Shown here: piece by piece, positions 1 to 64,000 of the stretch
Numbering within the stretch: position 1 is the stretch's first letter
Layout: each line of letters opens with the position of its first letter
Assembly (NCBI RefSeq): GCF_000526715.1
Contig: NZ_JAGP01000001.1
Coordinates: forward strand, 1,860,001 to 1,924,000
Reading direction: 5' to 3'
From: Hydrogenovibrio kuenenii DSM 12350
Lineage (GTDB): Bacteria > Pseudomonadota > Gammaproteobacteria > Thiomicrospirales > Thiomicrospiraceae
DNA: 64,000 nucleotides
Notes under the pieces: model-generated
Databases searched by the model: none
The model's input: only the letters and a program-made list of their open reading frames with translations
Told to the model about the DNA's origin: nothing
Position numbers and translations under genes: made by a program

Positions 1-865
1 TTTCAGGCACGCCTTCCAACACTTCTATCACATGTCGTAAACCCGACTTCTGATTTTTTGGTAGATCACACTGAGTAATGTCTCCGGTAATAACAGCCTT
101 AGAGCCAAAACCAATTCGCGTCAGAAACATTTTCATTTGTTCAGTACTGGTATTTTGCGCTTCATCCAAAATAATAAAGGCTTCATTCAAAGTACGACCA
201 CGCATAAATGCCAGCGGTGCGATTTCAATAATATGGCGTTCTATCATGCGTTCAACCTGCTCAAAGCCGAGCATTTCAAACAAAGCATCAAATAATGGGC
301 GTAAATAAGGATCCACTTTTTGACTTAAATCACCGGGTAAAAACCCGAGTTTTTCTCCCGCTTCTACCGCTGGGCGCGTCAGAATAATACGACGCACTTC
401 TTCTTTCTCTAAAGCTTCAACGGCAGCAGCCACTGCCAAATAGGTTTTTCCTGTTCCCGCAGGCCCAATACCAAAATTAACATCATAATCTTGAATGGAT
501 CGAATATAGTTTGCTTGATTCGGGTTGCGCGTTTTAATTACTTTTTTACGTGTTTTGATTAAAACTTGGGAGTCATCCATCACTTTAACATCATCATATC
601 CGACAGACTGTAATGCGATATGGACTTTTTCAGGTTCAAGCGGTTCTTTTAACGCTTGAGCATAGAGGTCTCGCAAAAAGCTTTCTGTTTTGACCAAGCG
701 ATCTGGCAACCCCGTCACACTGAACTTAAAACCTAGATGATTAATTTCTACGCCCAAGCGTAACTCAATCTGAGCTAAGTGCTCGCTTTGCCAACCACAC
801 AGGTTTACCAAAGCGTCATTTTGTTCGGGAGAAAGCTGAAATTGAATGGTATGGAGGGTTGTCAA
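1..865 (-). CDS. phoH: PhoH-like ATPase (YbeZ type), 3' end beyond window
   Basis: This is an RNA-associated P-loop NTPase of the PhoH/YbeZ family. Reading the minus strand gives an N-terminal domain, then a Walker A motif GPAGTGKT, a Walker B motif ILDEAQN and a conserved TGDITQCDLP segment. The left edge of the window cuts the gene before its stop codon. An in-frame stop lies 13 codons upstream and no ATG or GTG follows it before the conserved region. The start is therefore taken as TTG at 863-865, with an AAGG stretch a little upstream. It follows miaB on the same strand, matching the conserved gammaproteobacterial order miaB-ybeZ-ybeY. The family is linked to rRNA maturation with YbeY; the exact role here is inferred. 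Confidence 0.94.
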   Translation of the reverse strand, partial: MTTLHTIQFQLSPEQNDALVNLCGWQSEHLAQIELRLGVEINHLGFKFSVTGLPDRLVKTESFLRDLYAQALKEPLEPEKVHIALQSVGYDDVKVMDDSQVLIKTRKKVIKTRNPNQANYIRSIQDYDVNFGIGPAGTGKTYLAVAAAVEALEKEEVRRIILTRPAVEAGEKLGFLPGDLSQKVDPYLRPLFDALFEMLGFEQVERMIERHIIEIAPLAFMRGRTLNEAFIILDEAQNTSTEQMKMFLTRIGFGSKAVITGDITQCDLPKNQKSGLRHVIEVLEGVPE

Positions 866-971
866 TGAATTCGACTGCCTTGGTAGTAAGATAGTAATAG
901 ATGACTAAATCTTAATGAATTGCTCAACGAATTACAATGACGATTTCATGACCGGCATCTTAGCGTCAAAA

Positions 972-2402
972 TCAGACCGCATAGTACTGGCGCTGAGTAA
1001 ACTTTTCCGCTTCTGGCGTTGCGACAAGCTTACCTTTTAAAGAGTTGACATAGGCTTCAATAATCTCAACATCCACAAACTGGCCAATCAACTCAGGTGA
1101 ACCTTCAAAATTTACAACACGGTTATTTTCAGTACGACCAGAAACCTCTGTCGTAGCATTACGAGACAAGCTCTCAACCAATACTCGCTGTACACTGCCA
1201 ACCATAGAGGCACTAATGGCTGCTGTTTGTTCATTCAACATGTCTTGTAAAGCTTGCAAGCGGCGCTTTTTGGTATGCATCTCAACATCATCCGGCAAGC
1301 TTGACGCTGGCGTACCTGGTCTTGGGCTATAGATAAAGCTAAATGATCGGTCATAATTCATTTCTTTAACCAAAGCCAATGTTTCTTTAAAGTCATCACA
1401 AGTTTCACCAGGGAAGCCAATAATAAAATCACCAGACAAGCTTAAGTTAGGGCGTAGCTTGAGAATTTTGCGAATCGTTGATTTATACTCAATCGCCATA
1501 TGGTTACGCTTCATTATTGCCAATACGCGATCCGAGCCTGATTGAATCGGTAAATGCAAATGAGAGACAAGTTCTGGCACTTCTGCATAACAATCAATCA
1601 AACTCTGCGTCATCTCATTTGGATGAGATGTGGTGTAACGAATACGATCAATCCCCTCCACGGCTCTTACCGCATGAATTAATACCGCTAAATCGGCAAT
1701 CTCGCCATCCGGCATCTCACCACGGTAAGCGTTGACGTTTTGGCCAAGCAAATTAACTTCTCTCACACCCTGCTCAGCAAGGGTTTCAATTTCTGCCATT
1801 ACATCAGCAAATGGTCGGCTAAATTCTTCACCACGCGTATAAGGCACCACACAGAACGTACAATATTTAGAACAGCCTTCCATTACAGAGACAAAGGCCG
1901 ATACACCGTTCGATTCTGGCGCGGCCAGATTATCGAACTTCTCAATTTCAGGGAAGGAAATATCAATCACAGCACGTTTTTTAAACTTCCTATCCTTTGC
2001 GGCTTCTTCACGCAAAGACAAGGCTTCATCAATCATCGCCGGTAAACGGTGCAATGTTTGTGGTCCAAAAATCACATCAACCAAAGGAGAGCGTTTACGA
2101 ATTTCATCGCCTTCCTGTGAAGCCACACAACCACCTACTGCAATAATGCGATTCGGCTTTTCGGCTTTCCATTTTTTCCAACGCCCCAATTCATCAAACA
2201 CTTTTTCCTGTGCTTTTTCGCGCACAGAACAAGTATTCAAAATCAACATATCCGAGGCTTCAGGCGTCTCTACCATTTCCAAACCATAGGTTTTTGCCAG
2301 CAGCTTGGCCATACGATCAGAATCATACTCATTCATCTGACAACCGTAAGTTTTGATGAATAGGCCGCCGCTAAACGGAGACGCGTGTGTAGTGTTTGAC
2401 AT
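972..2402 (-). CDS. miaB: tRNA-2-methylthio-N6-dimethylallyladenosine synthase
   Basis: A radical-SAM methylthiotransferase that adds the 2-methylthio group to i6A37 of tRNAs reading UNN codons. The 476-residue protein starts with the MTTase domain ([17 protein letters not shown], then [10 protein letters not shown] and GGCVAS, which supply the three auxiliary-cluster cysteines). The radical-SAM motif CSKYCTFC follows near residue 180, and a C-terminal TRAM-like domain ends the protein. Length and motif order are normal for MiaB. It lies directly upstream of phoH on the same strand, probably in one transcript. A copy of the dispersed 18-bp motif lies about 90 bp upstream of the start. Confidence 0.97.
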
Positions 2403-2492
2403 AATGCTACCTTGAAAAAATGGGGGCTAAACGTTAAGCAACGTTAACAGAAGTTATTGAAAACTATCTGTTTTTAGGGCGCGTATTCTAGC

Positions 2493-2510
2493 AAAATCTG
2501 CCAGGCTGGG
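2493..2510 (+). repeat. Dispersed 18-bp motif, copy 1
   Basis: Reads AAAATCTGCCAGGCTGGG, followed by T. It is intergenic, between the miaB start and the terminator of the pilin-like gene. One of ten near-identical copies in the window (only the purine at position 8 varies). Confidence 0.9.
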
Positions 2511-2563
2511 TCAATATTTAACCTAGTTTACAAGTCGGGAATTTACTTTTTTATCCATAACCA

Positions 2564-2592
2564 ACAAAAAAGCCCGGACAAAGCCGGGCTTC
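2564..2592 (-). terminator. Rho-independent terminator of the pilin-like gene
   Basis: On the minus strand, AAGCCCGGC and GCCGGGCTT-type arms (AGCCCGG/CCGGGCT) enclose a short TTTGT loop and run into a stretch of seven T. It lies about 20 bp after the stop of the 2612-3211 gene. Confidence 0.85.
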
Positions 2593-2611
2593 CACGTAAA
2601 AATTTAAACAA

Positions 2612-3211
2612 TTACATCTTAACGCAAACCGTATTAGCTGCCGTCGTTGAGTAAGATGTTCCTTGCGTTGTGATGGTTGTTGCATCAGCAACTTGAACGG
2701 AACCCGTTGTAGCAATCCCGTCATCCATTTTCGTATCGATTTGCGTCGCTTCTGCACCGCTCAACCCAGTCAAACAAATCGTTACAGCCGTTGCCCCTAA
2801 AGCGGCACCGTTACTTAAGATTTCAACATTTCCGCCGAATTTATTTTTGGCATACTCAGCCCCTGCCGTCGTTGGAGTAAAACTACCTGAAATAAGGTTT
2901 TGATCCTGTAGGTTTTTAAAAACATATTTCGATTCATCCGCTGAAATCGCACCATCTCCTAACCCCGTGCCCGAATCTTTAACTGTTGCATTCGGGTCAT
3001 CGCCCGGCAAATACTCTGTCTTATCTTGATAAGTGTAAACAGCCGCTGTCAATTGTTGTATCTGGCTAATCGAGGCCTTCATTCTGGCATTGGCAATCAA
3101 TTCCTGCCCCTTAAGCACCCCACCTAACAACAAACCGATAATGACTAAAACTATCGCCATTTCGACCAATGTAAACCCTTTTTGTGACGATTTTTTTTGT
3201 TGTGTCAGCAT
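2612..3211 (-). CDS. Type IV pilin / pseudopilin-like protein
   Basis: A 199-residue prepilin. A short basic leader MLTQQKKSSQKG ends in the prepilin peptidase site G|FTLVEM with the usual Glu at mature position 5, followed by a hydrophobic helix of about 20 residues and the segment KGQELIANARMKA. The C-terminal domain has a possible disulfide pair (ICLTG and the final CVKM). A strong GGGGAGG ribosome site precedes the ATG. It has its own terminator and a 147-bp upstream gap, so it may be transcribed apart from the three larger pilin-like genes behind it. The family (major pilin or T2SS pseudopilin) cannot be settled by eye. Confidence 0.88.
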   Translation of the reverse strand: MLTQQKKSSQKGFTLVEMAIVLVIIGLLLGGVLKGQELIANARMKASISQIQQLTAAVYTYQDKTEYLPGDDPNATVKDSGTGLGDGAISADESKYVFKNLQDQNLISGSFTPTTAGAEYAKNKFGGNVEILSNGAALGATAVTICLTGLSGAEATQIDTKMDDGIATTGSVQVADATTITTQGTSYSTTAANTVCVKM

Positions 3212-3358
3212 AACAACCTCCCCTGATAATTTTAAAACCTAAAAACTTAAGCCTATTTACGTAAATCATAGCGCATTTCAGCTTATTAGAGCGAGTTTTT
3301 CGTGCAAACTTGATGCAAATAAACTTTAAAGTCTATCCATAAACAAGCATTAACCCTC

Positions 3359-4150
3359 CTACTGCAAAGCCATAGGATCGTTATCTAAAAACGCTTTTTT
3401 AATCGTGTAGCCAGAAAGTGTTTCGATCGTATCATCAAAATAACTCCCTGCCTGCTCACTGGGATTCGCCGCCCAATATAAATTATCCGTATCGCAATTC
3501 TCTCGCTCTTGCGGGCTTAACACATTGCAGTTGGTGGTGCGCCCATCTTTATTAAAGGCGACCAACACCACCGACTGCTGATCAGCCACCATAGAAGAAG
3601 ACGCTGTACAGCTCGATGCACTAGGACTACAAACGGCGTAATCCCCCGAACTGGCCGTTGCTTGCGTAGGCAAAGTTTTTAAGTCAAACTGAGGCAGCGC
3701 TGTTTTAGGAGTGGTCGGCGTATTACAAAAGTAATTAGCAGCCCTGCCTGCCGGTGGCGAAGCACTTTGCGCACAAATACCCCCTGTCGCTGCTTCACTG
3801 TTGACTGCATAACGAATCAAATTTCCCCAACCATCAGAAACATTCATTTTATTCAGCCCCAAATCTATATAAGGTAAAGTACCCGCTGCGGCCGCACACA
3901 TTGCTCCTGTTCGGTTTTCTTTACCATTTCGATTTGTATCTGGGCACGGGAGATAATGATTTACCAAAGCAAAGGTTAACAACGCCTGCTTAATTTGCTG
4001 CAGGCTTTGCTTAGAGCTACTGTATTTGGCACTATCGCGTTGAACTTTCATCATCTGAAAACCACCCACAACCAATAAACCGATAATCACCAACACAACA
4101 CTCAACTCAACCAAGTTAAATCCGGCTTGTTTCGATTTTTGCAAATGCAT
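3359..4150 (-). CDS. Pilin-like protein with PCPD/NxNG motif
   Basis: A prepilin-type protein of about 263 residues. The leader ends in AG|FNLVELSVVLVIIGLL, a standard class III signal with Glu5. After the helix comes a Cys-bracketed motif LPCPDTNRNGKENR ending in a second Cys, then LPYIDLGL. Near the C-terminus is ERENCDTDNLYWA. The same blocks occur in the next gene upstream, so the two are paralogues. The ATG at 4150 overlaps the upstream stop as TGATG; a GTG at 4153 is an alternative start. Translational coupling is likely. Probably a minor pilin or pilus-tip component; function unknown. Confidence 0.82.
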   Translation of the reverse strand: MHLQKSKQAGFNLVELSVVLVIIGLLVVGGFQMMKVQRDSAKYSSSKQSLQQIKQALLTFALVNHYLPCPDTNRNGKENRTGAMCAAAAGTLPYIDLGLNKMNVSDGWGNLIRYAVNSEAATGGICAQSASPPAGRAANYFCNTPTTPKTALPQFDLKTLPTQATASSGDYAVCSPSASSCTASSSMVADQQSVVLVAFNKDGRTTNCNVLSPQERENCDTDNLYWAANPSEQAGSYFDDTIETLSGYTIKKAFLDNDPMALQ

Positions 4151-5178
4151 CACTTAATGGCCCCAATATCTATCAATGCTTGCTTTGCCTGCAAGACAGT
4201 CATACTATCCAAAAAATCCTGGTTGTCACCTTGCGTCTCACTAAACAATTCATCTCCATCACAATTTTCTCTTTGGTTTGTGGATGCTGCATCTTGACAC
4301 TTATTCCATGTTATAGCACCATCTGCCCCAAAAGTCACCGTCACATAAACCAGAGCATTATCCACTTCATTACCAGACAAATCTTTTAACCATAAATTCT
4401 TATGAGAATTAGTGACGTCACCTGCCTTATCAACACCAACGGGCGGCGTCCCTAACTGCATATAGGGCGGTGTACTTATAGCAGACAAATCTATTTGATT
4501 TCCGGTTTGGCAGACCGAATTATTTCCACCATTTCCACCATTTCCACCATTTCCACCATTTCCACCATTTCCATTTCCATTTCCATTTCCATTTCCATTT
4601 CCATTTCCAGTACTCCCTGTCCCACCTGGCAAAACAGGACAAACACTTTCACAACCATTGCAATAATAAATATGAACACTCGGGCAATAGCCAAGGTCGT
4701 TTGAAACCGTCATTCCTCCTTGCTGGCCAAAAACACTCGCGGTCTGACACATATCGTTCACATACTTTTTATTTTCGGCTCTCGCATTCACTTGATAGTA
4801 ATACGCATTACCCCAAACATCTTTTTCAGGAGTCGATAGCTCAAGATACGGCAAAGTGCCAGAACGCTTCCGACAAACGGAAACACCACTAGATATTTTT
4901 CGATTCTCTCTGCCATCCCCATCAGTATCAGGGCAGGGCAAATGATGATTCACCTTCAGATACGTGACCATAGCCTGATGAATTACGGGCATTATTGCCG
5001 CTTGCTGCTTCCGTTTATCAACAGCTCTTAATTCACCTTGCGAAACCATCGTGCCAATAAAAAAAACACCCAACAGTAAAAGCGCTAAAGCCACCTCAAT
5101 CAAGGAAAACCCTTTCGAGTAGCTGAGCCCGTGCTTTCTCGCCCGAAAAACCTTCAGAATCATAGCCATTTCATCCAT
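4150..5178 (-). CDS. Pilin-like protein with Gly/Asn repeat linker
   Basis: A prepilin-type protein, 342 residues from the ATG at 5176-5178, two bases after the preceding stop. The signal is KG|FSLIEVALALLLLGVFF. It shares LPCPDTDGDGRENR (EF-hand-like DxDxDG spacing with flanking Cys), LPYLEL and QRENCDGDELF with its downstream neighbour. It differs by a low-complexity linker of seven Gly-Asn and five Gly-Gly-Asn units, encoded by a 6-bp and a 9-bp tandem repeat, placed after a Cys-rich stretch (YCNGCESVCPVLPGG). The reading frame stays open further upstream, but only inside the neighbouring gene. Function unknown; surface exposure is plausible. Confidence 0.8.
   Translation of the reverse strand: MDEMAMILKVFRARKHGLSYSKGFSLIEVALALLLLGVFFIGTMVSQGELRAVDKRKQQAAIMPVIHQAMVTYLKVNHHLPCPDTDGDGRENRKISSGVSVCRKRSGTLPYLELSTPEKDVWGNAYYYQVNARAENKKYVNDMCQTASVFGQQGGMTVSNDLGYCPSVHIYYCNGCESVCPVLPGGTGSTGNGNGNGNGNGNGNGGNGGNGGNGGNGGNNSVCQTGNQIDLSAISTPPYMQLGTPPVGVDKAGDVTNSHKNLWLKDLSGNEVDNALVYVTVTFGADGAITWNKCQDAASTNQRENCDGDELFSETQGDNQDFLDSMTVLQAKQALIDIGAIK
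4523..4609 (-). repeat. Compound microsatellite: 5 x 9 bp then 7 x 6 bp
   Basis: On the plus strand five exact copies of TTTCCACCA are followed by seven exact copies of TTTCCA. On the coding strand they give (GN)7 then (GGN)5. Both units are multiples of three, so slippage changes linker length without frameshift. Confidence 0.95.
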
Positions 5179-5179
5179 T

Positions 5180-6268
5180 TTACGGACATACCACCTGCCC
5201 ATCGATGATCTGTTCCCGCCACTGACTTCCCGAAGGGTTACCAATGGCATCGTAATCGTTAAACCAGTGTTGGCTTGTAGGGGATAAATCACACAAAAAC
5301 GATTTTTGAGCCTTAATACGTGCTTCCATAGCTTTCTTCCACTCATCAAACGTAATACCTACGACCACATCATTGACCGTCGGATACATCTGCTGGCCCG
5401 TATAAAAAAAACGGGTTCCTGCGGCATTACCGTCATCTACTTTAACGCCAGAAGTATCAAAACGCATATCCAGAAAATCCCCGATACGGGCTTTTGCATC
5501 GGTAACATTAGTCCTATCTTGCACAGTGCCATCGGGAAAAACTTGTGGGGCACCCGGCACAATAATCAGCACCACATATTGCCCTGCACCATTTATCTGT
5601 AACCAAGGCGGGGTATTATTCGGCAAACCTATTGGGGTTCCTGAATCAGGCGCTTCCGCTGGGGTAAGTGTTGAATTCAAAGGAGCGTACCTATGTGTTG
5701 AGGTATTGTTATAACTGCCGGACGAGTTCACAAAACGATCTGCCACCACATAATAGAACTGGCGTGGAGAAGCGTCTTTTAAAAAAAAGTTTCGCGTCTT
5801 GAAAGAAACCGGTAAAAAACCGTAATCGAATCCCGTACTATCATCACCAACAACACGAGGATTTCCGCACTGGGTTTCACCACCTGTCAAACTGCCATCG
5901 CCATCAATATCAGGACAAGGAAAATAACCAGGTGAAGGGATATCTGCAACAGGAATATTGGTTACTGTATTGGAAACCAATTCGCTTTGAAAGATTTCCG
6001 GCTGAAAAACTGCATAGGTTAAAAGCTGTTGCTTGATACTATTCAGTTCCGAAAGTGTTTGAATTGACTCTGTCTGTCTATGAAAAAAACTGTAATTTTT
6101 TGCATAGTTACCAAAATATGCTGCAGCGCCCAGAAGCATCAACACCAGCATAATCATCAGGATAAATCCGTTTTGCCGTCCTGCTTGATTTCGTGACAAT
6201 CTGCAATGAAAGTTTTGGATATAAGGTTTCCGTTTATAACGCGGACAAAATTTTGTTGTTAAAATCAT
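5180..6268 (-). CDS. Pilin-associated / PilX-like protein
   Basis: About 362 residues from the ATG at 6266-6268; the frame stays open to 6334, so the start is uncertain. A basic region is followed by NGFILMIMLVLMLLGAAAYFG, a pilin-like N-terminal helix without the usual Glu5 and with a poor cleavage context, as in PilX-type minor pilins. It carries FPCPDIDGDGSL ending in a Cys, the same Cys-bracketed acidic loop as in the next two genes. It is the first gene of the cluster. The likely role is a minor component of the same filament; this is inference. Confidence 0.7.
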   Translation of the reverse strand: MILTTKFCPRYKRKPYIQNFHCRLSRNQAGRQNGFILMIMLVLMLLGAAAYFGNYAKNYSFFHRQTESIQTLSELNSIKQQLLTYAVFQPEIFQSELVSNTVTNIPVADIPSPGYFPCPDIDGDGSLTGGETQCGNPRVVGDDSTGFDYGFLPVSFKTRNFFLKDASPRQFYYVVADRFVNSSGSYNNTSTHRYAPLNSTLTPAEAPDSGTPIGLPNNTPPWLQINGAGQYVVLIIVPGAPQVFPDGTVQDRTNVTDAKARIGDFLDMRFDTSGVKVDDGNAAGTRFFYTGQQMYPTVNDVVVGITFDEWKKAMEARIKAQKSFLCDLSPTSQHWFNDYDAIGNPSGSQWREQIIDGQVVCP

Positions 6269-6416
6269 AAAACAACTGTTTTCTCCAAAGCAGTAAGTAT
6301 TATGAATTATAAGTGAGTTTGCGCAAAAAACCACTTAAATAAAACAAAACTCCATGCATAGTGCAAATCTAGATATAAGAAATAAGCTTGCTCACACTTT
6401 TCATACTACAAAAAAC

Positions 6417-6443
6417 AAAAAACCCGCCGAAGCGGGTTTTTTT
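6417..6443 (-). terminator. Rho-independent terminator of the porin gene
   Basis: AACCCGC CGAA GCGGGTT with A-runs before it and T-runs after it, so it can work on both strands. It lies 35 bp after the porin stop. Confidence 0.85.
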
Positions 6444-6477
6444 CATTCTAACTAAACTGCCCTAAGACAGCATTAAA

Positions 6478-7488
6478 TTAGAACTTAACTACTAAACCAA
6501 CATTAACTGCTGAAGTATCAGTTTTGTCAACACCTTTTAGGTTAGTAACTGACATGTAGTCTGCATAAGTCTTAACAGTTTTAGATAGAGAGTAATCAAC
6601 ACCTACACCCATACCAGTACCATCTTTCAAAGTTTTAACTTTGCGGTCTGCCATTGCATACTTCAAACGTGGTGTAATTTTACCCATTTTGTATGCAACG
6701 TTCACGCTCATATCAGTACCTTCTTTGTAAGTGTTTTTAACAGCATCACCAGAGAAGTTTGCATAAGTAGCGTTAGCAGTTAAACCAGCAACCGAATACT
6801 GAGCAACTAAACGCATATCAGTACCGCCTTTTTGAGCAGCGTTAGCATTTTTAGACAAAGAGTCCATTGCTCCAGATAGGTATAGACCTTTTTTCTTAGA
6901 ACCATAAGTTACTGCTGCTGAAATGATGTCAGTAATAGATGAATCTTTCGTAGTATCACCAGAGTTTTCTTTTGGTACGAAAGCAGCGATAACCTTAACA
7001 CCACCTAGGTTTGGTGAAACGTATGCCAAAACATTGTCCGCACGCTTTTCACCAGAGTCACCAAAAACACCCATTTGAGACCAGTTGTTATCGAACTCTT
7101 TATCGTTGAATGCATCATAACCCTGTGCCATTTTGTATGGAGTGTCATGACGACCCATGATAACAGTACCGAAAGAACCTGCTAGACCAGCAAACTGGTT
7201 ACGATTACTAACAGAAGTAGAGCTATCAGACATACTCACACCGTACTCAATATGGTAAACAGCTTTTAGACCGTTACCTAGATCTTCAGAACCTTTAAAA
7301 CCTAGACGTGAAGCGTACGACTTGATCGCCATACCTGATAGACCGTGATCTTTTACACCTGCATTCTTAACTTCTTTGCTCACTTGGAAAGCTTGGTTAA
7401 TTTTACCAAAAACAGTAGGAGCGTCAGCCATAGCAACTGGCGCAGCGATAGCAGAAGCAACTGCTAGAGCGATAATGTTCTTTTTCAT
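6478..7488 (-). CDS. Gram-negative porin (OmpC/Porin_4 type)
   Basis: A 336-residue outer-membrane beta-barrel porin. A cleavable signal (MKKNIIALAVASAIAAPVAMA) precedes alternating amphipathic strands rich in Gly and aromatic residues. Conserved porin blocks include FGKINQAFQVS, SRLGFKGSEDLGNGLKAVYHIEYG and FAGLAGSFGTVIMGRHDTPYK. The last residue is Phe, as needed for BAM-dependent assembly. An AAAGGG ribosome site precedes the ATG. It is monocistronic with its own terminator. It probably admits small hydrophilic solutes; selectivity cannot be read. Confidence 0.92.
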   Translation of the reverse strand: MKKNIIALAVASAIAAPVAMADAPTVFGKINQAFQVSKEVKNAGVKDHGLSGMAIKSYASRLGFKGSEDLGNGLKAVYHIEYGVSMSDSSTSVSNRNQFAGLAGSFGTVIMGRHDTPYKMAQGYDAFNDKEFDNNWSQMGVFGDSGEKRADNVLAYVSPNLGGVKVIAAFVPKENSGDTTKDSSITDIISAAVTYGSKKKGLYLSGAMDSLSKNANAAQKGGTDMRLVAQYSVAGLTANATYANFSGDAVKNTYKEGTDMSVNVAYKMGKITPRLKYAMADRKVKTLKDGTGMGVGVDYSLSKTVKTYADYMSVTNLKGVDKTDTSAVNVGLVVKF

Positions 7489-8048
7489 TTGAAAACCCTT
7501 TAATAGTTAGTTAAATGCCCACGTTGCCGTGAACTTGAAAGCAACTATATTTAGTTTTATAGGGGCATGCAACTTTTTTTAAGAAAAAAACAACAATTTT
7601 TAAAAGTGTAGTTTTTTTACAACACTTCATTAGTCTGTATTTCATAAAACCTTAATATATAAGACTTTCACTTCACTACTTACTTCACTGCTCATAATAA
7701 AACTGCCTAGGCAATTTAACTTTTTCTTCTTTTTAACCCATTTCATAATTAATTTTTTACCACTAAAGAAAACAATATTAGCTCCTACTGAAATGGTTTT
7801 TTTTCAAGCATTTTTTGCATTAATTTTTTTCATTTTTACCGCAAAAAAATTTAATAGAAAAAGCTCATCCTATGTGTTGCATTAATTTCCACTTTCCACT
7901 ATATTTTGAGTCTAACGGTGCAACAAAAACTATATATAGTAGAAAGACGCAGTTCTACCCACAAAATAATAATGCACTTTGCACATATTTCTTAGCAAGA
8001 AAATTTACTCTTTTTGTTAACCTTCTGAATTTATTAAAGATTGTAGCC
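7489..8048. other. 560-bp divergent intergenic region, porin / nrdA
   Basis: AT-rich DNA between the divergent porin and nrdA genes. It holds the NrdR box pair and a leader of about 100 nt before nrdA. I found no tRNA or convincing small gene. The frame in front of nrdA stays open from 7872, but its sequence is low-complexity and unlike NrdA. Confidence 0.7.
7896..7942 (+). promoter_or_regulatory. Pair of NrdR boxes upstream of nrdA
   Basis: Two 16-bp sites fit the NrdR consensus ACACWATATWTWGTGT: ccaCTATATTTTGagt (7896-7911) and aaaCTATATATAGtag (7927-7942). Their centres are 31 bp apart, three helical turns, the spacing known for paired NrdR boxes. They lie 107-153 bp before the nrdA start, so NrdR-ATP/dATP repression of nrdA is likely. 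Confidence 0.82.
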
Positions 8049-10331
8049 ATGTCGAACGAAAACTTACTTGTCACCAAGCGCGATGGGTCAAAAGAACCTA
8101 TTGATTTAGAAAAAATTCACCGAGTCATTACTTGGGCTGCAGAAGGCCTAGAGAATGTTTCTGTCTCTGAAGTTGAACTGAAATCACATATCCAGTTTTA
8201 TGACGGCATTAATAGTGCAGACATTCATGAAACCATTATCAAGTCTGCCGCCGACTTGATTTCTGAATCTTCTCCAGACTATCAACACCTTGCTGCAAGA
8301 CTCGCGATTTTCCACTTAAGGAAAAAAGCGTTTGAGCGCTTCACGCCCCCTACACTATTTGAGCATGTCAATAAGATGGTACGCCGTGGCATGTACGATA
8401 CTCAGCTTCTCGAAGATTACACCAAGGCTGAGTTTGATGAACTTGATAACTACATCAAACATGAACGTGACATGAACTTTAGCTATGCAGCTGTTAAACA
8501 GCTAGAAGGAAAGTATTTAGTTCAGAATCGCGTAACAGGGCAAATCTTTGAGAGTCCGCAGTTCATCTACATGCTTATTCCTATGAGCTTGTTTGCACAT
8601 TACAGTAACGATGCAGAAGAAGGTAAGACTAGGCTTGATTATATTAAGCGCTTCTATGATGCCGCTTCTAATTTCAAATTATCGCTACCGACTCCTATTA
8701 TGTCAGGGGTTCGTACACCAACTCGCCAATTCAGCTCTTGCGTATTGATTGAGTGTGGTGATTCACTTGATTCAATTAATGCAACCTCCTCATCCATCGT
8801 TAAATATGTATCTCAACGCGCAGGGATTGGGGTGAATGTAGGGCGTATCCGCGCGATTGGCTCAGAGATTCGCGGTGGTGAAGCTTACCACACAGGTATG
8901 ATTCCATTTATCAAACACTTCCAAACAGCGGTTAAGTCTTGTTCGCAAGGTGGCGTACGTGGTGGTGCAGCCACACTATTCTTCCCTGTTTGGCATTTAG
9001 AAATCGAATCACTTGTGGTCTTGAAAAACAACCGTGGGGTTGAAGAAAACCGTGCTCGCCATTTAGATTATGGCGTACAAATGAACAAGCTGATGTATCA
9101 ACGCATGATTGAAGGTGGGGAGATTACATTATTTAGCCCTTCGGATGTGCCGGGACTTTATGATGCTTTCTTTAACGATCAAGATGAATTTGAACGTTTA
9201 TACAAAATTTACGAAGCGGATGACAAAATTCGCAAGAAAACGGTCAAAGCACTGGATCTTCTGACAATGGTTGCTCAAGAGCGTGCCCAGACTGGACGAA
9301 TTTACGTTCAAAACGTGGATCATTCCAACACGCACAGCTCATTTGATCCTAAAAAAGCACCGATTCATCAATCGAACCTTTGCTTGGAAATCACCTTACC
9401 AACAAACCCTCTTAATTCTGTAGAGGATCCAAATGGTGAAATAGCTTTATGTACCCTATCAGCTTTTAACCTTGGTGCCATTGATGAGCTAGATGAACTT
9501 GGCGAATTATCCGATTTGATTGTCCGCGCTTTAGACAGCCTACTGGATTATCAAGACTACCCGGTTACTTCCGCTAAAAAAGCAAGCTTAGGCAGACGCA
9601 CGCTAGGTGTTGGTGTCACTAACTTGGCTTATTACCTTGCAAAAAATCATGTCAAATACTCCAATGGCTCGGCTAATGATTTGGTTCATAAAACATTTGA
9701 AGCCATTCAATACCACTTGTTAAGAGCCTCTTTAAACTTAGCTAAAGAAGTGGGGAAATGCAGCATGTTTGGCGACACCAAATATGCACAAGGTATTTTG
9801 CCAATTGACACCTACAAAAAAGAGTTGGACGAAGCTTGTAATGAAAAACTTCATTGCGATTGGGAAACACTTCGTGAAGAAATCAAAACACATGGTCTGC
9901 GCAATTCAACACTAACAGCACTCATGCCTTGTGAAACTTCATCACAGATCACCAATTCTACGAATGGTATTGAACCACCTCGTGGTTATGTTTCTGTTAA
10001 AGCTTCCAAAGATGGTATTTTGAAACAGGTTGTTCCAGGCTTTAAAGAATATAAAGACAACTACGAACTACTATGGCAAATTCCTGATAACAAAGGCTAT
10101 TTGCAATTGGTTGGTATTATGCAAAAGTTTGTGGATCAAGCAATTTCTGCTAACACAAACTATGACCCAGTAAGATTCGACGAAGATAGAGTTCCAATTA
10201 AACTGGTTCTTCAAGATATTTTATATGCTTACAAAATGGGACTTAAAACGCTCTACTATCATAATACTCGTGACGGCGCGAAAGACGTCGAGGAAGATGA
10301 TGGCTGCGCAAGCGGCGCATGTAAGCTGTAA
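8049..10331 (+). CDS. nrdA: Class Ia ribonucleotide reductase, alpha subunit
   Basis: A 760-residue enzyme that reduces ribonucleoside diphosphates to deoxy forms. The start at 8049 (MSNENLLVTKRDGS) aligns with the E. coli NrdA N-terminus; the open frame further upstream does not. It begins with an ATP-cone domain. Active-site elements are visible: SSCVLIECGD (first redox Cys), SNLCLE (Asn, Cys and Glu of the radical site), GEIALCTLSAFN (second redox Cys), TLYYHNTRDG (radical-transfer tyrosines) and the C-terminal GCASGACKL dithiol. No nrdB gene lies next to it; the downstream genes are on the opposite strand. It needs an R2 subunit encoded elsewhere. Confidence 0.98.
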   Translation: MSNENLLVTKRDGSKEPIDLEKIHRVITWAAEGLENVSVSEVELKSHIQFYDGINSADIHETIIKSAADLISESSPDYQHLAARLAIFHLRKKAFERFTPPTLFEHVNKMVRRGMYDTQLLEDYTKAEFDELDNYIKHERDMNFSYAAVKQLEGKYLVQNRVTGQIFESPQFIYMLIPMSLFAHYSNDAEEGKTRLDYIKRFYDAASNFKLSLPTPIMSGVRTPTRQFSSCVLIECGDSLDSINATSSSIVKYVSQRAGIGVNVGRIRAIGSEIRGGEAYHTGMIPFIKHFQTAVKSCSQGGVRGGAATLFFPVWHLEIESLVVLKNNRGVEENRARHLDYGVQMNKLMYQRMIEGGEITLFSPSDVPGLYDAFFNDQDEFERLYKIYEADDKIRKKTVKALDLLTMVAQERAQTGRIYVQNVDHSNTHSSFDPKKAPIHQSNLCLEITLPTNPLNSVEDPNGEIALCTLSAFNLGAIDELDELGELSDLIVRALDSLLDYQDYPVTSAKKASLGRRTLGVGVTNLAYYLAKNHVKYSNGSANDLVHKTFEAIQYHLLRASLNLAKEVGKCSMFGDTKYAQGILPIDTYKKELDEACNEKLHCDWETLREEIKTHGLRNSTLTALMPCETSSQITNSTNGIEPPRGYVSVKASKDGILKQVVPGFKEYKDNYELLWQIPDNKGYLQLVGIMQKFVDQAISANTNYDPVRFDEDRVPIKLVLQDILYAYKMGLKTLYYHNTRDGAKDVEEDDGCASGACKL

Positions 10332-10354
10332 ACCATAACCCGTTTACAGACAAT

Positions 10355-10384
10355 AAAAAAGGGCGATTATCTCGCCCTTTTTTA
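10355..10384 (+). terminator. Rho-independent terminator of nrdA
   Basis: AAAAAAGGGCGA TTAT TCGCCCTTTTTTT, 24 bp after the nrdA stop. The symmetric A and T runs would also serve the convergent urease operon. Confidence 0.88.
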
Positions 10385-10412
10385 TTGCCTTTATTTTTTG
10401 AAACCAACACTA

Positions 10413-10430
10413 CCCAGCCTGGCAGATTTT
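10413..10430 (-). repeat. Dispersed 18-bp motif, copy 2
   Basis: Reverse orientation, CCCAGCCTGGCAGATTTT. It lies between the nrdA terminator and the end of the convergent nickel permease gene. Confidence 0.9.
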
Positions 10431-10437
10431 GTAGTTT

Positions 10438-11091
10438 TTAAAGCAATATTTGACCACCAACCATGCAAGAGACGATGCCCGCAGTTAAGAAGGATCCTCG
10501 CAATATCTTCTCTGATGCAACTAATCTCTGATTTAACACGGATATGGCAAATCCAAAAATTAAAAACACCAAGGCCACACCGAGCGTAAAGCTTAAGACC
10601 ATCCAACCGCTCACCGCCTGATGCGATAATGCCGACAAGGTAATCAACATACCTCTAGCGCCTCCCATCCCCATCAACAAGCCCATTGTCGCGGAAGCCG
10701 ACAACCATGATCTAATGGTAGTTTTTGACGAATGGTCATGATTTTTTTTACCAATCCATATATGCATATGCGTCTTAGCGCCATGCTGGTGAGGAGACAC
10801 GTGAATCTTGTCTGCAAACACCAAATACAACAAATACAATCCCATCAAAATAATGACACTTGAGGCAACCACATCGCCATACGCCAGCCACTCATGTGGA
10901 ATTGGTGTATTCGACAACAGCAATGCAAACAAGTACAGACTAACGCCATGACCTATGGCAAACCCAAGCGTGATTAACATCACTCGTTTTCGCTGGCGCC
11001 CTATAGAAAAATCCGTAATCGCCGTTAAGTGATCTGGGCCGAAGGCATGGAGAATGCCATACCAAAAAACAATCAGTAATCCGATTTCCAT
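10438..11091 (-). CDS. ureH: UreH/NicO-type nickel permease
   Basis: A 217-residue inner-membrane protein with about six hydrophobic segments and the metal-transporter signature HAFGPDHLTAI in the first helix. A His-rich cytoplasmic stretch (HVSPHQHGAKTHMHIW...NHDH) lies between helices 3 and 4. It starts one base after the ureG stop and is the last gene of the urease operon, so it most likely supplies Ni2+ for urease. The name ureH is used for such permeases in other urease operons; a more general HupE/UreJ-like metal permease is possible. Confidence 0.85.
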   Translation of the reverse strand: MEIGLLIVFWYGILHAFGPDHLTAITDFSIGRQRKRVMLITLGFAIGHGVSLYLFALLLSNTPIPHEWLAYGDVVASSVIILMGLYLLYLVFADKIHVSPHQHGAKTHMHIWIGKKNHDHSSKTTIRSWLSASATMGLLMGMGGARGMLITLSALSHQAVSGWMVLSFTLGVALVFLIFGFAISVLNQRLVASEKILRGSFLTAGIVSCMVGGQILL

Positions 11092-11092
11092 C

Positions 11093-11695
11093 CTACAACA
11101 TCCCTTTATCGATCACGAAATTAACAATATCATCCAAACCTTCCTGTGTTTTTAAGTTCGAAAACACAAAAGGTCGATCACCCCGTTGAATTTTGGTATC
11201 CCGATCCATAATCGATAAATCGGCACCGACATAAGGAGCCAAATCAATTTTATTGATAATCAATAAATCCGATTGCGTAATTCCTGGCCCACCTTTCCTT
11301 GGCAACTTATCGCCTGCTGCCACATCAATAACATACAAGGTCAAATCCGACAATTCAGGACTAAATGTCGCACTAATGTTATCTCCGCCTGATTCGATAA
11401 TAATCAAATCTAGGTCATCAAATTTCTTTTGCAGCTCTTCAATAGCCGTCAAGTTCATTGAAGCATCTTCTCTAATGGCAGTATGCGGGCATCCACCCGT
11501 TTCCACACCTACAATTCGGTCTTCAGTCAACGCTTCTTGTCGAATCAAAATTTCTTGGTCTTCTTTGGTGTAAATATCATTGGTCACAACCGCTATACTG
11601 TAGTCATCTCGCATGCGCTTACATAACATCTCTACCAAAGCTGTTTTCCCTGAGCCCACTGGCCCACCAATACCAAGTCTTAGTGCCTGTTTCAT
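11093..11695 (-). CDS. ureG: Urease accessory GTPase UreG
   Basis: A 200-residue SIMIBI-class GTPase that powers nickel delivery to apo-urease. The P-loop [11 protein letters not shown] is near residue 10, followed by NDIYTKEDQ, the nickel-binding [17 protein letters not shown] (Cys-Pro-His), ESGGDN and the guanine-specificity motif NKIDLA. Full length. It sits between ureF (16 bp upstream) and ureH in the operon. Confidence 0.98.
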
Positions 11696-11711
11696 ATATC
11701 CTTCTCTCTAT

Positions 11712-12371
11712 TTATGATCTAAATAATCTTGTATATTGTGTTTCATGCTGCGCGCTCAAAATCGCCAACATAGGCAAACTATTACCAATATCCTCTTCTT
11801 CGGATTGCTTTGCCTGTTCTATCGCCTGATGAATACTTTCGTCCATTTTCAACATTAACATTTGACCTTGAGTTTGACCTAAAGGCACAAGCTTGACCAT
11901 TGCGGCTATCTGATTTTCCAGCCAAGACCAGCAAAAAGCTTCAAGCACTTCTTGCAACGAAACCTTCCAACTCACAGCAAACTTTGCAAAAACCAAAGGA
12001 TAGGTTTCCTTGTTTTCCATCTCTTCAGGAAAATCGACACTCAATGGCTTTGTCAAACGAATCAACGCTTTTGCTAGATGTTGATCCTCCATCCTTAATT
12101 CATGCGTTTCGCGAATGGCCAGACTGACTTCACCCAGAGAACTAACTTTTTCCAGATCCCCTTCTGACCAAGCGATATACAAATGCTTTAACAATGCCAA
12201 ATCATTCAATGAAATACTCTGTGTTAATACATCATGCAACCATCTTTGCGCTGACTCCATGTCCACAATCAACTTACTATGAACAGCAGCTTCTATCCCC
12301 TGGGAATAAGCATAAGCACCAACAGGTAATGTTGGGCTAGACAATTGAAGCAACCTAAGAAGTGACGACAT
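11712..12371 (-). CDS. ureF: Urease accessory protein UreF
   Basis: A 219-residue all-helical protein with the UreF landmarks LLQLSSPTLPVGAYAYSQGIE near the N-terminus, and KLVPLGQTQGQ and a terminal SAQHETQYTRLFRS. It bridges UreD and UreG in the activation complex and acts as a gate for UreG. It follows ureE by 10 bp in the ure operon. Confidence 0.96.
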   Translation of the reverse strand: MSSLLRLLQLSSPTLPVGAYAYSQGIEAAVHSKLIVDMESAQRWLHDVLTQSISLNDLALLKHLYIAWSEGDLEKVSSLGEVSLAIRETHELRMEDQHLAKALIRLTKPLSVDFPEEMENKETYPLVFAKFAVSWKVSLQEVLEAFCWSWLENQIAAMVKLVPLGQTQGQMLMLKMDESIHQAIEQAKQSEEEDIGNSLPMLAILSAQHETQYTRLFRS

Positions 12372-12381
12372 TCATCCGACC

Positions 12382-12864
12382 CTAATGATGATGGTGACCA
12401 TGCGCATGGTCATGGTCGTGTTTATGTTCATGATGATGACCTCCGCCATATGCGCCACCTTCAGGTTGTACAGGCTGCTCTTCAACAGTTACCGTACCGC
12501 CAAGCAATCGAACCATATCATCCAGGACATGATCATGACGATAACGCAACCAATTGGACTCAACCTGCAAAGGAACATGACGATTGCCCAAGTGATATGC
12601 AATTCGCAACAATAAATGCGTATCTTCTGCAGTCACCGTCGAAACGGTTTCAGCAGCCGCTACAACCTGAACCAAATCTCCTTCTGCAGAGGCCAAAACA
12701 TCTCCATGCTTTAACACCGTACCTCTTGGCAAAAACAACCCCACTTCCTCTCCGCTTGACAACTTGGCTTTCAAACGGCTTTTTTCCCTTTCCGCATAAG
12801 TCAAAATCAAACGCTCTAGCGCAGAATCATCTTTGACCTCTTGAACGCTAACAAACTCTCTCAT
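12382..12864 (-). CDS. ureE: Urease nickel metallochaperone UreE
   Basis: A 160-residue nickel carrier. It has the N-terminal peptide-binding domain and a C-terminal metal-binding domain containing GNRHVPLQ. It ends in a tail of about 20 residues dominated by His with Asp and Glu, typical of Ni-storing UreE. The His tail is encoded by CAT/CAC-GAT repeats near 12385-12440. It lies between ureC (39 bp upstream) and ureF. Confidence 0.97.
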   Translation of the reverse strand: MREFVSVQEVKDDSALERLILTYAEREKSRLKAKLSSGEEVGLFLPRGTVLKHGDVLASAEGDLVQVVAAAETVSTVTAEDTHLLLRIAYHLGNRHVPLQVESNWLRYRHDHVLDDMVRLLGGTVTVEEQPVQPEGGAYGGGHHHEHKHDHDHAHGHHHH

Positions 12865-12903
12865 AACTATCCTTTAAGATTCAGCACAGACTTTAAAACT
12901 GGA

Positions 12904-14610
12904 TTAAAACAAAAAGTATCTCTGCGCCAATGGCAATTCATCCACTGGCTCGCAAACCAACAATTCGCCATCCGCTCTTACTTCATAAGTTTCTGGATCA
13001 ACTGAAATATCCGGCTGAAGATCATTCAACACCATATCCGCTTTACTGATATCGCGCGTCTTCTTAACAGCCGCTAAACGCTTATTCAAACCTAGTTGCT
13101 CTTTGATACCCAACTCATATGCCGCCTGAGAGACAAAAGTCAACGAGGTTCCATACACCGCTTTCCCCATAGTCGCGAACATATTGCGATAATGCACCGG
13201 TTGAGGTGTTGGAATGGATGCATTGGCATCTCCCATTGGCGCTGCGGCAATCATGCCACCTTTAATAATCATGCTAGGCTTTGCACCAAAGAAAGCGGGG
13301 CGCCAAAGCACTAGATCGGCAAACTTTCCAACCTCCACCGAGCCAACCATGTCTGAAACACCATGAGTAATGGCAGGATTAATGGTGTATTTCGCCACAT
13401 AACGCTTGGCACGGAAGTTGTCGTTATCTCCCGACTCTTCAGGTAGTGCACCTCGCTGCACCTTCATCTTGTGGGCAGTTTGCCAAGTGCGCGTAATCAC
13501 CTCACCTACCCGCCCCATTGCTTGAGAATCAGACGAGATCATCGAAAACGCACCTAAATCATGAAGAATATCTTCCGCAGCAATGGTTTCACGGCGAATA
13601 CGTGACTCAGCAAATGCCACATCTTCAACAATATTCGGATCAAGGTGATGACAAACCATCAACATGTCCAAATGCTCATCAATAGTATTAACTGTAAACG
13701 GACGAGTAGGATTCGTTGAGGAAGGCAATACATTAGAGAAACCACACGCTCTGATAATGTCTGGCGCATGACCACCACCAGCGCCCTCGGTGTGGTAAGT
13801 ATGTATTGTTCTACCCTTAAAGGCCGCGAGGGTATTTTCTACAAAGCCTGATTCATTAAGCGTATCGGTATGAATGGCAACCTGAACATCATATTCATCC
13901 GCAACGGACAAACAGCAATCAATTGCGCCCGGCGTTGTACCCCAGTCTTCGTGCAACTTTAAACCAATCGCTCCAGCCTTAACCTGCTCTTCCAAGGGTT
14001 CAGGCATAGAAGCATTCCCTTTTCCCAGAAAGCCAAGGTTCATTGGAAACTCTTCTGCCGCTTCCAACATACGATGCATATACCAAACACCAGATGTACA
14101 GGTTGTTGCGTTGGTTCCGGCTGCCGGACCAGTTCCACCACCAATCATAGTGGTAACACCGGACATCAAGGCTTCTTCGATTTGTTGGGGACAGATAAAA
14201 TGAATATGTGAATCAATACCGCCTGCGGTAATAATCATGCCTTCACCCGCTATCACTTCCGTACCCGCACCAATTTCAAAATCTACATTTGGTTGAATAT
14301 CCGAGTTACCAGCTTTACCAATAGCACTGATAAAGCCATCTTTGATACCTATATCTGCTTTAACAATTCCCCAAGTATCTAAAATCAATGCATTGGTAAT
14401 GACAGTATCAACAACTTCGGCGGCACACTTTTGCCCCTGCCCCATGCCGTCTCGAATAACTTTACCGCCACCAAACTTAACCTCTTCACCGTAAGTGGTT
14501 CTATCCTCTTCCACCTCTATAATCAGTTCGGTATCACCCAATCTCACCTTATCACCTACGGTTGGGCCATACATTTCAGCATAGGCAGTTCGATCAATTT
14601 TGTAGCTCAT
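12904..14610 (-). CDS. ureC: Urease alpha subunit (catalytic)
   Basis: A 568-residue catalytic subunit that hydrolyses urea to ammonia and carbamate. The bi-nickel site is complete: HIHFICPQ (two His), the carbamylated lysine in [34 protein letters not shown], the flap-loop VCHHLDPN, and SSDSQAMGR with the bridging Asp. Length is normal. The ATG follows ureB by one base. In an autotroph the enzyme could supply both nitrogen and CO2. Confidence 0.99.
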
Positions 14611-14611
14611 G

Positions 14612-14932
14612 TCAGTCCAATGCCCCCATTACTTTCTGATTAAATCCAAATACACGCTTTGCCCCTGCAATCGCGACAAGCTGCACTTTACGTTTTTGTC
14701 CAGGTTCAAAACGTACAGCAGTACCAGCAGGAATATCCAATCGATACCCTTTGGTCGCTTCTCTATCAAAACTTAACTCGGAATTTGTTTCGTAAAAATG
14801 ATAATGAGAACCTATCTGTACAGGGCGGTCGCCACTGTTTGCGACCTCAACTTCAAGCGTATCTCGTCCAGCATTCAGCTCTATCTCACCCGCTGAAATA
14901 ATCAATTCACCTGGCACTAGCTTTTTTGTCAT
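14612..14932 (-). CDS. ureB: Urease beta subunit
   Basis: A 106-residue structural subunit with the signature [39 protein letters not shown] and a VFGFN C-terminal region. It is a separate small subunit, as in Klebsiella-type three-subunit ureases, not fused to UreA as in Helicobacter. It lies between ureA (16 bp upstream) and ureC. Confidence 0.98.
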
Positions 14933-14948
14933 GTCAATTCTCCTTATT

Positions 14949-15251
14949 TCAAACGATAGGCTGATGCACAGTTACCAGCTTCGTTCCATCTGGAAACGTT
15001 GCTTCAACTTGAACTTCATGTATCAACTCAGGCACGCCATCCATTACATCACTCCTTGAAAGCACTGTGGTTCCATAATCCATCAACTCTGCAACGGTTT
15101 TTCCATCTCTTGCGCCTTCCAAAATTGCGCAACTGATATAGGCAACAGCTTCTGGATAATTAAGCTTCACCCCTCTCTGCAAGCGACGTTCAGCCACCAA
15201 GCCAGCAGTAAATAACAACAACTTATCTTTTTCTCTAGGGAGTAACTCCAT
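14949..15251 (-). CDS. ureA: Urease gamma subunit
   Basis: A 100-residue subunit beginning [23 protein letters not shown], matching the canonical UreA start. An in-frame upstream ATG at 15290 would add 13 residues not found in the family, so the ATG at 15249-15251 is chosen. The C-terminus [18 protein letters not shown] is canonical. It lies 26 bp after ureD. Confidence 0.97.
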
Positions 15252-15277
15252 GAATATTTCCTCTGATACTATTTTTC

Positions 15278-16117
15278 TTATGTATTCCAAATTCTTGGTT
15301 TAAGTGCTTGACGCCCTAGTATAAGCGGCCTAGCTAAAACCCAAGCTTTATATAAATCATCTTTAATATCATCTAACTGGGAAGATAAAGCTCGCAGAAC
15401 AATGAGCCCGTCAGAAACTTTGGTGACACCGACAGACGTCAACCAGCTCTGGCTTTGCAATAAATCTAACAGGGAGTCCTGACTTTGTAAATCTGATGTG
15501 TAAAACAAAGCGGTTGCAAACAATGAATAACGACAAAATCCAGTTTGACTTGCTAGCAGCGGACTGTTAGGCACAAGAGTTAGTCGATCTATAAAAATCT
15601 TCTTTCCATTTAGAATAAACTCTAATCTTTGTTTCAACTGCCCTTTTGCATAGACCTCACCACTTTCTGGTCGCCCAAGACCAACAATATCCCATGCGAT
15701 TAACTTGCATGACTCGTGCAACTGAAAACGTATGACATTGTCGGCATTAGAACTTTCAAAGAACAAGGTCTCTTGAGGCAGCCATTCCAACTCGGCTTCC
15801 TCTTCCAAAATAGCAAACTGCGATTGCGTTGCTAGACGGTTATTGCTTCTATAAAACTTTGTGGCGGCCGGCGTACTAACCATGCCTTTGGCTTTTTTAG
15901 ACAAGCCAACTTCTATTTGCAGTTCATCACCACCGACAATGCCACCTGGTGGGTGAAGTATCAATACCTGTGGCAAGTCAACTTCTTGATAGTAAGGGCG
16001 CTGAATAACTAATGGCCCAAAATGCTTTTTATCTTTTACGACTGTTCGACCTAAGTCCGCAACAAACTTAAAAGATAAAAAGCCTTTCCATCCTGTTTTG
16101 AATTGACGCTCTTCCAT
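15278..16117 (-). CDS. ureD: Urease accessory protein UreD
   Basis: A 279-residue scaffold that binds apo-urease and recruits UreF and UreG. Family blocks include [43 protein letters not shown], and [13 protein letters not shown]. It is the first gene of the operon. Only 84 bp separate it from the upstream porin gene, and a terminator occupies part of that, so urease expression may rely on a short promoter or on read-through. Confidence 0.95.
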
Positions 16118-16139
16118 ACAAAACTCTATTCTTCATTGA

Positions 16140-16167
16140 ATAAAAAAGGGACCGAAGCCCCTTTTAC
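16140..16167 (-). terminator. Terminator between torF-type porin and ureD
   Basis: Minus strand: AAAAGGG-GCTTCGG-TCCCTTTTTT. Because ureD starts 23 bp later in the same direction, it could act as a partial terminator that lets some transcript read into the urease operon. Confidence 0.72.
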
Positions 16168-16201
16168 TAACTATAACTAACTATTACTTCTGGGTTAACA
16201 A

Positions 16202-16927
16202 TTACATGAAAGAATAGCTAACTTGTAATTGTGGGTTTTCACCCTCTGCACCTGTTCCTGAACCATTCGCAGAAACAGTTTTTGCGATAGCTTTAGCACC
16301 ATCACCTTGTGCTTTACTTAGTGTGAATGTCAATTTATCCGTGGCTGCATAACTAACATTGAACTCAGTATACTCTGCAGCCGATTTGTCATTTTTGTTA
16401 ATACCAGCATGCAACCCAAACTTACCGATCGAATAGTCTGCTGTGATATATTTATTGTTATCACTATCCTTTCCTCTTGCATCTAAATAAACAGTCAAGG
16501 AAAGATCTTTATATGCCATACCTAGAACATAATCACCTAACATAGAACCATTTGTTCCAGTTTTAACGTACTTAAACATATCTTTGTTAGCGTACGGATA
16601 AAGGTATGCGTTATAACCTAAAGTGAAACCAAAATCACCTATCTTAGGAGTATAACCTGCATATAAATCCCACTCTGAACTTCCATCAAATTTACCTTCT
16701 GAAGATGTCCAAGTACCTGCATAGAACATATCGTTAGACCAGTCAATGCTACCTGAAACAGTTGGTGCTGGATTACTAATGTTGATACCACGCCATAAAT
16801 ACATGTTGCTCACGCCCGCACTATAAGAAACATCAGCTTGTGAAGTTGCTGGTGTTAATGCTGCGACTGTTGAACCTGCAACTGCCATTGCCATAACTAA
16901 TGATTTTAATTGTGCTATTTTTTTCAT
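16202..16927 (-). CDS. TorF-family putative outer-membrane porin
   Basis: A 241-residue protein of the TorF / Gcw_chp (TIGR02001) type. An export signal ends near SQA|DVSYSAGV, and the diagnostic SNMYLWRGINISNPAPTVSGSIDW follows. The rest is a small Gly/aromatic barrel ending QLQVSYSFM. It lies immediately upstream of ureD in the same direction, and a sigma-54-like promoter with an NtrC-like half-site precedes it. A role in urea or nitrogen-compound uptake is therefore a reasonable inference. Confidence 0.82.
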   Translation of the reverse strand: MKKIAQLKSLVMAMAVAGSTVAALTPATSQADVSYSAGVSNMYLWRGINISNPAPTVSGSIDWSNDMFYAGTWTSSEGKFDGSSEWDLYAGYTPKIGDFGFTLGYNAYLYPYANKDMFKYVKTGTNGSMLGDYVLGMAYKDLSLTVYLDARGKDSDNNKYITADYSIGKFGLHAGINKNDKSAAEYTEFNVSYAATDKLTFTLSKAQGDGAKAIAKTVSANGSGTGAEGENPQLQVSYSFM

Positions 16928-16975
16928 TTCGCTTCCTTATTTATTGATAAGTTAATCATAAACTCACCTCAACTA

Positions 16976-16993
16976 AAGAAATGAAGGTGCCAA
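16976..16993 (-). promoter_or_regulatory. Possible sigma-54 promoter of the torF-type gene
   Basis: Minus strand TTGGCAC-CTTCA-TTTCT has a perfect -24 block (TGGCAC) with correct 5-bp spacing, but a weak -12 block (TTTC, not TTGC). It would place the transcription start about 39 nt before the ATG. Confidence 0.42.
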
Positions 16994-17070
16994 CTAATAC
17001 TTTAATCTTAATTTTCAATATGTTACTAAGTTTTCACTTCAAAACCCCACCTCTACCCCATTAACTAAAA

Positions 17071-17106
17071 TTCCAATTTGGAACTAGTTTTATTCATATT
17101 GGTGCA
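17071..17106 (-). promoter_or_regulatory. NtrC-like half-site and adjacent 13-bp palindrome
   Basis: ATATTGGTGCA at 17096-17106 equals the right part of a classic E. coli glnA NtrC site; the left half-site is not conserved. It lies about 135 bp upstream of the predicted sigma-54 start, a usual enhancer distance. TTCCAA-T-TTGGAA at 17071-17083 is a perfect inverted repeat of unknown purpose. Confidence 0.38.
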
Positions 17107-17171
17107 ACACTTTCTTCACATTTCTTTCACGAAACCTTAAACAACGAACAGTTTAAAAATATGACAGATAT

Positions 17172-17200
17172 AAAAAAACCCGCACAAGGCGGGTTCTTTT
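17172..17200 (-). terminator. Rho-independent terminator of rplM-rpsI
   Basis: AACCCGC ACAAG GCGGGTT followed on the minus strand by seven T, 20 bp after the rpsI stop. Confidence 0.86.
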
Positions 17201-17220
17201 TGAAAACGAAAATACTGTGA

Positions 17221-17613
17221 TTAACGTTTTGAGAACTGTGGACGACGACGAGCTTTGCGAAGACCAACTTTCTTACGCTCAACTTTACGCGCATCACGAG
17301 TTAGTAATCCACGCTCACGCAATGCAGAACGGTTACCTTCTTCATAGTTAACCAATGCACGTGAGATACCATGACGAACCGCACCAGCCTGACCAGTTGT
17401 CCCACCACCAGTAACAGTGATATAAACATCGAACTTATCCGTGCTTTCTGTTGCTGAGAAAGGTTGATTAATAACCATTAAGTCTGTATCACGAGCAAAG
17501 TACTCATTGATATCACGACCGTTTACAGTCATTTTCCCTGATCCCGCACGCAAGAATACGCGAGCGACTGAGCTTTTACGACGACCTGTTCCGTAATATT
17601 GTTCTGTTGCCAT
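17221..17613 (-). CDS. rpsI: 30S ribosomal protein S9 (uS9)
   Basis: A 130-residue protein with the S9 blocks [35 protein letters not shown] and the basic C-terminal tail ending RRRPQFSKR, which reaches the P-site tRNA. It lies 11 bp after rplM in the conserved rplM-rpsI operon. Confidence 0.99.
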
Positions 17614-17624
17614 ATTCTTTCCTT

Positions 17625-18053
17625 TTAAATATCCAGTACTTTAGGTTGCTGTGCAGTATGTGGATGCTCGGCACCCGCATAAATTTTAAGCTTCTTCATC
17701 ATTGCACGACCTAGAGGACCGCGAGGCAACATACCTTTAACCGCGAACTCAATCGGACGAACTGGTTTTTCAGTTACCAATTTTTCGAAGTTGGTTGACT
17801 TAAGGTTACCAACATAACCAGTTGTATGGTGATACATTTTATCTTTACGCTTATTACCTGTTACGGCTACTTTTTCAGCATTAATAACAACAATGTAATC
17901 GCCACAATCTACATGAGGTGTATATTCTGGCTTATGCTTTCCACGTAAACGCGCAGCAATTTCAGATGCCATACGACCTAAAGTTTTGCCTTCAGCATCT
18001 ACAATGTACCAGTCACTTTTTACTTCTGCTGGCTTTGCAACAAATGTTTTCAT
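17625..18053 (-). CDS. rplM: 50S ribosomal protein L13 (uL13)
   Basis: A 142-residue protein with [40 protein letters not shown] and [20 protein letters not shown], all hallmarks of L13. First gene of the rplM-rpsI operon. Confidence 0.99.
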
Positions 18054-18232
18054 AACTTTGTCCTAAAAATCTATGTGTAATCCAAATCTCATCACTAAAA
18101 AATATTAATGACACTCTTACTGTTTAACGGGCAATAAGGGTAAGGATTAAAGAAGTGGAATTTTATGGATTCTAGCGCCAATGTCAAGCTGTAATTTAGT
18201 TGATTTTATTAAAGTTTTCACTTTTTCATGTT

Positions 18233-18583
18233 TTATAGGCGCAGTAAAGCAGACTCACGTTGTAGAAATTCGGTTAATCCACTCTCTATTCGGCGAAATT
18301 CTTTGACTAACTTTTTCCCCTTATCGGTCAATCTAGTCCCCCCACCAGCCTTACCGCCCTGTTCTTTAACAACCAATGGCTCGTCAAAAAACTGATTCAT
18401 TTCTTCAATGAGTCGCCATGCCTTCTTATAAGACATCTGCATATCTTTTGCTGCCGCATTGATCGAACCTAGCTGCTGTATTTTTTCTAGTAAAGTAATT
18501 CGTCCAATACCAACATAGGCGTCAGACTGACCTGTCAACCAAAAACGCGCTGAAATTTTCTCTGAATAACGCTCACCAGGCAT
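18233..18583 (-). CDS. ModE-like winged-helix regulator, DNA-binding domain only
   Basis: A 116-residue LysR/ModE-type winged helix. GRITLLEKIQQLGSINAAAKDMQMSYKKAWRLIEEMN is the ModE N-terminal HTH, and GGKAGGGTRLTDKGKKLVKEFRRIE is the wing and dimer helix. The C-terminal TOBE (molybdate-binding) domains of full ModE are absent, so metal sensing would need another part or another signal. No molybdate transport genes are near. An ATAGT-T-ACTAT inverted repeat at 18626-18636, 43 bp before the start, is a candidate autoregulatory site. Confidence 0.83.
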   Translation of the reverse strand: MPGERYSEKISARFWLTGQSDAYVGIGRITLLEKIQQLGSINAAAKDMQMSYKKAWRLIEEMNQFFDEPLVVKEQGGKAGGGTRLTDKGKKLVKEFRRIESGLTEFLQRESALLRL

Positions 18584-18908
18584 AAAACCCTCTTTTAAAA
18601 TGTCTTTTATTTTTTCTCAAAATATATAGTTACTATTATAAAGCTTTTATTGATCAATAAGCGCTTTCGTCAAAACCATACATCTGACAAACTTAATATA
18701 GATATATAAAATAAGTAACACCTTATTCGCTTGAAAACTTAGCGCAACCGTTTAACATGAACCTAAATTTTAAACGCGAGATAAAAAAGCTTTAAAAATT
18801 TACATATAAAAGTTAAGGTATTTTCAACGTTCGAAAAGCATGCTTTTGAACTCTTTCAGAGCACAAGAGTAATAGATTTAAACTATTTAAATAAATATCA
18901 GGCCATGG
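18584..18908. other. 325-bp AT-rich divergent intergenic region
   Basis: It separates the ModE-like regulator from the EAL-domain gene. Apart from the small inverted repeat near 18631 I see no RNA gene, terminator or ORF with coding character. Promoters for both flanking genes should lie here. Confidence 0.6.
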
Positions 18909-21900
18909 ATGATTAGAAGACGCACCCCTTTTTACAATGACCGCTTTATCAAGCATGGCAAATACGTTATTTCCTTTTTCGCTATTTCCCTAATAACTGT
19001 TGCTGCTTTTCTTTACCACAAAACTGAACAAATAAAGCATAGAGATTCGATTTTAAAAAATGCAATCTCACTCATTAGTGAAGACATAGATTTTTCAAGG
19101 TCGATGATTTTCTTTTCAGAAAGCCAGCAACTCGACAGCCAGGCATTAGTTAAAAACACACATAAAATTCAAAAATTACTCCGCATCATTCAAAACGACA
19201 GTGAAGATACACCAAAACTTAATGCGTCTTTAAAACAACTAAAGCAAACTGTCACTAATCTTAATCATTTAATTAATGAATTTAATCCATTATTCATTCA
19301 ATATGCACAGGGTAACAATCAATTTCACAAAGAAGTAGACCAGTGCAGAAACCACCTAAACTCGCCAAAACAAAATATTGCGTTATCTAATTTAATCTCC
19401 GCACACAATCTATCAAACCTGCCTATCAAGTCAGAAGCACTTAAACACTTTTCTACAACAATTACTCAGTTTGAAGCAAATGTTTCCAATGATGCATGTC
19501 GTTCTTTAGCGATACAAAGCAAACAACTTATAACCTTACAACAAAAACTCTCCAAAATTTATCACCAAATTTTGGTTCTACCTCTTAAAAAAGACACTCT
19601 TAATCTTCACACACTTTATCAACAAGCAACCAATAACGACATACAAAACAATTTTTGGTATAACCTTGCACTGGTAATTATTAGCTTACTATTTTTAACC
19701 TTCATTACCCTGTCTCTTTATAGGCTTTTTCACGCCAACCTAAATCTAGTCAATACTCTTGAAGACTTAGAACAACAAAAAGACATTTACCACGCCTTAA
19801 GCGAAGCCAACCACGCCGTCACCACACTGACAGACAAAAAAGAAATCTATCAAGCAATCACTGACATAATTATTCGTTATATTCGCATCCCATCTTGTTG
19901 GATAGCCGAAAAAGAACCACACTCTGACTGGGTAGTACCTACCGCCATATCAGGCATTGGTAAAGAAATTCTCAGCAAAGTACAAGTCTCGATCGACGCC
20001 AACAAACCAGAAGGACAAGGCGGCGTAGGTCTTGCCTATCGCTCAAAAAAAGCCATTATTCAAAACGAATACGCCTTAACCGAATCTTCACGACCTTGGT
20101 TCAAAGAAGCCGTGAAATGGGGTGTTCGTTCCTTGGCATCCTTCCCTATTATGAGAGAAGGCGAAGTAGAAGCTGTTATTGTTTTTTATGCACTAACACC
20201 AAATTTCTTTAACAAAAAAATTGTAAAAATTATTCAAGAACTCATTGATGATGTCGGATTAGGACTAGAACGACTACAGTTTAGGGAAATAGAAAAAGCT
20301 CACCAAGCTTCTCAAACGATTTCAGCTATCGCTTTTGAATCACAGGAATCGATTATCATCACAGATGAACGTCGAAAAATCTTAAAAACCAACCAAGCCT
20401 TTACCGAAATGACAGGCTATACCGAAAATGAAGTTCTTGGTTTAAAACCCGACATCCTGCGTTCCCCTAAACACCCAACACAATTCTATGTCGATTCTTG
20501 GAAAATGGTTGAACAAACCGGGCGTTGGAAAGGCGAGGCATGGAGCCAACGCAAAGATGGAACGGACTATCAAGTTTATCAGACCATCACTGCCGTATTT
20601 GATGACAAACAAACCATTACAAATTACATCCTGCACCGAATAGACATTACCCAAAGCAAACAAGCCGAATCTGAAATTTCGTATCTGAAAAACCATGATG
20701 ATTTGACAGGCTTGGCCAATCGTTTCTTCCTCAAGCAAAAAATTGAACAATTACTACTTCAAGAACAACGAGGAAGTGTTGTCTTTAATTTCATACTTGT
20801 CATCGTAAACATCAAACGCTTTAAAATGTTAAACGAAACATTGGGACATTTGGCTGGCGATGAAATATTAGTGGAAACAGCAAACCGACTAAAAAACATA
20901 CAACTCAAAGACTCTATTAATACGTCTATTAGCCGTATTGGCAGTGATGAATTTACCGTATTATGCCAACTAAACAACAATAAAAATGCAGACCTAAACT
21001 TACAAGCCAGCCAGGTTATGAACGCAATTAACCAGCGTTTTGACCTACCTTATCAACTGGAAAATGAGCAAGTAAATATTCAAACCTCATTGGGCGTAAC
21101 TTTATTTGACACACAAAGCCAAAACACACCTGAAGAGCTTATTCAACAAGCACTTACCGCGCTTAACAGAGCAAGAAAAAGTGACAAAAACAACTTTGAA
21201 TTCTACCAAACAGAAATGCAAGAACGGGCAATCCAAGAGCGAAATCTGGAAATCGCTCTATCCAAAGCGCTGGATAATGAAGAATTTGTTCTTTATTACC
21301 AACCTCAGGTTTGCTTAAAAACAGGAAAAGTTATCGGGGCAGAAGTTTTGGTTCGCTGGCAAAAACCTGATGGCACGTTAATCCCTCCACTGGAATTCAT
21401 TCCAACTTTAGAAAGCACCAGTTTAATCATTCCTCTGGGCTACTGGTTGATTCAACAGGCTTTATCAGACGTCCAACCCTACCAATCAAAATTTAAAGAG
21501 CCGCTACTCATTGCAATTAACTTATCTGCAATACAGTTTAAAGACCCCAGCCTGGCAGATTTTATCGAAAACACGATTACAAAAAACAACTGTAACCCAG
21601 AATGTTTGGAGCTTGAAGTAACTGAAAGCATCCTAATGGAAAACCCTGAAGCCGTAACAGAAATTTTAGAAAAACTTTCAAAACACGGTACTAAAATAGC
21701 AATTGATGACTTTGGAACAGGCTATTCTTCATTGGCCTACATCAAACACTTCCCTGTCAACAAACTGAAAATTGACAAATCTTTTATTGATGATATAGAA
21801 AAACCGAAAGATTACGCTATTGTTCGCTCAATTATCGAAATGGCGAATGCAATGGATATTCGCTCTATTGCAGAAGGCGTTGAAACTGTTGCCCAAAAAG

Positions 21901-22010
21901 AAATGCTAGAACAATTAAACTGCCAAGAAGTGCAAGGCTATTTTTATAGCCAACCTTTACCGTTTGATGAATTCATTCAATATGCACTTAATAGCAACCT
22001 GAACAATTAA
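18909..22010 (+). CDS. Membrane c-di-GMP phosphodiesterase: GAF-PAS-GGDEF(degenerate)-EAL
   Basis: A 1033-residue signalling protein. Transmembrane helices at about 18-36 and 252-274 enclose a mainly helical periplasmic sensor domain. Then come a GAF domain (about 290-455), a PAS domain (about 470-585), a GGDEF domain (about 595-765) and an EAL domain (about 780-1030). The GGDEF domain looks inactive: the metal-binding Asp is Asn (VNIKRFK) and the signature is GSDEF. The EAL domain keeps EVLVRW, NLSAIQF, ELEVTES, IDDFGTGYSSL, KIDKSFI and AEGVET, so phosphodiesterase activity is likely. A copy of the dispersed 18-bp motif encodes PSLADF near residue 880. The COG0523 GTPase gene follows after 8 bp. 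Confidence 0.93.
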   Translation: MIRRRTPFYNDRFIKHGKYVISFFAISLITVAAFLYHKTEQIKHRDSILKNAISLISEDIDFSRSMIFFSESQQLDSQALVKNTHKIQKLLRIIQNDSEDTPKLNASLKQLKQTVTNLNHLINEFNPLFIQYAQGNNQFHKEVDQCRNHLNSPKQNIALSNLISAHNLSNLPIKSEALKHFSTTITQFEANVSNDACRSLAIQSKQLITLQQKLSKIYHQILVLPLKKDTLNLHTLYQQATNNDIQNNFWYNLALVIISLLFLTFITLSLYRLFHANLNLVNTLEDLEQQKDIYHALSEANHAVTTLTDKKEIYQAITDIIIRYIRIPSCWIAEKEPHSDWVVPTAISGIGKEILSKVQVSIDANKPEGQGGVGLAYRSKKAIIQNEYALTESSRPWFKEAVKWGVRSLASFPIMREGEVEAVIVFYALTPNFFNKKIVKIIQELIDDVGLGLERLQFREIEKAHQASQTISAIAFESQESIIITDERRKILKTNQAFTEMTGYTENEVLGLKPDILRSPKHPTQFYVDSWKMVEQTGRWKGEAWSQRKDGTDYQVYQTITAVFDDKQTITNYILHRIDITQSKQAESEISYLKNHDDLTGLANRFFLKQKIEQLLLQEQRGSVVFNFILVIVNIKRFKMLNETLGHLAGDEILVETANRLKNIQLKDSINTSISRIGSDEFTVLCQLNNNKNADLNLQASQVMNAINQRFDLPYQLENEQVNIQTSLGVTLFDTQSQNTPEELIQQALTALNRARKSDKNNFEFYQTEMQERAIQERNLEIALSKALDNEEFVLYYQPQVCLKTGKVIGAEVLVRWQKPDGTLIPPLEFIPTLESTSLIIPLGYWLIQQALSDVQPYQSKFKEPLLIAINLSAIQFKDPSLADFIENTITKNNCNPECLELEVTESILMENPEAVTEILEKLSKHGTKIAIDDFGTGYSSLAYIKHFPVNKLKIDKSFIDDIEKPKDYAIVRSIIEMANAMDIRSIAEGVETVAQKEMLEQLNCQEVQGYFYSQPLPFDEFIQYALNSNLNN
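21546..21563 (-). repeat. Dispersed 18-bp motif, copy 3 (within the EAL-domain gene)
   Basis: CCCAGCCTGGCAGATTTT is read in frame as Pro-Ser-Leu-Ala-Asp-Phe. The purD copy uses the same frame. Confidence 0.88.
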
Positions 22011-22018
22011 CGACAAAC

Positions 22019-23077
22019 ATGATCAAACCCAACGTTGCTGTCAATTTAATCTCAGGCGCACTGGGGTCAGGAAAAACCACTTTAGTACGTCAACTGATTG
22101 AACAAAAGCCACCAGAAGAGCATTGGGCGCTTTTAATAAACGAATTCGGTGCTATTGGCATAGATGGCGCCATACTCACCCCATCGGCCCTCAACAATAC
22201 CAATGTATCAACTCATGAGATTCCTGGTGGCTGTATATGCTGTACGGCGCAAGGGGACCTAAAACAAAGTTTATTAGACATTGCTAACAACATTTGTCCC
22301 CATCGACTCATTATAGAACCCACTGGTTTGGGAGAGCCCGATACAATCGTCGATGTACTTAAGTCGCCAGAGTGCTCACCTTTTTTTGATATCCAAACTT
22401 TGTTTTCTGTATTCGATGCCAGCCAAACTCAAACAGCCGAACTTCAAGAAAAAGCTATTTTTCAAAGCCTGCTCAATATGGCGGATGTGATTTTGCTAAA
22501 CAAAATTGACCTTGCAAGCAGTGAACAACTTCAGACATTGGAAAACTATTGCCAAAGCCTTTTTCCGCCAAAAAGAAATATCCTCAAAACACAAAATGCC
22601 AATACAGATGTTTCTGAAATATTTGGCGAACATTTTACAAACGAACAGTTTCGTTTCTCATTACACAAAACACAAACATCTCATGCGTCTCCTTTACTAG
22701 TAGATAACATTCCCCCATCTATTTATAACCTACCTTATGAATCAAAAGACATAGACGGTTTAATTGAGCGAGCCTACCAAAAAACTTCACATGCTCAATC
22801 TATCGGATGGGTATTTAATTCCAACGTAGTTTTTGATTGGAAAAAACTTTTTGAACTTTTTGAGCATTTCAGTCAAACACCTGAAATCTTACGAGCCAAA
22901 GGTATATTTCGTGTCGGCAACCCACGCATGCTTTTTCAATATGTGCCACAACAGGCAAGCAGAGAAATCATTGCCTATCGTAAAGACAGTCGCCTTGAGC
23001 TTTTACTTGAAGAAAATGCTGAGTTTGATTTCATTGCTTTTGAACAAGCACTTGAATCCGCTATCAAATCCCGATAA
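22019..23077 (+). CDS. COG0523 / CobW-type metallochaperone GTPase
   Basis: A 352-residue G3E-family GTPase. Features are the P-loop SGALGSGKTT near residue 15, NEFGAIGIDG, the metal-binding GGCICCTA (CxCC), EPTGLGEPD, and NKIDLA; a CobW C-terminal domain with GIFRVGNPRMLFQ follows. The family moves or inserts metals (Zn, Co) or maintains zinc homeostasis. No cobalamin or zinc gene is near, so the substrate is unknown. It starts 8 bp after the EAL-domain gene and is likely cotranscribed with it. Confidence 0.88.
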   Translation: MIKPNVAVNLISGALGSGKTTLVRQLIEQKPPEEHWALLINEFGAIGIDGAILTPSALNNTNVSTHEIPGGCICCTAQGDLKQSLLDIANNICPHRLIIEPTGLGEPDTIVDVLKSPECSPFFDIQTLFSVFDASQTQTAELQEKAIFQSLLNMADVILLNKIDLASSEQLQTLENYCQSLFPPKRNILKTQNANTDVSEIFGEHFTNEQFRFSLHKTQTSHASPLLVDNIPPSIYNLPYESKDIDGLIERAYQKTSHAQSIGWVFNSNVVFDWKKLFELFEHFSQTPEILRAKGIFRVGNPRMLFQYVPQQASREIIAYRKDSRLELLLEENAEFDFIAFEQALESAIKSR

Positions 23078-23090
23078 TCAGAACACTATC

Positions 23091-23108
23091 AAAATCTGCC
23101 AGGCTGGG
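23091..23108 (+). repeat. Dispersed 18-bp motif, copy 4
   Basis: AAAATCTGCCAGGCTGGG followed by T, 14 bp after the stop of the CobW-type gene, in the convergent gap before the RND operon. Confidence 0.9.
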
Positions 23109-23143
23109 TCACACCGTCTTTTTTACCAGACACATTTTATGCA

Positions 23144-23181
23144 TAAAAAAAGCCCATTACATTTCTGCAATGAGCTCTTTT
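23144..23181 (-). terminator. Rho-independent terminator of the RND operon
   Basis: Minus strand GCTCATTGCA-GAAA-TGTAATGGGC forms a stem with GU pairs and a GAAA tetraloop, followed by seven T. It also faces the convergent CobW-type gene. Confidence 0.78.
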
Positions 23182-23230
23182 AAATAAAAACTGCGCTTAC
23201 GAAATATTATCTCGCTAGCGCTTATAGCAT

Positions 23231-26200
23231 TTATTTCTCAGGTCTTGGCAAACCACCTTCAGTGTACTTAACACCGCCATGCCACTGCCAAATGTAATAA
23301 AGCAACGGAATAACCAGAAGGGTTAACACGGTAGAAGACAGTGTTCCAAAGATAAGTGATACTGCCAATCCACCAAATACAGGATCGGTAATCATAATCA
23401 TCGAACCGAACATGATTGCCAATGCCGTCAACAGAATTGGTCTGAAACGTACTTTACCCGCCTCGATAACAGCATCACGCAAAGTTCTACCTTCTTTACG
23501 ATATTCAAGAATAAAGTCGATTAACAGCAAGGAGTTCCTAACAACGATCCCTGCAAGTGCAATCACCCCAATCATAGACGTAGCCGTAAAGGCTTGACCG
23601 GTAATCCAATGTCCTGGGAAAACCCCAATCATTGTCAAAGGTATCGCCCCCATCACAATAACCGGCATCATAAATGAACGATAATAACCCACCAAAATTA
23701 AGTAGATAAATATCAAGGCAACAATAAATGCACTCCCCATATCACGGAATACATCCAACGTTAAACGCATTTCCCCACCCCATAATAGCGTGTAATTCAT
23801 CACATCTTTGGGTTGCGCGTTTAAGAAGCCAAGGTTCGCTGTATGGAAAGTAACGCCGGATCCAGGTAGTTTCACGCCATCCAACATTTTATCCAGCGTT
23901 AGAACCGCATAAACAGGACTAGAACGCAGCAGCTCACCACCAGCCATCACCATTTGATGCTGATCCCTACCTAGAATTGGCTTCGCTTTTTCAACTTTTT
24001 TGAGGGTTGCAAAGGCTGAGATTGGTACCGACTCACCCGAACGAGAAGTCACTCTCAACGACAACAGTTGCTGAGGGACCGTTCTTTCCGAGCGCGGTAA
24101 GCGCACAATAATATTCACCGGTTCACGCACATTATTTAAGTGCATATACCCCAGTTCAAATCCATTGATATAGTCACGCAACATTTTTGAAACTTTAGCT
24201 GGCGCAACGCCCAGCAAGTTCGCTTGCGTACGATCAATATTGATTTCATAACTTTCGGTTGTCGCCGTTACGCTATCATCAATATTCATCATGCCGTAAA
24301 CCTGATGCATTTTGGCATCTATCTCTTTTGCAGCTTGACGCAACTTGTCATAATCTGGCCCATAAAGCTCAGCCAATATCTGTGTTGTCACAGGAGGACC
24401 CGGAGGTGTTTCATAGAGTTTAATATTCGCTGTCGGAAAACTTGCACGAACCGTTTTCAACGCCTTGTTCAAGGACTGAACAATTTGGTGTGATGAAGCA
24501 TCACGATCATGTTTACTGACCAAATTGACACGAATCTGTGCAAAATTAGATCCTTCCTTAATCAAATCACCACGCACAAGAGCCGCAAAGTCAATTGGTG
24601 CATGCTCACCCAAATAAACAGTGTAGTCGGTCACAAAAGGCGTATGCCGCAATACATCCCCAACACGACGCACAACAATATCCGTTGCTTCAAGTGCCGT
24701 ACCTTCCGGCATATCCACTTGTACCAAGAAGGTACTGGTATTGTCATAAGGCAACATTTTCACTTCGACCCCACCCGCATGTAGCGGATGGTTCATGCCA
24801 TCAGAGCGAATAAACTGAAGCGCTGGCTGTAACATCGCAGCAATCAGGGAAACCAACACCGCAGCCAAAAAGATATTACGCTTGGTACGATTTTCAATCA
24901 AAGGCACAATGGTCTTAGCATACAACTTCTGCATCCAGTCTTCTTCTTGCACATGGTGCGTCTCAAGACTTTCACGAGCTTTCATCTCGGCAATTGCACG
25001 CTTACCTAAAAAACGATAAGAAGCATAAGGAACCAAAATATAAGCAATCACCAAAGATGCAATCATTGCCACAGGCACATTGAATGGAATGGGCGCCATA
25101 AAGGGCCCCATCATCCCAGTTACAAACAACATAGGGATAAAGGCCAAAATGACCGCAAAAGTTGCCACATTGGTTGGGTTACCGATTTCATTTGTTGCTC
25201 GAATCAATACCTGATCAAAGTTTTTGGGATCAAATCCATCATGAATATGCCTGTGTATATTCTCTATCACCACGATGGCAGCATCCACCAACAAACCTAA
25301 AGAGAGAATCAGTGCAAACAACGTAATTCGGTTAATCGTTTGCCCCGAAACATACCCTACAAACAGCACCACAAATAAAATAAGCGGAACGGTAAGGGTA
25401 ACAATTCCAGCCTCGCGCCAACCCAAGAAGAGAATGAGAATAACAACCACCGATCCGACAGCAATGGCTAAATGTTCCATTAACAAATTAACCGCAGCGT
25501 TCGCTTTTTTACCGTCATCACGAGTAATATCAATATGCACATTCGATGGCAGCACGCTTTTCTTTAATTCAGCCAATTTTGCCTGCACTGCATCTGCAAC
25601 TGTTACTGCATTAGTTCCCGGCTTTTTAGCAATCGTAATAGTCACCGCTGGCTTTTCAACATTTGAATATTTTGCTGATGCCATTCCATAACCGATACGT
25701 GTATCCGTATCTGTTTCCATTGGTCCATCGGTAATTTTGGCAATATCTTTTAGATAAATAGGGTGCCCCTTAGAAATACCAATGATGATATCCCCTACTT
25801 CTTTCGCATTACCAAGATACCCATTCACTCTTACAGGGTAGGTTTTGTTATTGTTGACCAAGCTACCAACAGGTAAAGAAACGTTATTCCCTTTCAACAT
25901 TTTATTAATTTGTTCAAGAGACAGTCCTGTTAACGCGATTTTTTGCGCATCCAACAGAACATTAATAGCGCGTTTTTTTCCACCAACAACATTGGTAAAA
26001 GAAACACCTGGAATATTACGCAGATTCTCTATCAACTTTAAAGAGACATCACGCAAGTCATAACCAGATAGATCATTTGACGTGATTGCTAATGTCATGA
26101 TTGGCACATCATCAACATTGATTGGTTTAATGATTGGCTGCTGGGTGTCCGGTGGCATCTTATCCATGTTTTGCATGATCTGGTTATAGAGTTTCACCAA

Positions 26201-26584
26201 GCTTTCAACTTGATTTTCTCCAACCTTAAACTGCACCGTCACAACACCAAAATCTTCACTGGCATAACCGAAGGTATGATCCACACCCGGTAAAGCACTC
26301 AAAATAGTTTCTAAAGGCTTAACCACCATGTTTTGCACTTCTTCAGGCGTTGCACCACCTTTCGGCACAATAATGTTCGCTGCTGGCACCACAATTTGCG
26401 GATTATATTCACGAGGCGTCACTAAATAAGCGAGCACACCAGCCAACATAATCGCTACCATAATCATCATGGTTATTTTTGAGTGAATAAACATTTTGGC
26501 GAGTTTTCCCGCCATATTTAAAGGCGCTTCTTTTTTGACTTGCGCCTCTGAATTGGATTGATCAATCATCTGTTGTTCTGACAT
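23231..26584 (-). CDS. RND efflux transporter, inner-membrane pump
   Basis: A 1117-residue AcrB/MexB-superfamily pump with the twofold RND layout: TM1 near residue 35, a large periplasmic loop, TM2-7, a second loop, TM8-12. The TM4 motif is LGLLVDAAIVVIENIHRH, where AcrB has two adjacent Asp; here the second is Ala, as in CusA-type pumps. TM10 has GIVVRNSLLLIDF in place of the AcrB Lys motif. Substrates cannot be read. It follows the adaptor gene by 14 bp. Multidrug, organic acid or metal export are all possible. Confidence 0.92.
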   Translation of the reverse strand: MSEQQMIDQSNSEAQVKKEAPLNMAGKLAKMFIHSKITMMIMVAIMLAGVLAYLVTPREYNPQIVVPAANIIVPKGGATPEEVQNMVVKPLETILSALPGVDHTFGYASEDFGVVTVQFKVGENQVESLVKLYNQIMQNMDKMPPDTQQPIIKPINVDDVPIMTLAITSNDLSGYDLRDVSLKLIENLRNIPGVSFTNVVGGKKRAINVLLDAQKIALTGLSLEQINKMLKGNNVSLPVGSLVNNNKTYPVRVNGYLGNAKEVGDIIIGISKGHPIYLKDIAKITDGPMETDTDTRIGYGMASAKYSNVEKPAVTITIAKKPGTNAVTVADAVQAKLAELKKSVLPSNVHIDITRDDGKKANAAVNLLMEHLAIAVGSVVVILILFLGWREAGIVTLTVPLILFVVLFVGYVSGQTINRITLFALILSLGLLVDAAIVVIENIHRHIHDGFDPKNFDQVLIRATNEIGNPTNVATFAVILAFIPMLFVTGMMGPFMAPIPFNVPVAMIASLVIAYILVPYASYRFLGKRAIAEMKARESLETHHVQEEDWMQKLYAKTIVPLIENRTKRNIFLAAVLVSLIAAMLQPALQFIRSDGMNHPLHAGGVEVKMLPYDNTSTFLVQVDMPEGTALEATDIVVRRVGDVLRHTPFVTDYTVYLGEHAPIDFAALVRGDLIKEGSNFAQIRVNLVSKHDRDASSHQIVQSLNKALKTVRASFPTANIKLYETPPGPPVTTQILAELYGPDYDKLRQAAKEIDAKMHQVYGMMNIDDSVTATTESYEINIDRTQANLLGVAPAKVSKMLRDYINGFELGYMHLNNVREPVNIIVRLPRSERTVPQQLLSLRVTSRSGESVPISAFATLKKVEKAKPILGRDQHQMVMAGGELLRSSPVYAVLTLDKMLDGVKLPGSGVTFHTANLGFLNAQPKDVMNYTLLWGGEMRLTLDVFRDMGSAFIVALIFIYLILVGYYRSFMMPVIVMGAIPLTMIGVFPGHWITGQAFTATSMIGVIALAGIVVRNSLLLIDFILEYRKEGRTLRDAVIEAGKVRFRPILLTALAIMFGSMIMITDPVFGGLAVSLIFGTLSSTVLTLLVIPLLYYIWQWHGGVKYTEGGLPRPEK

Positions 26585-26598
26585 AACTTGGCTCTCTG

Positions 26599-27696
26599 TT
26601 ATTTATCAGCGGCTTTAATCGCATCTGAAGTTTTGTTTTCGACAATTAAATGATCGCCGTTTAACAGGCTTGTATTATTTTTAACAACAATAACATCACC
26701 AAGATTCAAACCAGACTTCACTTCAACACGGTCGCCAATGCTTTCACCTAGGCGCACCATTCTAAAGTTGGCTTGCTTGTCTTCATCAACGAATACACCC
26801 TCTATCCCAGAACGTACAACAACCGCTGACTTTGGAACCATAATCGTTTGTCTTTCACCACGTTTAAAGCCTACATGCGCAAAGGTTCCACTATTAACAT
26901 CCACAGAAGATGCCAAGCTTAATTTCACCGTATGTGAACGTGTTTTAGGGTCAGCAGCACTTACCAATGTATAAATAGTGCCTTTCATCGGTTTAGACTG
27001 ACCATCAATCAACACTTCAGCGGTATCACCAAGACGTAAGACAGTATAAAGATCTTGAGAAACCTGTGTTTGCACACTCAACGAGTCTCTATTTTCCAAG
27101 GCCAAAACTGGGTGTCCAGGTGCAGCCAAATCACCAGCTACAGCCATTTTTTGCACAACTACACCATTAAAAGGTGCTTTTACATTTGAATATTGAAGTT
27201 GAGACTTAGCTTGATCAAGATTGGTCTTAGCTGCCACTAAGTTTTCTTGCGCAACTTTATATTGCAGACTGATTTTATCGAACTGCTGTTTAGAGACTGA
27301 ATCTTCTTCATACAATTTTTTAAAACGATCATAATCCAATTTTGCATCAAGCAAAGCCGCATCAGCTTGCTGATAACCAGATCTCGCTTTTAAAACACCA
27401 CTTTTCACATCAGCTGAATCAATCGAAAACAGTTCATCACCACGCTTAACTGTTTGCCCAACTTTTACATCTAAGTTTTTAATATAGCCCATCAAACGCG
27501 AAGAGATCATTGCCTTCTGATCTGGCACAATTGCGCCAGGAACAACCACTTTTAAAGGAATAGCTCCCAACGAAACGGTTTCAACGCCAACATCCACATT
27601 TTGAATGGACAGCGCTTTTTCAGGCTTATCTGACTGACAAGCAACCATAGAGGCCGACATCAATCCCAATACAATTAGTTTTGTTAATCCTTTCAT
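26599..27696 (-). CDS. RND efflux periplasmic adaptor lipoprotein
   Basis: A 365-residue membrane-fusion protein. A lipobox (LMSASMVAC) marks acylation and membrane anchoring. Then come a lipoyl-like half motif (GYIKNLDVKVGQTVKRGDELFSID), a helical hairpin rich in Ala, Gln and Lys (about 90-160), a second lipoyl half (VKAPFNGVVVQKMAVAGDLAAPGHPVLAL), and beta-barrel and membrane-proximal domains. It lies between the TolC-like gene and the pump. Confidence 0.93.
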   Translation of the reverse strand: MKGLTKLIVLGLMSASMVACQSDKPEKALSIQNVDVGVETVSLGAIPLKVVVPGAIVPDQKAMISSRLMGYIKNLDVKVGQTVKRGDELFSIDSADVKSGVLKARSGYQQADAALLDAKLDYDRFKKLYEEDSVSKQQFDKISLQYKVAQENLVAAKTNLDQAKSQLQYSNVKAPFNGVVVQKMAVAGDLAAPGHPVLALENRDSLSVQTQVSQDLYTVLRLGDTAEVLIDGQSKPMKGTIYTLVSAADPKTRSHTVKLSLASSVDVNSGTFAHVGFKRGERQTIMVPKSAVVVRSGIEGVFVDEDKQANFRMVRLGESIGDRVEVKSGLNLGDVIVVKNNTSLLNGDHLIVENKTSDAIKAADK

Positions 27697-27760
27697 TTCG
27701 TTTACCTCTAAATCGAAACTTGTAATAATTCAGTTAAATACTTTAAAAAAACGATTGTTT

Positions 27761-29182
27761 TTAGTCTGCCATTGAAATCTTCTGGTCCTGCATTTCCATC
27801 GTACCTGTAGCCAAACGAAGCTGTGCTTTTTGGGTATTGATTTCAAATGTAGAACGAACCAAATCAGCACGTGACTGATCTAATTGAGCTTGGCTAGCCA
27901 GAACTTCTGTCATGGTTGCGACACCATTTTTGTAACGCTTCATGATTAAGCGTTGCGCTTCTTCTGCCTGACCTACCGCTAACTTATTCGATTCACGTTG
28001 CTTTTCGGCAACATGCAATGAACGCCATGCCTTTAAAACCATCAATTTAGTTTGGTTTTCTTTAGATTGAAGCGCTGCTTGCTTTTCATTTGCAGCTGCA
28101 TTGGCTTGATCAATTTTGCTGGAAGTTAAACCAAAGTCAGTTAATTTCCAAGATACAACTCCTGCAACTGTATAAGAATGACTTCCAAGCCCAAGGTTTT
28201 TATCATGGGTATCGCCACGCGCCATAATATTAAAGCTTGGATAGTTATCCGCTTTACTGGCATCAATGGCCGCTAAGGAAGACCTCACAACTTGACGCGA
28301 CGCCTCAACTTGAGGGTTAGCATCATTTGCCATAGCCAGCAATTTCTGTAAGTTATCCGAAGGTACAGTTAAATCGACACGAGGCCCTACAGTTAAAGGC
28401 GTGTTGTCATCAATATTCATCAACACTCTTAAGTTATCTTTGGCTATCTGTTCTTGAGTCTGCGCCTTTTCAAGCGCTGTCATTGCTTGAGACAAATGAA
28501 CATTCGCACTTAACAACTCACTTTTAACAACAATACCCTGTTCAACCATGTTTTTGGTTGTTTCAACATAAGACTTCGATGCTTTTACAGCTTGCTCTGC
28601 AACTTGAACAAAGGCTTTTGCTGTATGCACTCCTTCATAGGCTTGATACACATGAAAAGTCAGCACTTGCTTCACAGCTTCATCACCGTGCTGCGCCGCT
28701 TGAATCATTGCTTTAGCCTGCTCTTGAAAGCTAGATACTCGACCACCATTCCAAACCGGAACCATGACTTCTAATCGAGTATTAAAATCAGAGTGAGAAC
28801 CTGGGTTGTTTAAATCATTGGGGGCATATCCCCAGTTCCCCGCATTGAATGCCGCAGCTGTTTGGTTATTAAACCCAAAGTCTCCGAGAGTTGCCTCACG
28901 CTGACTTAACTTCATGCCAAATACATTCAACGCATCATCAGAATTCATTGCCGTTGCAGACAAAGTGATTTTTGGGTAGCGTTGCGCATCAGACTGTTTT
29001 AAAGCAGATTCAGCTTGCTGCAAACGGTAGCGACTTGCACCTACTTCTGGGTTCTGCGTTAAGGTTAAATCAACGCATTGACGAAAAGAATATTCTTGAG
29101 CATGCACTGGCGCACTTATCAACATTGAACTGGTTAAAATTGCAGATAGTGACAGCACAATCTTACGTGGTTTTAGGTACAT
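27761..29182 (-). CDS. TolC-family outer-membrane efflux channel
   Basis: A 473-residue protein from the ATG at 29180-29182, preceded by AAGGAA at good spacing; an upstream ATG at 29212 lacks a ribosome site. A Sec signal ends at PVHA|QEYSF. Two outer-membrane-factor repeats of long amphipathic helices follow, with typical blocks such as NPEVGASRYRLQQAES, VVKSELLSANVHLSQA and GVATMTEVLASQAQLDQSRADLVRS. First gene of the tripartite efflux operon. Confidence 0.92.
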   Translation of the reverse strand: MYLKPRKIVLSLSAILTSSMLISAPVHAQEYSFRQCVDLTLTQNPEVGASRYRLQQAESALKQSDAQRYPKITLSATAMNSDDALNVFGMKLSQREATLGDFGFNNQTAAAFNAGNWGYAPNDLNNPGSHSDFNTRLEVMVPVWNGGRVSSFQEQAKAMIQAAQHGDEAVKQVLTFHVYQAYEGVHTAKAFVQVAEQAVKASKSYVETTKNMVEQGIVVKSELLSANVHLSQAMTALEKAQTQEQIAKDNLRVLMNIDDNTPLTVGPRVDLTVPSDNLQKLLAMANDANPQVEASRQVVRSSLAAIDASKADNYPSFNIMARGDTHDKNLGLGSHSYTVAGVVSWKLTDFGLTSSKIDQANAAANEKQAALQSKENQTKLMVLKAWRSLHVAEKQRESNKLAVGQAEEAQRLIMKRYKNGVATMTEVLASQAQLDQSRADLVRSTFEINTQKAQLRLATGTMEMQDQKISMAD

Positions 29183-29316
29183 AGAGATTCCTTTGTACTT
29201 TATCTCAATCATTTAGAATGAATTTAACGCTAGACTATTGAATCAAACCTTATAAATCAATCTTATTAAGATATTAGTAAATACTTATATTTGTGCAGAT
29301 TATATATAAGAAAACT

Positions 29317-29949
29317 CTAATATTCTAGTAGCAACACCTGTTTTAACCAAACTAATTGCCTATGGAAAAAATGACTCGCTTGACGTCGGCAGTAGATACT
29401 AGGTAAAGATGACTGCTTCATAGCCCAGTCTAAAACCTCATGGGAAGAAACTACTTCGTCCTCTCCTCCCTGTATAAGCACCCAAGGAACATCAACACCC
29501 ACGTCAGAAAAGTCATACAACCCAATTGCTGGTGCAACCGTACAAATTGCATCAGCCTGTAATGCTGAGCACTGCTTTAAGGAGATATAACCACCAAAGG
29601 AAAATCCTGCTAGCACCAAATGAACAACAGAATGCGATTGCTTTAACCAATCAACGACACATTTAAGATCATTTTGTTCGCCTTCACCATTATCATAATC
29701 ACCCTCTGATAACCCAACACCTCTAAAGTTATAAGAAACTGTTCCATAACCCAAAGACTGAAAAGTACGCTCCATTGTCGTCACAACTTTATTATCCATG
29801 GTGCCACCAAACTTGGGGTGAGGGTGACTCAAAACAACCCAATGATCCTCATAAGGGTTCTCTGCTTGATCATTACCGGTTCTTTTTCTTCCTGGCAACG
29901 TCAAACGTATCTCTAATTTACCAACTTCACCTTCTATTGATTTTGACAT
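29317..29949 (-). CDS. Alpha/beta hydrolase (COG2945-like)
   Basis: A 210-residue small serine hydrolase without a signal peptide. Visible are the oxyanion region SHPHPKFGGTMDNKVV, NFRGVGLSEGDYD, the nucleophile elbow GFSFGG, an acid-bearing IQGGEDEVV loop and a C-terminal catalytic His in ASHFFH. The substrate is unknown. It is monocistronic, divergent from pdxB. Confidence 0.85.
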   Translation of the reverse strand: MSKSIEGEVGKLEIRLTLPGRKRTGNDQAENPYEDHWVVLSHPHPKFGGTMDNKVVTTMERTFQSLGYGTVSYNFRGVGLSEGDYDNGEGEQNDLKCVVDWLKQSHSVVHLVLAGFSFGGYISLKQCSALQADAICTVAPAIGLYDFSDVGVDVPWVLIQGGEDEVVSSHEVLDWAMKQSSLPSIYCRRQASHFFHRQLVWLKQVLLLEY

Positions 29950-30067
29950 CTATTTTTTCCATAACCTCTGACAGAACTAAGATGATTTTTTAAACCCAAT
30001 TCACCCAAGCACTTTTTTCACAAACTATATAATAAACACTCTAATTAAAACAAAATGTAAATCTGAA

Positions 30068-31192
30068 ATGAAAAAAATAGTGATCGATGATGCTGTTCCT
30101 TATGCTCAAGAGATGTTTTCTCACCTTGGTGAAATAACACTTATTCCCGGACGTGACATTAATGCAGAGACAGTAAAAGATGCTGATGCATTAATTGTTC
30201 GTTCGCGCACCCAAGTAAATGAATCTCTACTTAATGGCTCTACAGTTTCATTCGTTGGTAGTACCGTTGTTGGTTTAGACCACATAGACCAACACTACCT
30301 TGCTGATCAACATATTCACTTCTATTCGGCACAAGGTTGTAACGCCAACTCTGTTTCAGAATATGTTATTAGCTGCCTACTCTATCTCGCAGAAGAAAAA
30401 GGATTTCAACTTAAAGATAAATCGATTGGTATTATTGGCGTTGGCAATGTTGGAAAACTATTAGAACAAAAAGCTCGCGGGCTTGGCATGACGGTTTTGT
30501 TAAACGACCCTCCAAGGCAAGAACGAGAAGGTCTGCCACACTTCGTCAACCTTCAAACCGCACTTTCAGCAGACATCGTTAGCTTCCATACCCCTTTAAC
30601 AACAGAAGGGGCTCACCCTAGCTATCAACTGCTTAACTCAACAAACTTTCACTTGGTCACCCCCTCAACCATTTTGATTAATGCTGCCAGAGGAGGAATT
30701 ATTGATGAAACCATTTGGACTCAAACCCCAACACTATCAAACATAATTGATTGCTGGGAAAATGAACCCAATATAAATGAGTCTTTATATCAAGCAGCTG
30801 ATATCGCCACCCCACATATAGCGGGACATGCATTGGAAGCCAAAATTAAAGGGAGCAGCATGGTTTATGAAGTTTTGTGCCAACACTGGAACGAAACACC
30901 TCAAAACCATTGGCAAGAAAAAGTTCCACACCCTAAAACACCACTCATTACCGATCTCGAAAAACCATTTCAAACCACGCTATTTAACATAGTGCGACAA
31001 TGCTATGACCCACTTACTGATGACTACGCTATCCGTTCCACCCGAATTAATGAGGTATATAAAAAATTTGAATACTATAGACGACACTATCCTACCCATC
31101 ATGAATGGACGCAGTTCGATGTAAAAAGTGGTCGTTTAGCCGCTGAAAACTCATGTATAAAAGCGCTTGGTTTCAACGTCTTAGACATATAA
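30068..31192 (+). CDS. pdxB: Erythronate-4-phosphate dehydrogenase
   Basis: A 374-residue NAD-dependent D-2-hydroxyacid dehydrogenase of pyridoxal-5'-phosphate synthesis. The N-terminus MKKIVIDDAVPYAQEMFSHL is typical of PdxB. The Rossmann motif GIIGVGNVGKLLEQKARGLGM is followed by the catalytic Arg in NAARGGIIDE and the Glu and His in WENEPNI...ATPHIAGHA. The C-terminal dimerisation domain specific to PdxB (about residues 285-374) is present. Confidence 0.95.
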   Translation: MKKIVIDDAVPYAQEMFSHLGEITLIPGRDINAETVKDADALIVRSRTQVNESLLNGSTVSFVGSTVVGLDHIDQHYLADQHIHFYSAQGCNANSVSEYVISCLLYLAEEKGFQLKDKSIGIIGVGNVGKLLEQKARGLGMTVLLNDPPRQEREGLPHFVNLQTALSADIVSFHTPLTTEGAHPSYQLLNSTNFHLVTPSTILINAARGGIIDETIWTQTPTLSNIIDCWENEPNINESLYQAADIATPHIAGHALEAKIKGSSMVYEVLCQHWNETPQNHWQEKVPHPKTPLITDLEKPFQTTLFNIVRQCYDPLTDDYAIRSTRINEVYKKFEYYRRHYPTHHEWTQFDVKSGRLAAENSCIKALGFNVLDI

Positions 31193-31358
31193 GCAAATAA
31201 CTATTTAGTAATTCGCAAATATTAGAAATTGGTTATTAATCATAAAATATAGTTATTCCTGAACAAAAAATTTAATTTTTCTTTTATGAATGACAGGAGT
31301 AACCTTGCTTCTGAAAAATTGATACATATCAATTCGACAACTCAATGGAGATACCTTA

Positions 31359-31928
31359 ATGAAATTAGTAAACCTTTTCAAAGTTGCCCTAGTCGCAGCA
31401 GCGATTTCTACCCTTTCAGGTTGCGGAACCATTAACGCAATCAACAATCTTGCACCAGGTGCAGGTACAACATTCATGCAAATCTGGGATAAGTGGGTTA
31501 AGCATGATGGCGACATCGCAGCAGCAACTATGTGGGAAGTTAAAGTTGATGACGGCGTTGAACTACAAGATGTAATCGATGCAATCAACAACGTAGGGAT
31601 TAACAACAACATTAAAAACGTTGGTGAACTACCATTATCAAAAGAATTGAACGCTCGCGGCATCAAATCAGATACTGTTTACGTTATGTCTTTCTGTAAC
31701 CCAGAAACTGCACGTAAAATGCTAGACTTCTCTCCAGCTATGGGTGGTTTCCTACCTTGTCGTGTTACTATCGTTGGTGAAAAAGATGGCCTACATCTTT
31801 ACTCAATGAACATGGACATGGCAATCAAAATGGGTAAAAAGATGCCTCCAGAATTACGTAAAGCAACTATGAAAGTGCGTAACACTATCTGGGAAATGCT
31901 ACAAAAAGGTAAATCAGGCGCTTTCTAA
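31359..31928 (+). CDS. DUF302-domain lipoprotein
   Basis: A 189-residue protein. A lipobox at the end of the signal (STLSGCG) marks lipidation. The DUF302 fold follows, with VIDAINNVGINN and the diagnostic YVMSFCNPETARKMLDFSPAMGGFLPCRVTI. It has a good ribosome site (GGAG) and its own terminator, so it is monocistronic. DUF302 proteins are common in sulfur oxidisers; their function is not established. Confidence 0.86.
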   Translation: MKLVNLFKVALVAAAISTLSGCGTINAINNLAPGAGTTFMQIWDKWVKHDGDIAAATMWEVKVDDGVELQDVIDAINNVGINNNIKNVGELPLSKELNARGIKSDTVYVMSFCNPETARKMLDFSPAMGGFLPCRVTIVGEKDGLHLYSMNMDMAIKMGKKMPPELRKATMKVRNTIWEMLQKGKSGAF

Positions 31929-31970
31929 GCATAAATACCTGACAACCCTCAAGACATATTAGTCTTAATC

Positions 31971-31998
31971 AAAAACCCCGTTTATCGGGGTTTTTTTT
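31971..31998 (+). terminator. Rho-independent terminator of the DUF302 gene
   Basis: AACCCCG TTTAT CGGGGTT followed by a run of eight T. Confidence 0.9.
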
Positions 31999-32498
31999 CA
32001 CTTCTTTTACAGCACAACACCAATACAACACCTCGAATTTCTCATCTAAAAAAACAAAACCATCAGAACCAACTCCCACTGAAAAACAAGTCCCCCTCCC
32101 AATAAAAGGCGCACCTAAACATATAAAACAAATCTCTAATATTCGAAAATTAGCATATTAATAACTCATAATAAAAAAAACATAGAAAGCCATAAAATTA
32201 TTTTAACCCCCTCCACAAAATGGAAAAATAACAGTATTTCCTTATATTAATAAAGGCTTATTTTTATATAAATCAACACCTTATACACAAACTCTAACGA
32301 TTTTACGCACTTTCCAACAATAAACATCATTCGGAATTAATCCCACTAATACAGCATAAAATTTTTTTGATTATCAAGATGTAAAAGTCTTAGGCATAGT
32401 AGCTCCCTGATAAGCATGTGGCTTGGTTCATGGATGACCCAAACTCTTTAGGAAAAGAAGCCACACCAAATTCAACTATAAGAGAGAGTAATGAAAAA
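31999..32498. other. 500-bp AT-rich intergenic region before the FadL-type gene
   Basis: Very AT-rich, with many A and T runs and no coding character. It likely carries the promoter of the FadL-type gene. I see no tRNA, repeat of the 18-bp family or strong hairpin. Confidence 0.6.
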
Positions 32499-33692
32499 AT
32501 GAAGATGACTCGAATTGCATTAGCGATCGCAGCAACAGCTGTAGTTTCAACGCCTGCTTTGGCAACTAATGGTGACTCACTAATCGGTCTAGGTGCACAT
32601 TCTCGTGCAATGGGTGGTACTGGTGCAGCTATGTTTATGGGGTCTGAAAACGCCCTAACCAACCCAGGTCTTTTAGGTAAGTCAAAAGGTACTGAATTCG
32701 CTATTGGTGGCACACTATTTAAGCCTGCCGTTAAAGACAAATCAACTACTGCTGGCGCAACAAGCCCAACAAGTGCAAACGATACCAACATTATCCCTGA
32801 AGTTTCTCTATCTACTCGTTTAGATAAAAATCTGACTTTTGGTCTAGGTATTTTTGGTTCAGCAGGTATGGGGGTTGACTACCAAGACGATAATAAACTT
32901 TTCAATGCATACAGCAACCTTCAACTAATGAAATTTGCGCCAACTTTAGCCTATAACACAAGTAAGTTTGGTATTGGTTTTGCTCCAGTACTACAATACG
33001 GCGCACTTGATATCAACTATAAAAACACTTCAGGTACAGTTGGTAACGGCATGTCATCTGACCTAGGCATGGGCTTTAACCTAGGTGGTTACTTTGATCT
33101 TGCTAAAAACCTAACTCTTGGTCTTTCATATCAGTCAGCTATTGACATGAAATACAAAAACCAAATCACTACTGCCTCAAAAGGGTTCGCCCTAACAGGG
33201 TTCACTGACCATTTGGAACAACCTGCCGAACTTAAAGCGGGTGTGGCTTATGGCATGGGTAACTACACGATTACAGCTGATGCTAAACAAATCGCTTGGG
33301 GTTCAGCAAAAGGTTACAAAGACTTTAACTGGAAAGACCAAAACGTATTTGCTCTAGGTATGAAGTATGCAGGTCAAGGTTATTGGCTAGGTGCAGGTGC
33401 TAACTATGGCGATGACCCAATCAAAAAGCTTAACGATTCTTCCTACTCAAATCAAGCTGTTAACATGTTTAACAATGTGTTCTTCCCAGGTATCGTAACA
33501 ACTCACGTTACTTTCGGTGGTGGTTACAAGCTAACCAAAAATATGGCTCTAGACGGTTCTGTGGTTTACGCGCCAGAAGTTAACAAAACAATTAATACTG
33601 GGTTTATTTCTAAAACGACTGCAACTGGTACCACGCAGAAAACCACTCACTCTCAAATTGGGTACACGGTTTCTCTACGCATGAACTTCTAA
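32499..33692 (+). CDS. FadL / OmpP1-family outer-membrane transport protein
   Basis: 397 residues from the ATG at 32499, preceded by AGAGAGAG; an open stretch back to 32418 has no signal-like sequence. A Sec signal (MKMTRIALAIAATAVVSTPALA) is followed by the FadL-type plug start NGDSLIGLGAHSRAMGGTGAA and ENALTNPGLLG, then a barrel with GLSYQSAIDMKYKN, ending with Phe (SLRMNF). The family passes hydrophobic compounds such as fatty acids or hydrocarbons. A terminator follows. The substrate is unknown. Confidence 0.9.
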   Translation: MKMTRIALAIAATAVVSTPALATNGDSLIGLGAHSRAMGGTGAAMFMGSENALTNPGLLGKSKGTEFAIGGTLFKPAVKDKSTTAGATSPTSANDTNIIPEVSLSTRLDKNLTFGLGIFGSAGMGVDYQDDNKLFNAYSNLQLMKFAPTLAYNTSKFGIGFAPVLQYGALDINYKNTSGTVGNGMSSDLGMGFNLGGYFDLAKNLTLGLSYQSAIDMKYKNQITTASKGFALTGFTDHLEQPAELKAGVAYGMGNYTITADAKQIAWGSAKGYKDFNWKDQNVFALGMKYAGQGYWLGAGANYGDDPIKKLNDSSYSNQAVNMFNNVFFPGIVTTHVTFGGGYKLTKNMALDGSVVYAPEVNKTINTGFISKTTATGTTQKTTHSQIGYTVSLRMNF

Positions 33693-33716
33693 TCTAGATT
33701 AGAAAATTGCATGAAT

Positions 33717-33747
33717 AAAAAAACCGCTCTTATGAGCGGTTTTTTTG
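33717..33747 (+). terminator. Rho-independent terminator of the FadL-type gene
   Basis: AAAACCGCTC TTAT GAGCGGTTTTTTT, 25 bp after the stop. Confidence 0.9.
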
Positions 33748-33773
33748 TATCTAAATCATCCTCATAGCAAGAC

Positions 33774-33791
33774 CCCAGCCTGGTAGATTTT
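33774..33791 (-). repeat. Dispersed 18-bp motif, copy 5
   Basis: CCCAGCCTGGTAGATTTT, just after the terminator of the FadL-type gene. Confidence 0.9.
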
Positions 33792-33899
33792 CAATAAATC
33801 ACCTCTTGTAAACAATTTGTCATTTATTATTTTTTGAAATTAGTGCATACTGCGGAAAAGTTCGTTTTTAAGTCAGATTCTTCTGTATGGAGTTCTAAA

Positions 33900-34733
33900 G
33901 TGGCAAGAGTTTTAATAGCAGGTTGCGGTGATTTAGGCTGTCGTTTGGCAGATATCCTAACGGCCGATGGGCATGAAATTTTTGGTATTCGTCGCAACGT
34001 AGACGATCTACCAGAAAATATATCGCCAATAGCATCTGATTTATTTGCACAACCACCTGAAGTACCAGATAACATTGATTATGCATTCTATATTGTTGCT
34101 GCCAGCAGCCACAAAGATATAGCCTACTACCAAGCCTATGTACTTGGTTTAAAAAATCTGATTCAGTCTTTAAGCGGCCAAAAACTAAAGCGTCTTTTCT
34201 TTGTTTCCAGCACTTCTGTATTTGGGCAAAACGATGGCGAAAAAGTAACTGAAGAAAGCCCTACCGAAGGCAAGCACTTTACCAGCCAGCGCTTGTTAGA
34301 AGGTGAAGAGTTGGCTTTTAATGCACCTTTTCCTGCCACAGTTATTCGATTTGGTGGTATTTATGGCCCTGGGCGCACGCATTTAATTGACTTGATCTTA
34401 AAGGGTAAAGCACATTGTATGGAAGGCGTCTACAGCAATCGCATTCATTCAGAAGACTGCGTGGGCATCATGGCGCACTTAATGAAATATGACAAAACCA
34501 ATAGCTTATATATTGGCGTGGATAATGAACCCACTCTAACTTGTGAAGTTTACGAATGGCTAGCTGATCAACTTTCGGTGCCGCAAGATATTGAACACCT
34601 TGAACCCACCGAGAGCAGTCGGGCGCAAAGAAGTAATAAGCGTCTTTCAAACGCTAAAATTCGTGCGACAGGTTATGAGTTTAAATACCCTTCTTTCGAA
34701 GAAGGGTATGGCGAAATGCTAGAAAACTATTAA
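33900..34733 (+). CDS. NAD(P)-dependent epimerase/dehydratase-like protein (SDR)
   Basis: 277 residues from the GTG at 33900, which has GGAG at the right spacing; the open frame before it has no family sequence. The Rossmann motif VLIAGCGDLGCRLAD opens the protein, and FVSSTSVFGQ and RFGGIYGPGR are extended-SDR elements. The Tyr-x3-Lys catalytic pair is not evident, which places it with the atypical YeeZ/YfcH-like group. The substrate is unknown. It is convergent with fxsA. Confidence 0.85.
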   Translation: MARVLIAGCGDLGCRLADILTADGHEIFGIRRNVDDLPENISPIASDLFAQPPEVPDNIDYAFYIVAASSHKDIAYYQAYVLGLKNLIQSLSGQKLKRLFFVSSTSVFGQNDGEKVTEESPTEGKHFTSQRLLEGEELAFNAPFPATVIRFGGIYGPGRTHLIDLILKGKAHCMEGVYSNRIHSEDCVGIMAHLMKYDKTNSLYIGVDNEPTLTCEVYEWLADQLSVPQDIEHLEPTESSRAQRSNKRLSNAKIRATGYEFKYPSFEEGYGEMLENY

Positions 34734-34737
34734 GCGC

Positions 34738-34766
34738 CTTGCGTGGCAAATATTTGCCACGCTTTC
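34738..34766. terminator. Perfect 22-bp palindrome between convergent genes
   Basis: GCGTGGCAAATATTTGCCACGC at 34741-34762 can fold as a hairpin on either strand. Short A/T stretches flank it. It probably ends both the epimerase-like gene and fxsA. Confidence 0.7.
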
Positions 34767-34774
34767 AAAATAAT

Positions 34775-35299
34775 TTACTTATCGTTTTTTTTCGGTGACT
34801 CTTCGGAATCCAGAACTTCACCCTCAATCACATCTGACTGTGATGAATGATAAGTCACATGCACTTGCTTAACATGACCATTTTCCGACTCAGTCCATTC
34901 TGTTTCATAGACATTACCATCACGCCCATGTTGACGAGCATAGTTAGATTGACGCTGCAAAATAAACTTGCGCGCCAAAAACTGTCTAATGGGTGGGATT
35001 AAAAACAACAGGCCAAAGGTGTCTGTAATAAATCCGGGTATCAATAGAAACAAACCACCCAAGAAAATAAACATTCCTTCCATCATTTCCGTTTCAGGTG
35101 CTCGCCCCATGGCCAAACTTTGTTGCGCTCTTTGTAAGGTAGCAACACCTTGGTTTTTCATCAAACCAGCACCAACAATAGCAGTAAATATGGTTAATAA
35201 TATTGTTGGCAAAGCACCAATGACACTACCCACTTCTATCAGAACATAAAGCTCTACAAGCGGCACCAACAAAAACATCAGGAAGAAAACTTTAAACAT
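34775..35299 (-). CDS. fxsA: FxsA-family membrane protein
   Basis: A 174-residue inner-membrane protein with the FxsA core: LLVPLVELYVLIEVGSVIGALPTILLTI, GAGLMKNQG and GLFLLIPGFITDTFGLLFLIPPIR. Its C-terminal tail is soluble and charged. In E. coli, FxsA over-expression relieves phage T7 exclusion by the F plasmid; its normal role is unknown. Confidence 0.92.
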   Translation of the reverse strand: MFKVFFLMFLLVPLVELYVLIEVGSVIGALPTILLTIFTAIVGAGLMKNQGVATLQRAQQSLAMGRAPETEMMEGMFIFLGGLFLLIPGFITDTFGLLFLIPPIRQFLARKFILQRQSNYARQHGRDGNVYETEWTESENGHVKQVHVTYHSSQSDVIEGEVLDSEESPKKNDK

Positions 35300-35501
35300 A
35301 AGGGTCTCTTTTCTAGGATCTTAATTTTTTACAACCCCAATACCATAGCAACAATCTTGGGTTTGCATCAAATTTAAGATAGAATTCAGCTAAGTTCTAT
35401 ACAATTAAGTTTGAAATACTATTGAGTGCACGCCATTTATATTTTCAGGCATACCTCTTAGTTTAAGATAATAACGAAATAGATATTTTCAAGGCATAAC
35501 T

Positions 35502-37700
35502 ATGACAAACTCCACTTTTCGCAATTTATTAAGACTCTTTCTTTTTACCTTTAGTCTTTTTGCACTCACATCCAACGCATATGCGGATGATGAACTATTA
35601 GATGTCAATCAAGCCTTCAAACTGGCAATACCAGAGGTAAAAGATGGACAAATCCATTTACATTGGACTATTGCGAAAGATTACCACCTATACAAACAAC
35701 GAGTCTCTATTGCTTCCAGCGACTTGAAACTCGGCACTCCAAAATTCAGCCAAGCCATCACCAAAGATGACCCTGTGTTTGGTAAGACCGAAGTCTATTT
35801 GAATAAGTTGGATATTCAACAGCCTTTTGAAACGACAAAACTATCAGAAGCAACCATCACGGTGAAATACCAAGGGTGTGCAGATAAGTTAGGCGTTTGT
35901 TATCCACCGCAAACACGACAGCTATCCGTTACCATTCCCGCTGCAACTTCAGGAAACAGCCTTTCCAGCTTGAATGATGTTCTTGCGGACAGCAATGATG
36001 ATGGCGAGCTTTTACCAGCTGATAAAGCTTTTGCTTTTACAAGCCACCAAGACAATAAGGGTAACTTAATCCTTAACTTTAAAGTGACTCAGGGCTACCA
36101 CCTGTATAAAGACAAAATCAAAGCTTCTGTCTTAAGTGGCCCTGCACAACTTGGCGCTCTACAACTTCCTAAAGCAGAGCCAAGCAACGACCCTGTATTT
36201 GGCGATACTCTAGTTTACAAAACCGACTTTGAAGCCATATTGCCAGTTTCTAACTTAACTGCTGATTCAAAAATTCAAATTGGCTACCAAGGATGTTCAG
36301 ACTTAGCGGGCGTATGCTATCCACCTGAAAAGAAACAAGTTTCACTTTCAGAGAACACTGCAAGTGCAACAAACTCTCCAGCAGCAAGCAACACGGCTGC
36401 ACCTGTGTCTGAAACAGATCAAATCACTCAAACACTACAACATAGTTCTGTGTGGATTATCATCGGTACTTTTTTCCTGTTTGGTTTACTGTTATCTTTA
36501 ACGCCATGCGTATTCCCGATGATTCCTATTTTGTCCAGCATCATCGTTGGTCAAGGTGACAGCTTAACAACACGCAAAGCATTTGTTATGTCTTTGGTTT
36601 ACGTGCTTGCCATGTCTATCACCTATACCGTTGCAGGGGTGTTGGCAGGGTTATTTGGTGAAAACCTACAAGTCATGTTCCAAAACCCATGGATTATCGG
36701 TAGTTTCGCATTTATCTTCGTACTACTGTCATTCTCTATGTTTGGCTTCTATGAGCTACAACTGCCAAGTGCATTGCAATCAAAAATCACCAACCTATCC
36801 AATAAACAACAAGGCGGTACTTTAACCGGTGTTGGCATTATGGGCTTCTTGTCCGCACTAATTGTTGGGCCATGTGTTGCGCCACCGTTAGCAGGTGCTT
36901 TGATTTATATCGGCCAAACAGGTGATGCCCTTTTAGGTGGAACCGCACTGTTTGCAATGAGTATTGGTATGGGCGTTCCTCTACTGCTACTAGGAACTTC
37001 CGCAGGAAAACTACTACCAAGAGCCGGTGTATGGATGGAAAACGTCAAAGCGGTATTTGGTGTATTGATGCTTGGCGTTGCCATCTGGATGGCAGCACGC
37101 ATCTTACCTGACGCAGTTACTATGGCGCTTTGGGCTGCTCTACTGATTGGTTCTGCAATTTACCTAGGCGCACTTGAATCGATTGGTGAGAAATCCGGTT
37201 GGTCTAAGCTAACGAAATCGATAGGATTTATCCTACTGACTTATGGTGTAATTATGATTATCGGCTTAGCTGGTGGTAGCAAAGACGTTATGCAACCTTT
37301 AAAAGTTTATCAAGGCGGTGCTTCAGGTTCAGCCACAAGTGCAGAGCAACACCTTGCTTTTAAGCGAATCACAACACTTGATGAACTGAAAGCAGAAGTC
37401 GCTAAGGGCAAGCCAGTCATGCTAGATTTTTATGCCGACTGGTGTGTGAGCTGTAAGGAAATGGAGAAATTCACCTTCTCAGACGCAGGCATTATGCAGC
37501 AACTAAAAGGTGTTACGCTTCTTCAAGCTGATGTCACTGCCAACAACAATAATGACAAAGCACTAATGAAAGCTTTTGGTATTATTGGACCACCTGCGAT
37601 TCTATTCTTTAAAGATGGGCAGGAAGTTCGTCAAAACCGAGTAATTGGTTTCCAAAAACCAGAACAGTTCTCACAAAACGTTCAGGCTTCATTTAAATAA
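35502..37700 (+). CDS. dsbD: Thiol:disulfide interchange protein DsbD with duplicated alpha domain
   Basis: A 732-residue protein that carries electrons from cytoplasmic thioredoxin to periplasmic thiols. After a Sec signal (ending near YADDELL) come two tandem DsbD-alpha domains, about residues 30-145 and 165-280. Each has HLYK, DPVFG, YQGC and a GVCYPP motif, and so its own Cys pair. The membrane domain with eight helices (about 310-590) holds the Cys in LTPCVFPMIPI and GPCVAPPL. The C-terminal thioredoxin domain carries YADWCVSCKEME. E. coli DsbD has one alpha domain (565 residues), so this is an expanded form. The inverted 18-bp motif pair follows the gene. Confidence 0.95.
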   Translation: MTNSTFRNLLRLFLFTFSLFALTSNAYADDELLDVNQAFKLAIPEVKDGQIHLHWTIAKDYHLYKQRVSIASSDLKLGTPKFSQAITKDDPVFGKTEVYLNKLDIQQPFETTKLSEATITVKYQGCADKLGVCYPPQTRQLSVTIPAATSGNSLSSLNDVLADSNDDGELLPADKAFAFTSHQDNKGNLILNFKVTQGYHLYKDKIKASVLSGPAQLGALQLPKAEPSNDPVFGDTLVYKTDFEAILPVSNLTADSKIQIGYQGCSDLAGVCYPPEKKQVSLSENTASATNSPAASNTAAPVSETDQITQTLQHSSVWIIIGTFFLFGLLLSLTPCVFPMIPILSSIIVGQGDSLTTRKAFVMSLVYVLAMSITYTVAGVLAGLFGENLQVMFQNPWIIGSFAFIFVLLSFSMFGFYELQLPSALQSKITNLSNKQQGGTLTGVGIMGFLSALIVGPCVAPPLAGALIYIGQTGDALLGGTALFAMSIGMGVPLLLLGTSAGKLLPRAGVWMENVKAVFGVLMLGVAIWMAARILPDAVTMALWAALLIGSAIYLGALESIGEKSGWSKLTKSIGFILLTYGVIMIIGLAGGSKDVMQPLKVYQGGASGSATSAEQHLAFKRITTLDELKAEVAKGKPVMLDFYADWCVSCKEMEKFTFSDAGIMQQLKGVTLLQADVTANNNNDKALMKAFGIIGPPAILFFKDGQEVRQNRVIGFQKPEQFSQNVQASFK

Positions 37701-37717
37701 ACTTTCTTTAAGTACCC

Positions 37718-37735
37718 CCCAGCCTGGTAGATTTT
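37718..37735 (-). repeat. Dispersed 18-bp motif, copy 6 (left arm of inverted pair)
   Basis: CCCAGCCTGGTAGATTTT, starting 17 bp after the dsbD stop codon. Confidence 0.92.
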
Positions 37736-37736
37736 A

Positions 37737-37754
37737 AAAATCTGCCAGGCTGGG
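37737..37754 (+). repeat. Dispersed 18-bp motif, copy 7 (right arm of inverted pair)
   Basis: AAAATCTGCCAGGCTGGG, one base after copy 6 and in opposite orientation. The two arms pair along their whole length with one G-U, giving a strong hairpin. Confidence 0.92.
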
Positions 37755-37984
37755 TACCTTCATACTCCCCACAAAACCTTCAAATCCTACTCAAAACCAC
37801 CAAAACACCACTTTCAAAACATTTCGCGTATTTTCAATAGACTTTTGACCAGTTTCCGTATCGTTTTTATTGATATTTAGGTATAATTTCAAAAATTTAC
37901 AAACAACTAGAACAAGCTTTCACAACAAAGCAATAGACTTTATCAATTGAATGCTGCGTTCTTCTTCAATCCTAGGGTGTACTC

Positions 37985-38422
37985 ATGGCAAATATTTTGG
38001 TACTGAACGGTCCCAACCTTAACATGCTTGGCAAACGTGAACCTGAGCATTATGGACGTCAGACGCTATCAGATATTGTTGAAGAACTCGAAACACTGGC
38101 AGATGATTATGAAGTGCGTTTATACCACTTCCAAAGCAATGCAGAACACGAACTCGTAGAGCGCGTACAAGAAGCACAGGATGATCAAATCGACTTCATC
38201 CTCATCAACCCTGCAGCTTTTACCCATACAAGTGTGGCACTTCGCGATGCATTGGCGACTGTAAAAATCCCATTCATCGAAATTCACCTGTCAAACATTT
38301 ACAAACGTGAAGACTTTCGTCATCACTCATTCTTTTCCGACCTTGCTGAAGGCGTTATTGCTGGCTTAGGCCCTATTGGCTACCAGCTCGCTTTAGCATC
38401 TGCTGTCGAAAAACTGAAGTAG
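37985..38422 (+). CDS. aroQ: 3-dehydroquinate dehydratase, type II
   Basis: A 145-residue shikimate-pathway enzyme. The N-terminus [21 protein letters not shown] contains the catalytic Tyr, [19 protein letters not shown] lies mid-protein, and the catalytic His is in [19 protein letters not shown]. It is the first gene of the aroQ-accB-accC cluster, a common gammaproteobacterial arrangement. Confidence 0.97.
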
Positions 38423-38482
38423 TATGAAAAAACAAAATTATATTCAACTAATTATTAAATTTTAAATAGAGGGACTCCGAAG

Positions 38483-38950
38483 ATGGACATTCGATCAATT
38501 CGCAAGCTTATCGAAATCGTAGAACAATCCGATATTGCTGAAATCGAAATCAAAGAAGGCGAACACAATATTCGCATTACTCGAAGCCAAGAACCTGTTT
38601 ATATGCAAGCCCCAATGATGCAACACATGCCTCAACAGGCAGCACCTGCTGCTGCGCCAGCGCCAGCTGCAACACCAACTGCTTCTGCTGAACCCGCTGC
38701 TCCTGCAGAAGCATCAGGACACAAGGTTGCTTCTCCAATGGTTGGTACTTTCTATGCATCTCCATCACCAGATGCTGGGCCATTCGTTAAAGTCGGTGAC
38801 AAGGTATCTGAAGGCGACACGCTTTGCATTATCGAAGCGATGAAAATCATGAACCCAATTGAAGCGGATAAATCTGGTACGATCAAACAAATTCTAGTTC
38901 AAAACGCTGAACCTGTAGAGTTTGGTCAAACTCTATTCGTTGTTGAATAA
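38483..38950 (+). CDS. accB: Biotin carboxyl carrier protein of acetyl-CoA carboxylase
   Basis: A 155-residue protein. It has an N-terminal dimerisation region ([26 protein letters not shown]), a Pro/Ala-rich linker (about 50-78) and the biotinyl domain with the modified Lys in IEAMKIMN. Precedes accC by 20 bp. Confidence 0.98.
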
Positions 38951-38970
38951 TCAAATTCTGCGGAGAGTTT

Positions 38971-40320
38971 ATGATTGAAAAAATTCTGATTGCGAACCGC
39001 GGTGAAATCGCGCTTCGCGTCTTACGTGCCTGTAAAGAAATGGGCATTAAAACCGTTGCGGTACACTCTACCGCAGACGCTAATTTAAAGCATGTTCTAC
39101 TTGCTGACGAATCTGTCTGCATTGGTCCAGCACCATCCTCAGAAAGCTACCTGAATGTACCAGCCATTATTGCAGCGGCGGAAATCACCGATGCTGAAGC
39201 CATTCACCCAGGTTATGGTTTCTTATCTGAAAACGCAGACTTTGCAGAACGCGTAGAAGAAAGTGGTTTTGTGTTTATCGGCCCAAAAGCTGAAACTATC
39301 CGTATTATGGGTGACAAGGTTTCTGCCATTAAAGCAATGGTCGCTGCCGGTGTTCCAACCGTTCCAGGTTCTGGTGGCCCTTTAGGCGACAATGACGATG
39401 AAAACAAACGCATGGCTAAAAAAATCGGTTATCCGATTATCATTAAAGCATCTGGTGGTGGCGGTGGACGCGGCATGCGTGTCGTCCATACCGAAGCCAG
39501 CTTGATTAAGTCAATCCAGTTGACCAAATCAGAAGCAGGCAGTTTCTTCGGCAACCCTGAAGTCTACATGGAAAAATTCCTTGAGAATCCTCGCCATATA
39601 GAAATCCAAGTTCTTGCAGATGGTCAAGGCAATGCAATCCACCTTGGTGAACGTGACTGTTCAATGCAGCGTCGCCACCAAAAAGTGGTTGAAGAAGCCC
39701 CGGCACCTGGCGTTACTGCCGAACAACGTAACCGAATTGGTACGGCGTGTGTCAATGCGTGTATTGAAATTGGTTATCGTGGTGCCGGAACATTTGAGTT
39801 CTTATATGAAAACGGTGAGTTCTACTTCATAGAAATGAACACGCGTCTTCAAGTAGAACACCCTGTCACAGAGCAAGTTACCGGTGTTGACTTGGTTAGA
39901 GAACAGATCAAAATCGCTATGGGTGAACCTTTATCTTTAAAACAAGAAGATATTGAGATTCGTGGTCATGCGATTGAATGTCGTATCAATGCAGAAAACC
40001 CTGCTAAAAACTTCATTCCATCTCCTGGTAAAATCGAAAGATTACACTTAGCAGGTGGTTTAGGTGTTCGTTGGGATTCTCACCTTTATACAGGCTACCC
40101 TGTTCCACCAAACTACGACTCTATGATCGGTAAACTGATTTGTTACGGAAATGACCGCCAAACAGCGATACGTAGAATGGATGTAGCACTTCAAGAATTG
40201 ATTATCAAAGGCATTGAAACCAATATTCATATGCAACGCGAAATCATGAACGACGCTGGCTTCTGCGAAGGTGGACAAAATATCCACTATCTAGAACATA
40301 GATTAGAACACCTCGTTTAA
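38971..40320 (+). CDS. accC: Biotin carboxylase subunit of acetyl-CoA carboxylase
   Basis: A 449-residue ATP-grasp enzyme that carboxylates the biotin of AccB. Visible are [18 protein letters not shown], the ATP-binding [29 protein letters not shown], the active-site [14 protein letters not shown] and [12 protein letters not shown]. Full length. Confidence 0.99.
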
Positions 40321-40340
40321 TCTAAAAGCACTGTTTTAGC

Positions 40341-40390
40341 AACCACGGAGAAAACGTTTATGACGTTTGATACCGTGGTTTTTTTGTTTT
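40341..40390 (+). terminator. Rho-independent terminator after accC
   Basis: AACCACGG and CCGTGGTT arms enclose an inner AAACG/CGTTT stem and are followed by a T run. Confidence 0.85.
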
Positions 40391-40542
40391 AAGGAATACA
40401 CTAACTGAAAACATAACGAGAAAGCCAAAACCACGGCAAAAATTTTGTGGAGGTGTGTAATTTACTCATAGTAAATAAGCATCCTGAACATATGTTTAGC
40501 AAATGGTTTGGGTTTCGCAATAGTTTTCAACTGGAAGCATCA

Positions 40543-41418
40543 ATGGCCTGGATACAAATAAACCTCACTGTAGAAGAAAAACTGGCAGAGCCCTTATCGG
40601 ACGCTTTTATGGAAGCCAATGCTGCTTCTGTTACCTTTATGGATGCAGAAGATCGCCCAATTTACGAACCTGATCTGGGTACAACACCTATTTGGCAACA
40701 AACGACGGTGATGGCACTATTTGATGCCGAAGTTGAGGTTCAACCTATTTTGAACTTAGTCACTTCAATTCTGCCAGAGCTAAAAAATGCTAACTTCAAA
40801 GTTGAAGTACTTGAAGACAAAGATTGGATTCGTGCCTGGATGGATCAATTTCAACCTATTAAGTTTGGCCAAAACCTTTGGATTGTGCCTAGTTGGAGTG
40901 AAGCACCAGATGCCAATGCGGTGAACCTAATGCTCGACCCAGGTATGGCATTTGGTACAGGCACTCACCCGACTACCTCCATGTGTTTAACTTGGCTGGA
41001 TGCGCATCCACCAAAAGACAAAACGGTCATAGACTACGGCTGTGGCTCTGGCATTTTAGCTCTAGCAGCGTCAAAACTTGGCGCAAAAGAAGTCAAAGGG
41101 ACGGATATTGATCCGCAAGCTATTACAGCAAGCCAGCAAAATGCTGAACGAAATAATGCCACCATTGAGTTCGAGCTTGTAAAGGATTTTGATGCAGAGC
41201 CTGCTGATATTTTATTGGCAAATATCCTGGCTGGTCCCTTAAAAGAATTAGCTCCCGAATTTTTTCGTCTTACAAAACCTAAAGGTTCATTAATTTTATC
41301 TGGGATTCTAACAACGCAGGCTAAAGAATTAATTGCTCATTATCAAACGCTCGGTTTTCATTTACTGGAACACAACCAGCTAGATGAGTGGACCCAGTTG
41401 ACCTTTGAAAAACAATAA
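40543..41418 (+). CDS. prmA: Ribosomal protein L11 methyltransferase
   Basis: 291 residues from the ATG at 40543 (MAWIQINLTVEEK), preceded by GGAAG. The frame is open from 40447, but that stretch is not PrmA-like. SAM-binding elements are LDPGMAFGTGTHPTTSMCL and VIDYGCGSGILALAASKLGA; LANILAGPLKELAPEF is also typical. It trimethylates ribosomal protein L11. Confidence 0.96.
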   Translation: MAWIQINLTVEEKLAEPLSDAFMEANAASVTFMDAEDRPIYEPDLGTTPIWQQTTVMALFDAEVEVQPILNLVTSILPELKNANFKVEVLEDKDWIRAWMDQFQPIKFGQNLWIVPSWSEAPDANAVNLMLDPGMAFGTGTHPTTSMCLTWLDAHPPKDKTVIDYGCGSGILALAASKLGAKEVKGTDIDPQAITASQQNAERNNATIEFELVKDFDAEPADILLANILAGPLKELAPEFFRLTKPKGSLILSGILTTQAKELIAHYQTLGFHLLEHNQLDEWTQLTFEKQ

Positions 41419-41440
41419 TGCTTTAACTTGTTAAAAACCC

Positions 41441-42424
41441 ATGCATCCCTACTTCGCATCATTATCAGACTCCAACTCATCAGACCGAGCTAAGCCGACT
41501 GTTGCACTTGCTCCTATGGCTGGCGTAACTGACCGTGTGTTTCGTGATATTTGCCGTACTCTCGGGGCCGACTATGCGGTATCGGAAATGGTAGCCTCAA
41601 AGAAAGAACTCTGGCAATCTGCAAAATCTTCCAGCCGCCACGCAGATGAAAATGAAGAGGCTCCTCGTATCGTCCAACTACTGGGAACTAACCCTACGGA
41701 ACTGGCGGAAGCAGCAAAATGGCAACAAGACCGTGGCGCACAAGTCATAGACCTGAATATGGGATGCCCAGCAAAAAAAGTTTGTGATGTCGCGGCAGGT
41801 TCTGCCCTCTTGGCTTATCCAGAACGGGTACAACAAATTTTCGAGGCCGTGCAAAATGCCGTTGACCTACCTGTTACCGTCAAAATTCGCACAGGAACGA
41901 CACCAGAAAATAAAAATGCATTACAAATAGCAAAGCTTGCCGAAGATTGCGGGTTATCCGCTATTACCATTCACGGTCGTACACGTGCTGATAAATTCAA
42001 TGGAAAGGCTGAATACGACACCATTCGAGACGTTAAATCCTCGGTCTCAATTCCGGTGATTGCGAATGGTGACATTTGCACCCCCGAAGATGCAGATTTT
42101 GTATTAAAATATACGCTTTGTGATGGCATCATGATAGGACGCGCTGCTCAAGGTAACCCATGGTTATTTAAGCAAATTTCGCACTATCTCGACACACAAC
42201 AGCTTTTGAAAAACCCAACTCTCTTAGAGGTAAAGAACGTCATGCTTGAACATCTGCATGGACTTTACAAACTCTATGGAGAACAGCAAGGGCATAGAAT
42301 AGCTCGAAAACATATAGGCTGGTACAGCCAACACTTAACCAACGGCACTAAACTTAGAAAACAATTTAACCAATTAGGTAACACTCAAGCACAGCTTGAT
42401 TTAGTAAAAGAGTTTTTTAATTAA
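41441..42424 (+). CDS. dusB: tRNA-dihydrouridine synthase B
   Basis: A 327-residue FMN enzyme with VALAPMAGVTDRVFRDICR, the catalytic Cys in NMGCPAKKVCDVAAGSALL, VKIRTG, ITIHGRTRADKFNG and IANGDI. It sits directly before fis (one base gap), the conserved dusB-fis operon. Confidence 0.97.
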   Translation: MHPYFASLSDSNSSDRAKPTVALAPMAGVTDRVFRDICRTLGADYAVSEMVASKKELWQSAKSSSRHADENEEAPRIVQLLGTNPTELAEAAKWQQDRGAQVIDLNMGCPAKKVCDVAAGSALLAYPERVQQIFEAVQNAVDLPVTVKIRTGTTPENKNALQIAKLAEDCGLSAITIHGRTRADKFNGKAEYDTIRDVKSSVSIPVIANGDICTPEDADFVLKYTLCDGIMIGRAAQGNPWLFKQISHYLDTQQLLKNPTLLEVKNVMLEHLHGLYKLYGEQQGHRIARKHIGWYSQHLTNGTKLRKQFNQLGNTQAQLDLVKEFFN

Positions 42425-42425
42425 C

Positions 42426-42683
42426 ATGACTTCACCTAGCGAAAAAAAATACAGTTCTTTAAGCGATCACGTCACCCTTACGTTAGACGCTTACTTTAAA
42501 ACGCTGCAAGAAGAAGTGCCTTCGGATGTGTACCAACTCGTCATCAGTCAGGTTGAAAAACCGATGATTGAATTCATTTTGAATCGAACGGACTATAACC
42601 AGAGCAAAACCGCAGACATCCTCGGTATCAATCGCAACACACTGCGAAAAAAGATTCAAACTTACCAGATTTCAAAACCCTAA
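42426..42683 (+). CDS. fis: DNA-binding protein Fis
   Basis: An 85-residue nucleoid protein. The C-terminal helix-turn-helix RTDYNQSKTADILGINRNTLRKKIQTY is canonical. The N-terminal beta-hairpin region is shorter than in E. coli Fis (98 residues), as in Pseudomonas-type Fis. Cotranscribed with dusB. Confidence 0.96.
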   Translation: MTSPSEKKYSSLSDHVTLTLDAYFKTLQEEVPSDVYQLVISQVEKPMIEFILNRTDYNQSKTADILGINRNTLRKKIQTYQISKP

Positions 42684-42726
42684 TTTAAATTCAAATTTTT
42701 ATGTTACTTAACTTCGGAGAAAACCT

Positions 42727-44289
42727 ATGAAACCTGTTCGCCGCGCGCTTATTAGTGTGTCCGACAAAACCGGCATCCTGGAATTTGCCCAATCGCTTAG
42801 TTCAATGGGCGTTGCCATTCTTTCTACAGGAGGAACCTACAAGGTTCTGTCGGAAGCAGGTTTGCCTGTTACAGAAGTCTCTGAATATACTGGTTTCCCA
42901 GAAATGATGGATGGTCGTGTAAAAACCCTTCATCCTAAAATTCACGGTGGCCTTTTAGGACGTCGCGGCAAAGATGATGCCATTATGAACGAACACGGTA
43001 TCGACCCAATTGATATGGTCGTGGTCAACCTTTATCCATTTGAAGCAACCGTTGCGAAACCTGACTGCTCTTTGGAAGATGCTGTTGAAAACATCGACAT
43101 CGGCGGCCCAACAATGTTGCGCTCTGCAGCTAAAAACCACAAAGACGTTTCTGTAGTAACCGACCCTGCTGACTATGCTCGTATTTTAGAAGAAATGTCT
43201 GCTAACTCTGGACAACTCAGTCATGCAACCCGCTTTGACTTAGCAATCAAAACATTTGAACAAACGGCACGTTACGATGGCGCTATCGCCAACTACTTCG
43301 GCACCATGTTTAATGAAGAAGCCGAAGACAAGTTCCCGCGTACCTACTCAACGCAATTCGTCAAAAAACAGAGTATGCGCTATGGCGAAAACCCTCATCA
43401 AGCAGCCGCTTTCTATACCGAGCGTAACCCAAACGAAGCTTCGATTTCTACTGCAACGCAAATTCAAGGTAAGGCTTTGTCTTTCAACAATATCGCCGAC
43501 ACCGATGCTGCATTGGAATTAGTCAAAACTTTTGATGATACGGCTTGTGTTATCGTTAAACACGCTAACCCTTGCGGGGTTTCTATTGGCGCCAGTTTAT
43601 TCGAAGCTTATGACCGTGCTTACAAAACCGATCCAACTTCTGCATTCGGTGGCATTATCGCTTTTAACCGTGAATTGGATGCAGAAACAGCACAAGCCAT
43701 TGTTGACCGTCAATTTGTCGAAGTTATTATTGCGCCGAGTGTTTCTAAAGATGCTGAAGCAGTGGTTGCTGCTAAACAAAACGTGCGTCTTTTAGCTTGC
43801 GGCGAACTCGGAGAACAGCAAGCAGCTTATGATTACAAACGTGTGACTGGCGGCTTATTGGTTCAAGATCGTGACCTAGGTAGCGTAACCGAAGCAGACT
43901 TAAAGGTTGTTACTGAGCGTACACCTTCTGCAAAAGAAATGGCAGACCTACTCTTTGCTTGGAAAGTCGCTAAATACGTTAAGTCCAACGCTATTGTTTA
44001 TGTCAAAGACGGCATGACTATCGGTGTTGGTGCAGGACAAATGAGCCGAGTTTACTCAGCGAAAATCGCAGGTATTAAAGCGGCAGATGAAGGTTTAGAA
44101 GTTCCTGGTTCTGTCATGGCATCTGATGCTTTCTTCCCATTCCGCGATGGAATTGATGCGGCGGCGGAAGCTGGCATTACAGCAGTTATTCATCCTGGCG
44201 GCTCTATGCGTGACCAGGAAGTGATTGATGCTGCAAATGAGCATGGTATTGCGATGGTGTTCACAGGTATGCGCCACTTCAAACACTAA
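42727..44289 (+). CDS. purH: Bifunctional AICAR transformylase / IMP cyclohydrolase
   Basis: A 520-residue enzyme for the last two steps of IMP synthesis. The N-terminal cyclohydrolase domain has [33 protein letters not shown] and NLYPFE. The C-terminal AICARFT domain has the catalytic KHANPCGV and [14 protein letters not shown], ending MRHFKH. It precedes purD, from which it is separated by a 120-bp palindrome. Confidence 0.98.
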
Positions 44290-44293
44290 GGTC

Positions 44294-44413
44294 GTAATGG
44301 CTTATTTGCTCAATCTCGTTGTTGGCTAATCCGCTTCCGATGCTCACGTACAGTCAAGTACACTGCGCTTCGGGTCGGTTAGCCGCCTAGATATTGAACA
44401 AAACGCGCATTAC
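44294..44413. repeat. 120-bp imperfect palindrome (ERIC-like) between purH and purD
   Basis: Concentric inverted arms centre near 44354: GTAATG (44294-44299) with CATTAC (44408-44413), TTTGCTCAAT (44305-44314) with ATTGAACAAA (44393-44402), GGCTAA (44324-44329) with TTAGCC (44379-44384), CCG with CGG, and GTAC (44348-44351) with GTAC (44358-44361). Size and nested form recall ERIC/IRU elements. No second copy is in this window. Confidence 0.75.
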
Positions 44414-44470
44414 TTAAATAGTGTTTAAGAAAAGATAGAATTTCTAACTCGTAAGAGAGAGTACAAAATA

Positions 44471-45772
44471 ATGAATGTATTAGTTATCGGAAGTGGTGGA
44501 CGTGAGCATGCACTGGCATGGAAAACAGCTCAATCCAACAAAGTTGCCAAAGTTTTTGTCGCCCCTGGAAATGCAGGAACGGCACTTGAGCCAAATCTGG
44601 AAAACGTCAATATCTCAGTAGAAGACCTACCCAGCCTGGTAGATTTTGCTAACAACAATGATATTGCTTTAACCATCGTTGGCCCAGAAGTGCCTTTGGT
44701 ACTTGGTGTTGTCGATGCTTTTGAAGCTGCTGGTTTAAAATGTTTTGGCCCTTCAAAAGGTGCTGCGCAGCTTGAAGGTTCAAAAGCTTTTTCGAAAGAC
44801 TTTTTGGCGAAACACAAAATCCCAACAGCGGATTACCAAGTATTTACCGAAATTCCACCGGCAGTAAGCTACATTGAAAAAATGGGCGCGCCGATTGTAA
44901 TTAAAGCCGATGGTCTTGCCGCTGGTAAAGGCGTTATTCTTGCTGAAACTGTGGCTGAAGCCATTGCCGCTGTTGAAGACATGTTAGCAGGTAACAAATT
45001 TGGTGATGCCGGTGCTCGCGTTGTAATCGAAGAATTCCTATTCGGTGAAGAAGCCAGCTTCATTGTCATGGCGGATGGCAAAAACATTCTGCCTATGGCT
45101 ACTTCCCAAGACCACAAAGCGCGTAATAATGGTGATACAGGCCCGAATACTGGTGGTATGGGGGCTTACACCCCTGCCCCTGTGGTTACTCGTGATGTAC
45201 ATGATCGCATTATGAAAGAGGTGATTGAGCCGACGATTGAGGGCATGGCAAAAGACGGCCTACCTTATACCGGCTTTTTATATGCTGGCGTCATGATTTC
45301 ACCAGACGGAACACCAAAAGTACTCGAGTTTAACTGTCGATTTGGTGACCCTGAAACCCAACCAATCATGATGCGTTTGCAATCTGATCTAAGCGAACTT
45401 TGTTTAGCAGCGCTAGATAAGCGTTTAAATGAAGTCACTGCACAATGGGATTTCAGAGCAGCGCTTGGCGTTGTTATGGCTGCTGGTGGTTACCCTGACG
45501 ATTATCGTAAAGGCGACGTTATTTCTGGACTGGATTCTGATGTTCTTAAAAACGCAGCTGATATTAAGGTATTCCACGCAGGAACCACGTTAAATGAAGC
45601 CGGCGATGTCGTGACCTCTGGTGGTCGTGTGCTTTGTGTTACAGCACTCGGTGAAAACGTTACTGAAGCACAAAACCGTGCTTATGCAGGTTTAAAAGAG
45701 ATTACATGGCAAGATGTTTATTATCGTACTGATATTGGTCATCGTGCTATCTCAAGAGAAGCTGTACGCTAA
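44471..45772 (+). CDS. purD: Phosphoribosylamine-glycine ligase
   Basis: A 433-residue ATP-grasp ligase of purine synthesis. Landmarks are MNVLVIGSGGREHALAWK, IVGPEVPLVLGVVD, IVIKADGLAAGKGVILAE, GGMGAYTPAPVV and VLEFNCRFGDPETQPIM. Residues near 54-59 (PSLVDF) are encoded by a copy of the dispersed 18-bp motif. A clear terminator follows. Confidence 0.98.
   Translation: MNVLVIGSGGREHALAWKTAQSNKVAKVFVAPGNAGTALEPNLENVNISVEDLPSLVDFANNNDIALTIVGPEVPLVLGVVDAFEAAGLKCFGPSKGAAQLEGSKAFSKDFLAKHKIPTADYQVFTEIPPAVSYIEKMGAPIVIKADGLAAGKGVILAETVAEAIAAVEDMLAGNKFGDAGARVVIEEFLFGEEASFIVMADGKNILPMATSQDHKARNNGDTGPNTGGMGAYTPAPVVTRDVHDRIMKEVIEPTIEGMAKDGLPYTGFLYAGVMISPDGTPKVLEFNCRFGDPETQPIMMRLQSDLSELCLAALDKRLNEVTAQWDFRAALGVVMAAGGYPDDYRKGDVISGLDSDVLKNAADIKVFHAGTTLNEAGDVVTSGGRVLCVTALGENVTEAQNRAYAGLKEITWQDVYYRTDIGHRAISREAVR
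44630..44647 (-). repeat. Dispersed 18-bp motif, copy 8 (within purD)
   Basis: CCCAGCCTGGTAGATTTT read in frame as Pro-Ser-Leu-Val-Asp-Phe, the same frame as the copy in the EAL-domain gene. Confidence 0.88.
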
Positions 45773-45799
45773 GTTAATCGAGTCACTCGCTCGATATAG

Positions 45800-45834
45800 A
45801 AAAGGCAATCCGTATGGATTGCCTTTTCTTTTTA
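45800..45834 (+). terminator. Rho-independent terminator of purD
   Basis: AAAAGGCAATCC GTAT GGATTGCCTTTT followed by CTTTTT. Confidence 0.9.
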
Positions 45835-45853
45835 TATGAATCACAAACCTCTA

Positions 45854-46327
45854 TCAAAAGAAGTAATGTGCAGACACGCCAATCAATGCTTCAAGCATTC
45901 CCAAAATCAAATTAGTGATAATAATGGGTCTCATCTTGCTATTTAAAACCTTTCCAGCCTCAGCAAAATTTTCATCTTCTATATGTTTTTTAAATCGCTT
46001 ACAAAAACCAAAATACAGCCAGGCAAATAAAACAATCATTATCCATCCGATTATTTCCATAGCCAAAAGGTAGAGCGGTGGAGACTCAAAACCACCCAAC
46101 CTAAAAATCCAATCTGTATAGCCTGATATGACTAATGCCACAATAAACACCCAAACCCATGGAAAAAACTTGCTAAAGATGCCCAAAAACATCGTTAATC
46201 TTTGCGGCGGTTCAAGCTGCGTCATCGCAACAGGGCGGAATACCATATAGACCAAAAAAATACCGCCTACCCAAAAAATAGCGGCTAGCAAATGTACAAA
46301 CATGGTTAAAACATAGAGATATTGCAT
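45854..46327 (-). CDS. CopD-like four-helix membrane protein
   Basis: 157 residues from the ATG at 46325-46327, which has GGGAAA upstream; a TTG five codons earlier is an alternative. Four hydrophobic helices are seen. The first has a His in TMFVHLLAAIFWVGGIFLVYMVFRP, typical of CopD/COG5615-type proteins. A further His lies near the C-terminus (GVSAHYFF). It may bind heme or copper; the role is unknown. It is convergent with purD. Confidence 0.7.
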   Translation of the reverse strand: MQYLYVLTMFVHLLAAIFWVGGIFLVYMVFRPVAMTQLEPPQRLTMFLGIFSKFFPWVWVFIVALVISGYTDWIFRLGGFESPPLYLLAMEIIGWIMIVLFAWLYFGFCKRFKKHIEDENFAEAGKVLNSKMRPIIITNLILGMLEALIGVSAHYFF

Positions 46328-46553
46328 AACGATATTTCCCAAATGAGATAATTATTTCGCAGAGGTTATTTCTGCGCAGTTCACATTGATTATCATCGCT
46401 CAGTTATCGCGAAGCAAACCTATTTAATTATTTTTTCAATACAAACAACTTTAAAGTACCGCCATAATTATTGACAAACCTCTTCCTTAGCCAACTAAAA
46501 TTCATTATGATTACAAAAACATAATTGCATTTTTTATGCCGCCGGAGGGTTCC

Positions 46554-46823
46554 ATGTCTGATCTAGAAAGTGTTCATAACTTTTATGAAAAAAAAGTATT
46601 TGACGAAATAAACGACCACTACCTTAATTCAGGGCTGACAGAAAACCAATTGGCTGATATGGCCTGTATCGCACTTAACCGCATCCCACCAAAATACATC
46701 CGATATGACATAGACATGTCTTTTTATATGTCTGGCCAAGAACACCAGGAAGTTGACGAACGTGTAAAACAGGCTGTCAAAAAAGCCCATAAAAAGATAA
46801 AAAAACTCGATGAAATTGAATAA
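46554..46823 (+). CDS. ComFB-like protein (late competence / c-di-nucleotide receptor family)
   Basis: 89 residues from the ATG at 46554, which follows GGAGGG directly; an in-frame ATG 18 bp earlier has no ribosome site. The ComFB pattern is visible: an N-terminal helix VHNFYEKKVFDEIND, the core MACIALNRIPPKYI and a charged C-terminal helix. ComFB was named in Bacillus competence; members in cyanobacteria have been reported as cyclic-dinucleotide receptors. It starts the cbbR transcription unit (11 bp gap), so it may act on regulation of CO2 fixation; that is inference. Confidence 0.78.
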   Translation: MSDLESVHNFYEKKVFDEINDHYLNSGLTENQLADMACIALNRIPPKYIRYDIDMSFYMSGQEHQEVDERVKQAVKKAHKKIKKLDEIE

Positions 46824-46834
46824 CCTGATTTATC

Positions 46835-47782
46835 ATGCCTGAGAAAATTGCTCAACTGGCTCGCAATGCCACTTTAAGACAGCTGCAAGTATTTGAATGC
46901 ATTGCCAACAACCAAAGCTTCTCAAGGGCTGCGGAAGAGCTTCACCTTACACAACCAACAGTCTCCATGCAGGTTAAAAAACTGTCGGATATTTTAGAAG
47001 TCCCTTTGTTTGAACAAGTTGGCCGAAAAGTTTATTTAACGGAAGCAGGCAAAATTCTGTACGAAGCTTGTTCTACAATTTTGACAGAGCTTTCAACCGT
47101 TGAACAAAAGATTAACCACCTAAAAGGTTTCTCTGGTGGAAGCGTCAAACTATCTGTTATCTCCACCGCACAGTATTTTGTTCCAAAAGTCATTCATAAG
47201 TTTTCACAAGCCTACCCGGATGTAACTGTTTTAATGCGCGTAGGTAACAAGGAAAACCTTTTAGATAGATTAAATCAAAATAAAGATGACTTTTATTTAT
47301 TAGGTCAACCACCTGAAGACCTAAACATCAACTCTGCACAAATAGCAGTGAACCCTCTCGCATTTGTCGCCAACAGTCAGCACCCACTCGTTGGAAAAAA
47401 ACTAAAAATTGAAGACTTATCAGAGGAAGCTTTCTTAATGCGTGAAACAGGATCAGGCATTCGCGCCCAAATCGACAATGTATTTAAACAGTTCGACTTT
47501 CAACCTAAAATCAAAATGGTATTAGGCGGAAACGAAGCCATTCGTTTAGGCTTACTACAAAATCTAGGCATTACCGTTGCCTCTATTCCCACCTTAATGA
47601 AAGAAATTGAAAACGGCGAGATTTCTATTCTCAATGTAAAAGGTTTTCCTATCAACCGTCATTGGTATCTGACCTATCCAAAAGGGAAGGTTCTTTCTAT
47701 AGCTGCTGAAAGAATGATTGAGCTGCTCAAAATTGAAGGGCAACAACTCAGTGATAAAGCATTTAATCTATTTAATTCTTAA
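46835..47782 (+). CDS. cbbR: LysR-type regulator of the RuBisCO operon
   Basis: A 315-residue LysR-type regulator. The N-terminal HTH is LRQLQVFECIANNQSFSRAAEELHLTQPTVSMQVKKLSDILEVPLFEQVGRKVYLTEAG, as in CbbR. The effector domain (about 95-300) includes GSVKLSVISTAQYFVPKVI. It lies upstream of cbbM in the same direction, unlike the divergent cbbR of many bacteria but as in related Hydrogenovibrio-type loci. It likely senses metabolites such as NADPH or RuBP, by family analogy. Confidence 0.93.
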   Translation: MPEKIAQLARNATLRQLQVFECIANNQSFSRAAEELHLTQPTVSMQVKKLSDILEVPLFEQVGRKVYLTEAGKILYEACSTILTELSTVEQKINHLKGFSGGSVKLSVISTAQYFVPKVIHKFSQAYPDVTVLMRVGNKENLLDRLNQNKDDFYLLGQPPEDLNINSAQIAVNPLAFVANSQHPLVGKKLKIEDLSEEAFLMRETGSGIRAQIDNVFKQFDFQPKIKMVLGGNEAIRLGLLQNLGITVASIPTLMKEIENGEISILNVKGFPINRHWYLTYPKGKVLSIAAERMIELLKIEGQQLSDKAFNLFNS

Positions 47783-47827
47783 TTTTCGATAGACGAAAAG
47801 CTATACAATGAATCAAAATTATTGATT
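47783..47827 (+). promoter_or_regulatory. Candidate CbbR binding region
   Basis: Two inverted repeats of 17 bp each: TTTTCG-ATAGA-CGAAAA (47783-47799) and AATCA-AAATTAT-TGATT (47811-47827). Their centres are 28 bp apart. The second abuts the -35 box of the cbbM promoter. This fits a LysR recognition site plus activation site. Confidence 0.55.
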
Positions 47828-47854
47828 TGAAGTTATCCTTCTAGCATTTATAAT
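47827..47854 (+). promoter_or_regulatory. Predicted sigma-70 promoter of cbbM
   Basis: TTGAAG (47827-47832), 16-bp spacer, TATAAT (47849-47854). The predicted start near 47861 gives a leader of about 120 nt before cbbM. Confidence 0.6.
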
Positions 47855-47873
47855 ATCTTTTCAAATTTTCGGG

Positions 47874-47926
47874 GTTAAACCAACTTCGAGTTTTCTTAAA
47901 AATTTTTAAGAACATATTGGTTTAAC
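47874..47926 (+). promoter_or_regulatory. Nested palindromes in the cbbM leader
   Basis: An outer perfect 10-bp inverted repeat, GTTAAACCAA (47874-47883) and TTGGTTTAAC (47917-47926), encloses a perfect 20-bp palindrome TTCTTAAAAATTTTTAAGAA (47893-47912). The two centres differ by only 2.5 bp. It lies downstream of the predicted promoter and 57 bp before the ATG, so it would be transcribed. Confidence 0.75.
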
Positions 47927-47983
47927 AAAAAAAAATGGGCCGTCTTAATTTTTGATTTCAGCCCACACAAAGAGGTAAGAAAA

Positions 47984-49384
47984 ATGGATCAGTCTAATCG
48001 TTACGCTGACTTAACTCTAACTGAAGAGAAATTGGTTGCTGATGGTAACCACCTTCTAGTTGCATACCGTCTAAAACCTGCTGCTGGTTATGGTTTCCTT
48101 GAAGTTGCTGCTCACGTTGCTGCTGAATCTTCAACTGGTACTAACGTAGAAGTTTCTACAACTGATGACTTCACTCGTGGTGTTGATGCATTGGTTTATG
48201 AAATCGACGAAGCTGCATTTGGTGACAAAGGTGGTCTGATGAAGATCGCTTACCCTGTTGACCTATTTGACCCTAACTTGATTGACGGTATCTACAACGT
48301 TTCTCACATGTGGTCTTTGATCCTAGGTAACAACCAAGGTATGGGTGACCACGAAGGTCTACGTATGTTGGACTTCTTGGTTCCTGAGAGCATGGTTAAG
48401 CGTTTTGACGGCCCAGCTACTGACATTTCTGACCTATGGAAAATTCTAGGTCGTCCAGAAGTTGACGGTGGTTACATCGCTGGTACAATCATCAAGCCTA
48501 AACTAGGTCTACGTCCTGAGCCATTCGCGAAAGCATGTTATGACTTCTGGTTGGGTGGTGACTTCATCAAGAACGATGAGCCACAAGCTAACCAACCTTT
48601 CTGCCCAATGGAAGTTGTTATTCCTAAGGTTGCAGAAGCTATGGATCGTGCTCAACAAGCAACTGGTCAAGCAAAACTTTTCTCTGCTAACGTAACTGCT
48701 GACTTCCACGAAGAAATGATCAAGCGTGGTGAGTATGTATTGAGTGAATTCGCTAAATACGGTAACGAAAAGCACGTTGCATTCCTAGTTGACGGTTTCG
48801 TAACTGGTCCAGCTGGTGTAACGACTTCACGTCGTGCATTCCCAGATACTTACCTACACTTCCACCGTGCAGGTCATGGTGCATTGACTTCTTACAAGTC
48901 ACCTATGGGTATGGATCCACTATGTTACATGAAGCTTGCTCGTTTGATGGGTGCTTCTGGTATCCACACTGGAACAATGGGTTACGGTAAGATGGAAGGT
49001 CACAATGACGAGCGCGTACTAGCTTACATGCTTGAGCGTGATGAGTGTCAAGGACCTTACTTCTATCAGAAGTGGTACGGTATGAAGCCTACTACTCCAA
49101 TCATCTCTGGTGGTATGAACGCTCTACGTCTTCCTGGTTTCTTCGAAAACCTAGGTCACGGTAACGTTATCAACACTTGTGGTGGTGGTTCATTCGGTCA
49201 CATTGATTCTCCAGCAGCTGGTGGTATCTCACTAGGTCAAGCTTATGACTGTTGGAAAACTGGTGCAGACCCAATCGAATACGCGAAAGAGCACCCAGAA
49301 TTCGCTCGCGCGTTCGAATCTTTCCCTGGTGATGCTGACAAAATCTTCCCAGATTGGAGAGAAAAATTGGGTGTTCATAAGTAA
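47984..49384 (+). CDS. cbbM: Form II RuBisCO large subunit
   Basis: A 466-residue form II ribulose-1,5-bisphosphate carboxylase/oxygenase. Active-site elements are [14 protein letters not shown] (Lys171, equivalent to Lys166 of the Rhodospirillum enzyme), [14 protein letters not shown] (carbamylated Lys196 with Asp and Glu metal ligands), HFHRAGHGA and loop 6 in [10 protein letters not shown]. There is no small-subunit gene, as expected for form II. Codon use (strong preference for CGT, GGT, GAC) suggests high expression. A strong AAGAGGT ribosome site and a terminator flank it. cbbQ and cbbO follow. Confidence 0.99.
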
Positions 49385-49420
49385 TTCATTCTTTAGAGAA
49401 GAATTGTTTAACACTCAAAG

Positions 49421-49449
49421 AAAACCTCTGCTTCGGCAGGGGTTTTTTT
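49421..49449 (+). terminator. Rho-independent terminator of cbbM
   Basis: AAAACCTCTGC TTCG GCAGGGGTTTTTTT, a stem with a stable TTCG loop, 36 bp after the stop. Confidence 0.9.
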
Positions 49450-49478
49450 AACCTTTTACTCAAAAACCTACTCAACCT

Positions 49479-49531
49479 AAAGGTTATTTAGGTCTACGTT
49501 TTTATATAAAACCGTAGACCCAAATAACTTT
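49479..49531 (+). promoter_or_regulatory. Long stem-loop between cbbM and cbbQ
   Basis: GTTATTT, GGTCTAC and GTTTT on the left pair with AAAAC, GTAGACC and AAATAAC on the right around a TATAT loop, with one mismatch (A90/C521 columns), one bulged C and outer AAA/TTT pairs. There is no T run after it, so it is not a normal terminator; a processing or stabilising element is possible. Confidence 0.7.
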
Positions 49532-49602
49532 CAAGCACAACGTTGTGCCGCAAACAGGTATTTCTTACATTCGATCAACCATAAATGTTACGGGGAACAA
49601 AT

Positions 49603-50403
49603 ATGGATATTTCACAGTACAAAATTGATAACGAACCATTTTATGATGCTCAATCAAACGAAATCGAGCTATACGAAGCCGCCTATGATGCTCGTCTGCC
49701 AGTAATGGTAAAAGGGCCGACAGGTTGTGGTAAATCACGTTTTGTTGAGCATATGGCTTGGAAACTTGGCAAGCCTATCATCACCGTTTCTTGTAACGAA
49801 GACATCACAGCTTCTGACTTGGTTGGTCGTTATTTGCTAGATGCAAACGGCACTCGCTGGGTCGACGGCCCGCTAACCATGGCTGCTCGTTATGGCGCAA
49901 TCTGTTATTTGGATGAAATTGTTGAAGCACGTCAAGATACGATGGTTGTCATACACGCTTTGACTGACCACCGCCGTGAACTTTCGCTTGATAAAAAAGG
50001 CGAGTTGATTAAGGCACACCCTGATTTCCAATTGGTTATTTCTTATAACCCTGGTTATCAGTCACTAATGAAAGATTTGAAACAATCAACTAAACAACGT
50101 TTCTGTGCATTGGACTTTGATTACGCGGCGCCAGATGTTGAAGCCCATATCTTGCAAAAAGAAGGTAACGTTGACGAAGCAACGGCCAAAAAATTGGTAC
50201 AAATCGGTGAAGCAGCCCGTAACTTAAAAGGCCATGGTTTGGACGAAGGTATCTCTACTCGTCTTATGGTTTATGCTGCAACCTTGATCAACAAAGGCAT
50301 TACACCGGTTGAAGCTTGTAAGATGGCACTGGTTCGCCCAATCACCGATGATGCAGATATTCGCCAAACATTGGATAACACCATTGAAATGATTTTCGGC
50401 TAA
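49603..50403 (+). CDS. cbbQ: RuBisCO activase AAA+ subunit CbbQ
   Basis: A 266-residue MoxR-type AAA+ ATPase from the ATG at 49603, preceded by GGGGAA. The Walker A motif VKGPTGCGKSRF is near residue 40, NEDITASDLVGRY follows, Walker B is CYLDEI, and sensor 1 is VISYNPGYQ. With CbbO it removes inhibitory sugar phosphates from RuBisCO active sites. Confidence 0.97.
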   Translation: MDISQYKIDNEPFYDAQSNEIELYEAAYDARLPVMVKGPTGCGKSRFVEHMAWKLGKPIITVSCNEDITASDLVGRYLLDANGTRWVDGPLTMAARYGAICYLDEIVEARQDTMVVIHALTDHRRELSLDKKGELIKAHPDFQLVISYNPGYQSLMKDLKQSTKQRFCALDFDYAAPDVEAHILQKEGNVDEATAKKLVQIGEAARNLKGHGLDEGISTRLMVYAATLINKGITPVEACKMALVRPITDDADIRQTLDNTIEMIFG

Positions 50404-50608
50404 TTCATTGTTTTAGCTGGCTGTTTTTTGCGCTGCACACTACTGATTTCAGGCATATACGCTTTATATAAGCCTTCGACCAGTTTGATGCAGCACGCAA
50501 AGTCAGCCCATCTAAACTCAATGAGTTCTATTTTTAATAGAATAGTTTCAAAAGATTCCGCATAAAGCCTATGACAGAATCTTTCCAATTAAACGTGAGC
50601 GTTTAAGT

Positions 50609-52873
50609 ATGAATGAAGAATTATTTGCTGAATATCAAGAAAAGTTTACCTGTAAATTTCCAAAGGCAGTCGAGCTATTTCCCGACTTGATTGAAAATGC
50701 CGTTTCCAAGCTTTCGCCACAGGGGGTCGATGCTTATTTGGACGGCGCAAATTTCCTGTGTAAAATCGGCCAGGGTGTCGAGCCTGTTTTGGTATTTATG
50801 GAAGTCATGCCGGATATTGCTTCGCATTTCGGCCAAGGCACCAACAAAATGATTGCAGACTACGGTTATTTATTGGCGCGTAGCCCGAATAAAAAAGCCC
50901 TGATTCCTTTTTTAAATTCGTTAAGCACCGTCTGCCGCCGTATCGACACAGTGGAAGACTTACAGCATTATCTGGATATTATTGACGAATATGTCGATAA
51001 GACCCAGACGGTTATCCACGGTCACCATTCTTTGTACGAAAGTCCGGGAATGGTTGCGCTGCTTGAATCCATGCCACAGCTAATCTCGAAACTTTGCCTG
51101 AATGGTATCCGTAACTTTATCGATTACGGTGCGCGCAACTATCTGAACGCACCGGACGAACAAATCGCTTACTTTAAGTTAGAGTCGCATGACGCCAAAA
51201 GCATTATCACTCGTGAGCGTAAAGGGACAACCTTCAAAGATGTTGAGCGCCACATGGATATGCTTAAGGAATGTATGTGGGAGTGCGACTTGCCCTTTCA
51301 GACATTTTCCACTGCATTTGACCAGTTGCGCAAACCCGTGCCTTATCTAGATGACACCTTGATTGCCATTCCCGATGTTTATGACGCTGAAAATGGCGTG
51401 TCGGGTGCGGATCGTTTCCGTGCAACCCTAGCGCATATGATGGCGCACTACAGATGGTCAACACAATTAATGGCAGACAACTATGCACCGCACATGCAGT
51501 TGTTTATTTCGATATTCGAAGATAGTCGAGTTGAATACCTAGCGATACAGAAATACCCTGGCTTAAAGAAATTATTCCTAGCGCTACACCCTTATCCAGA
51601 AAAAGGCGCTTGTGACGATAAGAAACAATCGTGTCTTCGATACCGTGCTACTCGTATGTCACGCGCCTTGTTGGATGAAAATTTTGACCCGGAAAACCCA
51701 TTACTGGAAGAGTTCCGTGAACGTTTTCACAAGGTCATGGCAGAGAAAGGTGAAAACTCAACCACTGCAGACATGGCAGAAATTGGTATTGATTTCTATG
51801 TCAAATCCCGCAAGCAATCATCAGATAGCATGCCGAGCGTTTTCTTTGACGATACCGAAGTCTCCTATCGTGATGATAACCGCTACATCTGGTTCTATTA
51901 CGAAGAATACGATGAGCCAGATGAGATTCTGCCAAACGAGTATGAGAATGAAGAAAGGGTCGTCGAAAATGAAGGCGGCTTGCCGCCACGTCATTATGAT
52001 GAATGGGATTATATCTCTGAAGGCTATCGCCCTGACTGGACAACAGTTTACGAACGCCTACATCCATCTGGAGACTCGGGTAAGGTTGACCGCTTGATGG
52101 AAAAACATGGCACTTTGGCAAAACGTCTGAAAAAAATGATCGAAATGCTCAAGCCGCAAAACAAAAAGCGTATTCGTTTCCAAGAGGAAGGAGAAGAGCT
52201 TGATCTTGATGTGGCATTACGTTCGGTTATCGACTTCAAAAGCGGCCAAGCGCCTGACCCGCGTATCAACTACAGCCACACAACAGATAGTCGCAATATT
52301 GCCGTGATGTTATTGGTAGACACTTCGCAATCGTTGAATGAACGTAATCAAGAAACGGGACAAACATTGTTGGAGCTTTCCGAAGAAGCTTTGGCAATCA
52401 CATCCTGGACAGTTGAACAGTTAGGCGATAAGTTTGCCATTGCCGGCTTCTGTTCAGATACGCGCCATGAAGTTCGATACCAACACATCAAAGGTTACTC
52501 AGAAGGTTACACAGATGAAGTAAAAGCTCGTATTGCCTCGATGGAAGCATCTTATTCCACGCGAATGGGAGCAGCAATGCGTCATGCAGCGCACTACCTC
52601 GAAGCGCAACAAGCTGAGAAAAAATTGATGTTGGTGTTAACAGATGGTGAACCAGCGGATATCGATGCTAAAGACCCGCAAACGCTGATTCACGATACCC
52701 ATAAAGCCGTCGAAGAACTTGAAGGCAAAGGTATTTACAGCTATTGCATCACACTCGATCCGAACGCTGATGACTATGTGGAAAGCATCTTCGGCAACCA
52801 CTATACGGTCATAGATCAAGTCGAGAAATTACCTGAACAACTACCGCAAGTGTTTATGAAATTGACCCATTAA
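50609..52873 (+). CDS. cbbO: RuBisCO activase adaptor CbbO (von Willebrand A domain)
   Basis: A 754-residue protein. A helical N-terminal region (about 1-500) includes an acidic stretch, and a C-terminal VWA domain carries the MIDAS motif LLVDTSQSLNE (DxSxS) and LMLVLTDGEPADID. CbbO docks the CbbQ hexamer onto RuBisCO. It lies 205 bp after cbbQ, an unusually long gap in which I see no gene; an own promoter may be there. Confidence 0.96.
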   Translation: MNEELFAEYQEKFTCKFPKAVELFPDLIENAVSKLSPQGVDAYLDGANFLCKIGQGVEPVLVFMEVMPDIASHFGQGTNKMIADYGYLLARSPNKKALIPFLNSLSTVCRRIDTVEDLQHYLDIIDEYVDKTQTVIHGHHSLYESPGMVALLESMPQLISKLCLNGIRNFIDYGARNYLNAPDEQIAYFKLESHDAKSIITRERKGTTFKDVERHMDMLKECMWECDLPFQTFSTAFDQLRKPVPYLDDTLIAIPDVYDAENGVSGADRFRATLAHMMAHYRWSTQLMADNYAPHMQLFISIFEDSRVEYLAIQKYPGLKKLFLALHPYPEKGACDDKKQSCLRYRATRMSRALLDENFDPENPLLEEFRERFHKVMAEKGENSTTADMAEIGIDFYVKSRKQSSDSMPSVFFDDTEVSYRDDNRYIWFYYEEYDEPDEILPNEYENEERVVENEGGLPPRHYDEWDYISEGYRPDWTTVYERLHPSGDSGKVDRLMEKHGTLAKRLKKMIEMLKPQNKKRIRFQEEGEELDLDVALRSVIDFKSGQAPDPRINYSHTTDSRNIAVMLLVDTSQSLNERNQETGQTLLELSEEALAITSWTVEQLGDKFAIAGFCSDTRHEVRYQHIKGYSEGYTDEVKARIASMEASYSTRMGAAMRHAAHYLEAQQAEKKLMLVLTDGEPADIDAKDPQTLIHDTHKAVEELEGKGIYSYCITLDPNADDYVESIFGNHYTVIDQVEKLPEQLPQVFMKLTH

Positions 52874-52913
52874 TTTCATTAATTCGCTATAATTGTTTCT
52901 ATAGAAAAATCTC

Positions 52914-52938
52914 AATGCCCAATTTTTGGGCATTTTTT
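52914..52938 (+). terminator. Rho-independent terminator of cbbO
   Basis: AATGCCCAA TTT TTGGGCATT followed by T's, between cbbO and the carbonic anhydrase gene. Confidence 0.86.
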
Positions 52939-52970
52939 ATGCCTTTAAAAGACATATTTGGAGAATAAGC

Positions 52971-53624
52971 ATGTGCGAAAAATGTGATAGTAATGCCGCT
53001 ATCGAGCAACTCTTTGCCAATAATGAAGAGTGGATTAAAGAGGTCAATGAAGCCGACCCTCATTTCTTTCAAAGCCTGGTCGCTCAACAATCTCCCGAAT
53101 ATCTATGGATAGGTTGCTCCGATAGTCGCGTCCCTGCAAACGAATTGGTCAAAATGGATCCGGGTACGATTTTCGTACACCGAAATATCGCCAACCTAGT
53201 CAACTCCAGCGACATGAATGTCCTAACGGTCATTCAATATGCAGTTGAAGTCCTTAAAGTTAAACACATTATCGTCAATGGACACTACGGATGTGGTGGG
53301 GTAATGGCGGCTTTAAATGAGGGCAACCCAGACTTAATTGACCATTGGATTCGTCCGATTCGTAAATATTTCCACCACAACCGCAAAGAGTTGGAAGCTT
53401 TGGCTGAAAAAGAAAAGGTTAATCGTTTATGCGAAATTAATGTGGTTGAACAGGTGCGCAATATCGCACATATTCCAGCGGTTCGCCATGCTTGGGAAAA
53501 AGGTCAAGAACTCGCGATTCATGGCTTTATCTATGACATCAAAGACGGTCGACTACACAATATGAATGTGACCATCGATACCATAGAAAAAGCAGAAAAA
53601 GCGATTCTACGCGAGCTCTGCTAG
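52971..53624 (+). CDS. Beta-class carbonic anhydrase
   Basis: 217 residues from the ATG at 52971, preceded by GGAG at good spacing; an in-frame ATG at 52926 lies inside the terminator. Zinc ligands and the Asp-Arg dyad are in WIGCSDSRVPANELV and VNGHYGCGGV. It has no signal peptide, so it is cytoplasmic. Placed after cbbO, it interconverts CO2 and bicarbonate for RuBisCO. Confidence 0.97.
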   Translation: MCEKCDSNAAIEQLFANNEEWIKEVNEADPHFFQSLVAQQSPEYLWIGCSDSRVPANELVKMDPGTIFVHRNIANLVNSSDMNVLTVIQYAVEVLKVKHIIVNGHYGCGGVMAALNEGNPDLIDHWIRPIRKYFHHNRKELEALAEKEKVNRLCEINVVEQVRNIAHIPAVRHAWEKGQELAIHGFIYDIKDGRLHNMNVTIDTIEKAEKAILRELC

Positions 53625-53637
53625 TACTACCAAGCAC

Positions 53638-53655
53638 CCCAGCCTGGCAGATTTT
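53638..53655 (-). repeat. Dispersed 18-bp motif, copy 9
   Basis: CCCAGCCTGGCAGATTTT, 14 bp after the carbonic anhydrase stop, in a 37-bp convergent gap. Confidence 0.9.
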
Positions 53656-53661
53656 CATCTA

Positions 53662-54069
53662 TCAGTCGTTGCGCCCCATTTCAAATGCAGCCAATAGCGC
53701 TTGATGCATTTCCGAGCCCTTAATCAAAGGCTCGGCCAAATAATCCTGAGAAATACGGTTTAACCTCTCAAAAGTTAGCTCTATTTTCCAGTCGTTACGG
53801 AAACCATCAAAATCAAGCTGTTGGTTCTCTGAATCATAGAACATGTCTGCGCGTCCGACGGGAGATTCAAACACCATTTCTGACATTGCCATCACCTCAA
53901 TCTCATAACCATGTGGATTCATCCCGCTTACCTTAGCAATCATTTCATACAAATCTGATTGCGTCATACCATCCTTGCGTGCCCAATCATCGAGGTCAAC
54001 CACCATTGAAGGTTCATGCAACTCCCCTTTAAAATAAAAAGGGATTTTAGCCACAATGCTATTTTTCAT
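53662..54069 (-). CDS. Uncharacterised 135-residue protein
   Basis: I do not recognise the family. The protein has no signal peptide or membrane helix. It starts MKNSIVAKIPFYFKGELHEPSMVVDLDDWARKDG, is acidic, and has a possible alpha/beta fold. GGAACC precedes the ATG, and base use resembles the neighbours. It is convergent with the carbonic anhydrase gene and divergent from the YeeE-type gene, so context gives little hint. Confidence 0.75.
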   Translation of the reverse strand: MKNSIVAKIPFYFKGELHEPSMVVDLDDWARKDGMTQSDLYEMIAKVSGMNPHGYEIEVMAMSEMVFESPVGRADMFYDSENQQLDFDGFRNDWKIELTFERLNRISQDYLAEPLIKGSEMHQALLAAFEMGRND

Positions 54070-54192
54070 TTCGGTTCCTTATACAACCACAATGACCCTA
54101 TTATATAAAAACATTGTCAAGTCGTGCTTAGACCTTATCAACACTCGCTAATATGATCATATATTAAAATAATCTCAAGCAATGACTCTATT

Positions 54193-54211
54193 GAAAATCA
54201 TGATTATCATC
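54193..54211 (+). promoter_or_regulatory. Fur-box-like site upstream of the YeeE-type gene
   Basis: GAAAATCATGATTATCATC matches 14 of 19 positions of the Fur consensus GATAATGATAATCATTATC. It lies 59 bp before the start. Confidence 0.55.
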
Positions 54212-54269
54212 ACTCTCATAAACCGATATACTGCGCTTCATTTTAGATATAACCAGACCCTTTATTACT

Positions 54270-55424
54270 ATGTTAGCAAGTCGAATCAATATAAAACCTT
54301 TAAGCTTTGTTTTCCTATTCGGCTTTTTGATTATCGCCCTGTGGCTAGAAAACAGCTATTTAACCTACTTCATCTTAGGCGGTTTTTTAGGGGCAACACT
54401 GAACTACTTTCAATTTGGTTTTAGAACCTGTTCTCAACAATTGCTTAGTCATGGAAAAACCTTAGGCATTCGCACCGTACTTTTTATGCTTGCAATCACA
54501 ACATTGCTTTTTTTCCCTTTGTTGAGTGCCGGACATTTTGGTTCACAATCTTTAACAGGCCTCATCGAGCCTTTAAGCTTATCGGTTGTATTTGGCGCAT
54601 TTATATTTGGCATCGGCATGCAACTATCTAATGGCTGCACCTCCGGCACCTTCAACAAACTAGGGCAACTCCAACCTTTATCAATGACAGCCTTTGCCAG
54701 TTTGATAATAGGTGGTACTTTAGCTGCTTATAACATTACTTTTTGGCGAGAACTCCCTGCATTACCCGCTGTTTCACTAATCCAAACATTTGGGTTATTT
54801 CAAGCTTTAATATTGCAGCTTGGTGTACTCAGCATTATTTATTTTTTAATGGTAAAAAAAGAAAAAAAGCACCATCAAACAATTGAACCTCTATTTCCAA
54901 GTTCTTATCGTGTAAATCAATGGCACCCTTGGTTATTAGCCGGATTAACGCTGGCTATTTTCAACACGCTATTACTTATTACCAGTGGACACCCTTGGTC
55001 AATCGCAAGCGCATTACCCGTTTGGGGTGTCAAATTAGGTACTCATATTGGGTTACCCTTTGACTTTTCATTCTGGGATTACAGCATCACTTATTCACAA
55101 AGATTAGAAACTCCTGTCTGGCAAGACACAGTCAGCTTAACGACCTGGGGGTTAATTTTTGGTGCAGGCTTAGTGAGCCTACTTAATCGCGCACAAAAGA
55201 CTCAACAGCCAAAGACTCCTCTCAACGAACATCTATTGGCAATTATTGGCGGATTGATGATGGGATATGGTGCCGTCATTGCGTTTGGCTGCAATATCGG
55301 CGCTTTTTTCAGTGGCATAGGATCTGGCAGTTTACATGGCTGGCTTTGGGCATTTTCAGCTTTAATGGGCAATGCTCTCGTCATCACTTGGCGACGTCGT
55401 AAAATAGCTATTACTAAAAAATGA
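54270..55424 (+). CDS. YeeE/YedE-family membrane protein
   Basis: A 384-residue inner-membrane protein with about ten hydrophobic segments arranged as two halves. Each half has a YeeE motif: GIGMQLSNGCTSGTFNKLGQ (about 122-141) and GAVIAFGCNIGAFFSGIGSGSLHGW (about 335-360), each with the conserved channel-lining Cys. Characterised members import thiosulfate or sulfur compounds. A Fur-like box upstream hints at iron control. The stop lies 6 bp from the stop of the convergent Cys-rich gene. Confidence 0.87.
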   Translation: MLASRINIKPLSFVFLFGFLIIALWLENSYLTYFILGGFLGATLNYFQFGFRTCSQQLLSHGKTLGIRTVLFMLAITTLLFFPLLSAGHFGSQSLTGLIEPLSLSVVFGAFIFGIGMQLSNGCTSGTFNKLGQLQPLSMTAFASLIIGGTLAAYNITFWRELPALPAVSLIQTFGLFQALILQLGVLSIIYFLMVKKEKKHHQTIEPLFPSSYRVNQWHPWLLAGLTLAIFNTLLLITSGHPWSIASALPVWGVKLGTHIGLPFDFSFWDYSITYSQRLETPVWQDTVSLTTWGLIFGAGLVSLLNRAQKTQQPKTPLNEHLLAIIGGLMMGYGAVIAFGCNIGAFFSGIGSGSLHGWLWAFSALMGNALVITWRRRKIAITKK

Positions 55425-55430
55425 ATTACC

Positions 55431-55721
55431 TTACAGATTAAGCAGGTTGCTACTCACCTCTTTCGGACACTGCCGACGACAATCCATAGACCATTCGACA
55501 GCGCAACTATCGCTAAAATCGCAATCTCGACAAACCTTTTCTGCACAAGCATGCAAACATGCTTGTTGCACCAGCCGTTTAGAAGCACTGTCAACTGCAT
55601 GAATATCTGCCCCACATAAAACGCCTAGGCGCATCAAATCCAGTAACTTTTCAGTCGAAAGTCCAATCACAACCTCTGAATGCCTTTCCGTGTGTTGTTT
55701 AGCGAAATTTTGATTGATCAT
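55431..55721 (-). CDS. Small Cys-rich protein
   Basis: A 96-residue protein of unknown family. The second half has eight Cys in about 35 residues (ACLHACAEKVC, RDCDFSDSC, and MDCRRQC), a pattern suited to an Fe-S cluster or other metal centre. There is no signal peptide. Its start is 61 bp from the Fur box that also serves the divergent outer-membrane gene, so it is probably iron-regulated. Confidence 0.7.
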   Translation of the reverse strand: MINQNFAKQHTERHSEVVIGLSTEKLLDLMRLGVLCGADIHAVDSASKRLVQQACLHACAEKVCRDCDFSDSCAVEWSMDCRRQCPKEVSSNLLNL

Positions 55722-55781
55722 TTCACCCCCTCATAGAGCTTACTACACTGTTTGTAACACCATTATATCAAACCCATAACA

Positions 55782-55836
55782 AGTAATAATAATTATTATC
55801 ATTACTATTGACATTTACTAACGCCTTTCCTATGAT
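55782..55836 (+). promoter_or_regulatory. Fur box and sigma-70 promoter of the flavin/iron operon
   Basis: AGTAATAATAATTATTATC (55782-55800) matches 15 of 19 Fur-consensus positions within a longer AT palindrome. It directly precedes TTGACA (55808-55813), a 17-bp spacer and TATGAT (55831-55836). Fur bound here would block the promoter and possibly the divergent Cys-rich gene. Confidence 0.75.
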
Positions 55837-55895
55837 ACGCAAAAGTTATTGATAACACTTCTCATAATCATTTATAAAATAAGGTTACATATTCT

Positions 55896-56810
55896 ATGCA
55901 AGGCAAACCACTGAATAATTCTTTAGCACTCTATTCCATCTTGATCGGCCTACCTAGCTTAGGCTTTCTCAACACTGCACTGGCTGGAGAGCAATTGCTT
56001 GGTTACACACAAGGTGCTGAACCTTTACCTAAAGGCGCATCAGAGTTTTACCAAATTTTCACTACTCGAAATGACAAAGGGAAAGGTACTTACCATGCGC
56101 TAGACAGTAAAACTGAAATCGAACATGGTTTTACTAACCGTTTTTCAGGGTCTTTCGCTATCACAGGTCATCAAATCAACACAAACGGTTTACTGATTGA
56201 CGGTTATCTTCCTCAAGAAAAAAACAAATCGTTTAGTTTTAGCGGCATGGAAGCAGAGATGAAGTATGCATTTCTAACCCCTGCTCTAAATGATATTGGT
56301 CTCTCAACAACTTTTGGACTGTCTTATGACACAGTTGACTCTCATTCTGGTCAAAAGAAAGACACACTATCTGCTGATGTTGGCGTACAACTTCAAAAAT
56401 ACTTTATGGATGGACAGCTTGTCTGGCTAAACAATGCCAGTATGGAATCAACCTATGCAAAACGCCCTGCCATTACTGGTATCAACGATGAAAGTGTCTG
56501 GCCAACTACACCAGAAATGGAGATTGAATTAACCGCTAGTACAGGTATCTCTTATCGCTTTACAAACAACTGGTCTATCGGTACTGAAGCGGTTTACCAA
56601 ACTGAATTTGAAACAGAAGTAGGTCAGGAACGTTGGTCTCTATTTGCCGGTCCATCCATTCACTATGGAGACCAAAAATTCTGGGCAACGCTTACTTATC
56701 TGCCACAAGTAGTTGGTGGCGGTGAACGTTACCCTGGCCAATCCAGAGGTTTGCACCTGATTGAAAAAACCAAGTACGAAACCAAACTCAAACTTGGCTA
56801 TAACTTCTAA
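55896..56810 (+). CDS. Outer-membrane beta-barrel protein (DUF6662-like)
   Basis: A 304-residue protein. An export signal ends near NTALA|GEQLLGYTQGAE. Many amphipathic beta segments with aromatic ends follow (for example RFSGSFAITGHQI and KFWATLTYLPQVVGGG), and the protein ends in Phe (KLKLGYNF). There is no TonB box or plug domain, so it is not a classic siderophore receptor. It is the first gene behind the Fur-controlled promoter. Confidence 0.78.
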   Translation: MQGKPLNNSLALYSILIGLPSLGFLNTALAGEQLLGYTQGAEPLPKGASEFYQIFTTRNDKGKGTYHALDSKTEIEHGFTNRFSGSFAITGHQINTNGLLIDGYLPQEKNKSFSFSGMEAEMKYAFLTPALNDIGLSTTFGLSYDTVDSHSGQKKDTLSADVGVQLQKYFMDGQLVWLNNASMESTYAKRPAITGINDESVWPTTPEMEIELTASTGISYRFTNNWSIGTEAVYQTEFETEVGQERWSLFAGPSIHYGDQKFWATLTYLPQVVGGGERYPGQSRGLHLIEKTKYETKLKLGYNF

Positions 56811-56836
56811 TTTCTGATTCCTCCTAAGTTGAAAGC

Positions 56837-56870
56837 GTTTGAATCTCGGTTCAAACGTTTTCGTTTTTTA
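56837..56870 (+). terminator. Terminator-like hairpin inside the flavin operon
   Basis: CGTTTGAA TCTCGG TTCAAACG followed by a T-rich run. It would reduce expression of the FMN-binding protein and later genes relative to the outer-membrane protein. Confidence 0.7.
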
Positions 56871-56887
56871 TTTTGGATTGACCCTTT

Positions 56888-57430
56888 ATGAAACCATTAA
56901 TTCCTATTTTCACATTGCCTTTAACGGTTATTGCCTACCCGGTCTATGCGGTGCAATACTTTACGCCTGAGCAGGCACAAGTCGCGCTGTTCGGAGACAA
57001 GGCCAAGTTCACCCCAAGCTTCGTCAAAATGAGCGACGAGCAACGTGATGCCATTGAAGACATCAGTGATGTCCGTCAACGCTGGAAAACCCAAAAAGTC
57101 TGGAAAACTTACCAAAACGGTCAGTTTCAAGGCTGGTTCATTATCGATAAAGTCATCGGCAAACATGAGTTCATCACCTACGCCACCGCTATTTCTCCTG
57201 AAGGCAAAGTGCTTGGCATCGAAGTGATGGATTACCGTGAAACCTATGGTGACCAAATTCGTCAGGCAAGCTGGCGAGAGCATTTTATAGGTGCAACCGA
57301 CAAAAGCCCGCTTAAACTTCAAGAAGACATTCCCAATATCAGTGGTGCCACCTTATCGTGCCGTAATGTGACCAATGGCGTAAAACGATTACTCGCACTC
57401 TACGAAGTGATGCTAAAAGGTCAGCACTAA
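56888..57430 (+). CDS. Exported FMN-binding-domain protein
   Basis: A 180-residue periplasmic protein. The signal ends near PVYA|VQYF. The C-terminal FMN_bind domain holds ISGATLSCRNVTNG (SGATLS at 152-157), the place where ApbE attaches FMN through a phosphoester to the last Ser or Thr. The acidic residue usually three before the first Ser is Pro here, with Asp two residues earlier. The adjacent apbE supports covalent flavinylation. Confidence 0.85.
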   Translation: MKPLIPIFTLPLTVIAYPVYAVQYFTPEQAQVALFGDKAKFTPSFVKMSDEQRDAIEDISDVRQRWKTQKVWKTYQNGQFQGWFIIDKVIGKHEFITYATAISPEGKVLGIEVMDYRETYGDQIRQASWREHFIGATDKSPLKLQEDIPNISGATLSCRNVTNGVKRLLALYEVMLKGQH

Positions 57431-57435
57431 ATACT

Positions 57436-58275
57436 ATGAAAGTCGAAAAAAGAATGAAGCCGATGCTCGGCACTTTTGTTGAAATTGGACTGGCTGTTGA
57501 CAGCCGGCTCCACCCTGCTTTTGACATGGCTTTTGGCAAAATCGCGCAAATACAATCCATGATGAGTTTTTATGATCCAAAAAGCGAACTTTCCCAGCTG
57601 AACAAAAATCCAAACCAATGGGTAGAGGTCTCAGCCGAAACCGCTGAAGTCATACAGCATGCAAAAAGTTTATCTCAGCAATCAAACGGCCTTTTCAACC
57701 CGACACTTGGCGGTGAGTTGATAGAAAGACGTGTGCTCCCCAATCACTTCATCCATCGCTTTGAATCAAGAGGTGTCGCACAAGACATTGCCATAGACAA
57801 CAACAAAGTTTTTTTAACCCAACCCATTCTCCTTTCTTTAGACGGCATCGCCAAAGGCTATGCGGTGGATAAGGCAATTGAAACACTAAAAATAGAAGGC
57901 ATTGAGAGTGGCTGGGTTAACGCAGGCGGAGACATTCAGGTCTTTGGTCATTTAACGCTACCTGTTGCTTTGCGCTTGCCTGAAAAAACACATGCAGAAC
58001 CACAACGCCCTTTGTGTGAACTCCACAACCAAGCCATCGCATCTTCTCAGGCCGGTCAAGAGATTGACCAATATTATCCAGGACATATCATTGCACCTAA
58101 AGACCGAAACATATCACCGGCATTGGTTAGCGTTATTGCTCACGAAGCCTGGTTAGCGGACGGTTTGACCAAAGTATTCGCCCTGGCAGATGAAGCTGAG
58201 CGCAACCACTTCGCACAGGTGTTTAATGTCGCTTATCACCTACATCCCTGCAACCCAACTAAACAGCATAATTAA
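57436..58275 (+). CDS. apbE: FAD:protein FMN transferase (ApbE)
   Basis: A 279-residue flavin transferase with MKPMLGTFVEIGL at the start, MMSFYDPKSELSQLN, LSLDGIAKGYAVDKAIE and WVNAGGDIQVFG. It uses FAD to flavinylate target proteins, here most likely the preceding FMN_bind protein (5 bp gap). No signal peptide or lipobox is visible, although classic ApbE is exported. Confidence 0.92.
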   Translation: MKVEKRMKPMLGTFVEIGLAVDSRLHPAFDMAFGKIAQIQSMMSFYDPKSELSQLNKNPNQWVEVSAETAEVIQHAKSLSQQSNGLFNPTLGGELIERRVLPNHFIHRFESRGVAQDIAIDNNKVFLTQPILLSLDGIAKGYAVDKAIETLKIEGIESGWVNAGGDIQVFGHLTLPVALRLPEKTHAEPQRPLCELHNQAIASSQAGQEIDQYYPGHIIAPKDRNISPALVSVIAHEAWLADGLTKVFALADEAERNHFAQVFNVAYHLHPCNPTKQHN

Positions 58276-58304
58276 TGCACGTCAGATAAAAAACGGACAA
58301 CATT

Positions 58305-58766
58305 ATGAATGGTTACCCTAAAGGCTTTTTAATCTCCCTGATTACCGTCAGCCTACTCCTGATTATCACAGGATTGCTGCTCATCCCCGCTTTTCTCGTC
58401 TTCCGACTTGAACAGGAACAAGACTGGCTCATGAACCTAAGTATCGCCAGCGGCAACCTAAGACAAAACCTCACCGTATTTCATGCTATTTTCGGTTGGA
58501 CAATGGTCTGGTTTATCGGTGCGCTTTGGAGCATCCATATCCGTTCCCATTGGCGCAAACATGAAAATCGAATCAATGGCATCGCTTTTCTGATTATTTG
58601 GGCTGTCTTAATCATCAGCGCCTTAGGCATTTACTATTTCGGCACCCCAGACTGGTCTAAAACCAGCAGTATTATCCATGTGCTCTTCGGTGTAATCGTT
58701 CCGTTTATGCTTATCGCACATAAAATCATCGGCAAGAAAACACTCAAAAAACCGAACAGAAAATAA
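58305..58766 (+). CDS. Four-helix membrane protein, b-type cytochrome-like
   Basis: A 153-residue protein with four hydrophobic helices (about 7-29, 56-79, 90-110, 122-141). Helix 2 has His residues at both ends (FHAIFGWTMVWFIGALWSIHIRSHW), and helix 4 has IIHVLFGVIVPFMLIAHK. Four His on two helices could hold two b hemes. It is the last gene of the operon and could pass electrons from quinol to the flavinylated protein. Heme binding is inferred. Confidence 0.72.
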   Translation: MNGYPKGFLISLITVSLLLIITGLLLIPAFLVFRLEQEQDWLMNLSIASGNLRQNLTVFHAIFGWTMVWFIGALWSIHIRSHWRKHENRINGIAFLIIWAVLIISALGIYYFGTPDWSKTSSIIHVLFGVIVPFMLIAHKIIGKKTLKKPNRK

Positions 58767-58768
58767 CA

Positions 58769-58786
58769 AAAATCTACCAGGCTGGG
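58769..58786 (+). repeat. Dispersed 18-bp motif, copy 10
   Basis: AAAATCTACCAGGCTGGG followed by G, starting two bases after the stop codon of the four-helix membrane protein. Confidence 0.9.
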
Positions 58787-58811
58787 GTAACCAAATAAAC
58801 TTCCTGGGCAT

Positions 58812-58850
58812 AAAAAAACCCGCTCAGCCATTACTGGCTAGCGGGTTTCT
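58812..58850. terminator. Bidirectional terminator between convergent operons
   Basis: AACCCGCT-C-AGCCA TTAC TGGCT-AGCGGGTT with an A run before it and T's after it. It ends the flavin operon and the OFA transporter gene. Confidence 0.88.
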
Positions 58851-58873
58851 TCACGATACAATCGGATCAAGCT

Positions 58874-60118
58874 TTATTCAGCAAGGCTTTGCTTTTTCTC
58901 ATGCGCTTTGATATTGGCAAACATCGCAATTGAAATCACCAATGCCACCACAAAGAAACCGGAAAACACATAAAGCGTCTCAGCATAAGAACCGGTTAGA
59001 TCTTTTACACGCGAAATAATCAACGGCCCCACCAGTCCGGCTGCAGCCCATGCAGTCAGGATATAACCGTGAATCGCACCCAGTTCCTTCGTTCCGAAAA
59101 TGTCGCCTATATACGCTGGAATAGAAGCGAACCCGCCGCCATAACAAGACATGATGAAGTACAAGACCACTTGGAACATCAAAATCTCAGTAATCGAAGG
59201 CAAAGCATAAAACGCGACCGCCTGAGTTGCGAAGAAAATAATGTAAACCACCGGTCTAGTCAGATAATCCGATAAGGATGCCCAGAAAATTCTACCTGCT
59301 CCATTGAAAATCCCCATCAGACCAACCGCCGCTGCCGCGACCAACGCTGATACGCCAAGCACTTCCTGCAATAGCGGAGACGCCACACCGATAATAGCAA
59401 TACCGCAGGTCACATTAATGAACAACATCAACCACAAACCATAGAATCTTGGTGTTTTCACCGCTTCATGCACGCCTAACATGGCAAGGTCTGTTTTGAG
59501 AGTCTTATGACCAGCTTCCACTTTCTTCTTGAAGCCTTCAGGCAAATAGCCCTCTTCTGGCTTCTCAAGGTACATCGCTGATGCGAACATAATAACGAAA
59601 TAGGTCGCTCCCAAAATGATAAAAGTAGATGCAACGCCCACTTCAGAAATCAACACTTTAATGGTTGGCCCCCAAATCGCAGAAGCAAAACCGAAACCCA
59701 TAATCGCCAAACCTGTCGCCAAACCGCGTTTGTCTGGAAACCATTTTATTAATGTAGAAACAGGCGAGATATAACCAATCCCTAAACCACAGCCGCCCAA
59801 CACGCCATAGAAAAAATATAGCAACAGCTTAGATTCCATCAAGATCGCCAAACCTGAACCAGCAGTTCCTAAACCAAACAACACCGCAGCAATGATGGCA
59901 GAGACTTTTGGACCATTTCTTTCCACAAATTTACCCATCAAAGCTGCAGATAGACCCAAAAAGAAAATAGCAATACTAAAGGCAATCGTCACATCGGTTA
60001 AGGTCCAATGCATGCTTTCCTTAATAGGGTTAACGTACACACTCCAGGCATAGACCGAACCTATACAAATGTGAACACCTACGGCCGCTAAGGCCATTAG
60101 CCATCTATTTTTTTTCAT
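58874..60118 (-). CDS. OFA-family MFS transporter
   Basis: A 414-residue, 12-helix major-facilitator protein of the oxalate/formate antiporter family. Family landmarks are HICIGSVYAWSVYVNPIKESMHWTLTDVTIAFSI in TM1, GCGLGIGYISPVSTLIKWFPDKRGLATG, and GAGRIFWASLSDYLTRP after TM7. The substrate, a carboxylate or similar anion, is unknown. An AGGAGG ribosome site precedes the ATG. Monocistronic. Confidence 0.9.
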   Translation of the reverse strand: MKKNRWLMALAAVGVHICIGSVYAWSVYVNPIKESMHWTLTDVTIAFSIAIFFLGLSAALMGKFVERNGPKVSAIIAAVLFGLGTAGSGLAILMESKLLLYFFYGVLGGCGLGIGYISPVSTLIKWFPDKRGLATGLAIMGFGFASAIWGPTIKVLISEVGVASTFIILGATYFVIMFASAMYLEKPEEGYLPEGFKKKVEAGHKTLKTDLAMLGVHEAVKTPRFYGLWLMLFINVTCGIAIIGVASPLLQEVLGVSALVAAAAVGLMGIFNGAGRIFWASLSDYLTRPVVYIIFFATQAVAFYALPSITEILMFQVVLYFIMSCYGGGFASIPAYIGDIFGTKELGAIHGYILTAWAAAGLVGPLIISRVKDLTGSYAETLYVFSGFFVVALVISIAMFANIKAHEKKQSLAE

Positions 60119-60507
60119 CTCACAAACCTCCTTTGATTTATGTGCAGAGAAATATTCGAATCAATCCAACTTATACGGCGTTAATTCAATGATTTGCTTT
60201 TGCAAAACACTAAGAAATAACAGTCATTTATCAAAGTCGGTGTTGTTATAAGCTCTTCTTGAATTTGTGGTCTTCTTTTGCTGAAAAAGCTTTGGGCGAA
60301 TACTAATCAAAAAGTCAGAAAACATAAAGTGAGAATATTTAATCTTGCCATTAAATAATCCGTAAGCATCGTTTTTAAAAATCCTAAACACACCAATTTC
60401 AGCAAAACAATGCATATTTCTTAGACATAAAAAAACCCGCGAAGCCTTTATTGGCTTGCGGGTTGTTTTTAGTTTAGTTTTATTTAAACTGGTTAATACT
60501 ATCCCGA
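60119..60507. other. 389-bp intergenic region, OFA transporter / clpB
   Basis: It contains the clpB terminator and the upstream region of the OFA gene. A 63-codon open frame on the minus strand (60224-60415) lacks a ribosome site and coding character. I see no RNA gene. Confidence 0.6.
60428..60470 (-). terminator. Rho-independent terminator of clpB
   Basis: AACCCGC-GA-AGCC TTTATT GGCT-T-GCGGGTT with a T run on the minus strand, 38 bp after the clpB stop. Confidence 0.85.
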
Positions 60508-63075
60508 TTAGTGAAAATCGATTTCTCCATCGGTTAACCCAACATGAACCGTATCACTCGGCGCAAACTCGCCTTTCAACAAGCGTTGTGCCAATGGGTT
60601 TTCCACCATCTGCTGTACAGATCTTTTCAGTGGTCTTGCACCATATACAGGGTCAAATCCTGCTTCGGCAATTTTGTCCAATACCTCGTCAGATACTTCT
60701 AACTGCAACTCGTTGTCTGCCAAACGTTGACGCAAGTGATTCAACTGAATATTGGCAATAGAACGAATCTGTTTCTGATTCAATGGGTGAAACACCACAA
60801 TATCGTCAATACGGTTAATGAACTCTGGGCGGAAATGACCACCGACCACTTCCATCACATCGTCCTTCATTTCCTCATAAGAGGCGACACCGGTTTTTTC
60901 TTGGATAATATGAGACCCTAGGTTGGAAGTCATCACTATCACCGTATTCTTGAAGTTGACTGTGCGACCTTGACCATCGGTCAAACGCCCGTCATCTAAG
61001 ACTTGCAGTAGGATATTGAAGACATCAGGATGCGCTTTCTCCACCTCATCCAACAAAATCACCGAATAAGGTTTACGACGCACCGCCTCTGTTAAATAAC
61101 CACCTTGCTCATAACCAACATAACCTGGAGGCGCACCAATCAAACGCGCCACAGAATGTTTTTCCATAAACTCGGACATATCCAAACGCACGATGGCATC
61201 TTGCGTATCAAACAAAAAATCAGCCAAAGCTTTGGTCAGCTCGGTTTTACCAACACCTGTTGGCCCTAAGAAAAGGAAAGAACCGGTTGGACGATTTGGA
61301 TCAGACAAACCAGCACGAGAGCGACGAATTGCATTCGACACGGCCTTGACTGCTTCTTGCTGACCAATCACTTTCTTGCCAATGGCTTCTTCCATACGCA
61401 GCAGTTTGTCACGCTCACCCTCCAACATTCTGGAAACAGGAATCCCTGTCCAGCGCGCCACGACTTCAGCGATTTCTTCTTCGGTGACACGGTTTCGTAA
61501 CAAATGCATCTCGCCGTCTTCACCATCGTTTTCCGCCGCTTCCGCCGCTTGAATCTTCGCTTCCAAATCCGGAATCACGCCATATTGCAACTCAGACATT
61601 TTTGCCAAGTTACCTTCACGACGCGCTGCTTCCATATCGGTACGCGCTTTGTCCAATTCTTCTTTAAACTGCTTGGCACCTTGAAGTGCTGCTTTGTCTT
61701 TTTTCCAGATTTCTTCTAAATCTGAATACTCTTTTTCCATTTCGGAAATACGTTCATTTAACTCGACCAAGCGTTTTTTAGTGGCTTCGTCTTTCTCTTT
61801 TTTCAGCGCTTCGCGTTCGATTTTCAACTGAATCAAACGACGATCAAGTCTATCCATCTCTTCTGGTTTGGAATCGATTTCCATACGAATACGCGATGCC
61901 GCTTCATCGATCAAATCGATTGCCTTATCCGGCAACTGACGGTCGGTAATGTAACGCTGAGACAAATGCGCTGCCGCAATAATGGCAGGGTCACTAATCG
62001 CCACCCCATGATGCACCTCGTAGCGTTCTTTCAGACCACGCAAAATCGCAATCGTATCCTCTTCAGTCGGTTCATCAACAATCACTTTTTGGAAACGACG
62101 CTCCAATGCAGCATCTTTTTCGATATTTTCACGATATTCATCCAAAGTAGTGGCGCCGATACAATGCAATTCACCACGCGCCAAAGCGGGCTTCAGCATA
62201 TTACCGGCATCCATCGACCCTTCGGTTTTACCAGCACCAACCATGGTATGGATTTCATCGATAAATAGAATGACCGAACCTTCCTGTTTTTCCAAGTCCT
62301 TCAACAAGGCTTTTAAACGTTCTTCAAACTCACCACGATATTTTGCACCCGCAAGCAAACCTGCCAAATCCAATGACAATAGGCGTTTGTTTTTCAGACC
62401 TTCCGGCACTTCACCATTAATGATGCGTTGCGCTAAACCTTCAACGATTGCAGTCTTACCGACACCCGGTTCACCAATCAACACAGGGTTGTTTTTAGTA
62501 CGGCGTTGTAATACCTGAATCGCGCGGCGAATTTCGTCATCACGCCCAATTACAGGATCAAGTTTGCCCGCTTCTGCGCGTGCCGTTAAATCCAAAGTAT
62601 ATTTATCCAACGCTTGTCTGTTTTCTTCTGCATTTTGATCTTGCACGCTCTCGCCTCCTCTTACCTGTTGAATGGCTGCTTCAATATTCTGTTCCGTTGC
62701 GCCTGCTTGTTTTAAAACATCTTTAATCGAATCATTTGACTGCAATGCAGCCAAATAAAACAATTCGCTGGCAATATAGGCATCACCGTTTTTCTGCGCC
62801 AACTGATCCATCAAATTCAAAATACGACCTGAATTTTGCGATAACTGTACATCACCGCCTGCTCCAGATACTTTTGGCAACCCTGTTAATTTTTGGTCGA
62901 CCGTTGTTTTCAATTGTGCAACATTAATGCCCGCCAACTGCAATAAATGGCTCGGCTCCTGCAATAGTGCCGCCAAAATGTGCAATGGTTCGATAAACTG
63001 TTGCCCACCCCCAACAGCTAGCGATTGTGCTTGAGACAAAACCGACTGAAACTGTGACGTAAACTTATCTATCAT
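60508..63075 (-). CDS. clpB: Protein disaggregase ClpB
   Basis: An 855-residue Hsp100 chaperone. It has an N-terminal Clp repeat domain (about 1-145), NBD1 with Walker [14 protein letters not shown] and Walker [10 protein letters not shown], a long coiled-coil middle domain (about 405-525), and NBD2 with [15 protein letters not shown] and [13 protein letters not shown]-terminal oligomerisation region ends the protein. It dissolves aggregates with DnaK. No clear sigma-32 promoter was seen in the 253 bp upstream. Confidence 0.98.
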
Positions 63076-63328
63076 GAAAAACTCCTACAAAATCTATGGT
63101 TTCATACTTCAAGTAATAAGGACGATTTTGCGCTTTTAAAGTGACAAGATGCAAATATTTCTTATTGCAATATCAAATGGTTATTTTGAATTGATATAAA
63201 TTAAGAAATTTTAGCGACTTAAATGCACAGGTGATTTTCTAATGTTTATAATGACAAAAACTGTCATTTAAAGACACTGGAAATTTTCTGAATTCAGTTA
63301 AAATTATGGATCAGTGGCAAGGAGCATC

Positions 63329-64000
63329 ATGAAAAAAATCTCTCCAGAGAATTTACCTCATTTAGATATCCTATTCGAATATCTCGCCGATGCCGTCTAT
63401 TTAATAGACCCTGAAACTTCTGATATCGTCTGGTGCAACCGCGCTGCACATGAAGATCTGGGCTTCGAACACAATGAAGTACTTCATCACTCCGTTCTTA
63501 GTCTGCAAAAAGACGTAATCGGAACCGCCCAATGGAAAGAAATTGCTCAAGTAATTTATCAGCAGTCGCCCTATACATTCATCGGGCAACATATCCATAA
63601 ATCTGGCGGCGAAATTCCAGTAGAGGTAATCACGACCCACTTTAAATTTCAAGAAGAAGATTTCTTTCTTTCAGTCGCGCGCAACATGAGCAAACGCGTG
63701 GCTCTTGAAAAGGAGATCATGGATCATAGCCAGAATATCTGGTTTGCATTGAATGACGCCGCTGATGGTATTTGGGATTGGGAAATCAGTACAGGAAAAG
63801 TCTACTTTAGCCCACAGCTTAAAGCCATGCTAGGATATGGCCCCGATGAAATGGATCCTCATATATCGACCTGGTCAGAAAATATCCATCCGGATGACCG
63901 AGTTCATATCGAAAAAGTATTGAATGAACACTTACACGGGTTACGTGCAAAATATGATGTCGAATACCGTCTAAAAAATCGCAATGGTCACTATATTTGG
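63329..64000 (+). CDS. PAS-domain signalling protein, 3' part beyond window
   Basis: The first 224 codons of a longer protein, cut by the right edge. The ATG at 63329 has AAGGAG upstream. Two PAS domains are visible: about 10-128 (ADAVYLIDPETSDIVWCN; HKSGGEIPVEV) and about 135-224 (WDWEISTGKVYFSPQLKAMLGYGPDEM; HPDDR; YRLKNRNGHYIW), the second of the PAS_3 type. The output domain is not visible; a GGDEF/EAL or histidine kinase domain is common after such an array. There is no membrane segment in the visible part. Confidence 0.88.
   Translation, partial: MKKISPENLPHLDILFEYLADAVYLIDPETSDIVWCNRAAHEDLGFEHNEVLHHSVLSLQKDVIGTAQWKEIAQVIYQQSPYTFIGQHIHKSGGEIPVEVITTHFKFQEEDFFLSVARNMSKRVALEKEIMDHSQNIWFALNDAADGIWDWEISTGKVYFSPQLKAMLGYGPDEMDPHISTWSENIHPDDRVHIEKVLNEHLHGLRAKYDVEYRLKNRNGHYIW

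Follow-up and report, generated by a model that had tools for sequence, protein, structure and literature searches.

Gene Content and Conservation of the Locus

The locus described here lies in a 64 kb window, the whole stretch of DNA that was analyzed, and consists of four genes on one strand preceded by a Fur box and a promoter (Table 1). The open reading frames lie where a preliminary description of the same DNA had placed them. Relatives were gathered by scanning an alignment of the FMN_bind protein against 84,980 species genomes, which yielded 239 candidates, of which 80 were kept. These were picked by two conserved stretches of the protein, V[IVL]G[KR]HE[FYL]IT and [GQ]IE[IV][ML][DE]YRE, so that invariance within these stretches is partly a selection effect; no such selection bore on the flavinylation motif, ApbE, the cytochrome, or the barrel.

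Table 1. Features of the four-gene cassette and its upstream region (positions within the window).
Feature	Position	Strand	Remarks
Divergent Cys-rich 96-aa ORF	55431..55721	-	Same place in relatives G009, G011, and G022
Whole locus: Fur box, promoter, and the genes for DUF6662, FMN_bind, ApbE homologue, and four-helix membrane protein	55782-58766	+	
Fur box, extended, overlapping 19-mers	55782..55806	.	Just upstream of the -35 element
Sigma-70 promoter, TTGACA-17-TATGAT	55808..55836	+	11/12 match
Possible second Fur operator	55851..55875	.	14/19; also in G009 and G011
Gene 1, DUF6662 outer-membrane protein, signal peptide, predicted 12-strand barrel	55896..56810	+	PF20367
Strong intrinsic terminator between gene 1 and genes 2-4	56830..56863	+	15 pairs, then T6
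Gene 2, exported FMN_bind protein	56888..57430	+	PF04205
Gene 3, signal-less ApbE-like protein	57436..58275	+	PF02424; separate clade; K246 in place of a presumed metal-ligand Thr
Gene 4, candidate four-helix di-heme b-type cytochrome	58305..58766	+	Predicted ligands H60, H78, H125, and H139, from conserved His

Of the 80 relatives, 70 carry all four genes in this order with differing flanks, and some of the ten relatives without a full ordered cassette lie at contig ends. This genome-neighborhood survey, which the preliminary description had proposed, made the original observation stronger. Carriers are found among gamma-, beta-, and alphaproteobacteria, Verrucomicrobia, and Bdellovibrionota (Bdellovibrionales), among others, and include Shewanella sp. 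ANA-3, which can be cultured in the laboratory; intergenic spacing is tight, with a median of -4 nt both for genes 2 and 3 and for genes 3 and 4. Among 56 genomes related to that of the window, DUF6662 and the gene 4 protein co-occur in the same five, except for one odd DUF6662 match (G033, described below), and in all five the genes form one block in identical order. A class sample of 369 genomes gave five further DUF6662 matches; four score above the family cut-off, each of them within the whole block, and the fifth falls short of it. No conserved fifth gene was found: flanking genes are shared only inside individual clades, of which the Verrucomicrobia group is one. Since the four genes stay together while all of their surroundings change, they very likely constitute one functional unit.

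Predicted Iron Control and Transcriptional Organization

Within the extended Fur box, the 19-mer AGTAATAATAATTATTATC (55782-55800) agrees with the consensus GATAATGATAATCATTATC at 15 of 19 positions and lies seven bases ahead of the promoter, as anticipated by the preliminary description, which had noted a Fur box adjoining a near-consensus promoter. When the intergenic sequence is shuffled 1000 times with its dinucleotides preserved, two shuffles score as high, and the whole 64 kb holds only three sites at this level, two of which overlap at the cassette Fur box. The possible second operator reads TTCTCATAATCATT in the window and has a counterpart, GATTCTCATAATCATTAAC, that scores 15/19 at locus L009; the leader at L010 contains TTCTCATAATCATTTAT, and the G011 cassette likewise has a 15/19 Fur box upstream.

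Across the cassettes, the best box match in the 200 bases before the first gene was scored against shuffles of the same bases. Of 69 cassettes, 48% are preceded by a Fur-like box with z>2 and 23% by one with z>3; for 396 control genes, taken from the same loci, the shares are 5% and 1% (Mann-Whitney p=2e-13). A near-perfect example is GATAATGATAATGATTCTC at L072. About half of the cassettes lack a clear Fur box, and among those from Verrucomicrobia most do. Fur itself is encoded in all ten genomes tested. With a box at its promoter that is conserved across relatives, the cassette is a likely member of the Fur regulon. The enrichment thus supports the iron control claimed from the single locus, and regulation of the cassette by iron, as predicted from these upstream sequences, is well supported. 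The divergent 96-aa ORF, which may share the cassette Fur box, matches the PA4570 family weakly; PA4570 is a Pseudomonas gene that is induced by iron starvation and has its own Fur site (PMC13277308).

The terminator behind gene 1 is a feature that the preliminary description had missed. Its hairpin folds with z=-3.2 in the window and z=-5.3 in G011, where the stem is kept although letters have changed on both sides of the pairs, so that it is probably real in both; it is absent between genes 1 and 2 in G009. With this terminator in place, the product of gene 1 probably outnumbers those of genes 2-4, which are probably expressed by read-through.

The Predicted DUF6662 Barrel

The 304-aa product of gene 1 matches PF20367 with 296 bits (cut-off 27, 5e-88), and its AlphaFold2 model has a mean pLDDT of 92. 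Identification as a TonB-dependent receptor was rejected, as the protein has no plug match, 12 rather than 22 strands, and a length of only 304 aa; the earlier reading of the gene as encoding an outer-membrane barrel without TonB features is therefore upheld. The nearest solved folds found by Foldseek are FapF and a COG4313 channel, which belong to the same barrel fold class but have about 8-12% identity to DUF6662 and no common gene context that could be seen. In DUF6662, one His and a number of charged residues never vary, a hint that the barrel serves a specific ligand or partner and is more than a simple pore.

The Candidate Membrane Cytochrome

Gene 4 encodes a 153-aa protein without a Pfam match. 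Of its six His residues, H60, H78, H125, and H139 are kept in 74-75 of 75 sequences, the remaining two lying outside conserved columns, in a family whose mean column identity is only 29% (a similar set of 68 sequences). The AlphaFold2 model (mean pLDDT 95) has helices at residues 8-25, 50-84, 89-111, and 115-148, of which the second and fourth are the two long ones and carry H60 with H78 and H125 with H139, respectively. Lys/Arg-rich stretches after these two helices suggest that their ends face the cytosol, which would place the pair H60 and H125 near the periplasm and the pair H78 and H139 near the cytosol. The window's own protein falls below the curated cut-offs of the DUF4405 and b561 models; among 68 relatives, however, 27 match cytochrome b561 (Ni_hydr_CYTB) weakly (best 2e-7) and 19 match DUF4405 weakly (best 2e-5). 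Searching the sequences of the PDB with a profile of the cytochrome brought up no relative, and the best cytochrome in a Foldseek search was hydrogenase-1 cytochrome b (probability 0.90, with a poor E-value of 0.67). The invariant His residues, the confident model, and the b561 and DUF4405 matches agree with the preliminary view of a four-helix membrane protein with four His suited to two hemes.

Two known groups offer the closest comparisons. Prokaryotic cytochrome b561 and Ni-Fe hydrogenase cytochrome b (PF01292, HyaC) supply the top cytochrome fold match and the weak sequence matches of the relatives, although the window protein passes no curated cut-off and no hydrogenase is encoded nearby. 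DUF4405 proteins have been shown to bind heme b and are linked to apbE (PMC10979944). Like the cassette protein, for which two hemes are predicted and which some of its relatives connect to this family by sequence match, DUF4405 cytochromes and FezC combine four conserved His, two hemes, and an apbE link (PMC10979944). The cassette differs in having four rather than six helices, FMN_bind rather than flavodoxin, and, in addition, a barrel and Fur control.

The FMN_bind Protein and an Unusual ApbE Homologue

The product of gene 2 matches PF04205 with 42.6 bits (cut-off 22, 1e-10). Relatives have a hydrophobic N-terminus in 72 of 80 cases and an AxA-like site in 67 of 80; Tat export of a pre-flavinylated protein was rejected, a twin-Arg being present in one of 80. 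The protein contains the motif D147-x-x-N150-I-S-G-A-T155-L-S157, in which N150, G153, T155, and S157 are found in 81 of 81 sequences, and NISGATLS is nearly fixed in the family. An exported FMN_bind protein with SGATLS, as first described, is thus well founded. ApbE attaches FMN to the last residue of D-x-x-[ST]-G-A-[ST] (PMC12052999), and by this rule T155 is the likely FMN site. The [ST]GAT is retained, but the Asp lies at -5 in 77 of 78 scored FMN_bind proteins and at the usual -3 in none of the 78.

Gene 3 encodes an ApbE homologue (PF02424, 130 bits, cut-off 25.6, 1e-37), so that part of the preliminary description stands; the ordinary periplasmic enzyme that it implied does not fit the sequence, and the separate clade and altered active site described here had gone unnoticed. 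In a tree, the cassette proteins form a clade of their own (support 100/100), and the branch leading to it has a length of 1.8 changes per column. A signal peptide was found in no member of the clade, the proteins beginning directly at RxRPLLGT with neither an export signal nor a lipobox. The general-base His is present in 7 of 75 cassette ApbEs compared with all 47 ordinary ApbEs, a comparison set of mostly high-scoring matches from the window's phylum in which rarer ApbE types may be missing. The window's own protein is among those that retain it (residue 217, the position of catalytic His257 of V. cholerae). Four positions after the Asp, Lys is found in 73 of 73 cassette ApbEs, whereas all 47 others have Thr and none has Lys; Thr also occurs four positions after the same Asp in the solved ApbEs 1VRM, 6NXI, and 4XDT. 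We take this Thr, which is conserved throughout the ApbEs compared, to be a metal ligand. The other conserved positions, K140, D145, S204, and D242, are retained, among them the Ser and Asp of the described ApbE triad. The cassette protein thus shares a domain family and several conserved positions with ordinary FAD:protein FMN transferases. A clade without an export signal, in which two residues otherwise universal among the ApbEs compared are lost or replaced, does not fit an ordinary periplasmic ApbE that flavinylates its partner, and the product of gene 3 is best called simply an ApbE homologue.

Modification of FMN_bind by a second ApbE was rejected as a general rule: in four genomes (G359, G424, G425, and G426) the cassette holds both the sole ApbE and the sole FMN_bind protein, and a fifth (G427) has no ApbE besides the cassette copy. 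It follows that in these genomes either the altered, apparently cytosolic ApbE modifies an exported protein, or FMN_bind is not covalently flavinylated. This conflict of compartments is the most interesting point raised by the cassette, and it poses a testable question: does an ApbE without a signal peptide, the usual His, and the presumed metal-ligand Thr still flavinylate, and if so, in which compartment? The cytosolic ApbE of Klebsiella pneumoniae (reviewed in PMC12052999) likewise has no signal peptide, but it acts on a soluble fumarate reductase of the cytosol, whereas the presumed cassette substrate carries a Sec-type signal.

Proposed Function and Alternatives

All evidence for the cassette is computational, and from it we infer heme binding, covalent FMN, the electron donor and acceptor, which way electrons flow, and what the barrel does. 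With moderate confidence, the cassette can be explained as a Fur-repressed, self-contained chain in which a two-heme cytochrome feeds electrons to a flavin protein of the periplasm, with ferric iron as the likeliest substrate to be reduced; its electron-transfer parts are well supported. Under iron shortage, Fur repression would be lifted and the cassette switched on. The cytochrome would then take electrons, most likely from quinol, and pass them to FMN_bind, to which the cassette's own ApbE probably attaches FMN at T155. In the periplasm, the reduced flavin would pass electrons to ferric iron or one of its complexes, and the resulting Fe2+ would be taken up through FeoB, for which the window's genome (G000) has a strong full-length match elsewhere than at the cassette; the DUF6662 barrel would pass the substrate, or a small ligand, across the outer membrane.

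The choice of ferric iron leans on analogy. PepSY-type flavinylation clusters (DUF2271, PepSY, and ApbE) are Fur-repressed in Shewanella and Caulobacter, and ferric reduction has been proposed for them (PMC8238504). They resemble the proposed cassette chain in combining a membrane heme protein, ApbE, and a flavinylated exported protein (PMC8238504), and by this likeness assimilatory ferric reduction under Fur control appears to be the likeliest role. A Pfam scan found neither PepSY nor DUF2271 among the cassette proteins, which differ in having another cytochrome family, FMN_bind instead of DUF2271, a signal-less ApbE, and, nearly always, DUF6662. PMC8238504 does not name the cassette among the systems of its main text, and neither DUF6662 nor the gene set had a literature match in the open-access text searched, in keeping with the earlier impression of a little-described gene set. 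It is accordingly a variation on known flavinylation-linked electron chains for which that open-access text holds no description: a compact, portable addition to flavin-based extracytosolic electron chains that ties them to iron supply across several bacterial groups. Counted against ferric reduction by this chain are the missing cytosolic NAD(P)H-binding partner, the share of cassettes without a clear Fur box, the lack of a constant iron-transport neighbor, the Asp at -5, and the pairing of a signal-less ApbE with an exported FMN_bind protein.

The chief rival is iron-sparing electron carriage, in which a flavin-based periplasmic carrier replaces c-type cytochromes and feeds a reductase encoded elsewhere, the target not being iron. 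Fur control fits this idea, an exchange of flavin for heme has been proposed (PMC8238504), and the flanks vary, so the acceptor may well be encoded elsewhere. The module itself spends two hemes, however, and it nearly always includes an outer-membrane barrel for which a carrier would have no need, which makes this alternative rather unlikely.

A separate doubt concerns the ApbE homologue, which may no longer transfer FMN and instead bind or deliver flavin in the cytosol, the flavin of FMN_bind being non-covalent or attached by another ApbE. The loss of the general base in 68 of 75 members, the replacement of Thr by Lys, and the absence of a signal peptide would all accord with such a protein. 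We consider this improbable: K140, D145, S204, and D242 persist, the SGAT motif is intact, and in the five genomes without another ApbE no second enzyme can modify FMN_bind. In place of a non-transferring protein, we advance, tentatively, a transferring one: the cassette ApbE may be a cytosolic transferase that has Lys where a magnesium ligand would be expected and mostly does without the His base. It would flavinylate a co-evolved D-x-x-N-I-S-G-A-T motif ahead of Sec export or in its course, and would belong to a widespread, so far undescribed ferric reductase system that is controlled by iron and has an outer-membrane channel to itself.

A flavin-based outer-membrane conduit, in which the barrel and FMN_bind would pass electrons to an external acceptor like porin-cytochrome complexes, would account for the adjacency and joint conservation of the two genes and for the invariant charged residues and His of the barrel, but it is very improbable, since a 12-strand barrel is far narrower than those of known conduits and could hardly hold a 180-aa protein, and the cassette contains no external flavoprotein or multiheme cytochrome.

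Neighboring Genes and Locus Variants

In the surveyed flanks, neither a ferrous transporter gene nor a siderophore gene regularly accompanies the cassette. Iron-linked neighbors occur in some genomes, with a bacterioferritin-like gene upstream in three loci and a TonB-like gene downstream in three (roles read by eye). In G119, genes resembling imelysin, a di-heme oxidoreductase, and DUF1513 adjoin the cassette on the same strand (L025:7047-11925; read by eye). The odd match in G033 (L013:6097-6900) joins a TonB-receptor-plug-like N-terminus to the C-terminal half of DUF6662, possibly as a deletion fusion, and adjoins genes that resemble a heme ABC uptake set (read by eye). One cassette contains a tandem pair of FMN_bind genes (L129:6001-7167). 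Three genomes encode a coiled-coil porin-like protein within the cassette or close to it (L027:6557-7879, and downstream of the cassette at L112 and L129); no DUF6662 was detected at L112, where this protein may stand in for the barrel. Upstream of the cassette in the window itself (49585-53624) are CbbQ/CbbO-like and carbonic-anhydrase-like genes, which fit a chemolithoautotroph.
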